Notes under the pieces: generated by a model
Database searches by the model: none
Seen by the model: the letters and a program-made list of their open reading frames with translations, nothing else
Told to the model about the DNA's origin: nothing
Made by a program: the position numbers and the translations under genes
In this document: one piece after another, positions 1 to 39,904 of the stretch
Position numbering within the stretch: position 1 is the stretch's first letter
How the letters are laid out: the number at the start of each line of letters is the position of its first letter
Source of the DNA: Flavobacteriales bacterium
Lineage (GTDB): Bacteria; Bacteroidota; Bacteroidia; Flavobacteriales_D; Crocinitomicaceae
Reading direction: 5' to 3'
Assembly (NCBI GenBank): GCA_947476955.1
Contig: CANJSS010000009.1
Location: forward strand, 1 to 39,904
Length of the DNA stretch: 39,904 nucleotides

Positions 1-393
1 ATTAACAAAAATCTTTACGAAGGAATTGGTGTCAATTTGAGCATTCCAATCTTTAACAAAGGCACATACTTAAAAGCACGCCAGCTGTCGGAATTGACTA
101 AAACAGAACTAGACCAGCGAAAACAATTAAAAATACTTGAAATAGATAAACTCAAATTACAAAACAATAATCAACTAAGTTATTTGAAAGCGGAAATCAA
201 TCATTTACAAACTATCACAAATAATCTTCATCAGGTTTATGAAAAGACATACCTCTTATACAAAGAAGGAAAAATTACTTATCGAGAAGTTGAAACGGCC
301 TTTCTTGATTGGCAAAATAGCATTGTCGATTGCAAGAAAAGAGAAATCGATCTTGAGATGAATAAATTGGTATACGGCGGAATGAAAAATTGA
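1..393 (+). CDS. TolC-family outer-membrane efflux protein, C-terminal part (5' end outside window)
   Basis: The frame is open from base 1, so the gene starts upstream of the window and only about 130 C-terminal residues are seen. They contain the typical TolC/OEP strand-to-helix transition (GVNLSIPIFNKG, then a long charged coiled-coil helix rich in K, E, Q and L), as in the second repeat of the outer-membrane factor of tripartite RND or ABC exporters. Such proteins form a trimeric outer-membrane barrel with a periplasmic helical tunnel. The protein ends with a short polar tail. The partner pump and adaptor would be expected upstream, outside the window. The family call rests on the fold pattern of a fragment; the substrate cannot be inferred. 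Confidence 0.7.
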   Translation: MNKNLYEGIGVNLSIPIFNKGTYLKARQLSELTKTELDQRKQLKILEIDKLKLQNNNQLSYLKAEINHLQTITNNLHQVYEKTYLLYKEGKITYREVETAFLDWQNSIVDCKKREIDLEMNKLVYGGMKN

Positions 394-404
394 AAATTTA
401 CCTT

Positions 405-421
405 AATCCTAAAATAGGATT
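405..421 (+). other. small hairpin after the TolC-like gene
   Basis: AATCCTA and TAGGATT pair perfectly across a 3-nt loop, 12 bases after the TolC-like stop codon. No T-run follows, so this is not a convincing intrinsic terminator; it may protect the mRNA 3' end. Confidence 0.3.
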
Positions 422-528
422 CTCCAACTTTCTCTGCTTAAAAGAGAAGAATTCAATACATCTGCTTTATTTTATGAAATTGAGCGTAAATCGCCTCTTT
501 TTCATTTTCCGATGCAATCTTTTTTTAC

Positions 529-536
529 TAATTTCG
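529..536 (+). promoter_or_regulatory. possible metK promoter -7 element
   Basis: TAATTTCG matches the Bacteroidota -7 consensus TAnnTTTG with one mismatch and lies 26 bases before the metK ATG. A TTTC about 19 bases upstream (506-509) could be a degenerate -33 box. I looked for a SAM riboswitch in this 170-base gap and saw no convincing structure. Confidence 0.3.
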
Positions 537-562
537 TATTTCTATAATCTAAAAAATATAAA

Positions 563-1819
563 ATGTCATATTTGTTTACATCAGAGTCAGTTTCAGAAGG
601 GCATCCTGACAAAGTTTCCGATCAAATTTCAGATGCTTTAATCGATAATTTCATGGCTTTTGATCCGCAATCGAAAGTTGCATGTGAAACATTGGTTACT
701 ACAGGTTTGGTAGTTTTAGCTGGAGAAATCAAGACGAATACCTATTTGGATGTTCAGTCGATTGCGCGCGAAACGATTCGTAAAATTGGCTACACGAAGT
801 CTGAATATATGTTTGATGCAAACTCTTGCGGTATTTTATCTGCATTGCACGATCAGTCTGAAGATATCAATCAAGGAGTGGAACGCAGTAATCCAGAAGA
901 ACAAGGAGCTGGCGATCAAGGAATGATGTTCGGTTATGCAACGAAAGAAACAGATAATTACATGCCCTTGGCGTTGGATTTGGCTCACAAAATTCTGCAG
1001 GAATTATCCGAAATTCGAAATAATGATTCCGCACTTATCGGTTATTTGCGTCCAGATGCTAAATCGCAAGTAACAATCGAATATTCCGATGACAATGTTC
1101 CACAACGCATCGATTCTATCGTTGTTTCCACTCAGCACGATGATTTTGATGAAGAAAAAGCAATGTTATCAAAAATTAAATCGGATATTATCGCTTTGGT
1201 AATTCCACGTGTTAAAGCAAAATTGAAACCGGAATTACAAAAATTATTCAATGATCAAATAACTTACCATATCAATCCAACAGGTAAATTCGTTATCGGA
1301 GGCCCACACGGAGATACTGGTTTGACAGGTCGTAAAATTATTGTGGATACGTATGGTGGAAAAGGTGCTCACGGTGGTGGCGCATTCTCAGGGAAAGATC
1401 CTTCAAAAGTGGACCGTTCAGCTGCGTATGCAACACGTCACATTGCAAAGAACCTAGTTGCTGCAGGATTGTGCGACGAAGTATTGGTGCAAGTTTCCTA
1501 CGCAATTGGAGTAGCGAAACCATGTGGTTTATTCGTTACTACATATGGAACATCAAAAGTTAACATGACAGACGGAGAAATCGCTAAAAAAGTGGAAGCA
1601 ATTTTTGATATGCGTCCATACTTTATTGAGCAACGTTTGAAACTGCGTAATCCAATTTATGCTGAAACTGCTGCTTACGGGCACATGGGACGTAAAAATG
1701 AAGTGGTTACAAAATCATTCAAATCGCCAGACGGAAAAATCAAAACAATGGAAGTTGAATTGTTTACATGGGAAAAATTAGACTATGTAGAGAAGGTAAA
1801 AGCAGCTTTTGGTTTGTAA
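563..1819 (+). CDS. metK: S-adenosylmethionine synthetase
   Basis: Cytoplasmic enzyme that makes S-adenosylmethionine from methionine and ATP, releasing phosphate and pyrophosphate. The 418 residues carry the family signatures: [13 protein letters not shown] at 13-25, the ATP-binding [11 protein letters not shown] at 115-125, and the phosphate-loop region [19 protein letters not shown] near 271-289. It is longer than the roughly 384-residue E. coli enzyme, mainly through inserts in the middle and C-terminal third, as is common in Bacteroidota. The ATG is chosen because [17 protein letters not shown] aligns with the usual N-terminus of the family. It appears monocistronic, followed by a strong hairpin terminator. 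Confidence 0.97.
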
Positions 1820-1840
1820 AATAAGCCACACACATACTAA

Positions 1841-1871
1841 AAAACGTTCCATAACAGGAGCGTTTTTTTTT
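1841..1871 (+). terminator. rho-independent terminator of metK
   Basis: Stem AACGTTCC (1843-1850) pairs with GGAGCGTT (1857-1864) with one G-U pair, across a 6-base loop, followed by a run of T to 1871. It starts about 22 bases after the metK stop. Confidence 0.85.
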
Positions 1872-1896
1872 GACTATTCATTCCAAAATAGTATCC

Positions 1897-1930
1897 AAAA
1901 AAAAATCCCTTCGAAATTCGAAGGGATTTT
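1897..1930 (-). terminator. rho-independent terminator of the T9SS cargo gene
   Basis: AAATCCCTTCGA and TCGAAGGGATTT form a near-perfect inverted repeat with a 3-base loop. Read leftwards it ends in a long T-run (the A-run at 1897-1905 on the plus strand), about 20 bases after the stop of the leftward gene. It lies back to back with the metK terminator. Confidence 0.85.
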
Positions 1931-1948
1931 CAAGCATGGTATTTTTAA

Positions 1949-4378
1949 TTAATTTTTTACAATTCTTTTCGAAACAATTCCCTTGCTTGTTGCAACGTGT
2001 AACAGGTATATTCCGCTGGAAAGAGATTCAATGTTCAGCTCTGTTTTATCGGATGTGCACACTTGCTTTACTAATGATTTTCCGGAGAGATCCATTAATT
2101 CGAGAGATTCAATCGTTATTGCAGAGGACACTTGCACAAGTTCCGAAGTTGGATTTGGATAAACAGAAACTTCCATTTCTAATTCTGAAAGGCCTAATTC
2201 TGAATTAAAGTTGTACGTTGTGTTCGTAATAATTGCAGGGTTCCAGTCGAAATAAATATATCCTGTATTGAAAATTTCGCTACCGGGAATATTTGTTTCT
2301 TTTTCATGAATTTTATAAACGACATGTCCATGGCTTAGAGGTTCATTGGAAGTGCTGTCTGGAAGCCAAATTTGTGGAAATTCAAAACGAATTACACCAT
2401 TTCCTAAGTCAACTAACTGCATTGTATGTGTTTTTTCAACTACGGATAAAGTTGTCCAATCTAGGTTGCTGCTCAGGGTATCGGTAATATGAACGTTTTG
2501 TGCTGGTGCAGTTCCTGTGTTCTGGAAACGAATGGTGTATGTCAGTTCGTCCTGAATAACCGGAGAAATACTTTCTTCTAGGTCGACGGTTTTATCATTT
2601 GGATCGTAACTGTTTCCAACAATTTGCAAAAGTGAACCCGCATTATTTGTTGTACAGCAATCTGTCACCGTTCCTACTGGCGCAATGGTAGAAGTAAAGA
2701 AATGCTGTGTTCCACTTGCAATTCCACTTGGTGTATTAAATTGGATAACATCACTTTGAGAAAAGGAGGATTGTGTAGCATTTAAATTCCACGTAATGGT
2801 ATTACCAGAAATGGAATATCCTGGAATATTAATTGAACTTACAATTGGTGTTACGCCAGCAGGGAATGTAAACGTAACAGTATAATTTCCAGGAGCCACA
2901 GGGCCATAATTTCCAAAATTTAAACGAATATAATTTGTTTGATTCTGGTAATATCCAATCCATGGTGTAACGGTCGTCCATAAATCCGTACAAGAATTTG
3001 TCGTTCCGCCGCAATTAACTGCAAAAGCACCAGGATTTGGAGTGGTAACTGGACTTGCATAAACTGTTAAAATCGGATTAGAAATGGTATAACCATGCTG
3101 TAAAAGCCATCCTGCATTGATTTGTGCTATCACAACATTAGTGGAGAAATAGTTCCCACAAAGTATCGCAAATCCCGAACTATCCGTGTAAGCAGTAATC
3201 AATGTTTGGTTCGTTCCAATAAAGTTTATCGGGGCACCAATTAATGGTAATTCAGTGGAATCGAATATGCCATTTCCATTTGCATCGCAGAAAACCAATG
3301 CTGCAGCACATAGAGAAGGATTGTTCCCTGCCGCTCCGCAAACTATTGGAATATTGAAAGGAATAGGGTTTGTGCAACTTGTAGCCGTTAAGGAATTAAT
3401 AGGACTCGTCGCCGTGTAGTTGTTTTGTGTTAACCAAATTGAATTTAGGGAGACAATAGTTGGAGCGCCAACATTTCCGGCATAATTTAAGGAATATTGT
3501 CCGTTGCTATTTGTATATACTTGGTAATTGGTTCCGTTGTGGCTAATTTGCACGGGCGAATTGGCAATCGCATTTTCACTAGCGCTTAGTATACCGTTTC
3601 CATCGGTGTCGCAGAAAACGATTCCCGAAAGACAAAGATTGTTGGTGTTTGTATTGCAGTTTAATATTAAAAACGCTGTATCGGTAATATTAGCTGTTGT
3701 AGAATTTAAATCCAGGAGTGTTGTACTATTGGAAGACAACACATAGCCATTATTTAAAAGCCATGTTGGATCAATGGAAGCGGTGTAATTTCCGCTAGCT
3801 GTTCCTGCAGTATTAGCATATCCATTGGTGTTTGAGTTTGCTTGTGTAGAAAATCCATTAGGTCCGCTAAACGTTACCGGCACATTACCAAGGGTGGATT
3901 CATAATTTCCATCGTTATTGCAATCCAGATAGATATACGCCTGAAGATCGTAACAAATAGTTTGCAAAAAGTACAGATTTAAAACTGCCGTCGATCCATT
4001 TTGTGGATTATAAGCGGTGATGCTGATTTGATGCATGCCAGCAGTTGCATAAAAATGTTGAATGGGTGGATTCCATGAAATAGTCGATCCAACTGTACTT
4101 GTGCTGCCGGAGTGAGTTGTTGTAACGCCATCGCCCCAATTCACGCTAATCGATAATTGACACGCTGTAAAATTGGTCCCTAAAAGCGCAAGATTAAAGT
4201 CGGCATTTGAATTGGAGTAATTCAATGCACTTATGTTAATAGTAACATAAGGGTCGCAATTTTGAATGGTTGGTGTATTTGTAGTTGCCCCAGTTAAGGT
4301 GAATCCTTGCGCGAAGGATTTTGTATTTGCCAGCATCATAATTGAAACGACAAAAAGAAAGTGTAGTAATTTTTTCAT
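1949..4378 (-). CDS. large secreted protein with PKD-like, SdrD-like repeat and DUF7619-type domains; T9SS type A cargo
   Basis: An exported 809-residue protein. Residues 1-24 are a signal peptide ending SFAQ. A PKD-like module follows (WGDG near 81). Then come three SdrD_B-like repeats of about 105 residues, starting near 142, 249 and 357, each with a D-x-D/N-x-N-G calcium-type motif (CNNDGN, CDTDGNG, CDANGNG) and ending in a W-L-x-x-x-x-Y segment. A DUF11-like region runs to about 590, followed by a DUF7619-type domain starting SYDPNDK. The final 80 residues are a T9SS type A sorting domain (VYPNPTSE; ending SKRIVKN). Role: probably a surface or secreted adhesin-like protein moved through the type IX system, with sorting-domain removal. 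The binding target is unknown. It has its own terminator and is flanked by unrelated housekeeping genes. Confidence 0.88.
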   Translation of the reverse strand: MKKLLHFLFVVSIMMLANTKSFAQGFTLTGATTNTPTIQNCDPYVTINISALNYSNSNADFNLALLGTNFTACQLSISVNWGDGVTTTHSGSTSTVGSTISWNPPIQHFYATAGMHQISITAYNPQNGSTAVLNLYFLQTICYDLQAYIYLDCNNDGNYESTLGNVPVTFSGPNGFSTQANSNTNGYANTAGTASGNYTASIDPTWLLNNGYVLSSNSTTLLDLNSTTANITDTAFLILNCNTNTNNLCLSGIVFCDTDGNGILSASENAIANSPVQISHNGTNYQVYTNSNGQYSLNYAGNVGAPTIVSLNSIWLTQNNYTATSPINSLTATSCTNPIPFNIPIVCGAAGNNPSLCAAALVFCDANGNGIFDSTELPLIGAPINFIGTNQTLITAYTDSSGFAILCGNYFSTNVVIAQINAGWLLQHGYTISNPILTVYASPVTTPNPGAFAVNCGGTTNSCTDLWTTVTPWIGYYQNQTNYIRLNFGNYGPVAPGNYTVTFTFPAGVTPIVSSINIPGYSISGNTITWNLNATQSSFSQSDVIQFNTPSGIASGTQHFFTSTIAPVGTVTDCCTTNNAGSLLQIVGNSYDPNDKTVDLEESISPVIQDELTYTIRFQNTGTAPAQNVHITDTLSSNLDWTTLSVVEKTHTMQLVDLGNGVIRFEFPQIWLPDSTSNEPLSHGHVVYKIHEKETNIPGSEIFNTGYIYFDWNPAIITNTTYNFNSELGLSELEMEVSVYPNPTSELVQVSSAITIESLELMDLSGKSLVKQVCTSDKTELNIESLSSGIYLLHVATSKGIVSKRIVKN

Positions 4379-4438
4379 AAGATTTTTATTTACAGACTCT
4401 TGTTAGACGAAAATTTTTGTAATCTAGTTGCGTAACGC

Positions 4439-4472
4439 AAAAAAATCCGCTTTGAGATTTCAAAGCGGATTT
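4439..4472 (-). terminator. rho-independent terminator of gcvP
   Basis: AAATCCGCTTTG (4443-4454) and CAAAGCGGATTT (4461-4472) form a 12-bp perfect stem with a 6-base loop. Read leftwards, a T-run follows. It lies 26 bases beyond the gcvP stop codon. Confidence 0.85.
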
Positions 4473-4497
4473 AATTTGTATTCTTTTTTAGCGTCTT

Positions 4498-7359
4498 TTA
4501 TGCCACAACATGCTTGTAACTTTCCACACTTGGACAAGAACAAACTAAATTCCTGTCACCATAAGCGTTGTCTACGCGTCGCACAGGAACCCAATACTTA
4601 AAGTCTTTCAAGTATTCCACTGGATACGCCGCTTCTTTTGGAGAATAAGGATAATTCCAATCTCTATTTATGATACAATCTGCTGTATGCGGTGCATTTT
4701 TTATCAGATTATTCACTTTGTCAGCATGGCCATTTTCTATTTGTGCAATTTCTTTACGAATAGATTTCATGGCAATAATGAAACGATCTAATTCTTCTTT
4801 GTCTTCCGATTCGGTTGGTTCAATCATCAAAGTACCAGCAACTGGGAAAGAAACCGTTGGCGCGTGGAATCCATAATCGATCAAACGTTTCGCGATATCT
4901 GCAACTTCAACATCCGATGTTTTCTTAATTTCACGACAATCCAAAATCAATTCATGCGCAACAGTGCCGTTTTTACCCGTGTAAAGAATGTCGTAATCTC
5001 CTTTTAGTTCGGCAGCGATATAGTTTGCATTTAAAATTGCAATTTCTGTAGCCTCCCGCAAGCCCACAGCTCCTAACATTTTGATGTAGCCGAAAGAAAT
5101 TAATAGAATCAATGCGCTACCATAAGGTGCGCCGGAAATAGAATGAATAGCCTGATCGCCGCCCGCTTTAATTAATTTGCTTCCAGGTAAGAAAGGAGCC
5201 AAATGCGCCGCCACACCGATAGGACCCATTCCTGGACCACCACCTCCGTGAGGAATTGCGAATGTTTTGTGCAGGTTTAAGTGACAAACATCTGCACCAA
5301 TATTTCCTGGATTTGTAAGTCCAACTTGTGCGTTCATGTTTGCACCATCCATATATACTTGTCCGCCATTGTCATGGATAACAGAAGTTATTTCACGAAT
5401 TCCTTCTTCGTAAACACCATGCGTTGAAGGATACGTCACCATCAAACCAGCTAAAGAATCCTTGAATTCTGTTGCTACGTTGCGCAATTCATCGATATCA
5501 ATATTTCCATTTTCATCGCAACCGGTTACAACCACTTCAAAACCAGCCATCACAGCAGATGCAGGGTTTGTTCCATGTGCGGAGGAAGGAATTATCATAA
5601 TTTTTCGTTGGAAATCCTGACGGGATTCGTGGTATGCTTTGATGACCATTAATCCTGCGTATTCTCCTTGTGCACCAGAATTTGGCTGCAAAGACATTGC
5701 TGCAAAACCGGTACATTCACATAAATCTTTTTCCAATTCACGGAACATTTCGTGGTAACCTTCAACTTGGTTGAGTGGTGCGAAAGGGTGAATATTTGCA
5801 AATTGCGGATTGGTAATTGGCATTAATTCAGATGCCGCATTCAATTTCATAGTGCACGATCCAAGCGGAATCATACTGTGAACCAAAGAAATATCTTTAT
5901 TTTCCAATCGCTTCAAGTAACGCATCATTTTGGATTCAGAATGATAACTGTTAAAGGTTGCATGCGTAAAAACGTTATCTGAACGCTTTAAAGAACCTTC
6001 CAAATTCGTGTGCAATTCTGTAGACACGGAAGGCGCTGATTCTGCTTGAATTTTTGCAAAAATTGAAAGAATTGTTTCTACATCTTGCGTTGTATGTGGC
6101 TCCCCAAAACTGATTGTTAATTCGTGGTCATTTACGTAATGGAAATTCATTTTATGTTCTTCTGCAGCGGATTTAATAGCGGAAGACTGAATTCCTTTAA
6201 CCCAAACAGTATCGAAATAATTTTTTGAACCAATTTCAATTCCCATTGCTTTTAATCCATCTGTTGTTTTTGCAGCTAGTGAGTGAACATGTAATGCGAT
6301 TTCTCGCATTCCTGCAGGCCCGTGGTAAACTGCATACATACTTGCCATTACAGCTAAAAGCGCTTGAGCAGTACAAATGTTAGATGTTGCTTTGTCGCGT
6401 TTGATATGTTGTTCCCGTGTTTGAAGCGCCATTCTCAATGCCATATTATCATCCATATCTTTCGATACACCAATTAGACGGCCAGGAATATTTCGTTTGT
6501 ATTCCTCTTTAACTGCAAAAAACGCTGCGTGCGGCCCTCCAGCTCCCATTGGCACTCCAAATCTTTGGGAAGAACCTAGTACGCAATCTGCGCCTAAGGA
6601 ACCAGGCGAATTTAAAAGTACTAACGAAAGAATATCCGCAGCAACTGCAACTTGAATTTGTTGTGCTTTTGCTTTTGAAATAAAGCCTTTAATATCTATT
6701 ATTGTTCCTTTTGCATCTGGATATTGAACAAGTGCACCGAAGAAAGTAGTATCTAATTCAAACGTTTCCGGGTTGCCAACAATTAATTCAATTCCTAGGT
6801 TTTTAGCGCGTCCTTCTACAACATCAATGGTTTGCAAAAATGCAGTTTCTGCAATGAAGAATTTGTTTTTGCCTTCTTTGATATCGTTTCTGGAACGCGA
6901 ATTCCAGAACATAATCATTGCTTCCGCCGCCGAGGTTGCTTCATCTAATAAAGATGCATTGGCTATTTCCATACCGGTCAATTCCACAACCATTGTTTGG
7001 AAATTCAATAATGCTTCAAGTCGACCCTGAGAAATTTCAGCTTGGTATGGTGTATAAGCCGTATACCATCCTGGATTTTCCAAAACATTTCTGAGGATTA
7101 CAGAAGGAACGATTGTTTCGTTGTAACCCAAGCCAATAAATGATTTGTACACTTTATTTTTGTTTCCGATTCCTGTAACATAGGATAAGTAATCCTGCTC
7201 ACTCATTGCATCAGAAATATCTAATTCTCCATTCAGTCGAATGTGTGCTGGGATAGTTTTGTCGATTAATTCAGCTACGGAATGGCTACCGATTTTGTCC
7301 AACATTTGCGCTTTTTCAGCTTCGCTTGGTCCAATGTGTCTTTTTGAGAAAATGCTCAT
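4498..7359 (-). CDS. gcvP: glycine dehydrogenase (aminomethyl-transferring), P-protein of the glycine cleavage system
   Basis: PLP enzyme that decarboxylates glycine and passes the aminomethyl group to the lipoyl arm of the H-protein. At 953 residues it is the long single-chain form, with both halves (GcvPA-like and GcvPB-like) fused. The N-terminus MSIFSKRHIGPSEAEKAQML is typical. The PLP-binding lysine is Lys698 in HLNLHKTFAIPHGGGGPG, next to the glycine-rich loop. GSCTMKLNAASE in the middle and YPYSPKEAAYP near the C-terminus are family hallmarks. No gcvT or gcvH is adjacent, so the other subunits are encoded elsewhere. It has its own terminator and a candidate -7 element. Confidence 0.97.
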   Translation of the reverse strand: MSIFSKRHIGPSEAEKAQMLDKIGSHSVAELIDKTIPAHIRLNGELDISDAMSEQDYLSYVTGIGNKNKVYKSFIGLGYNETIVPSVILRNVLENPGWYTAYTPYQAEISQGRLEALLNFQTMVVELTGMEIANASLLDEATSAAEAMIMFWNSRSRNDIKEGKNKFFIAETAFLQTIDVVEGRAKNLGIELIVGNPETFELDTTFFGALVQYPDAKGTIIDIKGFISKAKAQQIQVAVAADILSLVLLNSPGSLGADCVLGSSQRFGVPMGAGGPHAAFFAVKEEYKRNIPGRLIGVSKDMDDNMALRMALQTREQHIKRDKATSNICTAQALLAVMASMYAVYHGPAGMREIALHVHSLAAKTTDGLKAMGIEIGSKNYFDTVWVKGIQSSAIKSAAEEHKMNFHYVNDHELTISFGEPHTTQDVETILSIFAKIQAESAPSVSTELHTNLEGSLKRSDNVFTHATFNSYHSESKMMRYLKRLENKDISLVHSMIPLGSCTMKLNAASELMPITNPQFANIHPFAPLNQVEGYHEMFRELEKDLCECTGFAAMSLQPNSGAQGEYAGLMVIKAYHESRQDFQRKIMIIPSSAHGTNPASAVMAGFEVVVTGCDENGNIDIDELRNVATEFKDSLAGLMVTYPSTHGVYEEGIREITSVIHDNGGQVYMDGANMNAQVGLTNPGNIGADVCHLNLHKTFAIPHGGGGPGMGPIGVAAHLAPFLPGSKLIKAGGDQAIHSISGAPYGSALILLISFGYIKMLGAVGLREATEIAILNANYIAAELKGDYDILYTGKNGTVAHELILDCREIKKTSDVEVADIAKRLIDYGFHAPTVSFPVAGTLMIEPTESEDKEELDRFIIAMKSIRKEIAQIENGHADKVNNLIKNAPHTADCIINRDWNYPYSPKEAAYPVEYLKDFKYWVPVRRVDNAYGDRNLVCSCPSVESYKHVVA

Positions 7360-7383
7360 CCTTGAAGTTTGTTTTTGAAGTTA

Positions 7384-7391
7384 CAAATATA
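7384..7391 (-). promoter_or_regulatory. -7 element of the gcvP promoter
   Basis: On the minus strand TATATTTG is an exact match to TAnnTTTG, 24 bases before the gcvP ATG. No clear -33 TTTG is seen at the usual 19-base spacing. Confidence 0.45.
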
Positions 7392-7580
7392 CATCGAATA
7401 GACGTATTTATGAGATTAACAACTGAAAAATAAAACAGTTTAAATAATATAGGAATTTGTAGAACTTTGAGTTGTAAAATTCCATATTACCTCCTTTAAG
7501 GATAGCTTAAGTACGTTTTATAAATGCTTTAGAAAGTAATTTTATTCTAATTCCAATGCAAAGACTAAAAGAAAAATGTG

Positions 7581-8552
7581 TTACCTATTTTTCCGTTTCA
7601 TTCTTATGTAGCGACGGGTATAATCAATCTTCATTGCTCCTTTTTTACCAATATATTTCGCTCTGTCGAAACCATCCCCATTGAAATAATACGGTAAAGC
7701 GAATCCTAAACATACTTCATGTGACATACCTTTTATACGGGCTAAACTGCCGAAATCATGGTTAAATGCGTAACCAATTCGAATTCTTCTAGCAATCATT
7801 AAATCCGTACCAAGAATCAAAGAATTTTCTGTTCGATAGCCCAAACTGAATCCTAAATTATTAAATATTCCACGCAGCACTAGATCGCCTTGAATTGGAG
7901 CATTTAAAGTCGCTTTAATTTGAATATTTGGATTGAAAATAAAGTTGTCCGAAACTTCTAGAAAATAGCCCGAAATCAAATTGTAATGCCATCGCTCAGC
8001 ATTGTTGCTATTTTTAATCTTATCGGATGAATTCTGAAATAATTGTGGGATACTCAATCCAGCATAGAAATTAGGGGTGCGGTAATATAGACCGAAGGAC
8101 CCATTTACATGAAACTTAGAATAACTTTGTGCAAAAGCTGGGTCATTTGCCTCAATTATAGTTGCAGACGCTAGGTTTGACGAATAATTATCTCCACCAA
8201 TACCTATACCAAAAGCTAAATATTTTCGTGTATCAAACACTATTCGGTAAGAATACTGCGCCGTAAAAGAGTTTGTTTGCGTTAATCCAATTTTATCGCT
8301 GTAAAAATTTATTCCAATTGCCATTTCCTCCATTAATTCGTATGCACCATTGAAACCAAAAGTGGATGGAGCACCATCAATACCTGCCCATTGATTGCGA
8401 TAAATTAAATCCGCAGTGTAGGAAGCATCTGTTGCTAGTGCCGCTGGATTAAATAACGATTTTGCTAAATTAAATTGAGAAAACCGATAGGTGTTTTGTG
8501 CAAAAAAACTTCCACAAATCACAGTAAAAACTAATGCTATTTTCGCTTTCAT
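7581..8552 (-). CDS. PorP/SprF family type IX secretion membrane protein
   Basis: An outer-membrane beta-barrel of the PorP/SprF family, 323 residues. It has a signal peptide (residues 1-18, ending FFAQ), the typical N-terminal YRFSQFNLAKSLFNPAALA, then YRNQWAGIDGAPSTFGF, with alternating amphipathic strands to the end. PorP/SprF proteins act with T9SS, often serving the large cargo encoded just upstream, as SprF does for SprB. Here the preceding gene (2-base gap) encodes a CHU_C-type cargo, so a dedicated cargo/barrel pair is the likely arrangement. The C-terminus is very basic (YIRMKRKNR). No clear terminator follows in the 220-base gap before gcvP. Confidence 0.85.
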   Translation of the reverse strand: MKAKIALVFTVICGSFFAQNTYRFSQFNLAKSLFNPAALATDASYTADLIYRNQWAGIDGAPSTFGFNGAYELMEEMAIGINFYSDKIGLTQTNSFTAQYSYRIVFDTRKYLAFGIGIGGDNYSSNLASATIIEANDPAFAQSYSKFHVNGSFGLYYRTPNFYAGLSIPQLFQNSSDKIKNSNNAERWHYNLISGYFLEVSDNFIFNPNIQIKATLNAPIQGDLVLRGIFNNLGFSLGYRTENSLILGTDLMIARRIRIGYAFNHDFGSLARIKGMSHEVCLGFALPYYFNGDGFDRAKYIGKKGAMKIDYTRRYIRMKRKNR

Positions 8553-8554
8553 AA

Positions 8555-9790
8555 TTATCGTTTAATAGTTGTAAAACCATCAAAATGGATGGATTCAATA
8601 TCAATAGTGTAAAAATAGGTTCCTTCGGGAAGTTGTCCATTTCCAACACAAAATTCAGTTTGACAGGAACCATCCCAGTCATTTTTATACGAATCACTTT
8701 GAAAAACCATATCTCCCCAACGATTAAATAGTACCACCTTAGCTTTAAACCCAATAAGTTCTGGTATTTCAAACGTGTCGTTTTGTAAATCTCCATTTGG
8801 TGAAAAACCTGTTGGAATTGTTAGTTTAATCACAATAATCCAAACAGTATCTATTCGCACACAGCCATTTGGATGACTAGAATTTAAGACATACATGGAA
8901 GTTTCAGTTCCTGTAAAAATTGGATTTTGATCTGTGCTGGTTAATAAATTCAAATCTGGCGTCCATATATAGGAAAGATAACCATTTGGTCCAATAAGTC
9001 GCACACGATCTCCTTGCCCAATAAAAAATGTATCCAGAACATTAGATTCTGGCATCGTAAGAGCAACTACTTCTTGGCTTAAAGTTTGCGTACAATTGCC
9101 ACTTACAATAGTGACACTATAAAGTGTATTGGAAGAGGGAGATACCGAAATAGTAGAATCAGTTTCTCCGGTTGACCAAAGATAATTCTCACCTCCCGTT
9201 GCAGATAAAACTACGGATGTTCCATTGCAAACAGTTGTGTCGAAATGTATCAACTCAAATATTGCTTCAGTGATAGTAATTGAACTTGATCCTATGCACC
9301 CATTAATATCTTGCACTATAATAGAATAGGTTTGTGGAGTGTTTACAAAAATCGTTGTGGAATTAATTCCAGTCGACCAATTGTAATTGGAATAGGATTG
9401 AGTTAAACTAAGACTTGTTCCAAGCGTTAAAGGGCAGAGAACATTGCCCTCAGAAGAAACAATAACAGGAACTGGATTTGCAAAAACAGTTACAATTATT
9501 GTATCCGATGAAATACAGCCAAAAGCATCAACCGCTATAACGATATATTCTCCCGAAATGGTAGGATTAAGGGCCAATGTTCCACCAGTTACTGGACCGG
9601 TCCAAACATAAGAAACAAATCCATCGTTGGCATTGATTGTTACTAATTCTCCTTCACAGAATGAGATAGAATCTCCTTGTTGAATGGAAACATCAACAGG
9701 ACAAATAAGTTCATTTTCTTTAGAAAATCCGTCTTTCGGGAAAAGCAGAAAAACGGTGAACATAATTTTTAATAGATAGTAGTTTTTCAT
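8555..9790 (-). CDS. gliding-motility-type secreted protein with Ig/PKD-like repeats and CHU_C (T9SS type B) sorting domain
   Basis: A secreted 411-residue protein. It has a signal peptide of about 24 residues, then about four repeats of roughly 75-80 residues, each with a W-x-x-x-x-x-G/T-like strand pattern (YVWTGPVTGG, YNWSTGINST, YLWSTGETDS, YIWTPDLNLL) characteristic of SprB/PKD-like beta-sandwiches. The last 90 residues form a CHU_C domain: IPTGFSPNGDLQNDTFEI, FNRWGDMVF and PEGTYFYTI are diagnostic. Such domains direct export by T9SS and attachment to the surface or release. It is followed after 2 bases by a PorP/SprF gene and preceded by pyk with a 15-base gap. It is much smaller than SprB, so probably a short adhesin. 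Confidence 0.87.
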   Translation of the reverse strand: MKNYYLLKIMFTVFLLFPKDGFSKENELICPVDVSIQQGDSISFCEGELVTINANDGFVSYVWTGPVTGGTLALNPTISGEYIVIAVDAFGCISSDTIIVTVFANPVPVIVSSEGNVLCPLTLGTSLSLTQSYSNYNWSTGINSTTIFVNTPQTYSIIVQDINGCIGSSSITITEAIFELIHFDTTVCNGTSVVLSATGGENYLWSTGETDSTISVSPSSNTLYSVTIVSGNCTQTLSQEVVALTMPESNVLDTFFIGQGDRVRLIGPNGYLSYIWTPDLNLLTSTDQNPIFTGTETSMYVLNSSHPNGCVRIDTVWIIVIKLTIPTGFSPNGDLQNDTFEIPELIGFKAKVVLFNRWGDMVFQSDSYKNDWDGSCQTEFCVGNGQLPEGTYFYTIDIESIHFDGFTTIKR

Positions 9791-9805
9791 AATTATATAA
9801 TTGCA

Positions 9806-11224
9806 TTAATCTACATAACTTAGTTTTAACATATTGGAACTACCAAGTTCTTCCAATGGAATCGAAGCAATATTAATAACTAAATTACCAATTTCAAGCA
9901 AGCCTGACGTTTTTAATAAAAATTTTATATCGGCAATCGTGTGGTCTGTGCTTATTTGCTTGTCATAATAGAAGGCTTTTACACCCCAAATTAAATTCAG
10001 CTGAGTTAAAATTTGTTTATTGCTGGTGAAGACATAAATTGGTGCTTTGGGTCTTTGTGATGCAATTTTATACGCAGTATATCCAGAAAACGACATGGTA
10101 ATAATTGCATTAGCCTCCACACGCTGAGATAACCTGCAGGCATTAAAGCAAATTGAATCAGAAATGAACCGTTCTTGGTTTTTATTTGGAAGTTCTTCTT
10201 TATTGTAAATCCCATCAAATTTTTCCATCTCTAGAACTATATTAGACATGGTTTTAATCACCTCTACAGGAAACTTTCCGACAGATGTTTCACCGGATAA
10301 CATCACCGCATCCGCGCCATCCAATACCGCATTTGCAACATCGTTTACTTCCGCTCTAGTTGGGGATATACTGTTAATCATGCTTTCCATCATTTGCGTT
10401 GCAACGATAATTGGCCTTGCATGCACAATACATTTTTTGATAAGCATTTTTTGTATAATTGGGACGTTTTGATACGGAATTTCAACACCTAAATCACCAC
10501 GTGCAACCATTAATCCATCGCTTTCTTGAATAATAGCGTCAATATCCTCTATTGCTTCCGGTTTTTCAATTTTTGCAATAACTTTTGCCTTACATTTTCT
10601 GTTCGCAATAATATGTTTCAACTCAATAATATCTCGCGCAGATCGGACAAAAGAAAGTCCAATCCAGTCCACATTTTGATCTAGCGCAAATTCAAGGTCT
10701 TCCAAGTCTTTTTCCGTAAGTGAAGGCATGGAAATTTTCGTGTTTGGAAAGTTTACACCTTTTTTGGAAGATAGGATACCCCCATGCACAACGCGCGCAG
10801 TAATTTCTTTTTTACCATCCGTTTTTATTACTTCTAGAGCGAGCTTTCCATCATCTAAAAGGATCCGTTCTCCTGGCTGAACATCTGCAGGTAGCAAGGA
10901 ATAGTTAATGGAAAATTTTGCAGCGGTGCCCAAAACTTTTTCTGTTACGATAAGTACCTCAGAGCCATTTACGAGCTCCACACCATTGTTTTCCATTTCA
11001 TTCGTTCGAATTTTAGGACCTTGTAAATCGGCTAAAATTGCAACGTTTAAACCTGTTTCCTCATTTAATTCTCGAATAGTTTTTATAACGCCGCTATGGT
11101 CTTCATACGAACCATGGCTGAAATTCAAACGGCAAACATTCAATCCCGCTAGAAACATTGCGCGTAAAACAGACTTATCACTCGAAGCTGGACCTAATGT
11201 TGCTACTATTTTTGTTTTTTTCAT
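9806..11224 (-). CDS. pyk: pyruvate kinase
   Basis: Last step of glycolysis: phosphoenolpyruvate plus ADP gives pyruvate plus ATP. At 472 residues it has normal bacterial length. Visible motifs are KTKIVATLGPASS at the N-terminus, NFSHG (substrate arginine region), the catalytic-lysine signature VIAKIEKPE near 214-222, and MVARGDLGVEIP at 238-249 (metal and PEP binding). The C-terminal regulatory domain is present. It lies between an IPExxxVDY gene (51-base gap upstream) and the T9SS cargo gene (15-base gap downstream), all leftward. Confidence 0.97.
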   Translation of the reverse strand: MKKTKIVATLGPASSDKSVLRAMFLAGLNVCRLNFSHGSYEDHSGVIKTIRELNEETGLNVAILADLQGPKIRTNEMENNGVELVNGSEVLIVTEKVLGTAAKFSINYSLLPADVQPGERILLDDGKLALEVIKTDGKKEITARVVHGGILSSKKGVNFPNTKISMPSLTEKDLEDLEFALDQNVDWIGLSFVRSARDIIELKHIIANRKCKAKVIAKIEKPEAIEDIDAIIQESDGLMVARGDLGVEIPYQNVPIIQKMLIKKCIVHARPIIVATQMMESMINSISPTRAEVNDVANAVLDGADAVMLSGETSVGKFPVEVIKTMSNIVLEMEKFDGIYNKEELPNKNQERFISDSICFNACRLSQRVEANAIITMSFSGYTAYKIASQRPKAPIYVFTSNKQILTQLNLIWGVKAFYYDKQISTDHTIADIKFLLKTSGLLEIGNLVINIASIPLEELGSSNMLKLSYVD

Positions 11225-11275
11225 TTTAACTATCTTTAATTTAGCGCACCAATCCTTTTCAATTGAAACGTTTTA

Positions 11276-11707
11276 CTAACTAAATACTATATTTTGTGTT
11301 GAATCAATTTCTTCTGGATTAAAAATATAACCACCTAAAACACTCGGGATTTCCCGAAGTTGCTCCACAATTTCAGCCGGTTTTAAAAAATGATTTTCAT
11401 ATAAAAATAAGAAGAAATCAATTGCTGGTTTCTCGGGAATTAAAAATTTCCCCTGGTGTTTATTTTTAATCAGATAATATTCAATCATATTCTCGCCGTC
11501 TTTGTATGAATAGAGCGAATGATTAGATAGTTTTAATCCCTTTTTGCTTACAGCTATATAATCTTCTTCGGATTTCGATAATTGAATCGCAAGTTTTTCA
11601 TTTAATCCCCAAGCTAATCTATAATCATTGTGGTGAGAGCAAATGCCAATCATATCAAAATCGTATTCCTGTTCGAAGGTTAAAATATGTTTTTTTAATT
11701 TGGTCAT
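11276..11707 (-). CDS. IPExxxVDY family protein
   Basis: A 143-residue cytoplasmic protein recognised by the family signature, here IPEKPAIDF near residue 102, with the usual opening (KLKKHILTFEQEYDFDMIGICS) and internal YKLAW-like segment (DYRLAWGLN). The family is Bacteroidota-specific and its molecular function is not known. It commonly lies next to pyruvate kinase in flavobacteria, as here, which supports the call. The conserved linkage suggests translational or metabolic coupling with pyk, but that is inference. Confidence 0.85.
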   Translation of the reverse strand: MTKLKKHILTFEQEYDFDMIGICSHHNDYRLAWGLNEKLAIQLSKSEEDYIAVSKKGLKLSNHSLYSYKDGENMIEYYLIKNKHQGKFLIPEKPAIDFFLFLYENHFLKPAEIVEQLREIPSVLGGYIFNPEEIDSTQNIVFS

Positions 11708-11725
11708 CTATTCCTTTGTTAATAG

Positions 11726-11733
11726 CAAAAATA
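11726..11733 (-). promoter_or_regulatory. -7 element for the IPExxxVDY-pyk-T9SS run
   Basis: TATTTTTG on the minus strand matches TAnnTTTG exactly, 18 bases before the ATG at 11707. A TTTTC stretch near 11751-11755 could be a weak -33 box. Confidence 0.45.
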
Positions 11734-11912
11734 GTAATATAAACGGATTGAAAAACAGATTCACTATTTGATATTCTTGGCTTAATAGTTTCCTGTTTTC
11801 AAATTAAAACAAAAGACAAACGATTTGAAAAAGTGTTTGTAGCGTAGTGGCATTAACAAAAAAATAACAGATTCAGTTAATTTAAAATATTGAAAATCAG
11901 CATATTGATATT

Positions 11913-11928
11913 TTGGCACGCTGTTTGA
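11913..11928 (+). promoter_or_regulatory. sigma-54-like promoter element upstream of tonB gene
   Basis: TTGGCACG-N4-TTGA resembles the sigma-54 consensus TTGGCACG-N4-TTGCW with correct spacing. Only the -12 C is replaced by A. It lies 35 bases before the ATG at 11964. No TAnnTTTG box with suitable position is present in this gap. I cannot see an enhancer site or rpoN in the window. Confidence 0.35.
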
Positions 11929-11963
11929 AATTCTGTTAAAACAAACATATAAATCTTAAAGTT

Positions 11964-12677
11964 ATGATCGCAAAGAAAAACTCGAGGTACGACCTCGAAA
12001 GCAAGAGAATTGTCCTATTTCAAATTGGATTATTCGTTACCGGTTCTTTTACTTTGGCCGCATTTACTTACAGAACGCCAATTGAAACAGAAAAAAGAAA
12101 GCAGGAAGTAGCATTTCAACCGGTGTTGATTTTAGAAGATGAGTTGCGTGAAATTCCAAAAAAATCGGAGCCAATCGTGAAAGAATTGCCACAATCTTCC
12201 ACTTCTAGTTCGCCATCCGTTGCGGCACTGCCAACATTTTCTTCGTTAATTCTTCCAATTACGAGTACCTCGATAATTCCTCAAACGGGTGTTACAGGTG
12301 TTACAGGAGATTTGTTACTGGGAAATTTTACGGATTTTGGGGGAAAAGTCGAAGTGGATATTGAAATCATAGACATTCCTGCAAAAGATGCCGCGTTTAT
12401 TGGAGGTTACAGCGCGATGAATGCTTTTATTTTGAATAATTTATCTTTCCCGCAAGATGCAATTGATTTGAATATTCAAGGAAAGGTTTACATTTCCTTT
12501 GTTGTGGAAATGGATGGTTCGGTTTCAAATGTACTTATAGAACGCGGGGTTTGTGCTTCTTTGGATCGTGAAGCTGCAAGATTGGTTCGTTCTTTTCCAG
12601 CATGGATTCCCGGAGAAATGCCAAAAGGGAAAGTACGCACTCGGGTGCGTTTACCTATAAATTTTACGATTGAATAA
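11964..12677 (+). CDS. energy transducer TonB (C-terminal TonB domain)
   Basis: A single-pass inner-membrane protein of 237 residues. Residues 1-19 are cytoplasmic and basic, and 20-38 form the signal anchor (FQIGLFVTGSFTLAAF). Residues 39-130 are a Pro/Ser/Thr-rich periplasmic linker (KKSEPIVKELPQSSTSSS). From 140 on comes a TonB_C domain: FPQDAIDLNIQGKVYISFVVEMDGSVSNVLIERGV and the end RVRLPINFTIE (segments quoted loosely by position). It would link proton motive force to outer-membrane TonB-dependent receptors. No exbB or exbD is adjacent. The linker is short in Pro-Lys repeats compared with E. coli TonB. Monocistronic, with a terminator shared with the convergent fumC. Confidence 0.85.
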   Translation: MIAKKNSRYDLESKRIVLFQIGLFVTGSFTLAAFTYRTPIETEKRKQEVAFQPVLILEDELREIPKKSEPIVKELPQSSTSSSPSVAALPTFSSLILPITSTSIIPQTGVTGVTGDLLLGNFTDFGGKVEVDIEIIDIPAKDAAFIGGYSAMNAFILNNLSFPQDAIDLNIQGKVYISFVVEMDGSVSNVLIERGVCASLDREAARLVRSFPAWIPGEMPKGKVRTRVRLPINFTIE

Positions 12678-12690
12678 CTAATTTTAGAGT

Positions 12691-12730
12691 AAAGAAAAGC
12701 GATTGTGGGAATGCAATCGCTTTTTTCTTT
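12691..12730 (+). terminator. bidirectional terminator between tonB and fumC
   Basis: AAAGCGATTG and CAATCGCTTT form a 10-bp perfect stem with an 8-base loop, followed by a T-run on the plus strand. On the minus strand the stem is followed by TTTTCTTT, so it can also serve fumC, whose stop codon begins at its edge. Confidence 0.8.
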
Positions 12731-14114
12731 ATACCATTTTTGAAGGATCCACCCATAGGTCAAATTCTTCCGCAGTCAGGTATTTCAAGTGAATAGCAGC
12801 TTCTTTTAATGTAGCATCGTTCCTGTGTGCATATTTTGCTATTTCAGCTGCTTTAGCATATCCAATTTTACTATTTAGTGCCGTTACGAGCATCAAGGAA
12901 TTATCTAAATGTTGTTTGATTACAGCTTCATTCGCTTTAATTCCGTTCACACAATTTAATGTAAATGAAAGACATGCATCTCCTAACAATTTCGCAGATT
13001 GGATAACATTTGCTGCAATTACTGGCTTGAAAACATTTAATTCAAAATGCCCGTTTGATCCTGCTATTGATACCGTAACATCGTTTCCCATTACTTGGGC
13101 ACAGACCATCGTTAAAGCTTCCGACTGTGTCGGATTTACTTTTCCCGGCATGATAGATGAACCTGGTTCGTTATCGGGAATAAGGAGTTCGCCAATTCCA
13201 CTTCTTGGTCCGGAGGACAGCATGCGGATATCGTTTCCTATTTTCATGAGAGAAACAGCAGTTCTTTTGAGCGCGGACGACATTTCCACCATTGCATCGT
13301 TAGAGGCAAGTGCTTCAAATTTGTTATGTGCAGTGATAAATGGAAAGTTAGTCATAGCTGCAATTTTTTCCGCAACTAAATCTGCATATCTATTTGGTGC
13401 ATTTAATCCAGTTCCAACTGCCGTTCCGCCTAACGCTAGCTCTGAAATACCTTCTAACGCAGTTTTAAGTGCACGCATTGCGTTTTCAATTTGCGCAACA
13501 TATCCGCTGAATTCTTGTCCTAGCGTTAATGGAGTTGCGTCCATAAAATGGGTGCGTCCAGTTTTCACAATATGCCTAAACTGTTTCATTTTTTCGGATA
13601 AACTAGCGTGCAAAATCTCGAGGTGTTCCAAGGTATGCCTAGTGACAATGTTATATGTTGCGATATGCATTGCCGTTGGAAAGGTATCGTTGGAAGATTG
13701 GGACATATTGACATCGTCGTTTGGATGCAGTATTTTCTCAGTATCCAGTAGGTTACCGCCTTGTAAGACGTGTCCGCGATTGGCAATGACTTCATTTACA
13801 TTCATATTGGATTGCGTTCCAGAGCCAGTTTGCCATATAACTAAAGGAAATTCAGCATCGTGCTGCCCGCTTAAAATCTCATCGCACACTGCAGAAATTA
13901 GCGCGCATTTATCCCCTGACAAAACCCCAAGTGCGAAATTTGTCTGAGCAGCAGCTTTTTTTACAATTGCAAATGCATGAATTATCTCCAGTGGCATGGA
14001 TGCGGCAGGACCAATCTTAAAATTCTTTCGTGAACGCTCGGTTTGTGCTCCCCAATAACGGTGCGCAGGGACTTTCACTTCGCCCATTGTATCTTTTTCT
14101 ATTCTGATTTCCAT
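12729..14114 (-). CDS. fumC: class II fumarate hydratase
   Basis: TCA-cycle enzyme interconverting fumarate and malate without an iron-sulfur cluster. The 461 residues match the usual FumC length. Motifs are [14 protein letters not shown] at the N-terminus, [35 protein letters not shown] (catalytic His region), [12 protein letters not shown], and the fumarase/aspartase superfamily signature [11 protein letters not shown] near 317-327. Monocistronic and leftward, convergent with tonB. The first 60 bases upstream of its start also hold a rightward promoter for a small membrane protein. Confidence 0.97.
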
Positions 14115-14134
14115 TTTTTGCTTGTGTGTTTGAA

Positions 14135-14142
14135 TAATTTTG
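14135..14142 (+). promoter_or_regulatory. -7 element for the 53-residue membrane protein gene
   Basis: TAATTTTG matches TAnnTTTG exactly, 40 bases before the ATG at 14183. The -33 region is T-rich but has no well-spaced TTTG. Confidence 0.45.
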
Positions 14143-14182
14143 TATTTTTACTGCCGTATTCAGACTCTTAAAATAGTAAAAG

Positions 14183-14344
14183 ATGAGCATTTTCGGTATA
14201 GTTTTATTTCTTTTAATAGGTGGTATGGCATTTTGGATGCTAGTATTTTTAATGGGCTTCATCCTTCCTTATTGGATTACATTGGGTGTTTTCGAGCAAA
14301 TGCGTCCGAAAAGGATTTTTGAAGAAGAAGAAAAAGAGCATTAA
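14183..14344 (+). CDS. small membrane protein of 53 residues, unknown function
   Basis: An ATG-initiated frame of 53 codons. The first 37 residues are strongly hydrophobic (FGIVLFLLIGGMAFWMLVFLM, then FILPYWITLGVF), consistent with one long or two short membrane helices, followed by a charged cytosolic tail ending EEEEKEH. Support that it is real: an exact -7 box upstream, a strong terminator starting 27 bases after the stop, codon use like its neighbours, and a clean hydrophobic-then-charged design. It is divergent from fumC. I do not recognise a family. Confidence 0.7.
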   Translation: MSIFGIVLFLLIGGMAFWMLVFLMGFILPYWITLGVFEQMRPKRIFEEEEKEH

Positions 14345-14370
14345 TTCGCTTTGTAAAATAGTTTTTAAGA

Positions 14371-14400
14371 AACGCCTTCCTAAACGGAGGCGTTTTTTTT
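14371..14400 (+). terminator. rho-independent terminator of the small membrane-protein gene
   Basis: AACGCCTTCC pairs with GGAGGCGTT (one bulged T) across a 5-base loop, followed by eight T. Confidence 0.85.
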
Positions 14401-14536
14401 ATTTCCCTTCTTGAGAAGTGACAAAAGAAGGTGATAGGTAAAATCAAATTTCCAGGACAATTATCACCTGAACAAATAACGGAGAAATTTTAAAAGGAAT
14501 TTCTATTCTTTTTTTTTGGTTTCAGTACTATTTTTC

Positions 14537-14571
14537 CACCTCCCTCAATCCCTCCTCGAGGAGGGAAGCCC
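14537..14571. repeat. palindromic C/G-rich intergenic element, possibly a dispersed repeat
   Basis: A C-rich block (CACCTCCCTCAATC) leads into a perfect 16-bp palindrome, CCCTCCTCGAGGAGGG, at 14550-14565. Its base composition contrasts sharply with the AT-rich surroundings. The CTCCCT-AATCCCTCC arrangement resembles short palindromic repeats I have seen between genes in Bacteroidota; only one copy occurs in this window, so repeat status is unproven. Confidence 0.4.
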
Positions 14572-14653
14572 GTAATTTCAGAATATTTGCCAGAAGTGTT
14601 TCTAAAACAGATTTTTTAATCTAGGAAATTTCTTTCACATGTAAGTCTATGAA

Positions 14654-15655
14654 TTAGTCATGTTGGAAGCATTTCCCACTTGCATCTTTTGTCATTCGTT
14701 TACAGCGCAATCCTTTTTTTGTAATTCCCGAGCATTGAATGGCTGCAGATGCTGCAGAATTGCTATTGGAAACTGTTGAGGGTCTACGGCTACTCCAAGT
14801 CCAGCAAGAACCACAAAAGGAACTTTCAAGTTTTTGTTCCAAGTCATCCTCCAAGCCAGGAAAAAAATCGATTCCCGTAAAGCGTTCCACACTATCAATT
14901 GAAACAGCATATTCGATTAATTGCCCCTTGGAACCTTCATTTTTTAAAATAAATCCGATGGCTTTCTTCGGATTAGATTCTGTATCCAGGAGTACTTTAT
15001 AATAGTAATTTGGCACAGCAACTTGGTTTGGGCCAATAAAAGAAAGATTTCCTTTTAAAACCGGACCTGTTACAACATACACAGCTTGATAATCCATTGC
15101 CCAAGTGCGCACTTGTTCTTCCAGTTTCTTCCATATTCCGCGGTTGAAGCTTGGTTCTTGCGGGCTCATGTTGCTGTAGTAAAAAGATTCTGCCATCGTG
15201 TTGGATGACCAGCCCATATCTGCAGCTGGCGCCAAATGGCCGCGGTCATAGCCAGAATGTTTGTAATCATAATCTGTTGCAGATCCTGTTTTCACCTGAT
15301 GGTCTTCTAAAAACCGATCTGTTCGGTTGTAACGTTTAACGGTTTCCTCGCTCGTTAATTGGTAGGCAACCCACGATGCTTGTTCATATTTTTCAGCATA
15401 TAAAAAAGTATATCCGGTATGGAAAATTGGCTTTTCACTTGTTGATACAAACGGAATTTCTAGTTGCAACGGGATCTCCACTTCCTTTTCAGCAAGACTA
15501 TATTCCGAAGTGTCTTCTTTTGCAATTTTGACTACCTCTTTTCTAGGCAAATTTTCTCCTCTTGGTTTTGAATTAGCAGATTTAAAGCGCATAAATTGAA
15601 ATGCTAGAACAAGAAGTACTAAAAGTGTGAGAAGGAATAAATGGGATTTTTTCAT
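14654..15655 (-). CDS. membrane-anchored DNA/RNA non-specific endonuclease (NUC1 family) with C-terminal CCCH knuckle
   Basis: A 333-residue protein. Residues 6-22 are an uncleaved N-terminal anchor or signal, and residues 80-290 form an endonuclease_NS (NucA/NUC1) domain. The catalytic motif DRGH is at 137-140, so His140 would be the general base, and the metal-ligand region SNMSPQEPSFNRGIWKKLEE follows. After a Ser-rich linker, the C-terminus has Cys308, Cys318, Cys329 and His332 in CxGxTKKGxRCKxM...CFQH, which looks like a small zinc-binding knuckle. Likely role: exported, membrane-tethered cleavage of DNA and RNA for nutrition or defence against extracellular DNA (inference). It stands alone and leftward. 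Confidence 0.88.
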   Translation of the reverse strand: MKKSHLFLLTLLVLLVLAFQFMRFKSANSKPRGENLPRKEVVKIAKEDTSEYSLAEKEVEIPLQLEIPFVSTSEKPIFHTGYTFLYAEKYEQASWVAYQLTSEETVKRYNRTDRFLEDHQVKTGSATDYDYKHSGYDRGHLAPAADMGWSSNTMAESFYYSNMSPQEPSFNRGIWKKLEEQVRTWAMDYQAVYVVTGPVLKGNLSFIGPNQVAVPNYYYKVLLDTESNPKKAIGFILKNEGSKGQLIEYAVSIDSVERFTGIDFFPGLEDDLEQKLESSFCGSCWTWSSRRPSTVSNSNSAASAAIQCSGITKKGLRCKRMTKDASGKCFQHD

Positions 15656-15745
15656 GGGATTAAAACAGGATGAAATTTAAGGGTTATTTAATTTTGCTAA
15701 ATAAACCGAATAAATAAAGAATACAAAATTACTATTATATCGAAC

Positions 15746-15774
15746 AAAAAAAATCTCCTTGTATGGAGATTTTT
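15746..15774 (-). terminator. rho-independent terminator of the CASTOR/POLLUX-channel transcript
   Basis: AAATCTCC (15751-15758) and GGAGATTT (15765-15772) form an 8-bp stem with a 6-base loop. Read leftwards it runs into eight T. It lies about 90 bases after the channel gene stop and ends the nine-gene cluster. Confidence 0.75.
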
Positions 15775-15859
15775 AGAGGCATAGGTTTAAAAAAACGCAT
15801 TGAAATTATGGTTTTAGGCCCTATTTTCAAAGTTCAATTTACTTCTAGTATTGTTAACG

Positions 15860-17764
15860 TTAATCCTCACTTAAAACGATTATATAATCATCGTCATTAA
15901 ATTCAATTAGCTCTTCTTTGTTCGGATTTAGTTTAACACCAAAATTATAACTTACATCGTTATGGTATTTATTTAATCTATATCCGAATGCAGTATCTCC
16001 CATCTCAGAGGCATTTGCTAAAATTGTATAGAAGTTAACGGATTCCCCGCATTTAACATATCTGGATGCAGGTTTTAAATAAATTTCTGAACCTTCGGAT
16101 TTTAATAACTCATCAAACACTTTTTTAAGGTTGCTGTTTTCGCTTAATTGACTTAGCATTAAACTAATTAAATTTTCACCAATGATAAAGTCATCCGCTT
16201 TAGCAACTATTCCGAGAGCTCTATTTTTAAGATCTAACATTTCGGTTACAATATTGAAATCTTTTCCTTTAGCATCACTGATATTTCTAAGATGAAGCAA
16301 ACAAATTAAAGTTTTAGCGTCACTTTCCTGAATTTCTAAATTCTTATAGCTTAGCACGATTATGTTATCGAAATCTTCTGGTTTAATTTTAATTAAAGTA
16401 TTCTTATCATTAACTTCTCCTTCTTGAAAAGTAATCGTTAAATTTTTGACAGTTGTTTTTATTTCTTCAATTTGACTAATTTCATAAGGCTCTAATTCTG
16501 CCACTATTAAAATATGAGAACCACCCGAAATATAGTTATCGAGTTCTTTGACGATGTTCAATCCATTTTTATTCCAGCCCAATATCAATGTTTTTGTTGG
16601 AACTTGAATATATTCTAATTTCGAACCTTGGTGCTCTGGCGCTTGATTAATATTTGGTAACGAATTCATAATTACCGTATCGTCATCTTGAGAAATTGCA
16701 ATAATTTCATCTCCATTCTCAAGAATATAGTTCATTTCAGGGTTAATAAATACATTTTCATCTTTTGAAAAAATACCTATTACAGCTGAATCTTTGTAAG
16801 CAAAAAGAGCATCTTTGTATGTTTTACCATAAAGTGAATTCTCTTTCTTAAAATAAATTTCGTCTCCATCGAAGCATAATAATTCACTGTAAACAATACT
16901 TAAACCAGATTGAAGCGAGGTTTGGGCAGCTACGCGCGATATTATATCGGAGGATAAAACATAAATAGCTTCGTTATTTCCAACAAGTTCTGCAGCTTCA
17001 AGATTCTTTTCTTCCTTAATCTCAGCAACTATATTGTATGGAGTAGTAACTCTTTTAGGAGATTTTGTTATCCCTAAAACTGTTTTTATAACATGCATAT
17101 CTGAATTGTCAGTATCTGGAGATAAAACAATAATAGATCTGGCGCCATTTGGATTAACAATTTCTACATCATTAAGATCTAATGGGTTACCATTTCGTAT
17201 CACGATTTTGGTGTTTTTTAAATCTTCAATCTTTGCATAAATTTCATCTTCCGCTTCTACTTTATCTTTCTCAGATAAAATTACTATGCATGGTTTTTTT
17301 TGATTTTCGTTCGCTATTGCAATTTCGGATATAATGGAAAATATTTTCTCTGACCATCCTAGAATTAAGGTGTGGTTGCTTTCAATCACTTTGGAACGAC
17401 CTCTTTTTAAGTCATCTATTTTTTGATCTATTCCCGATGAGATACTTCCAATTAAAATGGAAATTAAAAATATTCCTAAAATTGTTGCTGCAAATCGAAC
17501 ACTTCTAAATAGCCAACCCTCATCTCCACCCATCGTTCCTGAATCCAATGTAGCCATTAGACTTTGCCATGATCCTTCGATAAATCCAAGTCCTTCTTTC
17601 CCTGCAGGATCGCTTGAAATACCAAAAATAAGTATTGCCAAACCAAGCATTAGAACGGCAAATAAAGAAATGATGGCAAGCCATTTTACGACACTTGTTG
17701 GTCCTTTCGATAAAGTTTGCTCAAAATTATATAGTAGCTTTTCTTTTTTTGAAAATTGATTCAT
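15860..17764 (-). CDS. CASTOR/POLLUX-related putative ion channel with two nucleotide-binding RCK-like domains
   Basis: A 634-residue membrane protein. TM1 spans 25-48, a re-entrant pore-like segment about 64-82 (SWQSLMATLDSGTMGGDEG), and TM2 88-112. Then come two RCK/TrkA-N-like Rossmann domains, each opening with the same sequence, HTLILGWSEK at 131 and KTLILGWNKNG at about 391, and each followed by a short TrkA-C-like part. This is the architecture of the CASTOR/POLLUX/DMI1 family, cation channels gated by cytosolic ligands such as calcium in plants. No canonical GYG potassium filter is present. It is the last gene of the cluster, 78 bases after a four-helix membrane protein. Ion selectivity and ligand are unknown; in this context it may be the effector of the SPFH/TerB/GYF assembly (inference). 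Confidence 0.85.
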   Translation of the reverse strand: MNQFSKKEKLLYNFEQTLSKGPTSVVKWLAIISLFAVLMLGLAILIFGISSDPAGKEGLGFIEGSWQSLMATLDSGTMGGDEGWLFRSVRFAATILGIFLISILIGSISSGIDQKIDDLKRGRSKVIESNHTLILGWSEKIFSIISEIAIANENQKKPCIVILSEKDKVEAEDEIYAKIEDLKNTKIVIRNGNPLDLNDVEIVNPNGARSIIVLSPDTDNSDMHVIKTVLGITKSPKRVTTPYNIVAEIKEEKNLEAAELVGNNEAIYVLSSDIISRVAAQTSLQSGLSIVYSELLCFDGDEIYFKKENSLYGKTYKDALFAYKDSAVIGIFSKDENVFINPEMNYILENGDEIIAISQDDDTVIMNSLPNINQAPEHQGSKLEYIQVPTKTLILGWNKNGLNIVKELDNYISGGSHILIVAELEPYEISQIEEIKTTVKNLTITFQEGEVNDKNTLIKIKPEDFDNIIVLSYKNLEIQESDAKTLICLLHLRNISDAKGKDFNIVTEMLDLKNRALGIVAKADDFIIGENLISLMLSQLSENSNLKKVFDELLKSEGSEIYLKPASRYVKCGESVNFYTILANASEMGDTAFGYRLNKYHNDVSYNFGVKLNPNKEELIEFNDDDYIIVLSED

Positions 17765-17842
17765 AATATTTTAACGTAATTTAAATTTAAAAAGTGGGTG
17801 CATACTTGTTTTAGAAAGTATATTAAAAGACTTCAATACTGT

Positions 17843-18187
17843 TTACTGTTGAGCTCTATAAATGGAATATGTTGTGAGCATAAAAATTAAAAATAGAATA
17901 CCATTAATAAGCACATAAGCAGGCACTGAAAAAGCCATTAATGTAAAGCAAGAATTGCTTATTAAAGCAATGACAAAGAATAATATTGCTACGGTTTTAA
18001 TATTTGTACTGGTTCTACTCAATTCAAAACTACATCCAAACGAAATAGTTGAAGTAATTCCCAAAAACATAAAACTTCCTAAGCTAAGCAGGGTTTTATT
18101 GTCTGACACACTAAAGCTATAAAAACCATATGCAAAAAGTGCACTAATTAAAATTGCAATTATTGATTGTACAAAATTTACTTTCAT
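17843..18187 (-). CDS. four-helix integral membrane protein, unknown function
   Basis: 114 residues, almost all membrane: helices at about 7-24, 33-52, 65-84 and 88-108, with a short basic tail ending YRAQQ. Cys51, Cys80 and polar residues lie within the helices. No family recognised. Its start lies 3 bases after the stop of the GYF_2 gene, so the two are certainly co-transcribed and perhaps translationally coupled. It lies directly before the ion-channel gene, so an accessory subunit or membrane scaffold is possible (inference). Confidence 0.75.
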   Translation of the reverse strand: MKVNFVQSIIAILISALFAYGFYSFSVSDNKTLLSLGSFMFLGITSTISFGCSFELSRTSTNIKTVAILFFVIALISNSCFTLMAFSVPAYVLINGILFLIFMLTTYSIYRAQQ

Positions 18188-18190
18188 ATT

Positions 18191-18544
18191 TTATAAATTT
18201 TTAGGTAAAGGTGGTGGGGTAAGTGCCACTATTTTCAATATTTCAGGCAATCTTTCGGCAATTTCCCAATTAAACATTCCTGGTTTCCATATATATGTGC
18301 TTTTATCAATTTTTTGATCTGTAATCAATCGTGCTAGATCTTGTTCAGTAAATGGGCCGGCTTGCAGCCCATTTATTATGACATAATAAAATTGTGGCGA
18401 AGGCGATTGAACTTGGTTCATTGCGCCTGGTATATGCATTGTTGTCATGCTCTCATTCATGGTTTTTACCATTTGTTGAGCAATTGCTACACCCATCCCG
18501 AATTCTACTAACCTATTAATAGAAAAAAAACTTTCGTCATCCAT
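18191..18544 (-). CDS. GYF_2 (DUF4339) domain protein with Pro-rich tail
   Basis: 117 residues. Residues 10-35 form a Gly/Met/Gln amphipathic helix (FGMGVAIAQQMVKTM), resembling the linker before the C-terminal module of YdjI-like SPFH proteins. Residues 52-105 are a GYF_2 domain: YYVIINGLQAGPFTEQDLARL and YIWKPGMFNWEIAERLPE (core W-x-x-G-M-x-x-W). The end is TPPPLPKNL. It therefore looks like the detached tail of an SPFH-GYF protein, such as the one encoded upstream at 18950-20287. GYF-type domains bind proline-rich peptides in eukaryotes, so binding to the polyproline tail of the SPFH protein is plausible but untested. Gaps of 12 and 3 bases to its neighbours place it firmly in the operon. 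Confidence 0.85.
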   Translation of the reverse strand: MDDESFFSINRLVEFGMGVAIAQQMVKTMNESMTTMHIPGAMNQVQSPSPQFYYVIINGLQAGPFTEQDLARLITDQKIDKSTYIWKPGMFNWEIAERLPEILKIVALTPPPLPKNL

Positions 18545-18556
18545 TTTCTTGATTGA

Positions 18557-18862
18557 TTATCCCATCATACAATAAATCCACCATGCAGCATCTCCAAGTG
18601 CCATATAAGCCCAGAATTTAGTTGTACTTGTTTTCAAAGCAGAAACTGTAAAAATGCTGATTGCATACGCAATATGCAAAACAATAAGCGTTACAAATAG
18701 CTTGTTATCAGCACTTTGAAATGCACTAAAATCTAATTGTAAGAGTGCTTTAACTCCTTCTTTAAAGAACAAAGCGATCGGCAAGAAATTGATAGCTAGA
18801 AGTAATAAGAACATTGTTAAATTGACAACAATTTTGTTCCCTGTTGATTTTTCTTTTGACAT
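18557..18862 (-). CDS. three-helix integral membrane protein, unknown function
   Basis: 101 residues: a charged N-terminus (MSKEKSTGNK), then hydrophobic helices at about 12-32, 55-73 and 84-100, ending WWIYCMMG. A conserved-looking leader block lies 18-67 bases upstream, marking this as the first gene of the second transcript of the cluster. I do not recognise a family. It is followed after 12 bases by the GYF_2 gene. Confidence 0.75.
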   Translation of the reverse strand: MSKEKSTGNKIVVNLTMFLLLLAINFLPIALFFKEGVKALLQLDFSAFQSADNKLFVTLIVLHIAYAISIFTVSALKTSTTKFWAYMALGDAAWWIYCMMG

Positions 18863-18879
18863 TTTTTATGGTTTTTAAA

Positions 18880-18929
18880 TTTTCTTACTCATTAGCTTTT
18901 CAGAATCCGCTCAGTTTTTTATGGATACT
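18880..18929 (-). promoter_or_regulatory. leader element copy A (5' UTR of the 3TM-GYF-4TM-channel transcript)
   Basis: Read leftwards: a short hairpin (TCAGT...ACTGA with an A-rich loop), then AGCGGATTCTGAAAAGCTA, then ATGAGTAAGAAAA, ending 17 bases before the ATG at 18862. It aligns with copy B at 22664-22714 over about 33 bases with few differences and one indel. In both, exactly 19 bases separate the conserved GCGG from the preceding -7-like element (here the degenerate ATGGTTTC). The design suggests a structured regulatory RNA leader or operator; the Flavo-1 RNA motif is a candidate I cannot verify. Confidence 0.6.
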
Positions 18930-18949
18930 GAAACCATATTTTATATAAT

Positions 18950-20287
18950 TTAAGGCATTGGTGGAGGTGGAGGGGGTGGTGGAACAGCTCCAAAAATGGT
19001 TGCTAATTCTTGCACATTTCCAGCAAGTTCCCAATTTGGCATTCCTTGCTTCCAAACATTTGTATTCGTTAACAACTGGCCATTTTGAGCCATTTGTTGC
19101 AGTTGTTGCATATTATATGGACCGGACGTTTGGCCGTTAATCGAAACGCTGTAAGCAATTTGTGGAACTGGTGGAGGAGTATTCTGTTGTTGGTTCATAT
19201 TTTGACCCATGTTATTCATCATGCCAGCCATCTGATTTCCCATTGCTCCGCCCATCATCATTCCGGTCATCATTCCGGCAGGGTTCATTCCGCCGTCGCC
19301 TCCCATACCGCCCATATTACCAAGGCTTTCAGCCCCAGTTTTTAGCACATCTGTTTGTTGGTTTAAGGCATGAGCTCCCATGAAATTTGTTTCTGTTTGA
19401 AGTTTTTGTGCACGCTGCGCTTCTTCTCTTTGAATGCGCATTGTCTCATCTAAATTTGACGCATTGATGGCTTGCATGTCTTGAAGATTTTTAATGCCAA
19501 CGTCTGTTTGTGCAACAGTTGTTTTTGTGGTTTGGTCGGCAGTAACTTTTCTCAATTCAGCATACCCATCACTTTCTTTATCAACATCAATAGATGCAAG
19601 GTCGAACCCCTTTAAGTTAACACCGAAGTCTGTTTCGAGTCTAGCTTTCAATCTTGCTGAAATTAATTCATTAATTTCAAGAATTTTTCTTTCCATCTGC
19701 AAAACCGGAATACCATTATCTGCAGGAACATTTGTTATAATACCCTTAACATATTTTGTAACAGCATCTTTAATTTGTTTATTGAAATCTTCTAATTCAA
19801 AGTTAACCAATCGGTTAAGCTTTATAAATCCTTGATAATCAGTTACATTAAATGTTATTGTTCCTCTTGCAGCCATTGGAACCGCAAAATCTACAAATCT
19901 AGGATCAAAAACATCAAAATATGGAATTCCAAATTTAACTTGAATATTTCCGGATAAATTGATGAAATAAATCTCTGCTTGGAATGGAGACGCGCCACCA
20001 AATGCTAATCCAACAATACCAGTTAATACAGGGAAGTTGGCTGTTTTAATAGTTTGGTCATATGGTCCAACAATATAATCCTGCATGGACCCGTCTTTTT
20101 GTTGGTAAACAAAAACAGCCATTTCGCCATCTTTAACGCGAAGGCTGCTTCCAAAACGGATTGAGTTTTCTTTCTTTGTAGAGTTTGCTTCCCCACTAGG
20201 GCGCCATTTCCAAACAAGATATTCTTGCTCATCACAGCGGATTACATCCATTAATCCACCTTCTTCTTTCTTACTAAAAAATCCCAT
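18950..20287 (-). CDS. SPFH-domain (YdjI-like, 'virion core' family) protein with C-terminal GYF_2 domain and polyproline tail
   Basis: 445 residues. Residues 1-230 form a YdjI-type SPFH domain (start MGFFSKKEEGGLMDVIRCD; GAxPFQAEIYFINL; FVDFAVPMAARG). Residues 230-310 form a charged coiled coil (TQTDVGIKNLQD... REEAQRAQKLQ). Residues 322-370 are Gly/Met/Asn-rich, and 378-425 are a GYF_2 domain (YSVSINGQTSGPYNMQQLQ, VWKQGMPNWELAG). The last ten residues are eight Pro, Met, Pro. SPFH proteins oligomerise at membranes; B. subtilis YdjI is encoded with a PspA homologue in an envelope-stress operon and ends in a zinc ribbon instead. No PspA lies here. Its job is probably to build a membrane-associated scaffold to which GYF and zinc-ribbon partners attach (inference). 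The gap to the TerB gene upstream is 19 bases. Confidence 0.85.
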   Translation of the reverse strand: MGFFSKKEEGGLMDVIRCDEQEYLVWKWRPSGEANSTKKENSIRFGSSLRVKDGEMAVFVYQQKDGSMQDYIVGPYDQTIKTANFPVLTGIVGLAFGGASPFQAEIYFINLSGNIQVKFGIPYFDVFDPRFVDFAVPMAARGTITFNVTDYQGFIKLNRLVNFELEDFNKQIKDAVTKYVKGIITNVPADNGIPVLQMERKILEINELISARLKARLETDFGVNLKGFDLASIDVDKESDGYAELRKVTADQTTKTTVAQTDVGIKNLQDMQAINASNLDETMRIQREEAQRAQKLQTETNFMGAHALNQQTDVLKTGAESLGNMGGMGGDGGMNPAGMMTGMMMGGAMGNQMAGMMNNMGQNMNQQQNTPPPVPQIAYSVSINGQTSGPYNMQQLQQMAQNGQLLTNTNVWKQGMPNWELAGNVQELATIFGAVPPPPPPPPMP

Positions 20288-20306
20288 ATTTTAATCTGTA
20301 TTTCGC

Positions 20307-21017
20307 TTATTTAATGCCTATTTCTTTGGCATAACTATTAATTTCTTCAAGAGTTTTTTTGTCTTCTTTCATTGAAAATCTTGCTTTCATGACGATTTGT
20401 TCACACTTAGAAAACCAAGTTGAAGCTAAATCATTATGCGATTTGTTTTCAGGACTAGCTTTCGTCAAGAAATTTCCCTTTTGACGAGCATTTGGAATAG
20501 CAGTAGATAAAAATTCAAGGATATCGTCTTTGGTATTTGGAATTGGAAACCCAGAAATAATAGATTTTTTCTTTTCAGTGACTTTATCCCCTTGCCCCAT
20601 TCCTTGAGCCATGAGTGCGCCAAAAGCACCAGTAATTGAAGTGCTTTGTGCCACTCTTTCATTTTCACATGCATTCAACATTAAAAATAGTTTTTGAATG
20701 GAAACATTCGCATCAATATTACTGAATTCATGTCCGCAATCAGAACATTTTGTTTGAAAAGATTGAGCTATAGCTGCACATGCCGGGCATTTTTTTACAT
20801 CTCCAAATTTATCTGATTTTGGAGCAGCCGAAGCAGGAGTTTCTGACTTAACGCTTTGTTTTTTTTCATAAAGCTTTGCATCAAGAACCATTTCGAATTC
20901 GTCAAGATCAATTCCCGCTGCTTCCGCTTTTTTAAAAAGAATTTGCTTTTCCTTTTCTGTTAGTTCCCCATCAGAAAGGGCCATATTAATTAGATTCTCA
21001 AGTTGTTCGTTATACAT
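20307..21017 (-). CDS. TerB-like / zinc-ribbon protein, soluble paralogue
   Basis: 236 residues. Residues 1-50 are a short TerB-like helical module (ALSDGELTEKEKQILFKKA with acidic D-G-E), followed by a Ser/Pro linker and a zinc ribbon with Cys77, Cys80, Cys91 and Cys94. A GMGQGD linker leads to a C-terminal helical domain (GFPIPNTKDDILEFL to the end) shared with the next paralogue. It has no membrane segment. The first 50 residues are nearly identical to those of the neighbour at 21032-21817, pointing to a tandem duplication. Starts at ATG. Neighbours at 14 and 19 bases place it in the operon with the SPFH gene. Function unknown; zinc ribbon plus TerB suggests an adaptor or sensor. Confidence 0.78.
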   Translation of the reverse strand: MYNEQLENLINMALSDGELTEKEKQILFKKAEAAGIDLDEFEMVLDAKLYEKKQSVKSETPASAAPKSDKFGDVKKCPACAAIAQSFQTKCSDCGHEFSNIDANVSIQKLFLMLNACENERVAQSTSITGAFGALMAQGMGQGDKVTEKKKSIISGFPIPNTKDDILEFLSTAIPNARQKGNFLTKASPENKSHNDLASTWFSKCEQIVMKARFSMKEDKKTLEEINSYAKEIGIK

Positions 21018-21031
21018 ATAAATAGATTATT

Positions 21032-21817
21032 TTATTTTTTCTTAATTATTCTAGCATCCATCAAGATACCTTCAATAGCCAAAATTGTTAATTTATCTTC
21101 TTGCATTGAAATCTTAGCTTTCGTATAAACTTGTTCTGCTTTCTTTTTCCAAATTGCATTCCACTTTGAAATGTATTTACCTTCATCATCGATTCTTTTT
21201 AATAAACCGATTGTTTTGATTTTGCTAATGGACAATGTAATAAACTCAATAATATCCTCTCTAGAATTTGGAACAGGAAAGTTCATTATCATTTCTTCTT
21301 TCCGGGAATCAGTGACAGACCATTTCCCTGGCTTAGTCTTATTCGCTATAAAAGTGATTAGTTTCAGTGGAAGAAGGACCCACCAAAATAACCACCACTT
21401 TATCAACGTACCAACTGTTGTTCCCGAATCAATATCTTTGCTTTCAAATAGTGTATCTTTTCTATTTGCTTCAAGTTCATCTAGTTTCTCAAAAAATTTA
21501 GTAATATTTTGAGAAGCTTCAATATTTCTGAATTCTGTGCCGCAATCTGCACATTTTGTTGCAAATGATTGAACAATTGCAGCGCAAGCTGGACATCTTT
21601 TAACGTCGCCCAATTTATCTGATTTTGGAGCAGATGATAACGATGGTTCTTCGCTTTTTTTGAAATCAAAAAGTTTAGAATCAAGAACCATTTCAAATTC
21701 GTCTAAATCAATTCCTGCGGCCTCCGCTTTTTTAAAAAGAATTTGTTTTTCTTTTTCGTTAAGCTCACCATCTCTTAGTGCAATGTTTATAAGATTTTCA
21801 ATTTGTTCGTTGTACAA
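21032..21817 (-). CDS. TerB-like / zinc-ribbon protein with membrane segment, paralogue
   Basis: 261 residues, starting at TTG: the codon aligns exactly with the ATG of its paralogue (MYNEQ), and no better upstream start is seen. It has a TerB-like module at 1-50, zinc ribbon cysteines 75, 78, 89 and 92, a Trp-rich membrane helix at about 137-158 (LIKWWLFWWVLLPLKLITF), and the shared C-terminal helical domain from about 175 (NFPVPNSREDIIEFI). Compared with the downstream copy it has gained, or kept, the membrane anchor. Thus one paralogue would be membrane-bound and one soluble, with the same N- and C-terminal binding surfaces. Confidence 0.78.
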   Translation of the reverse strand: MYNEQIENLINIALRDGELNEKEKQILFKKAEAAGIDLDEFEMVLDSKLFDFKKSEEPSLSSAPKSDKLGDVKRCPACAAIVQSFATKCADCGTEFRNIEASQNITKFFEKLDELEANRKDTLFESKDIDSGTTVGTLIKWWLFWWVLLPLKLITFIANKTKPGKWSVTDSRKEEMIMNFPVPNSREDIIEFITLSISKIKTIGLLKRIDDEGKYISKWNAIWKKKAEQVYTKAKISMQEDKLTILAIEGILMDARIIKKK

Positions 21818-21847
21818 AATATGAAGTATTAATTAGGATTTATAGTA

Positions 21848-22045
21848 TTATTTCTTTTTTTTGAACAATCGAAAAGGCAACGTAATAATAAATTTTATTG
21901 GTATCCAAAAAATACTGATATACCAAGGTAGAAAACTTGTTACAGTTTCATCCACTTTTTCATGGATAGCTTCTTTGGCAGCTTCTTTAATTTCTTCTTT
22001 GGCAATTCCTATGGCTTTGTCCTTAATTCCTTCTTCTTCAATCAT
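21848..22045 (-). CDS. small 65-residue membrane-associated protein
   Basis: Residues 1-38 form a highly charged amphipathic helix (repeats of KEEIKEAAKEAIHEKVDE), and residues 39-58 are a hydrophobic aromatic segment (FLPWYISIFWIPIKFIITL), closed by basic RLFKKKK. This is a helix-plus-tail-anchor design. Starts at ATG; it follows the 36-bp palindrome after the lipoprotein gene and precedes the TerB gene by 30 bases. No family recognised. The clear design and position support it as a real gene. Confidence 0.7.
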   Translation of the reverse strand: MIEEEGIKDKAIGIAKEEIKEAAKEAIHEKVDETVTSFLPWYISIFWIPIKFIITLPFRLFKKKK

Positions 22046-22082
22046 TTTTCTCTGAATTAACTTAATTACATTTTTATAAAAA

Positions 22083-22118
22083 GCACAAAATTAGATTTTA
22101 TAAAATCTAATTTTGTGC
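22083..22118 (-). terminator. 36-base perfect palindrome; candidate attenuating terminator after the lipoprotein gene
   Basis: GCACAAAATTAGATTTTA is followed directly by its exact reverse complement. Read leftwards the stem is followed by TTTTTATAAAAA. It lies 12 bases after the lipoprotein stop and 37 bases before the next gene start. As RNA it would form a long A-U-rich hairpin; it may partly terminate transcription so that the lipoprotein is made in excess of the downstream proteins. Confidence 0.6.
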
Positions 22119-22130
22119 AGGGTAATTGGA

Positions 22131-22643
22131 TTAGAACCCACCTAAACCTTCAAGGCCTTTCATTGCATCTTGAGCATCGTTTAATGCCTTTTCTGTCTCT
22201 GCATCCATAGGAATGCTTTTTAAAGCTTCTAATGATTTATCATATGCATTAAATGCAGATGTTAAATCAACCATTTTACCAGCTTCCAACTGTAAAGCCA
22301 GTTTAGAAAGATCTGTTAAAGCTTTTAATTCATCTGAGCCAAACTCACCTTCAGCATATGCTTTTAATTCGTCTAGTGAAGATTTCAATGCTGCTGCAGC
22401 TTCTTTATCGCCGTCTTTTACTAAATCAGAGTATTCCTCTAACAAAGATTTGTATTCATCCATTGCATCTTCCGCAGAAGTAAGAGAAGAAAAATCTGCT
22501 GCAGCATCTTCTTCCGTTGCTGTTTCTTCAGATAATTCAGGCATTTCCATTTCTTCATCCATATCACTTGAAGAAGAGCCGCAACTTGCTACGGCAAATA
22601 ACATCATCGAATAAACAGATAGTCTTAAAATTGTTTTTTTCAT
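22131..22643 (-). CDS. lipoprotein with acidic N-terminus, unknown function
   Basis: 170 residues. It has a lipoprotein signal peptide with lipobox FAVASC (Cys21 would carry the lipid), then Ser- and acid-rich linker residues 22-50 (GSSSSDMDEEMEMPELSEE), then helical, charged sequence to the end (ALKSSLDELKAYAEGEFG, KALNDAQDAMKGLEGLGGF). First gene of the cluster, directly after leader copy B. Acidic residues immediately after the lipidated Cys may influence localisation. No family recognised; a periplasmic sensor or tether for the membrane assembly is possible (inference). Confidence 0.75.
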   Translation of the reverse strand: MKKTILRLSVYSMMLFAVASCGSSSSDMDEEMEMPELSEETATEEDAAADFSSLTSAEDAMDEYKSLLEEYSDLVKDGDKEAAAALKSSLDELKAYAEGEFGSDELKALTDLSKLALQLEAGKMVDLTSAFNAYDKSLEALKSIPMDAETEKALNDAQDAMKGLEGLGGF

Positions 22644-22663
22644 AGTAGTATTAATTAATTTTT

Positions 22664-22714
22664 TTTCCTACTCTAATAGCTTTTCGGAACCCGCTTTTAT
22701 ATTCAGCTATTAAC
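22664..22714 (-). promoter_or_regulatory. leader element copy B (5' UTR of the lipoprotein-TerB-SPFH transcript)
   Basis: Read leftwards: AATAGCTG, an A-rich stretch, AGCGGGTTCCGAAAAGCTA, then TTAGAGTAGGAAAA, 21 bases before the lipoprotein ATG. Here AATAGCT can also pair with AGCTATT downstream, closing the conserved block in a loop; this pairing is not kept in copy A. GCGG begins exactly 19 bases after the -7 box, so the element would lie at the very 5' end of the mRNA. Confidence 0.6.
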
Positions 22715-22722
22715 AAAATTAA
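22715..22722 (-). promoter_or_regulatory. -7 element of the lipoprotein-operon promoter
   Basis: TAATTTTG on the minus strand matches TAnnTTTG exactly and sits immediately upstream of leader copy B. No TTTG at the -33 position, which may point to an activator or an alternative sigma factor. Confidence 0.5.
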
Positions 22723-22969
22723 TAGTGTAATAACGTATTGTTTTTTAAGTAAGAAAATGAGGAGTGGCCTAATGAAAAAGTTATTCAATTGTGAAATCAA
22801 ATAATATAATAGCGTAGCGAATATAATTTTTATTTTATAATTATCATTTGTTTTAAATATTTTTTTTAAAAATATGGAATGATATTCTTTAAAAATTGAT
22901 ATTTTTTTGAGCTATTGAAAAATTCTATTCTACATTGAATTCGCTCTCAAGTTGGGGTTACACATCGTT

Positions 22970-23004
22970 AAAAAAAAAGATTTTTAGCATTGTATCTTTT
23001 TTTT
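22970..23004 (-). terminator. possible terminator of the radical SAM gene
   Basis: An 11-bp A/T-rich stem (A-run then GAT; ATC then T-run) with a 12-base loop, followed leftwards by nine T. It lies about 110 bases beyond the stop of the radical SAM gene. The stem is weak in G-C. Confidence 0.45.
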
Positions 23005-23116
23005 CTTGAATAATCAATTAGTTGAATTAATAATTTTACGCTTAGAAATTAAATTTTCCGCGCTATATTGAATTTAGATAAAAAAGTAGGTGCTATTTTA
23101 ACAAATAAATTGCGAT

Positions 23117-24139
23117 CTATCCCGCCCAAACCTTCGCGCCTTCAGAACAATTTTTGCAAATGTCAATTTGATTGCGCCCCGTTAGAATTGACTGACGAAA
23201 ATCCCTGTATTTTTTGGCGTTCCAAATGGTACTGAAGTCAGTCATTTCAATAGAACCTAAAATATGTTGTGCATCCTTGTCGAAACAACACGGAACAACT
23301 TTTCCATCCCACGTCAAGACACTGCCCGACCACATGCGCCAACAATGGTTCCCTGTTTTGTGCTTCAGCGCATAGGTTCCATCCGATTGTAGCGTATAGC
23401 GTGAATAATTTTCGTTTTCCGGCATCAAGGAATTACCATTTTTATATGCGTATAATTGTGCGGTTTTGATGCGCACTTCGTCAATCCCCATTTCTTTTCC
23501 TAAAGTGAAAACAGCAGGAATTTCATGCTCATTGGGTTTAACAGCTAAAAATTGGAAGATGAGGTGCGGTGTAGCGGAATTCTTTTCTTTTTTCGCAGCG
23601 ACGAGAAATTTTGTTGCGGCAATAACTTTTTCTAAGTTGCCATGAACACGGTAATTCTCGTATGTTTCTTGCGTCAATCCATCCATTGAAATAATGAGTC
23701 GATCCAAACCGGAATCGATGATTTCCTTTGCTTTTTTTTCATCAATAAAATGTGCGTTGGTAGATGTCGCAGTGTATATTTTATGTTTTTTTGCTTGGCG
23801 AATCAAATCCAAAAATTGGGGATGTAAAAATGGTTCTCCCTGAAAGTAGTAGTTGATGTAAAAAACTGTTTTAGAAACCTGATTGAGCATTTTTTGATGG
23901 AGATTCAAATCTAATTTTCCAGTTGGACGTGTAAATTCTTTTAAGCCACTCGGGCATTCCGGACAACCGAGATTGCAGGCAGTAGTTGGCTCAATGGACA
24001 AGGAAAATGGCTTGCCGCGATGCAATGCTTTTTTTGTTTTTCGGGAAACGACAAATGAAATTTTCAACACAATAAGGTTCCAAACTCTTTGTGGTGTCAG
24101 ATAGCTTAATATTCTAATATTGTCCGATAATTTCGACAT
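23117..24139 (-). CDS. radical SAM / SPASM domain protein
   Basis: 340 residues. The radical SAM motif C-x3-C-x2-C is in TACNLGCPECPSG near residue 55. The core includes YYFQGEPFLHP (equivalent of the GGEP motif) and TSTNAHFI. A C-terminal SPASM region with extra cysteines binds further iron-sulfur clusters: NHCWRMWSGSVLTWDGKVVPCCFD and DICKNCSEG. Such proteins modify peptides, proteins or small molecules through a 5'-deoxyadenosyl radical. No precursor peptide or partner lies next to it: the neighbours are prfA (divergent, 194 bases away) and the lipoprotein cluster downstream. Its substrate cannot be inferred. Confidence 0.88.
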   Translation of the reverse strand: MSKLSDNIRILSYLTPQRVWNLIVLKISFVVSRKTKKALHRGKPFSLSIEPTTACNLGCPECPSGLKEFTRPTGKLDLNLHQKMLNQVSKTVFYINYYFQGEPFLHPQFLDLIRQAKKHKIYTATSTNAHFIDEKKAKEIIDSGLDRLIISMDGLTQETYENYRVHGNLEKVIAATKFLVAAKKEKNSATPHLIFQFLAVKPNEHEIPAVFTLGKEMGIDEVRIKTAQLYAYKNGNSLMPENENYSRYTLQSDGTYALKHKTGNHCWRMWSGSVLTWDGKVVPCCFDKDAQHILGSIEMTDFSTIWNAKKYRDFRQSILTGRNQIDICKNCSEGAKVWAG

Positions 24140-24239
24140 CTTTCAAAAGTATTCAGAAAATTTGAGTTTACCTAAGCTGTAAAAGAAACGATTTAGTTTG
24201 TAGAAGACTGCTTGCGCGCCAATCGTTGAAAAAACTAGT

Positions 24240-24247
24240 TATCTTTG
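24240..24247 (+). promoter_or_regulatory. -7 element of the prfA promoter
   Basis: TATCTTTG matches TAnnTTTG exactly and continues into GCAAC as is common in this phylum. It leaves a leader of about 80 bases before the prfA ATG, with a small AAAAAGC/GCTTTTT hairpin at 24253-24272. Confidence 0.5.
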
Positions 24248-24333
24248 CAACAAAAAGCAAAATCGCTTTTTATTAAATTGGTACTTGCAGCTGGGATTTT
24301 AGTTTCCTTCTCGCCAGTAAAAAAAAGAGTGCA

Positions 24334-25416
24334 ATGACAGATTTACTATCAAAATTAGAAGCGATACATTTTCGTTTTGTGGAAGTTGGAACCAAGATCG
24401 TCGATCCGGATATTATTTCGGATATGGAGCGCTATGTCAAGCTGAATAAAGAATACAAAGACCTCGAAGAAATAGATACAAGTTATAAAGCCTACAAAAA
24501 TCTATTGGATAATATTAAAAGTTCGCGCGAACTGCTGGAAAATGAAACGGATGCCGAAATGCGAGAAATGGCCAAGATGGAAATCGAAGAGCTGGAGCAG
24601 AAACGGCCAGAAATGGAAGAGGAAATTAAGGTAATGTTAATCCCAAAAGATCCGGAGGACGATAAAAACGCCATCATGGAAATTCGCGCTGGAACTGGCG
24701 GAGATGAAGCATGTATTTTTGTGGAAGATATTTTCAGAATGTACACGATGTTTTTCAAAGAAATGGGCTGGCAATATGAAATAATCAACTCTTCCGAAGG
24801 AACGACCAAAGGATACAAGGAAATTTCCATGGAAATCATCGGTCTTGGTTTATATGGTATGTTGAAATTTGAATCTGGCGTGCACCGCGTGCAACGTGTT
24901 CCGGAAACGGAATCGCAAGGCCGCGTGCATACTTCTGCAATTACAGTAGCAGTTTTACCCGAAGCAGAAGAAGTGGATTTCCATCTTGATATGAACGACG
25001 TTCGAAAAGATACCTTCCGTGCTTCTGGAGCTGGTGGACAACATATTAACAAAACAGAATCTGCTATTCGTTTGACGCACCTTCCTACCGGAACCGTAGT
25101 AGAATGTCAGGACGGGCGTTCACAGCACAAGAATTTAGCACAAGCGATAACCGTATTGCGTTCCAGGTTGTATCAAGCGGAATTGGATCGTGTGCATGAA
25201 GAAAGAGCTGCGCATCGTAAGACACTCGTTTCAACCGGTGACCGTTCTGCAAAGATTCGCACATATAATTATCCGCAGGGTAGAATTACGGACCACCGAA
25301 TAAACAAAACAATTTATAACCTTAGTGCGTTTATGAACGGAGACATGAAAGAAATGATTGACGCATTGAAGCTAGCAGAAAATGCAGAAAAATTAAAAGG
25401 ACAGGAAGTGATATAA
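24334..25416 (+). CDS. prfA: peptide chain release factor 1
   Basis: Recognises UAA and UAG stop codons in the ribosomal A site and triggers peptide release. At 360 residues it has standard RF1 length. The GGQ catalytic motif is at 234-236 in RASGAGGQHINKTESAIR. The stop-recognition tripeptide of RF1 is P190-E191-T192 (PxT type; E. coli has PAT), which separates it from RF2 (SPF). RSQHKNLAQA and YNYPQGRITDHRI are further family hallmarks. The gene is single, divergent from the radical SAM gene. The methylase prmC is not adjacent. Confidence 0.97.
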   Translation: MTDLLSKLEAIHFRFVEVGTKIVDPDIISDMERYVKLNKEYKDLEEIDTSYKAYKNLLDNIKSSRELLENETDAEMREMAKMEIEELEQKRPEMEEEIKVMLIPKDPEDDKNAIMEIRAGTGGDEACIFVEDIFRMYTMFFKEMGWQYEIINSSEGTTKGYKEISMEIIGLGLYGMLKFESGVHRVQRVPETESQGRVHTSAITVAVLPEAEEVDFHLDMNDVRKDTFRASGAGGQHINKTESAIRLTHLPTGTVVECQDGRSQHKNLAQAITVLRSRLYQAELDRVHEERAAHRKTLVSTGDRSAKIRTYNYPQGRITDHRINKTIYNLSAFMNGDMKEMIDALKLAENAEKLKGQEVI

Positions 25417-25529
25417 TACAAGCGCTTTGGTCAAATAAACCTTTGCCTTTTTTTTGTAGTTTGCCACTCATCCTTTTTTCAAATTTAGTTACACCAAAAA
25501 AGCGATCTTTGTTGTCGCAAAAATACAAT

Positions 25530-27854
25530 ATGACAAAACACATACTTTTCTATTTTATATTTATATCCTTTGGAACCATCGCTCAGGAAAAATTCACCAT
25601 TAGTGGAACAATTTCAGATTCGTTGAAAGGCGAAGAAATTATCAACGCAAGCATTCGTGTAAAAGGACAAAACGTTGGAACGATTTCAAATGAATACGGT
25701 TTTTATTCCTTAACGCTTCCTAAAGGGAATTACACACTTGTTTATTCAAATAGCGGTTATTCTCCGAAAGAAATCGCAGTGCAATTGAACCAAAGCAAAG
25801 CAGTAAATATCCAATTGGTTACTGTGACCAATAAAACATTATTACTCGTTGAGGTGAAAGTTTCTGCTACGAAAGAAGATCAGAATATTACCAATCCTAT
25901 AATGGGCGTAGAACGGCTAGATCCGGCAGCTGTTGCAAAAATCCCGGTTCTTTTGGGGGAAAAAGATATTATAAAATCCTTGCAATTGCTTCCTGGAATT
26001 AAAAGTGCAGGCGAGGGGAATGCTGGATTTTATGTGCGCGGTGGCGGAGCCGATCAAAATTTGATTTTATTAGACGAAGCACCCGTTTACAATGCTTCGC
26101 ATTTATTGGGTTTCTTTTCAACGTTTAATTCGGATGCTATAAAAGATGCGGTTCTCTACAAAGGAAACCAACCGGCGAATTTTGGAGGTAGGTTGTCTTC
26201 TGTTTTAGACATTAAAATGAACGAAGGAAATAGCAAGAGATACAATGTAAGCGGCGGAATTGGGGTAATTTCTTCCCGCTTGAATGTGGAAGGACCAATT
26301 GTGAAAGATAAATCTTCTTTTTTAATTTCCGGCAGAAGAACGTATGTGGATGTTTTCTTGAAAGGAACGGAACAATTCAAAGACAATACCTTGTATTTCT
26401 ATGATTTAAATGCAAAAGTAAATTACCGCATTAACCAAAAAAACAGGGTATTTGTGTCCGGCTATTTTGGGAGAGATAAACTCGGACTTGGTGATCAATT
26501 TGGTATTGATTGGGGAAATGCAACCGGCACAGTGCGTTGGAACCATTTGGTAAACGATAAACTTTTTTCCAATACTTCCTTGATTTTTAGTTCGTACGAT
26601 TACAAGATTGCAATAAAAAGTGCGGATGTTGATTTTAATATCAAATCCTCCATTAAAGACATCAATCTCAAGCAAGAATTTCAATATTTTGCAAATACGC
26701 GCAACAAAGTTAGATTTGGATTAAATGCGATTCAGCACAGTATTATTCCTGGTCAGGTGGAAGCAAGTGCCGCATCTGGAATTAATCCTGTAACTTTGAG
26801 TACCAATAAATCGTTAGAAGCTGCTTTATTTGTTGCCAATGATTGGACCATTACGGAAAAATTAACCATGAGTTATGGCGTTCGTATGAGCTCCTTTTCG
26901 TTACTTGGAAATGACCAAAACACTTATTCTTATAATTCCGAGGGAGATGTTGTGGATACAACAGTTTATGCAAAGAATACCTTTATCCAAACCTATCCTG
27001 TGTTCGAACCAAGGGTATCTTTTAGTTATGTTTATTCCAAAACTGCATCCTTGAAAGCCGCATATTCCAGAAATGCGCAATACATTCACCTTATCTCTAA
27101 TACAACAACAACTTCGCCAACAGATTTATGGATTCCATCTAGTTTGAATACAAAACCGGAAATCGCCGACCAAGTTTCCATTGGCTGGTTCAAGAATTTC
27201 AAACAAAATGCCTATGAATTCAATGTAGAAACCTACTATAAATCAATGTTGAATCAAATTGATTACAGAAATGGCGCAAATTTACAAGGTAACGATTTGA
27301 TTGAAGGAGAATTGCTTTATGGAATTGGCCGCGCGTATGGTGTTGAATTTATTCTGAAAAAGAAAACAGGTAAATTTACCGGTTGGCTCGGGTATACCTT
27401 GTCGCGTTCCGAGCGAAAAATCAATGGAATTAATAATGGTGCCTGGTATGCAGCAAAACAAGATCGCACACACGATATCTCCATCGTTGGAATTTATGAC
27501 CTAACGCCAAAAGTTTCTATTTCCGCCTTATTCGTTTACTATACAGGAAATGCAGTGACTTTTCCTTCTGGAAAATACATCATAAATGGCCAAACACAAT
27601 TGTTGTATACAGAAAGAAATGGCTACAGAATGCCTGCTTATCACCGATTAGATCTTGGTGTAACCTGGCTAAGAAAAGACACCAAAAAGTTTGAAAGCAG
27701 CTGGAATTTTTCCGTTTACAATGCCTATGGTAGAGAAAACGCGTATACCATTTCGTTCCGACAAAATGAGGAAAACCCGAATATTACCGAAGCGGTTCAA
27801 ACATCTTTATTCCGCTGGGTTCCATCGATTACCTATAATTTTAAATTCAAGTAA
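25530..27854 (+). CDS. TonB-dependent receptor with N-terminal carboxypeptidase-regulatory-like domain
   Basis: Outer-membrane active transporter, 774 residues from the ATG at 25530. This start is preferred over an in-frame TTG at 25443 because it begins a clean signal peptide (MTKHILFYFIFISFGTIAQ). Residues about 22-100 form a CarboxypepD_reg-like beta domain (GTISDSLKGEEIINASI), about 130-235 the plug (GERLDPAAV..., GFYVRGGGADQNLILLDEAPVYNASH), and the rest a 22-strand barrel ending YNFKFK. Followed after one base by a DUF4249 lipoprotein, a recurring pair in Bacteroidota that resembles SusC/SusD organisation. The substrate is unknown. Confidence 0.92.
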   Translation: MTKHILFYFIFISFGTIAQEKFTISGTISDSLKGEEIINASIRVKGQNVGTISNEYGFYSLTLPKGNYTLVYSNSGYSPKEIAVQLNQSKAVNIQLVTVTNKTLLLVEVKVSATKEDQNITNPIMGVERLDPAAVAKIPVLLGEKDIIKSLQLLPGIKSAGEGNAGFYVRGGGADQNLILLDEAPVYNASHLLGFFSTFNSDAIKDAVLYKGNQPANFGGRLSSVLDIKMNEGNSKRYNVSGGIGVISSRLNVEGPIVKDKSSFLISGRRTYVDVFLKGTEQFKDNTLYFYDLNAKVNYRINQKNRVFVSGYFGRDKLGLGDQFGIDWGNATGTVRWNHLVNDKLFSNTSLIFSSYDYKIAIKSADVDFNIKSSIKDINLKQEFQYFANTRNKVRFGLNAIQHSIIPGQVEASAASGINPVTLSTNKSLEAALFVANDWTITEKLTMSYGVRMSSFSLLGNDQNTYSYNSEGDVVDTTVYAKNTFIQTYPVFEPRVSFSYVYSKTASLKAAYSRNAQYIHLISNTTTTSPTDLWIPSSLNTKPEIADQVSIGWFKNFKQNAYEFNVETYYKSMLNQIDYRNGANLQGNDLIEGELLYGIGRAYGVEFILKKKTGKFTGWLGYTLSRSERKINGINNGAWYAAKQDRTHDISIVGIYDLTPKVSISALFVYYTGNAVTFPSGKYIINGQTQLLYTERNGYRMPAYHRLDLGVTWLRKDTKKFESSWNFSVYNAYGRENAYTISFRQNEENPNITEAVQTSLFRWVPSITYNFKFK

Positions 27855-27855
27855 G

Positions 27856-28641
27856 ATGAAAAAATATACTTTTTTGAAATTTGCAGTTCTGCTGCTTTTT
27901 ATCACTCAATTTCTAAGCTCCTGCACAAAGGTTATCGATGTAGATATTAACGACCAGGAGCCGAATTTTGTTATCGAAGGATTTGTGACATTGGGCGATT
28001 TGACCCATCGTGTATCCATTACAAAAACATTGAATTTGGATGATGCTTCCAATTTTGCAACAGTAGACAATGCTAGTGTTTATTTGACAGACGATCTCGG
28101 AAATGGACAAAATATGGTTTTGGTAGCTCCTGGAGTTTACGAAGTGAGCAACTATACTGTTTCGGAAGGCAGAACGTACACGATTCAAATTTCAGTGGAC
28201 GGAAAAGTTTTCGTTGCCAAAGGTAAAATGCCAATTAATGTTCCTTTAGATATAGTTGAAACTTTCCCGTTTTCATTTGGTCCAGAACCAATAAATGCGC
28301 TAATTCCAATTCGAACAGATCCCGCCGGAATAGAAAATTACTACCAGTTTAACCTAATCAAAAAAGGGAAAAATATTCCTGGTAATTTTATACAATCCGA
28401 TCAATACAACGATGGAAATATTATGCAAGAGCCAATTTTCGCGAATGAAATTAAAGCCGGAGATACGGTGAATGTTGTAATGTTTGGAATAGATAAATCC
28501 ATCTACAATTACTTCTTCACCTTGGAACAAAATATTCAGGGCGCAACACCGGCCAATCCAACATCGAATTTTTCAGGAGGTTGTTTGGGGTATTTTTCAG
28601 TTCGGACAAAAAGCGAAAAGGAAATTATAATTCCACAATAA
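27856..28641 (+). CDS. DUF4249 family lipoprotein, partner of the TonB-dependent receptor
   Basis: 261 residues from the ATG one base after the receptor stop codon; longer in-frame reading to 27691 lies inside the receptor gene and lacks a signal. Lipobox FLSSC (Cys23), then CTKVIDVDINDQEPNFVIEG, the usual DUF4249 opening, and beta-rich sequence (VYEVSNYTVSEGRTYTIQI). The family occurs with TonB receptors in Bacteroidota and probably acts on the cell surface as a ligand-binding lid or accessory lipoprotein (inference). Co-transcribed with the receptor. Confidence 0.85.
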   Translation: MKKYTFLKFAVLLLFITQFLSSCTKVIDVDINDQEPNFVIEGFVTLGDLTHRVSITKTLNLDDASNFATVDNASVYLTDDLGNGQNMVLVAPGVYEVSNYTVSEGRTYTIQISVDGKVFVAKGKMPINVPLDIVETFPFSFGPEPINALIPIRTDPAGIENYYQFNLIKKGKNIPGNFIQSDQYNDGNIMQEPIFANEIKAGDTVNVVMFGIDKSIYNYFFTLEQNIQGATPANPTSNFSGGCLGYFSVRTKSEKEIIIPQ

Positions 28642-28690
28642 TGTTTGGTAATTGCCTGTTTTCAAGGGGATAATTTTAATTTACTTTCAT

Positions 28691-28698
28691 TACTTTTG
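28691..28698 (+). promoter_or_regulatory. -7 element of the pyrF promoter
   Basis: TACTTTTG matches TAnnTTTG exactly, 21 bases before the ATG at 28720. The same sequence at the same sort of distance precedes the RND and rmlA genes. Confidence 0.45.
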
Positions 28699-28719
28699 CT
28701 GCAACAAGTATTCGAAAAT

Positions 28720-29538
28720 ATGACACGTGAAGGATTAATTGAACAAATTCGCCAAAAGAAATCGTTTTTATGTGTTGGTCTCGACACGGATTTAGCTAAA
28801 ATTCCACCCCATTTATTGGAATGTGAAGATCCGATTTTTGAATTCAACAAAGCAATAATCGATGCAACGAGAGATTTTGCGGTTGCCTATAAACCGAATT
28901 TGGCTTTTTATGAATGCTACGGCCCGAAAGGTTGGGAATCACTTAAAAAAACAATCGATTACATTCCGAAAAATATTTTCACCATTGCAGATGCTAAACG
29001 GGGCGATATTGGTAATACATCCTCCTATTATGCCAAAACATTTTTTGAATATTTGAACTGTGATTCTGTTACTGTTGCGCCGTACATGGGTGAAGATAGC
29101 GTTACGCCATTTTTGGAATTCCCGGGTAAATGGGTAATTCTTTTGGCTTTGACATCTAATAAAGGTGCAATGGATTTTCAATTTACAACAGATAAAAACG
29201 GCGAAGAGCTGTATAAAAAAGTACTTCGAAAAGCTTCTAAATGGGGAACAGATGAGAATTTGATGTTTGTAGTAGGAGCAACACGAGCGGAAGGAATTGG
29301 GGAAGTTCGAAAATTAGTTCCAAATCACTTTTTTTTAGTTCCAGGAGTTGGCACGCAAGGCGGATCGCTGCAAGAGGTTACGGATTACGGATGGAACAAA
29401 GATTGCGGATTATTAGTAAACTCTTCTAGGGCGATAATTTATGCCTCCAACACCACTGATTTTGCTGAAAAAGCAAGAGAAGAGGCACAAAAATTGCAAA
29501 TGGAGATGGCTGATATTCTAACGAAAAAAGGATTCTGA
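28720..29538 (+). CDS. pyrF: orotidine 5'-phosphate decarboxylase
   Basis: Last step of UMP synthesis: decarboxylates OMP. 272 residues from the ATG at 28720. A longer in-frame start at 28645 would translate the promoter region, so it is rejected. The start [25 protein letters not shown] is typical of the longer (type 2) PyrF group. Catalytic DAKRGD is at 91-96 (Asp91, Lys93, Asp96). The C-terminal phosphate-binding part is PGVGTQGG and [10 protein letters not shown]. It stands alone. Confidence 0.95.
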
Positions 29539-29670
29539 GAATTCAATTTCTGCCTTTTTATGCACTACACCAATTTTTAATTCCATTAAATAATCCCCCA
29601 AAAAGACTATTTTAAATTTTGTATTGTTCTAAGATTAATTTATATTTAATCCGAACAACAAGTATTAAAG

Positions 29671-29874
29671 ATGAAAGGAATAAAATGGTTTCAACGTTTA
29701 ATGATTACTTTTTTAGTCGCGATAAATGCCTTTGTTTTCATGTCAATGCGCGATTTCGAATGGAAAGATAACATACTATATACGTTTGTACTTATAACTT
29801 CTTGCTTCCTCATCTTGACACTTATTACCTATATACAGAAATCCAGAAAAAAGAAAAATACGCAAGATTCCTAG
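29671..29874 (+). CDS. small two-helix membrane protein, unknown function
   Basis: 67 residues: a basic start (MKGIKWFQR), helices at about 9-25 and 37-56, and a very basic tail (KSRKKKNTQDS), predicting both ends in the cytoplasm. Upstream is a near-match to the -7 consensus (TAAATTTTG, one base too long, at about 29612). It lies 44 bases before the S9 peptidase gene. No family recognised. Confidence 0.6.
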   Translation: MKGIKWFQRLMITFLVAINAFVFMSMRDFEWKDNILYTFVLITSCFLILTLITYIQKSRKKKNTQDS

Positions 29875-29918
29875 GCCATTCAGTAGATTTTAGTACCTTC
29901 ATTTTCTAATTTTCTAGT

Positions 29919-31952
29919 ATGAAGCATTTTGTATTTTTTCTTATAATTGGATTCTCCTTCTTTTCTTTTACACAAGGATTACTAACGCCTGAAATTTTAT
30001 GGAAATTAAACCGTGTTTCCGGTGGCACGGTTTCCCCAGATGGAAATTATTTGCTGTATAGCCAGCGTTCTTTCGATATGGCTGCAAATAAAGGCAATAC
30101 AGATTTGTTTGTCATCGATTTAAAAAACAACCAGTCCAAACAAATTACAGCAACACCATTTTCGGAAATGGAAGCGCAATGGGGAAAAAATAATACCATT
30201 TGGTTTGCGTCAGCGGAGAAAAATGGCCTTCAAATTTGGAAGATGAAGCACGATGGCTCTTCAAAAATCCAATGCTCCAATTTCACCGATATAGAATTCG
30301 AAGGATTTAAACTTTCGCCAGATGAATCGATGGTTCTAACGATAGAAGCACTAAAATTAAAACCGACAATTACCGATAAATATGCGGATCTTCCAAAAGC
30401 AAACGCGCGGGTAGAGGATGATTTAATGTACCGACACTGGGATCATTTTGACGACTATAAACGCCGTCATTTAATGCTTCACCGTATAAATTCACCTGAA
30501 ACCCCCGAAATAATTCAAGTCCTCGGAATAGATATTTTACAAGGTGAAATGTACGATGGAATTGTCCCCCCATTTGGAGGATCGGACCAATTTTGTTTTT
30601 CCAATGATTCAAAAAAAGTGCTTTATACCTCCAAAAAAATGGTAGGAAAAGAATTTGCACAAAGCACAAATACGGCAATATACGCTTATTCCATCTCTTC
30701 AAAAGAAACGGTAAATCTCACCGCTGCATACAAAGGCTACGACAACAATCCAGCGTTTTCTACTTCGGGTGAACTGGCTTGGTTGAGTATGGCGCGCGAT
30801 GGATTTGAGGCGGATAAAAACGACATTATTTTGCGGAATCTAGCAGGAATTGATAAAAACCTAACGAAGGATTTAGACCTTACTGTAACAGATTTTGCTT
30901 GGCATCCATCTGGAAAAATGATTTACTTTTTGGCAGCAACAAAAGGAACGGTGCATATTTTTGAAATTGAAATTACAACTGGGAAAATTCGCCAAGTAAC
31001 GACCGGACAGTTCGATTACTTGAGTCTTTCACTTTTTGGTGACAAGGTGTATTCCGGCCGACAATCCATGGTTGCTCCTACAGATCTATATGCTATTTCG
31101 ATTAAGAAAAACAAGATTGAACAGCTTACTGAAGCGAATGAATCCATTCTAAAAAACCTGCAACTTCCAAAAGTGGAGGAACGTTGGATGGAAACAACCG
31201 ATGGTAAAAAAATGCTCGTTTGGATGGTTTTTCCACCGAATTTTGATCCTTCTAAAAAATACCCGACGCTTTTGTATTGTCAAGGTGGCCCGCAAAGTGC
31301 GCTTAGTCAATTTTTCTCCTACCGCTGGAACTTAGCATTGATGGCTTCAAAAGGATATATTGTCGTTGCCCCAAATCGTAGAGGATTACCAGGTTTTGGT
31401 CAAGAATGGAACGATGCAATTTCAAAAGATTGGGGAGGGCAAGCAATGGAGGATTATTTGACTGCAATTGATCGCGCTGCGGAAGAACCATATGTAGACC
31501 AATCCAAACTTGGCGCAGTTGGCGCATCGTATGGCGGCTATTCAGTTTATATGCTGGCTGGAATCCATGAAAACAGATTCAAAACATTTGTTTCCCATTG
31601 TGGATTGTTCAATTTGGAAAGTTGGTACGGAACAACGGAAGAATTGTTTTTTGCCAATTGGGATCATGGCGGACCATATTGGTTGGAGGAGAACAAAAAT
31701 AATTACGCAAAATTTAGTCCGCATAATTATGTCGCAAATTGGAATACGCCAATACTGGTAATACATGGAGGAATGGATTTTAGAGTGCCTGAAGGAGAAG
31801 GAATGCAAGCATTTCAAGCCGCACAGTTAAAAGGAATTAAAAGTAAATATCTATATTTCCCGACGGAAAGTCATTGGGTTCAAAGTCCGCAAAATGGATT
31901 AGTTTGGCAACGCGAATTTTTTGAGTGGCTAGATAACGACTTGAAACCTTAG
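29919..31952 (+). CDS. S9 family (prolyl oligopeptidase-type) serine peptidase, exported
   Basis: 677 residues with a signal peptide (about 1-19, FFSFTQG). Residues 30-420 form a beta-propeller (repeats with S-x-D-G-x-x-L, e.g. VSPDGNYLLYSQ, LSPDESMVL), and 425-677 an alpha/beta hydrolase domain. The catalytic triad can be placed: Ser537 in GASYGGY, Asp620 in HGGMDFRVP, His652 in ESHWVQ. The WNLALMASKGYIVVAPNRRG segment (positions near 480) is typical of acylaminoacyl or dipeptidyl peptidases. Likely periplasmic, cleaving short peptides. No partner gene is obvious. Confidence 0.93.
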   Translation: MKHFVFFLIIGFSFFSFTQGLLTPEILWKLNRVSGGTVSPDGNYLLYSQRSFDMAANKGNTDLFVIDLKNNQSKQITATPFSEMEAQWGKNNTIWFASAEKNGLQIWKMKHDGSSKIQCSNFTDIEFEGFKLSPDESMVLTIEALKLKPTITDKYADLPKANARVEDDLMYRHWDHFDDYKRRHLMLHRINSPETPEIIQVLGIDILQGEMYDGIVPPFGGSDQFCFSNDSKKVLYTSKKMVGKEFAQSTNTAIYAYSISSKETVNLTAAYKGYDNNPAFSTSGELAWLSMARDGFEADKNDIILRNLAGIDKNLTKDLDLTVTDFAWHPSGKMIYFLAATKGTVHIFEIEITTGKIRQVTTGQFDYLSLSLFGDKVYSGRQSMVAPTDLYAISIKKNKIEQLTEANESILKNLQLPKVEERWMETTDGKKMLVWMVFPPNFDPSKKYPTLLYCQGGPQSALSQFFSYRWNLALMASKGYIVVAPNRRGLPGFGQEWNDAISKDWGGQAMEDYLTAIDRAAEEPYVDQSKLGAVGASYGGYSVYMLAGIHENRFKTFVSHCGLFNLESWYGTTEELFFANWDHGGPYWLEENKNNYAKFSPHNYVANWNTPILVIHGGMDFRVPEGEGMQAFQAAQLKGIKSKYLYFPTESHWVQSPQNGLVWQREFFEWLDNDLKP

Positions 31953-31956
31953 ATTA

Positions 31957-31987
31957 TTTGGCTTATCTTTTAATTTCATTACTTTTG
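31957..31987 (+). promoter_or_regulatory. promoter of the RND exporter gene (-33 and -7)
   Basis: TTTG (31957-31960), 19 bases, then TACTTTTG (31980-31987): an exact match to the Bacteroidota housekeeping promoter TTTG-N19-TAnnTTTG. Predicted start of transcription is near 31994, with the ATG at 32018. This is the best promoter in the window. Confidence 0.65.
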
Positions 31988-32017
31988 TTGCCTTGTTCTA
32001 TTAAAATTTAGAAAAAC

Positions 32018-34681
32018 ATGTGGTCGAAAATAGCAAATTTTATTCTTAGAAACCGTTTCTTCCTGCTAGGAGTAATTACCTTATTGACAGTGTTTTTTGG
32101 CTATTATGCATTCACAAGTTTGAAACTTGAAAATAAATATGGAATTGTTTTACCAAAAAACTCTCCTACAACACAGAATTATGAGAAGTTCAAATCCATG
32201 TTTGGCGAGGATGGTGGAACACTTGTTTTAGCAATAGAAACAGATTCATTATATACGGAGAAGAATTTTTTAAAGTGGAAAGAACTTGGGGATTCCATTC
32301 TTCAATACGATGGTGTTTTATCTATAATTTCCGAGGCCACACTATTTACCATAGAAAATAATATTACAGAAAGTAGATTCGATGCGAAACGCGTTTTCTC
32401 AGATATCACATTTCAAGAAAAATCAATTGGGGATATAGAAAAGGAGATAAAGCAAAATCCAATTTACGACCATTTATTATACAACGACACTTCCAATGTC
32501 TCTTTGATGATGATTGGGATAGACGAACGTTTTTTACACGATCAAAAGCGGTCTGGAGTAGTATTGGAAATTGAAAAAGTTGCCAATTCCTACGAAAAAC
32601 ATTTTGGTAAGATTCGGTATGCCGGACTGCCGCATCTGCGTGTTGTAATTGGTAAGCGAATTCAAGGTGAAATGTATATATTTATTGGTCTTTCACTTTT
32701 AGTTACTTCTATTTTATTGTATATTTTCTTCCGGTCCTTGCGGGTTGTTTTTATTTGCAACTCAGTGGTTATGATTGCCGTTATCTGGGCAATTGGAAGT
32801 ATGGGATTCTTAGGATTCCGATTGTCGATTCTGATGGCTTTGATCCCACCTCTAATGATTGTTATCGGTATTCCGAATTGCATCTTTTTAATGACTAAAT
32901 TCCACCAGGAAGTCAAAGACCATGGAAATAAAGTAAAAGCACTTTCCCGCGTTATTCAAAAAATTGGTACGGCAACATTCCTTACTAATTTTACTACCGC
33001 AATTGGATTCTTGACATTTGCCTTTACAAATTCAGAAAAATTAATGGAGTTTGGTCTTTCCGCTTCGTTGAATATTTTAATGGTATTTATTCTTTCTCTT
33101 TGCATACTTCCGATTTTTGTTTCTTTTTCAAAATCGCCAAAAGAACGCCATTTAAAACACCTAGACAGAAAATTTGCAACTGGTTTGATTGGCACCGTAA
33201 TCCATCTCGCACAGTTTAAAAGACGATGGGTGTATGGTGTTACCCTGGTCATACTTGTTATAAGTTTTGCGGGAATGGTTCAAATTAAGGCAACCGGAAA
33301 TGTAACTGGAGATCTTCCAAAAGACGACCAGATTCTATTGGATGTTCAGTACATTGAGAAACATTTCGGAGGAGCAATTCCGTTTGAGGTAATGATTAAT
33401 TACAAAGAACCTGGTCGTCTGTTTAAAAAAGCTACGCTTGAAAAAATCGAACAGGTTCAAGCTGTTTTTGCCGCTGACACCCTCTTTTCCAAAAGCATTT
33501 CATTTGTAGATTTCATTAAAGTAATCAACATGTCCTATTATGGCGGAGATGTAAGCCAGTACAAAATTATCTCCAACCGCGATAAAGGAAGGTTGAAAAA
33601 ATACATGGATAACTTTGAGATGAATAATCCAAATGGCGGCAGTTTATCGGTCAAAGAATTGATCGATACAACAAATACTACTGCTAGAATAAGATGTCAA
33701 ATGAAAGATCTCGGTTCATATGAAGTAGCAGATAAGGTCGATTTACTGCAATTAAAAATGGATAGTATCTTAAATCCAAACAAGCAGCAAATTGAAAAAT
33801 ACTATGCTAAATTTGTAAAAGGTAATGGAAATTATTTGGATTCATTAACACTTAATTTCCCTGAAGTATTTAACGGTTTAACTGCCATTTTATCGAATGG
33901 AAACTCGGATGTACAATATAAATTTGACAGCGATCCAGCCCTATTAAAATCCTATACAAAGCAGAAAGAATTTAAGTCGAATTTACGCGAAGCAATTGAC
34001 AACGAGTATTTTGACGTCACTTTCACAGGAACTTCTGTTGTTGTATCTGAAGGAACGCGTTACCTCGTAAGTAATTTAATACAAAGTCTTTTATTTGCAA
34101 TTGTAACAATCGGCATTTTAATGGCATTATTGTTTCGTTCTTGGAGAATGGTGGTTATTTCCATGGTTCCCAATTTAATTCCTTTAGCTGTTACTGCCGG
34201 AATCATGGGTTGGTTTGGAATTCCATTAAAACCATCCACTTTATTGGTGTTCAGTATCGCATTTGGTATCTCTGTAGATGATACGATTCACTATCTGGCG
34301 AAATATCGACAGGAATTGAAAACAAAACGATGGGATTTGAGGCAATGTGTTCTTATTGCAATAAAAGAATCTGGATTAGGAATGTTTTACACATCCATTG
34401 TACTTTTCTGTGGTTTTTCCGTATTCCTATTTTCTCAATTTGGAGGAACACAAGCTTTAGGATTGTTAATTTCTATAACCCTTTTAATTGCAATGATTAC
34501 AAATTTGATTGTTCTCCCTTCCTTGCTTTTATCCTTCGAAAGAACATTAACCACAAAATCTTTTGAAGAACCTTATTTTGATGCTTATTCAGAAGAGAGT
34601 GAAATCAATTGGTCAGATCTTCAATTGTCGACCGATGAAGATTTAAAAGTTGACCTAGATAAGACAAAAGACGAAGAGTAA
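32018..34681 (+). CDS. MMPL/RND-family efflux transporter
   Basis: 887-residue inner-membrane protein. TM1 lies at about 14-32, then a periplasmic loop to about 215, a block of five helices (about 220-370), TM7 near 405-425, a second periplasmic loop to about 685, and a second helix block (about 690-860), i.e. the twofold RND layout. VDD at 753-755 in FGISVDDTIHYLAKY corresponds to the proton-relay region. The C-terminal tail is acidic (DLDKTKDEE). Members of this group export lipids, hopanoids or siderophores; no adaptor or outer-membrane factor lies next to it, so it is likely an MMPL-type single-component exporter (inference). Confidence 0.88.
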   Translation: MWSKIANFILRNRFFLLGVITLLTVFFGYYAFTSLKLENKYGIVLPKNSPTTQNYEKFKSMFGEDGGTLVLAIETDSLYTEKNFLKWKELGDSILQYDGVLSIISEATLFTIENNITESRFDAKRVFSDITFQEKSIGDIEKEIKQNPIYDHLLYNDTSNVSLMMIGIDERFLHDQKRSGVVLEIEKVANSYEKHFGKIRYAGLPHLRVVIGKRIQGEMYIFIGLSLLVTSILLYIFFRSLRVVFICNSVVMIAVIWAIGSMGFLGFRLSILMALIPPLMIVIGIPNCIFLMTKFHQEVKDHGNKVKALSRVIQKIGTATFLTNFTTAIGFLTFAFTNSEKLMEFGLSASLNILMVFILSLCILPIFVSFSKSPKERHLKHLDRKFATGLIGTVIHLAQFKRRWVYGVTLVILVISFAGMVQIKATGNVTGDLPKDDQILLDVQYIEKHFGGAIPFEVMINYKEPGRLFKKATLEKIEQVQAVFAADTLFSKSISFVDFIKVINMSYYGGDVSQYKIISNRDKGRLKKYMDNFEMNNPNGGSLSVKELIDTTNTTARIRCQMKDLGSYEVADKVDLLQLKMDSILNPNKQQIEKYYAKFVKGNGNYLDSLTLNFPEVFNGLTAILSNGNSDVQYKFDSDPALLKSYTKQKEFKSNLREAIDNEYFDVTFTGTSVVVSEGTRYLVSNLIQSLLFAIVTIGILMALLFRSWRMVVISMVPNLIPLAVTAGIMGWFGIPLKPSTLLVFSIAFGISVDDTIHYLAKYRQELKTKRWDLRQCVLIAIKESGLGMFYTSIVLFCGFSVFLFSQFGGTQALGLLISITLLIAMITNLIVLPSLLLSFERTLTTKSFEEPYFDAYSEESEINWSDLQLSTDEDLKVDLDKTKDEE

Positions 34682-34706
34682 CACGCACTATTTTTATTCT
34701 TGTTAC

Positions 34707-34714
34707 TACTTTTG
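34707..34714 (+). promoter_or_regulatory. -7 element of the rmlA promoter
   Basis: TACTTTTG matches TAnnTTTG exactly, 20 bases before the ATG at 34735; no good -33 box. Confidence 0.45.
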
Positions 34715-34734
34715 AACGATAATTAATTCATACC

Positions 34735-35592
34735 ATGAAAGGAATAATTTTAGCCGGCGGGTCCGGTACACGTTTGCATCCATTAACGTTGGCAGTTTCC
34801 AAACAACTTATGCCAATCTATGATAAACCAATGATTTATTATCCCTTATCCATTTTAATGAGTGCGGGAATTCGAGAGATATTAATCATTTCAACCCCGC
34901 ACGACTTACCGAATTTTGAAAAATTATTGGGAAATGGAGAAAGTTTGGGTTGTCAGTTTTCTTATGCGGTACAAGAAATCCCCAATGGATTGGCGCAAGC
35001 ATTTGTAATTGGAGAAAAGTTTATTGGTAAGGAAAAGGTCGCACTAGTATTAGGTGATAATATATTCTATGGCGTAGGAATGGATAGTTTATTAAAAGAA
35101 AACAACAACCCTGAAGGCGGCGTAGTATATGCTTACCACGTTAGCGATCCTGAGCGCTATGGCGTAGTTGAATTTGACGAAAATATGCAAGCTTTATCTA
35201 TAGAAGAAAAACCAACACACCCAAAATCCAAATTTGCTGTTCCGGGATTGTATTTTTACGATAATTCGGTTGTGGAAATTGCTAAAAACTTGCACCCTTC
35301 ACCCAGAGGTGAATATGAAATAACGGATATCAATGCAGAATACTTGCGCCAAGGAAAATTAAAAGTTGCCGTTTTAGACAGAGGAACGGCATGGTTGGAC
35401 ACTGGCACTTTTGCTTCTCTAATGCAAGCAGGACAATTTGTTCAAGTTATTGAGGAGCGACAAGGCTTGAAAATTGGTTGTATTGAAGAAGTAGCATTCC
35501 GAAATGGGTTTATTACAGCGCAGCAGCTGAAACAAATTGCGGAACCGCTCGTTAAAAGCGGGTACGGAACATATTTAATGGATTTAATATAA
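34735..35592 (+). CDS. rmlA: glucose-1-phosphate thymidylyltransferase
   Basis: Makes dTDP-glucose from dTTP and glucose-1-phosphate, first step toward dTDP-rhamnose and other deoxysugars of the cell surface. 285 residues, normal RmlA length. The nucleotide-binding motif is [11 protein letters not shown] at 8-18. Others are [37 protein letters not shown] and [11 protein letters not shown]. None of rmlB, rmlC or rmlD is nearby. Two bases after its stop a polyprenyl synthase begins, so the two are co-transcribed: one gives a sugar nucleotide, the other a prenyl carrier or quinone chain. Confidence 0.95.
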
Positions 35593-35594
35593 AA

Positions 35595-36563
35595 ATGCAA
35601 GAGTTAGCTGGATACACCCTGTTTTTGGAAAAGGAGATTGAAAAATTAGAATTCCCAAGTTCTCCATCTAATTTATACGACCCTTTGCGCTATTTCATGA
35701 CATTGGGTGGAAAAAGAATGCGTCCAATTTTAACTCTTTTGGGAGCAGAACTTTTTGGTGAGAAAATCGAAAACGCCTTACCTGCAGCTTTGGCAGTAGA
35801 AGTTTTTCATAATTTCACATTAATCCATGATGACATTATGGATGAAGCGCCTAAACGAAGGAATAAACAAACGGTGCACACAAAATGGAATAGAAACATT
35901 GCTATTTTATCGGGAGATGTGCTTTTCGTTCAAGGCTTTCAATTACTAGCAAAACAAAAATCCGAACACCTTTCTTCTTTACTTGATCTTTTTAATAAAA
36001 CAGCCATCGAAGTGTGCGAAGGCCAACAGTTGGATATGGATTTTGAATCAAGGCAAAATGTCTCCATTCCAGAATATATTGAAATGATTCGTTTGAAAAC
36101 GTCAGTTTTGTTGGGTTGTGCGCTGGAAATGGGCGCAATTGTTGCAAATGCGGAGAAAGAAGACAGAAGATTTTTATACGATTTCGGGCAACACATCGGT
36201 ATTGCTTTTCAAATTCAGGATGATATTCTGGATCTGTATGCTAATCCTGAAAAATTCGGAAAGCAAGTTGGTGGAGATGTAATTTCCAATAAAAAAACAT
36301 TGCTGAACTTGAAGGCTTTTGATATGGCCGATAGCGCACAAAGAATCATTTTAAACCAATTAGCATTAGAGAAAGATGCCGTTTTAAAAGTGACAAAAAC
36401 AAGAGAATTATACGATCTTATTGGAGCGCGCTCAGCTTGTGAAGTGCACATGCAAGAGTATTATTCCCATGCTATGCAATCCTTATCAAAAGTAAATACG
36501 CCAGAGAAATCAAAATTACCACTAATTGCTTTGGCTGATTTTTTAATGAAGCGTGATATATAG
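35595..36563 (+). CDS. trans-polyprenyl diphosphate synthase
   Basis: Condenses isopentenyl diphosphate with an allylic primer. 322 residues. The two Asp-rich motifs are DDIMD at 79-83 and DDILD at 209-213, and GGKRMRP is near 38-44. Product length (geranylgeranyl, heptaprenyl or octaprenyl) cannot be set from sequence alone; in Bacteroidota such enzymes usually supply the menaquinone side chain. The start codon overlaps nothing but is only two bases after rmlA. Confidence 0.92.
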   Translation: MQELAGYTLFLEKEIEKLEFPSSPSNLYDPLRYFMTLGGKRMRPILTLLGAELFGEKIENALPAALAVEVFHNFTLIHDDIMDEAPKRRNKQTVHTKWNRNIAILSGDVLFVQGFQLLAKQKSEHLSSLLDLFNKTAIEVCEGQQLDMDFESRQNVSIPEYIEMIRLKTSVLLGCALEMGAIVANAEKEDRRFLYDFGQHIGIAFQIQDDILDLYANPEKFGKQVGGDVISNKKTLLNLKAFDMADSAQRIILNQLALEKDAVLKVTKTRELYDLIGARSACEVHMQEYYSHAMQSLSKVNTPEKSKLPLIALADFLMKRDI

Positions 36564-36642
36564 TTCTAATTGTATAAAAGGATCAAACTAAAAGCGCAAG
36601 TTTTTTTACGAAAAAGTACCTTAATTTCAAACTAAAGCATTT

Positions 36643-37221
36643 TTGTTAAGCCAGGAAGAAATCGAAGCATTGAAGAATGGGGACCAACAGGCCTACAAAT
36701 CTCTTGTAGATTTGTTTTCCCGAAAAGTATACAATCTTTGTTTAAGTTTATTGCACAATCAAGAAGATGCGGAGGATGCCACACAAGAAGTTTTCAGCTC
36801 TGTTTTCAGCTCCATTAACAAGTTTAAAGGTGATTCGAAGGTATCTACGTGGATTTATCGCATCTCCGTTAATAAATGCAAGGAAATAATTCGAAAAAAA
36901 TCACGCAAAAAGCGCTTTGGATTTCTAGTTCCACTGGAAAATATAGAAACCCATTCTCCGAATCACACGCAAGCAAACTTTATCCATCCAGGAATAGAAT
37001 TGGAAAATCAAGAACGGGCTGCCATTCTTTTTGGAGCCATAAATAGCTTGCCGGAAAATCAAAAAATTGCCTTTTCCATGCATAAATTAGAGGGAATCCC
37101 CTATGATGAGATTGCTACAGCTATGGGTGTATCGCTTTCTTCGGTTGAATCCCTCATTTTCCGTGCAAATCAGAATTTAAGAACTAAGTTAGCAGTCTAT
37201 TATTCTAAAAATGAGCATTGA
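36643..37221 (+). CDS. ECF-type RNA polymerase sigma factor
   Basis: 192 residues, starting at TTG (no in-frame ATG gives the N-terminal helix). The sigma-2 region lies at about 10-85 (DAEDATQEVF at 41-50; WIYRISVNKC at 70-79), a basic linker RKKSRKKR at 84-91, and sigma-4 at about 130-180 (LPENQKIAFSMHKLEGIPYDEIA, GVSLSSVESLIFRA). It directs polymerase to a stress regulon. It overlaps the next gene by 11 bases, the normal layout of sigma and anti-sigma pairs. The following genes are a CnrX/CpxP-like sensor and an MbnP/peroxidase pair, which suggests a metal- or oxidant-induced regulon that includes this operon (inference). Confidence 0.92.
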   Translation: MLSQEEIEALKNGDQQAYKSLVDLFSRKVYNLCLSLLHNQEDAEDATQEVFSSVFSSINKFKGDSKVSTWIYRISVNKCKEIIRKKSRKKRFGFLVPLENIETHSPNHTQANFIHPGIELENQERAAILFGAINSLPENQKIAFSMHKLEGIPYDEIATAMGVSLSSVESLIFRANQNLRTKLAVYYSKNEH

Positions 37222-37546
37222 ACAGCAAGAAAGTATAAAAATGAGCATCCAAACAACTATGGAATCAAAAAAAGAAATGTGGATAGAGCAAGTACTTGAT
37301 GCTGCAGATACGAAAAGCCAGATTGAGATTTCTGAAAATCTTAAACAGCGATTGGAGCTAGGATCGAATGAAACTATTTTCATGCAATCCCGAATTCCAT
37401 TGAAAACAATATGGTTAGCTGCGGCAAGTATCTTGATTTTAGTAACGATTAACTTTACTACAATTAAATATGCCAGTGAAAAAAATAATAAGCAAGAAAC
37501 AAATAGCGAAACAGAATACTTTACCTATTTAGAACAAGTAGTATGA
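37211..37546 (+). CDS. probable single-pass anti-sigma factor
   Basis: 111 residues: a cytosolic N-terminal part of about 62 residues with a helix (EQVLDAADTKSQIEISENLKQRL), one TM at about 64-84 (IPLKTIWLAAASILILVTI), and a 27-residue periplasmic tail. No zinc ZAS motif. Start overlaps the sigma gene by 11 bases and its stop overlaps the next start by 4 bases (ATGA). Position, size and topology resemble CnrY-type membrane anti-sigma factors; there is no sequence hallmark, so the call rests on context. Confidence 0.7.
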   Translation: MSIEQQESIKMSIQTTMESKKEMWIEQVLDAADTKSQIEISENLKQRLELGSNETIFMQSRIPLKTIWLAAASILILVTINFTTIKYASEKNNKQETNSETEYFTYLEQVV

Positions 37547-37995
37547 AAACAGTGAAATTTTATAAAATAGTAGTTGTTATCCTGTTTATACTAAATGGCG
37601 TAACCCTATTTTTTCTTTTGAATCCTAATTGTTTCGGGCATCCGGGACATCCAAACAAAATGGATTTAATAGAACAATTAGAACTAAGTGGTAAAAAGAA
37701 AGAACAACTAATCCGTTTGCAAGATGCCCATTTTCAAGCGAAGGACATATTGATGAAACGCAATAGAACCTTGCACGAAAGGCTTTTCCAATCCTTCAAT
37801 GATCCAAAAAAAGACAGCAACGCTATAGCTTTATTAATTAATGATATTGTTGAAAATCAGCGTGAAATGGAACAAATGACGTTTGATTATTTCAAGAAAA
37901 TTGATGCGCTTTGCACACCCGAACAAAAAGTAAAATTGCAGAATACAATTCACAAAGTACTAAGCAGAGTAGGCGGGCCGCCACCTAGAAAATAA
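37543..37995 (+). CDS. CnrX/CpxP/Spy-like periplasmic metal sensor or chaperone
   Basis: 150 residues: an N-terminal membrane anchor (about 8-26), then Cys30 and a His pair, CFGHPGHPNK (His33, His36), followed by a helical domain with repeated amphipathic, Gln/Lys/Arg-rich helices (KKKEQLIRLQDAHFQAKD, VENQREMEQMTFDYFKK) and LCTPEQKVKLQ, the LTPEQ-type motif of the LTXXQ/heavy-metal-resistance fold. In the CnrYXH system the membrane-anchored CnrX binds metal and releases the sigma factor. Translational coupling with the anti-sigma gene supports the same role here. Metal unknown. Confidence 0.8.
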   Translation: MKTVKFYKIVVVILFILNGVTLFFLLNPNCFGHPGHPNKMDLIEQLELSGKKKEQLIRLQDAHFQAKDILMKRNRTLHERLFQSFNDPKKDSNAIALLINDIVENQREMEQMTFDYFKKIDALCTPEQKVKLQNTIHKVLSRVGGPPPRK

Positions 37996-37996
37996 T

Positions 37997-38677
37997 ATGC
38001 AGCAACTAATCTTCGTGTTTTTCTTGGTATATTTTTCGGTAATTTCGTTTTCTCAGAATGAAAGAAGCATTCAATTTGTTCCAGTTTTCCAAGGAAAAAA
38101 AGTAGAATTAAGTAAAAAGTATGAATCGGACGGAAATTGGATTCAATTCGAAAGCCTGCGTTTTTATGTTTCCACGGTATCCATTTCTGGAGAAAAATCT
38201 ACTTGGCAAGATCCGAATGGTGCTCATTTAATCGATTTAGAAGATAGTTTGTCCTTGTTCATTTCGCACGACGCAAAAAATGGGAATAGATTGACTTTTA
38301 ATATAGGGTTAGATAGCTCCACCAATGTTTCTGGAATAATGGACGGCGATTTAGACCCAATAAAAGGAATGTATTGGGCTTGGAATACAGGTTACATTAA
38401 TTTTAAATTGGAGGGTTTTTCCTCCGAATCTATGCTTCCCGATAAACATTTTGAGTTTCATTTGGGAGGTTATTTATTTCCAAATGCAACTATTCAAGCT
38501 GTCGAAATACCCTTGGATTCCTGGCAGGATAGAATAGTTGTCGAACTGGAATTGGGAAAGTTATTACCAAATCTTCCATGGCAATCAACTCCTTCGATTT
38601 TGATTCCAGGAAAAGATGCAGTAAAAATCTCAAAAATATTACCCACCCTTTTCCAATTGCCAAGCGATGAGAAATAG
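37997..38677 (+). CDS. MbnP-family secreted protein
   Basis: 226 residues with a signal peptide (1-20, VISFSQ). The body has the MbnP pattern: FVPVFQGKKV, the RFYVS strand, DLEDSLS, FNIGLDSS, and DLDPIKGMYWAWNTGYINFKLEG. The tryptophans in MYWAW are candidates for the residue that the partner enzyme oxidises. In methanotrophs MbnP with MbnH uses an oxidised tryptophan (kynurenine) for copper binding. It starts one base after the sensor gene stop and overlaps the di-heme enzyme gene by 11 bases. Confidence 0.82.
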   Translation: MQQLIFVFFLVYFSVISFSQNERSIQFVPVFQGKKVELSKKYESDGNWIQFESLRFYVSTVSISGEKSTWQDPNGAHLIDLEDSLSLFISHDAKNGNRLTFNIGLDSSTNVSGIMDGDLDPIKGMYWAWNTGYINFKLEGFSSESMLPDKHFEFHLGGYLFPNATIQAVEIPLDSWQDRIVVELELGKLLPNLPWQSTPSILIPGKDAVKISKILPTLFQLPSDEK

Positions 38678-39698
38678 TATCTTTCTTCTGCTATTTGCTA
38701 TTTGTTGCATTACAGCGGTAGCTTTTCGTTTCGAAAAACCCCCCAAAGTTTTTTCTATTCAAATACCAAAGAAATGGCCGCGTCCAGTGTATGATTTCTC
38801 AAAAAATCCATTGACGGAAATTGGATTTGAATTAGGTAGAAAACTATTTTACGATCCAATTTTATCGCGCGACAGTTCTATTTCCTGCGCATCTTGTCAT
38901 TTACAATATACTGGTTTTACGCATGTAGATCATGCCGTAAGCCATGGGATTGATGGTAGAAAAGGAACTCGGAATACATTGGCACTGATTAATCTCGCTT
39001 GGCAAAAATCTTTCCATTGGGATGGCGGTGTGACCAATTTAGAAACGCAAGCAATCAATCCGCTGCAACATACTGCAGAAATGGATAATTCCTTGAGCGC
39101 AGTAATAAAAAGGTTAAATGCTTCGTCAAATTATCCTAGTTTGTTTGAAAAAGCATTTGGGAAAAAGGAAATTACCACGTCGAATTTAATGAAAGCATTA
39201 ACGCAATATACGGTTTCGCTTATCTCAGCCAATTCAAAATACGACAAAGTAAGCAGAAAGGAAAAAGGAATCTTCTTTACGGAACAGGAAAAAAGAGGAT
39301 TAAAACTGTTTGATGCGCATTGCAATAGTTGCCATACGGCGCCGCTTTTCACAAATACATTATTCGCTAGCAATGGGTTGAAAATAGATAGTTTATTGAA
39401 AGATACTGGGCGTTTTGCAATTACCGGATTTCCGGGAGATTCTTTGAACTTCAAAATTCCAACTTTGCGAAACATAGAGTTTACATTTCCTTACATGCAC
39501 GACGGAAGATTCAAGAAATTGAAAGACGTTATACATTTTTACAGCGAAGGAATCGATTATCAATCGCCTTATTTGAGTCCGCATTTAAAGGATAGAAAAC
39601 ACTTCACTGAAATCGAAAAAAAGGATTTACTGGCATTTTTATATACCTTGACGGATAAGGAGTTTTTGTACAATCCGCGATTTTCTTTCCCGCGATAA
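38667..39698 (+). CDS. di-heme cytochrome c peroxidase / MbnH-like enzyme
   Basis: 343 residues with a signal peptide or anchor (1-20). Two heme c sites, CASCH at 74-78 and CNSCH at 219-223, are arranged as in bacterial cytochrome c peroxidases and MauG/MbnH. Other features are GRKLFYDPILSRDSSISCASC, the conserved FHWDGGV (Trp between hemes), ENPLQH-like NPLQHTAEM, and YMHDGRFKKLKDVIHFY near the end. Overlap with the MbnP gene suggests it acts on that protein as an oxidative maturation enzyme rather than simply detoxifying peroxide. Confidence 0.9.
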   Translation: MRNSIFLLLFAICCITAVAFRFEKPPKVFSIQIPKKWPRPVYDFSKNPLTEIGFELGRKLFYDPILSRDSSISCASCHLQYTGFTHVDHAVSHGIDGRKGTRNTLALINLAWQKSFHWDGGVTNLETQAINPLQHTAEMDNSLSAVIKRLNASSNYPSLFEKAFGKKEITTSNLMKALTQYTVSLISANSKYDKVSRKEKGIFFTEQEKRGLKLFDAHCNSCHTAPLFTNTLFASNGLKIDSLLKDTGRFAITGFPGDSLNFKIPTLRNIEFTFPYMHDGRFKKLKDVIHFYSEGIDYQSPYLSPHLKDRKHFTEIEKKDLLAFLYTLTDKEFLYNPRFSFPR

Positions 39699-39735
39699 TT
39701 TTTTAAATCGCTCTCGTCTGGATTTTCTAAATAGT

Positions 39736-39773
39736 ACTTGCATCTAAATTGTTAACGGGCGCAAGTTTTTTTT
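39736..39773 (+). terminator. probable terminator of the ECF/MbnP operon
   Basis: ACTTGC (39736-39741) pairs with GCAAGT (39761-39766) over a 19-base loop, then a run of eight T. Modest stem, good T-run, 38 bases after the peroxidase stop. Confidence 0.55.
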
Positions 39774-39809
39774 GATAGTGTACTCTAAAGAAAAAACAAC
39801 TTTAAATTT

Positions 39810-39904
39810 ATGAAAAAACTAATCTATGTAATCGCTTTCGGATGTACATCCTTATCTTTTGCGCAAACAAATCCTGCTATTACTTCCTGGCTGCAAAACA
39901 CAAC
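39810..39904 (+). CDS. exported protein, N-terminus only (3' end outside window); possibly YHYH-domain protein
   Basis: ATG followed by a clean signal peptide (MKKLIYVIAFGCTSLSFAQ) and NPAITSWLQN, cut by the window end after 31 codons. NPAITSWLQNT resembles the mature start of YHYH-domain proteins, which often lie near MbnP/peroxidase genes in this phylum; this is recall-based and weak. Confidence 0.5.
   Translation, partial: MKKLIYVIAFGCTSLSFAQTNPAITSWLQNT

Follow-up and report, generated by a model that had tools for sequence, protein, structure and literature searches.

Rfam clan CL00115 holds two small RNA families, DUF805 RNA (RF03081), with a 68-nt model running through hairpins P1 and P2, a linker and a GAGUA tail, and the P1-less DUF805b RNA (RF02914), with a 35-nt model whose printed consensus leaves the GAGUAGG tail unpaired. 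No paper explaining DUF805 RNAs was found in literature searches. A further RNA, Flavo-1 (RF01705), is listed for the same phylum, the Bacteroidetes, in Table 1 of PMC2864571. With regard to the mode of action, the closest described systems are SAM-V-type riboswitches, for which PMC6061858 describes an H-type pseudoknot controlling translation.

Here we analysed a 39,904-nt stretch of DNA (the window) from a Flavobacteriales bacterium, in which an SPFH/channel gene cluster had been noted to carry the same leader twice. Both sites belong to clan CL00115. Site 2 matches the complete DUF805b model above its cut-off. Site 1 aligns with the DUF805 model over its full length (positions 1-68; E 2.2e-6 in 401 nt, 3.5e-6 in its own genome), with P1, P2, an AAAAAC linker and the GAGUA tail all in this order in the covariance-model alignment, but it scores below the cut-off and has U-rich bases where the P1 loop of the family opens with AG; it represents a diverged relative within the clan and not a formal DUF805 member at that cut-off. 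Two further helices, P3 and P4, which are missing from the consensus line printed by cmscan for DUF805 RNA, are described below for the class. A leader of this kind would resemble SAM-V-type riboswitches in its working, control of translation being proposed here from the sequence, and differs from them in that some 20 nt separate the 3' strand of its pseudoknot from the AUG, its targets are varied and it is without a known ligand.

Two related leaders in one gene cluster

The window contains two matches to AGCGGRTTCYGAAAAGCTA with up to two mismatches, both on the minus strand (18893-18911 and 22677-22695), while 100 shuffles gave 0.00 matches on average. Both sites are thus real and not chance occurrences, as the preliminary description had argued from the repetition. 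It had also reported GAGTARGAAAA after both cores with one indel, which holds (gaps of 2 and 3 bases), and a close spacing to the ATG, where 20 nt at site 1 and 22 nt at site 2 separate the final paired base of the tail from the start codon (18862 and 22643, respectively) on the same strand. Its hairpin preceding both cores exists at site 1 only, where the P1 loop is not A-rich as had been stated, and site 2 matches the P1-less family. Similarly, a -7-like box 19 nt before GCGG can be recognized at site 2 as the TAnnTTTG-like TAATTTTG, while the corresponding letters at site 1 belong to P1, forming its 5' arm and its loop. Site 2 does precede the first gene of a run; site 1 instead lies inside a co-directional gene series, its P1 starting 11 nt past the SPFH stop codon. 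The main suggestion of a shared structured leader, repeated ahead of separate genes, was borne out by clan membership and comparison: the proposed covariance-model search returned RF03081 and RF02914 (site 1 below cut-off), and covariation in homologues, whose absence had been named beforehand as refuting, was found. The features are collected in Table 1.

Table 1. Coordinates and basis of leader elements and neighbouring features in the window
Feature	Position	Strand	Basis or remark
Site 1, DUF805-type leader (RF03081)	18878..18942	-	41.7 bits, below cut-off of 51.1
Site 1 P1, 5' strand UAUGG	18934..18938	-	Pairs with 18920-18924; helix covaries in homologues; AUGG/CCAU from alignment, outermost pair added by us
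Site 1 P1, 3' strand CCAUA	18920..18924	-	Covariance-model alignment; helix covaries in homologues
Site 1 P2, 5' strand AGC	18909..18911	-	Pairs with 18894-18896; P2 covaries
Site 1 P2, 3' strand GCU	18894..18896	-	P2 covaries
Site 1 P3 (pseudoknot), 5' strand UCU, inside P2 loop	18902..18904	-	Comparative pairing
Site 1 P3, 3' strand AGA, end of GAGUAAG tail and next base	18883..18885	-	Comparative pairing
Site 2, DUF805b leader (RF02914)	22665..22697	-	38.8 bits, above cut-off of 35.6; E 1.1e-7 for window
Site 2 P2, 5' strand AGC	22693..22695	-	Pairs with 22678-22680
Site 2 P2, 3' strand GCU	22678..22680	-	Covariance-model match, P2 comparison
Site 2 P3, 5' strand UCC	22686..22688	-	Comparative pairing; row L005 of alignment A5
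Site 2 P3, 3' strand GGA	22666..22668	-	Comparative pairing
SPFH/Band_7 and GYF_2 protein, directly upstream of site 1	18950..20287	-	Pfam domains
101-aa hydrophobic protein, after site 1	18557..18862	-	No Pfam family
170-aa putative lipoprotein, after site 2	22131..22643	-	By eye; no Pfam family
Terminator-like hairpin (16 bp, 4-nt loop, T-rich tail), just after 170-aa gene	22083..22118	-	Pattern scan

A pseudoknot core common to both families

As judged from comparative pairing, DUF805 and DUF805b RNAs share one core, an H-type pseudoknot. In addition to P2, it contains P3, formed between N-C-Y in the loop of P2 and R-G-N' in the GAGUARG tail; this helix is absent from the printed Rfam consensus lines and turns the tail of DUF805b RNA into its 3' strand. 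Among the matches listed, 328 sites were parsed, of which 319 were left after dropping nine with fewer than two of the three P2 pairs. In alignment A5, consisting of 78 sites with a 5-nt loop, four A and a 4-nt spacer plus window site 1 (which lacks two P2 5'-strand bases there), 98.2% of the P3 cells are paired compared with 83.3% after shuffling, with none of 500 shuffles as high and slid versions of the helix at 25-64%. Because C-Y-G and GAGTA-R are built into the search for bacterial sites, this test leaves free variation only to N43, N65 and the combination of Y with R. Y45-R63 is C-G in 133, U-A in 30, U-G in 28 and C-A in 2 of 193 sites (Fisher p 8e-17), pairing thus being broken in only two of them. 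N43-N65 is paired in 143 of the 193 sites (87 expected), comprising 113/118 with a 5-nt loop, where six pair types occur, but just 22/61 with a 4-nt and 8/14 with a 6-nt loop; it is paired in 6/126 exact-pattern-locus sites, where N43 is always A by construction of the scan pattern. In an independent viral set (103 sites among the matches listed, less 14 with fewer than three P2 pairs and three of other loop length), 84 of 86 sites have this pair, the best of 20000 shuffles reaching 59. At both window sites N43-N65, C44-G64 and Y45-R63 are all paired (UCU/AGA and UCC/GGA). The T/C and A/G differences between the two copies are coupled, T with A at site 1 and C with G at site 2, which the comparison identifies as one compensated P3 pair.

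Further covariation was found in alignment A2, of which three rows (L043, L244 and L045) look one base out of register. Double changes occur in 4/4 pairs of P1 and 2/3 pairs of P2, and 94.4% of all cells are paired, a value reached by none of 500 shuffles for a tested structure that still included a later-rejected CGG/CYG helix. P2 pair types differ even within 17 of the 22 genomes having at least three parsed sites. The number of pairs with double changes was not above that of the shuffles (485/500 as high in two tests, one on A5; 466/500 in a DUF805b test), nor was the number of pair types (151/500 in the DUF805b test, 115/500 in another), the shuffle controls not keeping the relatedness of sites. 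RNAalifold predicted no pairs for A2, so that folding would depend on tertiary contacts or on a partner. A bulged-G (loop-E) stack could presumably arise from the GAA flanking one P3 strand and the AGUA flanking its counterpart. Two candidate helices were rejected, namely a pseudoknot pairing of CGG ahead of P2 with CYG inside its loop (86.8% of cells paired versus 86.0% shuffled, 91/500 as high) and an inner GG/CC hairpin in DUF805b RNA (pairing in 76.7% of cells and not one double change).

The DUF805 form consists of this core and the upstream hairpin P1 (parsed in 237 sites, 126 of them outside exact-pattern loci), the loop of which contacts the linker. This contact, P4, joins loop positions 8-9 to linker positions 34-33 and covaries, with 64/79 and 73/79 sites paired and 0/20000 shuffles as high in each case; the best of the four offset pairings used as controls, between loop 9 and linker 34, was reached by 253/2000 shuffles. 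A stands opposite A in 10/79 sites. Site 1 does not retain P4: C9 is opposite U33 there and only the U8-G34 wobble can form. Site 2 is without P1. It is not clear that a longer P2 makes up for a missing P1, as three pairs occur in 38/67 P1-less versus 51/80 P1-bearing sites. A fixed upstream promoter was rejected: across 137 sites no base stood out at any set distance upstream of P1, and TAnnTTTG matches upstream of P1 show weak clustering at most (12/37 in bins -30 to -11).

Placement before start codons

The distance from N65 to the AUG has a median of 20 nt (5-95% range 15-26, 186 sites) and of 21 nt in the viral set (85 sites), and an A-rich ribosome site follows the pseudoknot. A is found at positions -12/-13 in 80/75% of 153 leader genes compared with 52/49% of 379 other ORFs from the same loci, a difference to which wrong starts may contribute because ORFs were called mechanically. 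These are the positions named for Bacteroidia initiation in passages of PMC9976891, which report ribosomes of the Bacteroidia type not using Shine-Dalgarno pairing and contain no stem-loop leader. With ORFs likewise called mechanically, 15 of 165 co-directional sites begin within 30 nt after the stop codon of the preceding ORF, showing that the leader need not be located at a 5' end. Position alone cannot separate control of translation from an effect on mRNA stability.

Downstream genes and phages

The genes following the leaders are varied and include rhodopsin, aquaporin and secretion-tail genes, with many encoding envelope or secreted proteins. The 308 downstream genes (319 sites minus 11 without an ORF under the rule used) fall into 160 BLAST clusters, including many families of unknown function; clustering was single-linkage, so a shared tail domain may join proteins. 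Thirty-eight clusters contain at least two genes, and 30 representatives were scanned against Pfam. Single genomes contain up to 20 DUF805b matches (G071), with 16 in G060 and 13 in G097. The leaders also occur on phage contigs. A ParB-like phage protein had no homologue in the annotated phage collection, and a 51-aa phage protein had two below 60% identity there, located in stretches where nearly every annotation reads hypothetical.

Proposed function and alternatives

Comparative sequence analysis establishes the homology of the sites, the covariation of P1-P4, the placement about 20 nt before the AUG and the occurrence on phage contigs. We hypothesize that the leader is a cis-acting control element of translation initiation, with the pseudoknot bordering the initiating ribosome on its upstream side (probability about 0.62). 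There, the folded pseudoknot would set the translation level of the following gene, gene by gene and also inside gene series, and its folding or occupancy might be set by a Bacteroidota-wide factor, such as a small molecule, an ion, the ribosome itself or a protein. Gene-specific raising of translation appears favoured over constitutive shut-off. More tentatively, and at odds somewhat below even, both families could constitute one unrecognised ligand- or ribosome-responsive pseudoknot class that controls Shine-Dalgarno-independent initiation in Bacteroidota, moves between unrelated genes and has been borrowed by phages. The pseudoknot is covariation-tested and has named compensatory pairs, which makes it directly testable in a laboratory strain; if it acts at initiation, it would be a regulatory device, also present on phages, in bacteria for which passages of PMC9976891 report the lack of Shine-Dalgarno pairing.

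Several dispersed genes per genome, including the 20 matches in G071, and two copies within one SPFH/channel cluster would also suit a binding site by which a trans-acting RNA-binding protein or small RNA defines a regulon. This is possible, if doubtful, as known RNA-binding regulators do not have the required distribution: CsrA and Hfq occur in 0/100 genomes each, and RRM proteins occur in 81/100 yet in 0/8 of those sampled from genus g12, a group that includes G071, G060 and G097 (the last 67% complete). The three families tested are excluded as a general partner by this genome distribution. Similarly doubtful is a riboswitch where a small molecule or ion bound in the P2/P3 core stabilises the pseudoknot and so acts on translation; the compactness of the fold, its short helices and its many unpaired bases that hardly vary speak for it, as does the precedent of translational H-type pseudoknot riboswitches such as SAM-V (PMC6061858), but the downstream genes do not look like one pathway and the element is also found on phage contigs.

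An mRNA 5'-end stability element without regulation would suit a hairpin near a possible 5' end and is unlikely given that P1 is absent from DUF805b RNA, that the spacing to the AUG is narrow and that some co-directional sites directly follow an upstream stop codon. Short inverted repeats and conserved blocks ahead of genes could mark a site bound at the DNA level by a transcription factor or an alternative sigma factor, a very improbable reading in view of compensatory changes in P1-P4, for P2 even within single genomes, and of the missing promoter box at a fixed upstream distance. That the sites are Flavo-1 RNA, as guessed in the preliminary description, can practically be dismissed: although the phylum is shared, neither site matches this family, with no hit at the gathering score in the window and, within 18500-23100, none even at E values as high as 5, and Table 1 of PMC2864571 lists it as not cis-regulatory.

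Neighbouring genes

The terminator-like hairpin after the 170-aa gene is one of five such sites given by the pattern scan, compared with a shuffle mean of 3.5. Orthologous SPFH genes in L062, L480 and L483 have leaders at the same place behind them. Furthermore, the 170-aa protein has matches in two other genomes of the 26 searched in the genus, with 61 and 64% identity.

Identity and setting of the two leaders

Both leaders are real and belong to a known RNA class of unexplained function. The comparison adds to it a covariation-tested pseudoknot that brings DUF805 and DUF805b together, a tight spacing to the start codon, presence in phages and the elimination of three regulators as general partner. 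Site 2 matches DUF805b (Rfam RF02914) with 38.8 bits (cut-off 35.6), and site 1 matches DUF805 (RF03081) over its full length with 41.7 bits, below the cut-off of 51.1; both families are of Rfam type Cis-reg and belong to clan CL00115. The preliminary description had likened the leaders to Flavo-1, an identity replaced by these matches, as Rfam covariance-model searches gave no Flavo-1 match in the window. Its view that two copies are not due to chance was borne out, with two matches to the conserved block in the window versus a mean of 0.00 in shuffles, whereas its placement of a leader before the first gene of each run fails at site 1, where the upstream hairpin (P1) begins 11 nt past the SPFH stop codon. 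The DUF805 and DUF805b motifs reportedly stem from a 2017 paper. Literature searches for these RNAs by name gave no paper on them; PMC7682815 contains the accession RF02914.

Leaders and following genes in the window
Feature	Position	Strand	Description
Site 1 leader	18878-18942	minus	DUF805-type
Site 1 block	18911-18893	minus	AGCGGATTCTGAAAAGCTA, then GAGTA[A/G]GAAAA, then start codon
Gene after site 1	18557-18862		101-aa hydrophobic protein; no Pfam family
Site 2 leader	22665-22697	minus	DUF805b
Site 2 block	22695-22677	minus	AGCGGGTTCCGAAAAGCTA, then GAGTA[A/G]GAAAA, then start codon
Gene after site 2	22131-22643		170-aa putative lipoprotein; no Pfam family

Neighbours of both leaders encode a Band_7/SPFH protein with a GYF_2 domain, a GYF_2 protein, a protein with a Castor/Pollux channel domain and two proteins with sub-threshold zinc-ribbon matches. 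We take the SPFH, zinc-ribbon-like, GYF and channel genes at 15860-22643 to recall Bacillus ydjGHI/PspA-type membrane stress modules. The tandem proteins at 20307-21017 and 21032-21817 have their first ~50 residues in common (MYNEQ.ENLIN.AL.DGEL.EKEKQILFKKAEAAG), followed by a zinc-ribbon-like stretch.

Of 59 other family genomes, four carry an orthologous SPFH gene (E up to 1e-40). In G058 and G024 the stop codon of this gene is followed by a leader, while in G015 and G017 there is none and a GYF-type gene comes directly next; contig L062, collected through its leader, carries one at the same place. The post-leader genes of G058 and G024 cluster together and not with the 101-aa protein of the window, and that of L062 is a 314-aa frame. 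Across these five relatives, leader and following gene seem to have been gained or lost together.

Helices, with a proposed pseudoknot and loop contact

Pairs were counted on two alignments: A2 combines window site 1 with 91 DUF805-type sites, and A3 holds 61 DUF805b-type sites, one of them window site 2. Double changes occur on A2 in 4/4 pairs of P1 and 2/3 pairs of the core hairpin P2, and on A3 in three of the four tested P2 pairs, the outermost being formed in 32 of 60 rows; the covariation in homologues on which the preliminary description had staked its leader is thus present in both helices. P2 pair types vary within a single genome in 17 of the 22 genomes with at least three parsed sites, which favours base pairing over recognition by a DNA-binding protein with one preference. 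By eye, four loci (L123, L176, L352, L353) have additional hairpin-like insertions that separate the AAAAACGG-like block from the P2 strand GGC.

A first pseudoknot idea failed on pair counts. Covariation points instead to the GAGUARG tail as the partner of the P2 loop, in a predicted H-type pseudoknot (P3). At 193 sites, all outside the exact-pattern loci, loop position Y45 and tail position R63 combine as C-G (133), U-A (30), U-G (28) and C-A (2; Fisher p 8e-17). Where the loop has 5 nt, N43 and N65 are paired at 113 of 118 sites (U-A 69, G-C 21, C-G 12, U-G 4, G-U 4, A-U 3); they are paired in 8/14 with 6-nt loops and in only 22/61 with 4-nt loops, the commonest of which are GAAA and GTAA. 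In fresh viral data, collected with a pattern that leaves both positions free, they pair in 84 of 86 sites among the matches listed (best of 20000 shuffles, 59). On alignment A5, 98.2% of P3 cells are paired versus 83.3% in shuffles (0/500) and 25-64% in slid versions; the number of P3 pairs with double changes shows no excess there (485/500 shuffles as high), because the middle C-G pair is invariant. The two window sites differ as the P3 model predicts: the [T/C] and [A/G] differences noted earlier are seen, but amount to one compensated pair, site 1 having UCU/AGA and site 2 UCC/GGA. GAA and AGUA beside P3 may form a bulged-G (loop-E) stack.

A second proposed contact (P4) joins the P1 loop to the linker. 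Among 79 sites where the P1 loop is complete and linker 32 is C, it is paired at loop 9-linker 33 in 64 and at loop 8-linker 34 in 73. Neither count was reached in 20000 shuffles, and four offset controls gave no clear excess (the highest equalled by 253/2000). Where the loop keeps a single C, 26 of 29 sites have a linker without or with a changed G34 (ACG 21, CGA 5), although many of the 29 lie in exact-pattern loci and may be mutual close relatives. P4 is not kept at window site 1. P3 and P4 are absent from the Rfam consensus lines printed for the two window matches and are novel relative to those lines.

Placement before the start codon and candidate partners

The distance from N65 to AUG has a median of 20 nt (5-95%, 15-26; 186 sites) and of 21 in 85 viral sites among the matches listed. 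This leaves little space for a terminator, and the pseudoknot would border the initiating ribosome on its upstream side. Positions -3, -6, -12 and -13 are named for Bacteroidia initiation in PMC9976891; A occupies them in 65, 59, 80 and 75% of 153 leader genes, compared with 49, 45, 52 and 49% among 379 further ORFs from these loci. Among 219 sites with sufficient sequence on the upstream side, the nearest ORF there is co-directional at 165, and at 15 of these 165 the leader starts no more than 30 nt from the stop codon of that ORF.

Searches of 100 family genomes gave no CsrA and no Hfq. RRM proteins occur in 81/100 and in none of eight sampled genomes of g12, a genus of the same family, including those with 13, 16 and 20 DUF805b matches. 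None of the three can therefore serve as a general partner, which leaves as candidates the ribosome, a small molecule, another protein or a small RNA.

Distribution and downstream genes

A genome-wide search, as proposed at the outset, gave two further convincing leaders in the genome of origin (2.70 Mb, 179 contigs): one (71.3 bits) precedes a 238-aa gene whose BLAST cluster representative matches Bac_rhodopsin, the other (52.6 bits) a 70-aa putative lipoprotein. Six of the weak hits there overlap reading frames or have no frame on that strand. At E up to 1e-3, RF03081 has matches in 42 of 100 same-family genomes, 29 of them scoring above the cut-off. For RF02914, searched at E up to 1e-4, the figures are 69 genomes and 49 above cut-off, with 0 to 20 DUF805b matches per genome in g12. 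Across the phylum, 48 of 296 genomes have an RF03081 match at E up to 1e-5, and in 44 it exceeds the cut-off. A scan with one exact core pattern yielded at least 120 stretches, and 80 titles among the matches listed read as Bacteroidota (78), Ignavibacteriae (1) and Cloacimonadota (1).

The 308 downstream genes (median 141 aa) form 160 BLAST clusters, whose sizes are not a census, as 126 of 319 sites come from loci of one exact-pattern scan. By scanned representatives, the clusters include AHSA1 (19), DUF805 (15), Por_Secre_tail/S74 (14, heterogeneous), SCO4226-like (13) and TM2 (11), then putative lipoproteins of no family (10), aquaporin (9), rhodopsin (7), TRL (6), outer-membrane barrel (5), DUF1842 (5), YccF (2), PixA (2) and others; 122 singletons match 39 families. 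The rhodopsin-like genes form one cluster, its representative matching Bac_rhodopsin, and directly follow DUF805/DUF805b leaders in L001 (1103-1171), L055, L180, L181, L188, L190 and L253. Locus L186 (G097:C111, ~700-1930) holds six ~42-aa genes, each preceded by a separate DUF805b leader; their products have a double-glycine-like end (KLKGGG in one of them). Five of the leaders are spaced ~200 nt apart, and the sixth lies 373 nt beyond.

Leaders in phages

At least 103 distinct viral sites were found, with all three P2 pairs in 89 among the matches listed, and 10/10 viral loci tested have a CL00115 match over cut-off. A scan of 41 of the 56 ORFs listed for five viral loci gave, besides other matches, terminase, portal, major head and DnaB-like helicase families. 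Locus L380 has terminase, portal and ParB-like genes upstream of its leader. An 89-90 aa protein (49-66% identity; no Pfam match for that of L333) follows the leader in bacterial and viral loci (L333, L225, L350, L383, L397, L429). In L362, L388, L394, L395 and L401, viral leaders are followed by a common stretch like 'ggttaagagcctcaatt' in place of the expected ORF. Viral locus L440 carries 13 tRNA matches and, behind a DUF805b leader, a gene resembling those of the DUF805 protein cluster.
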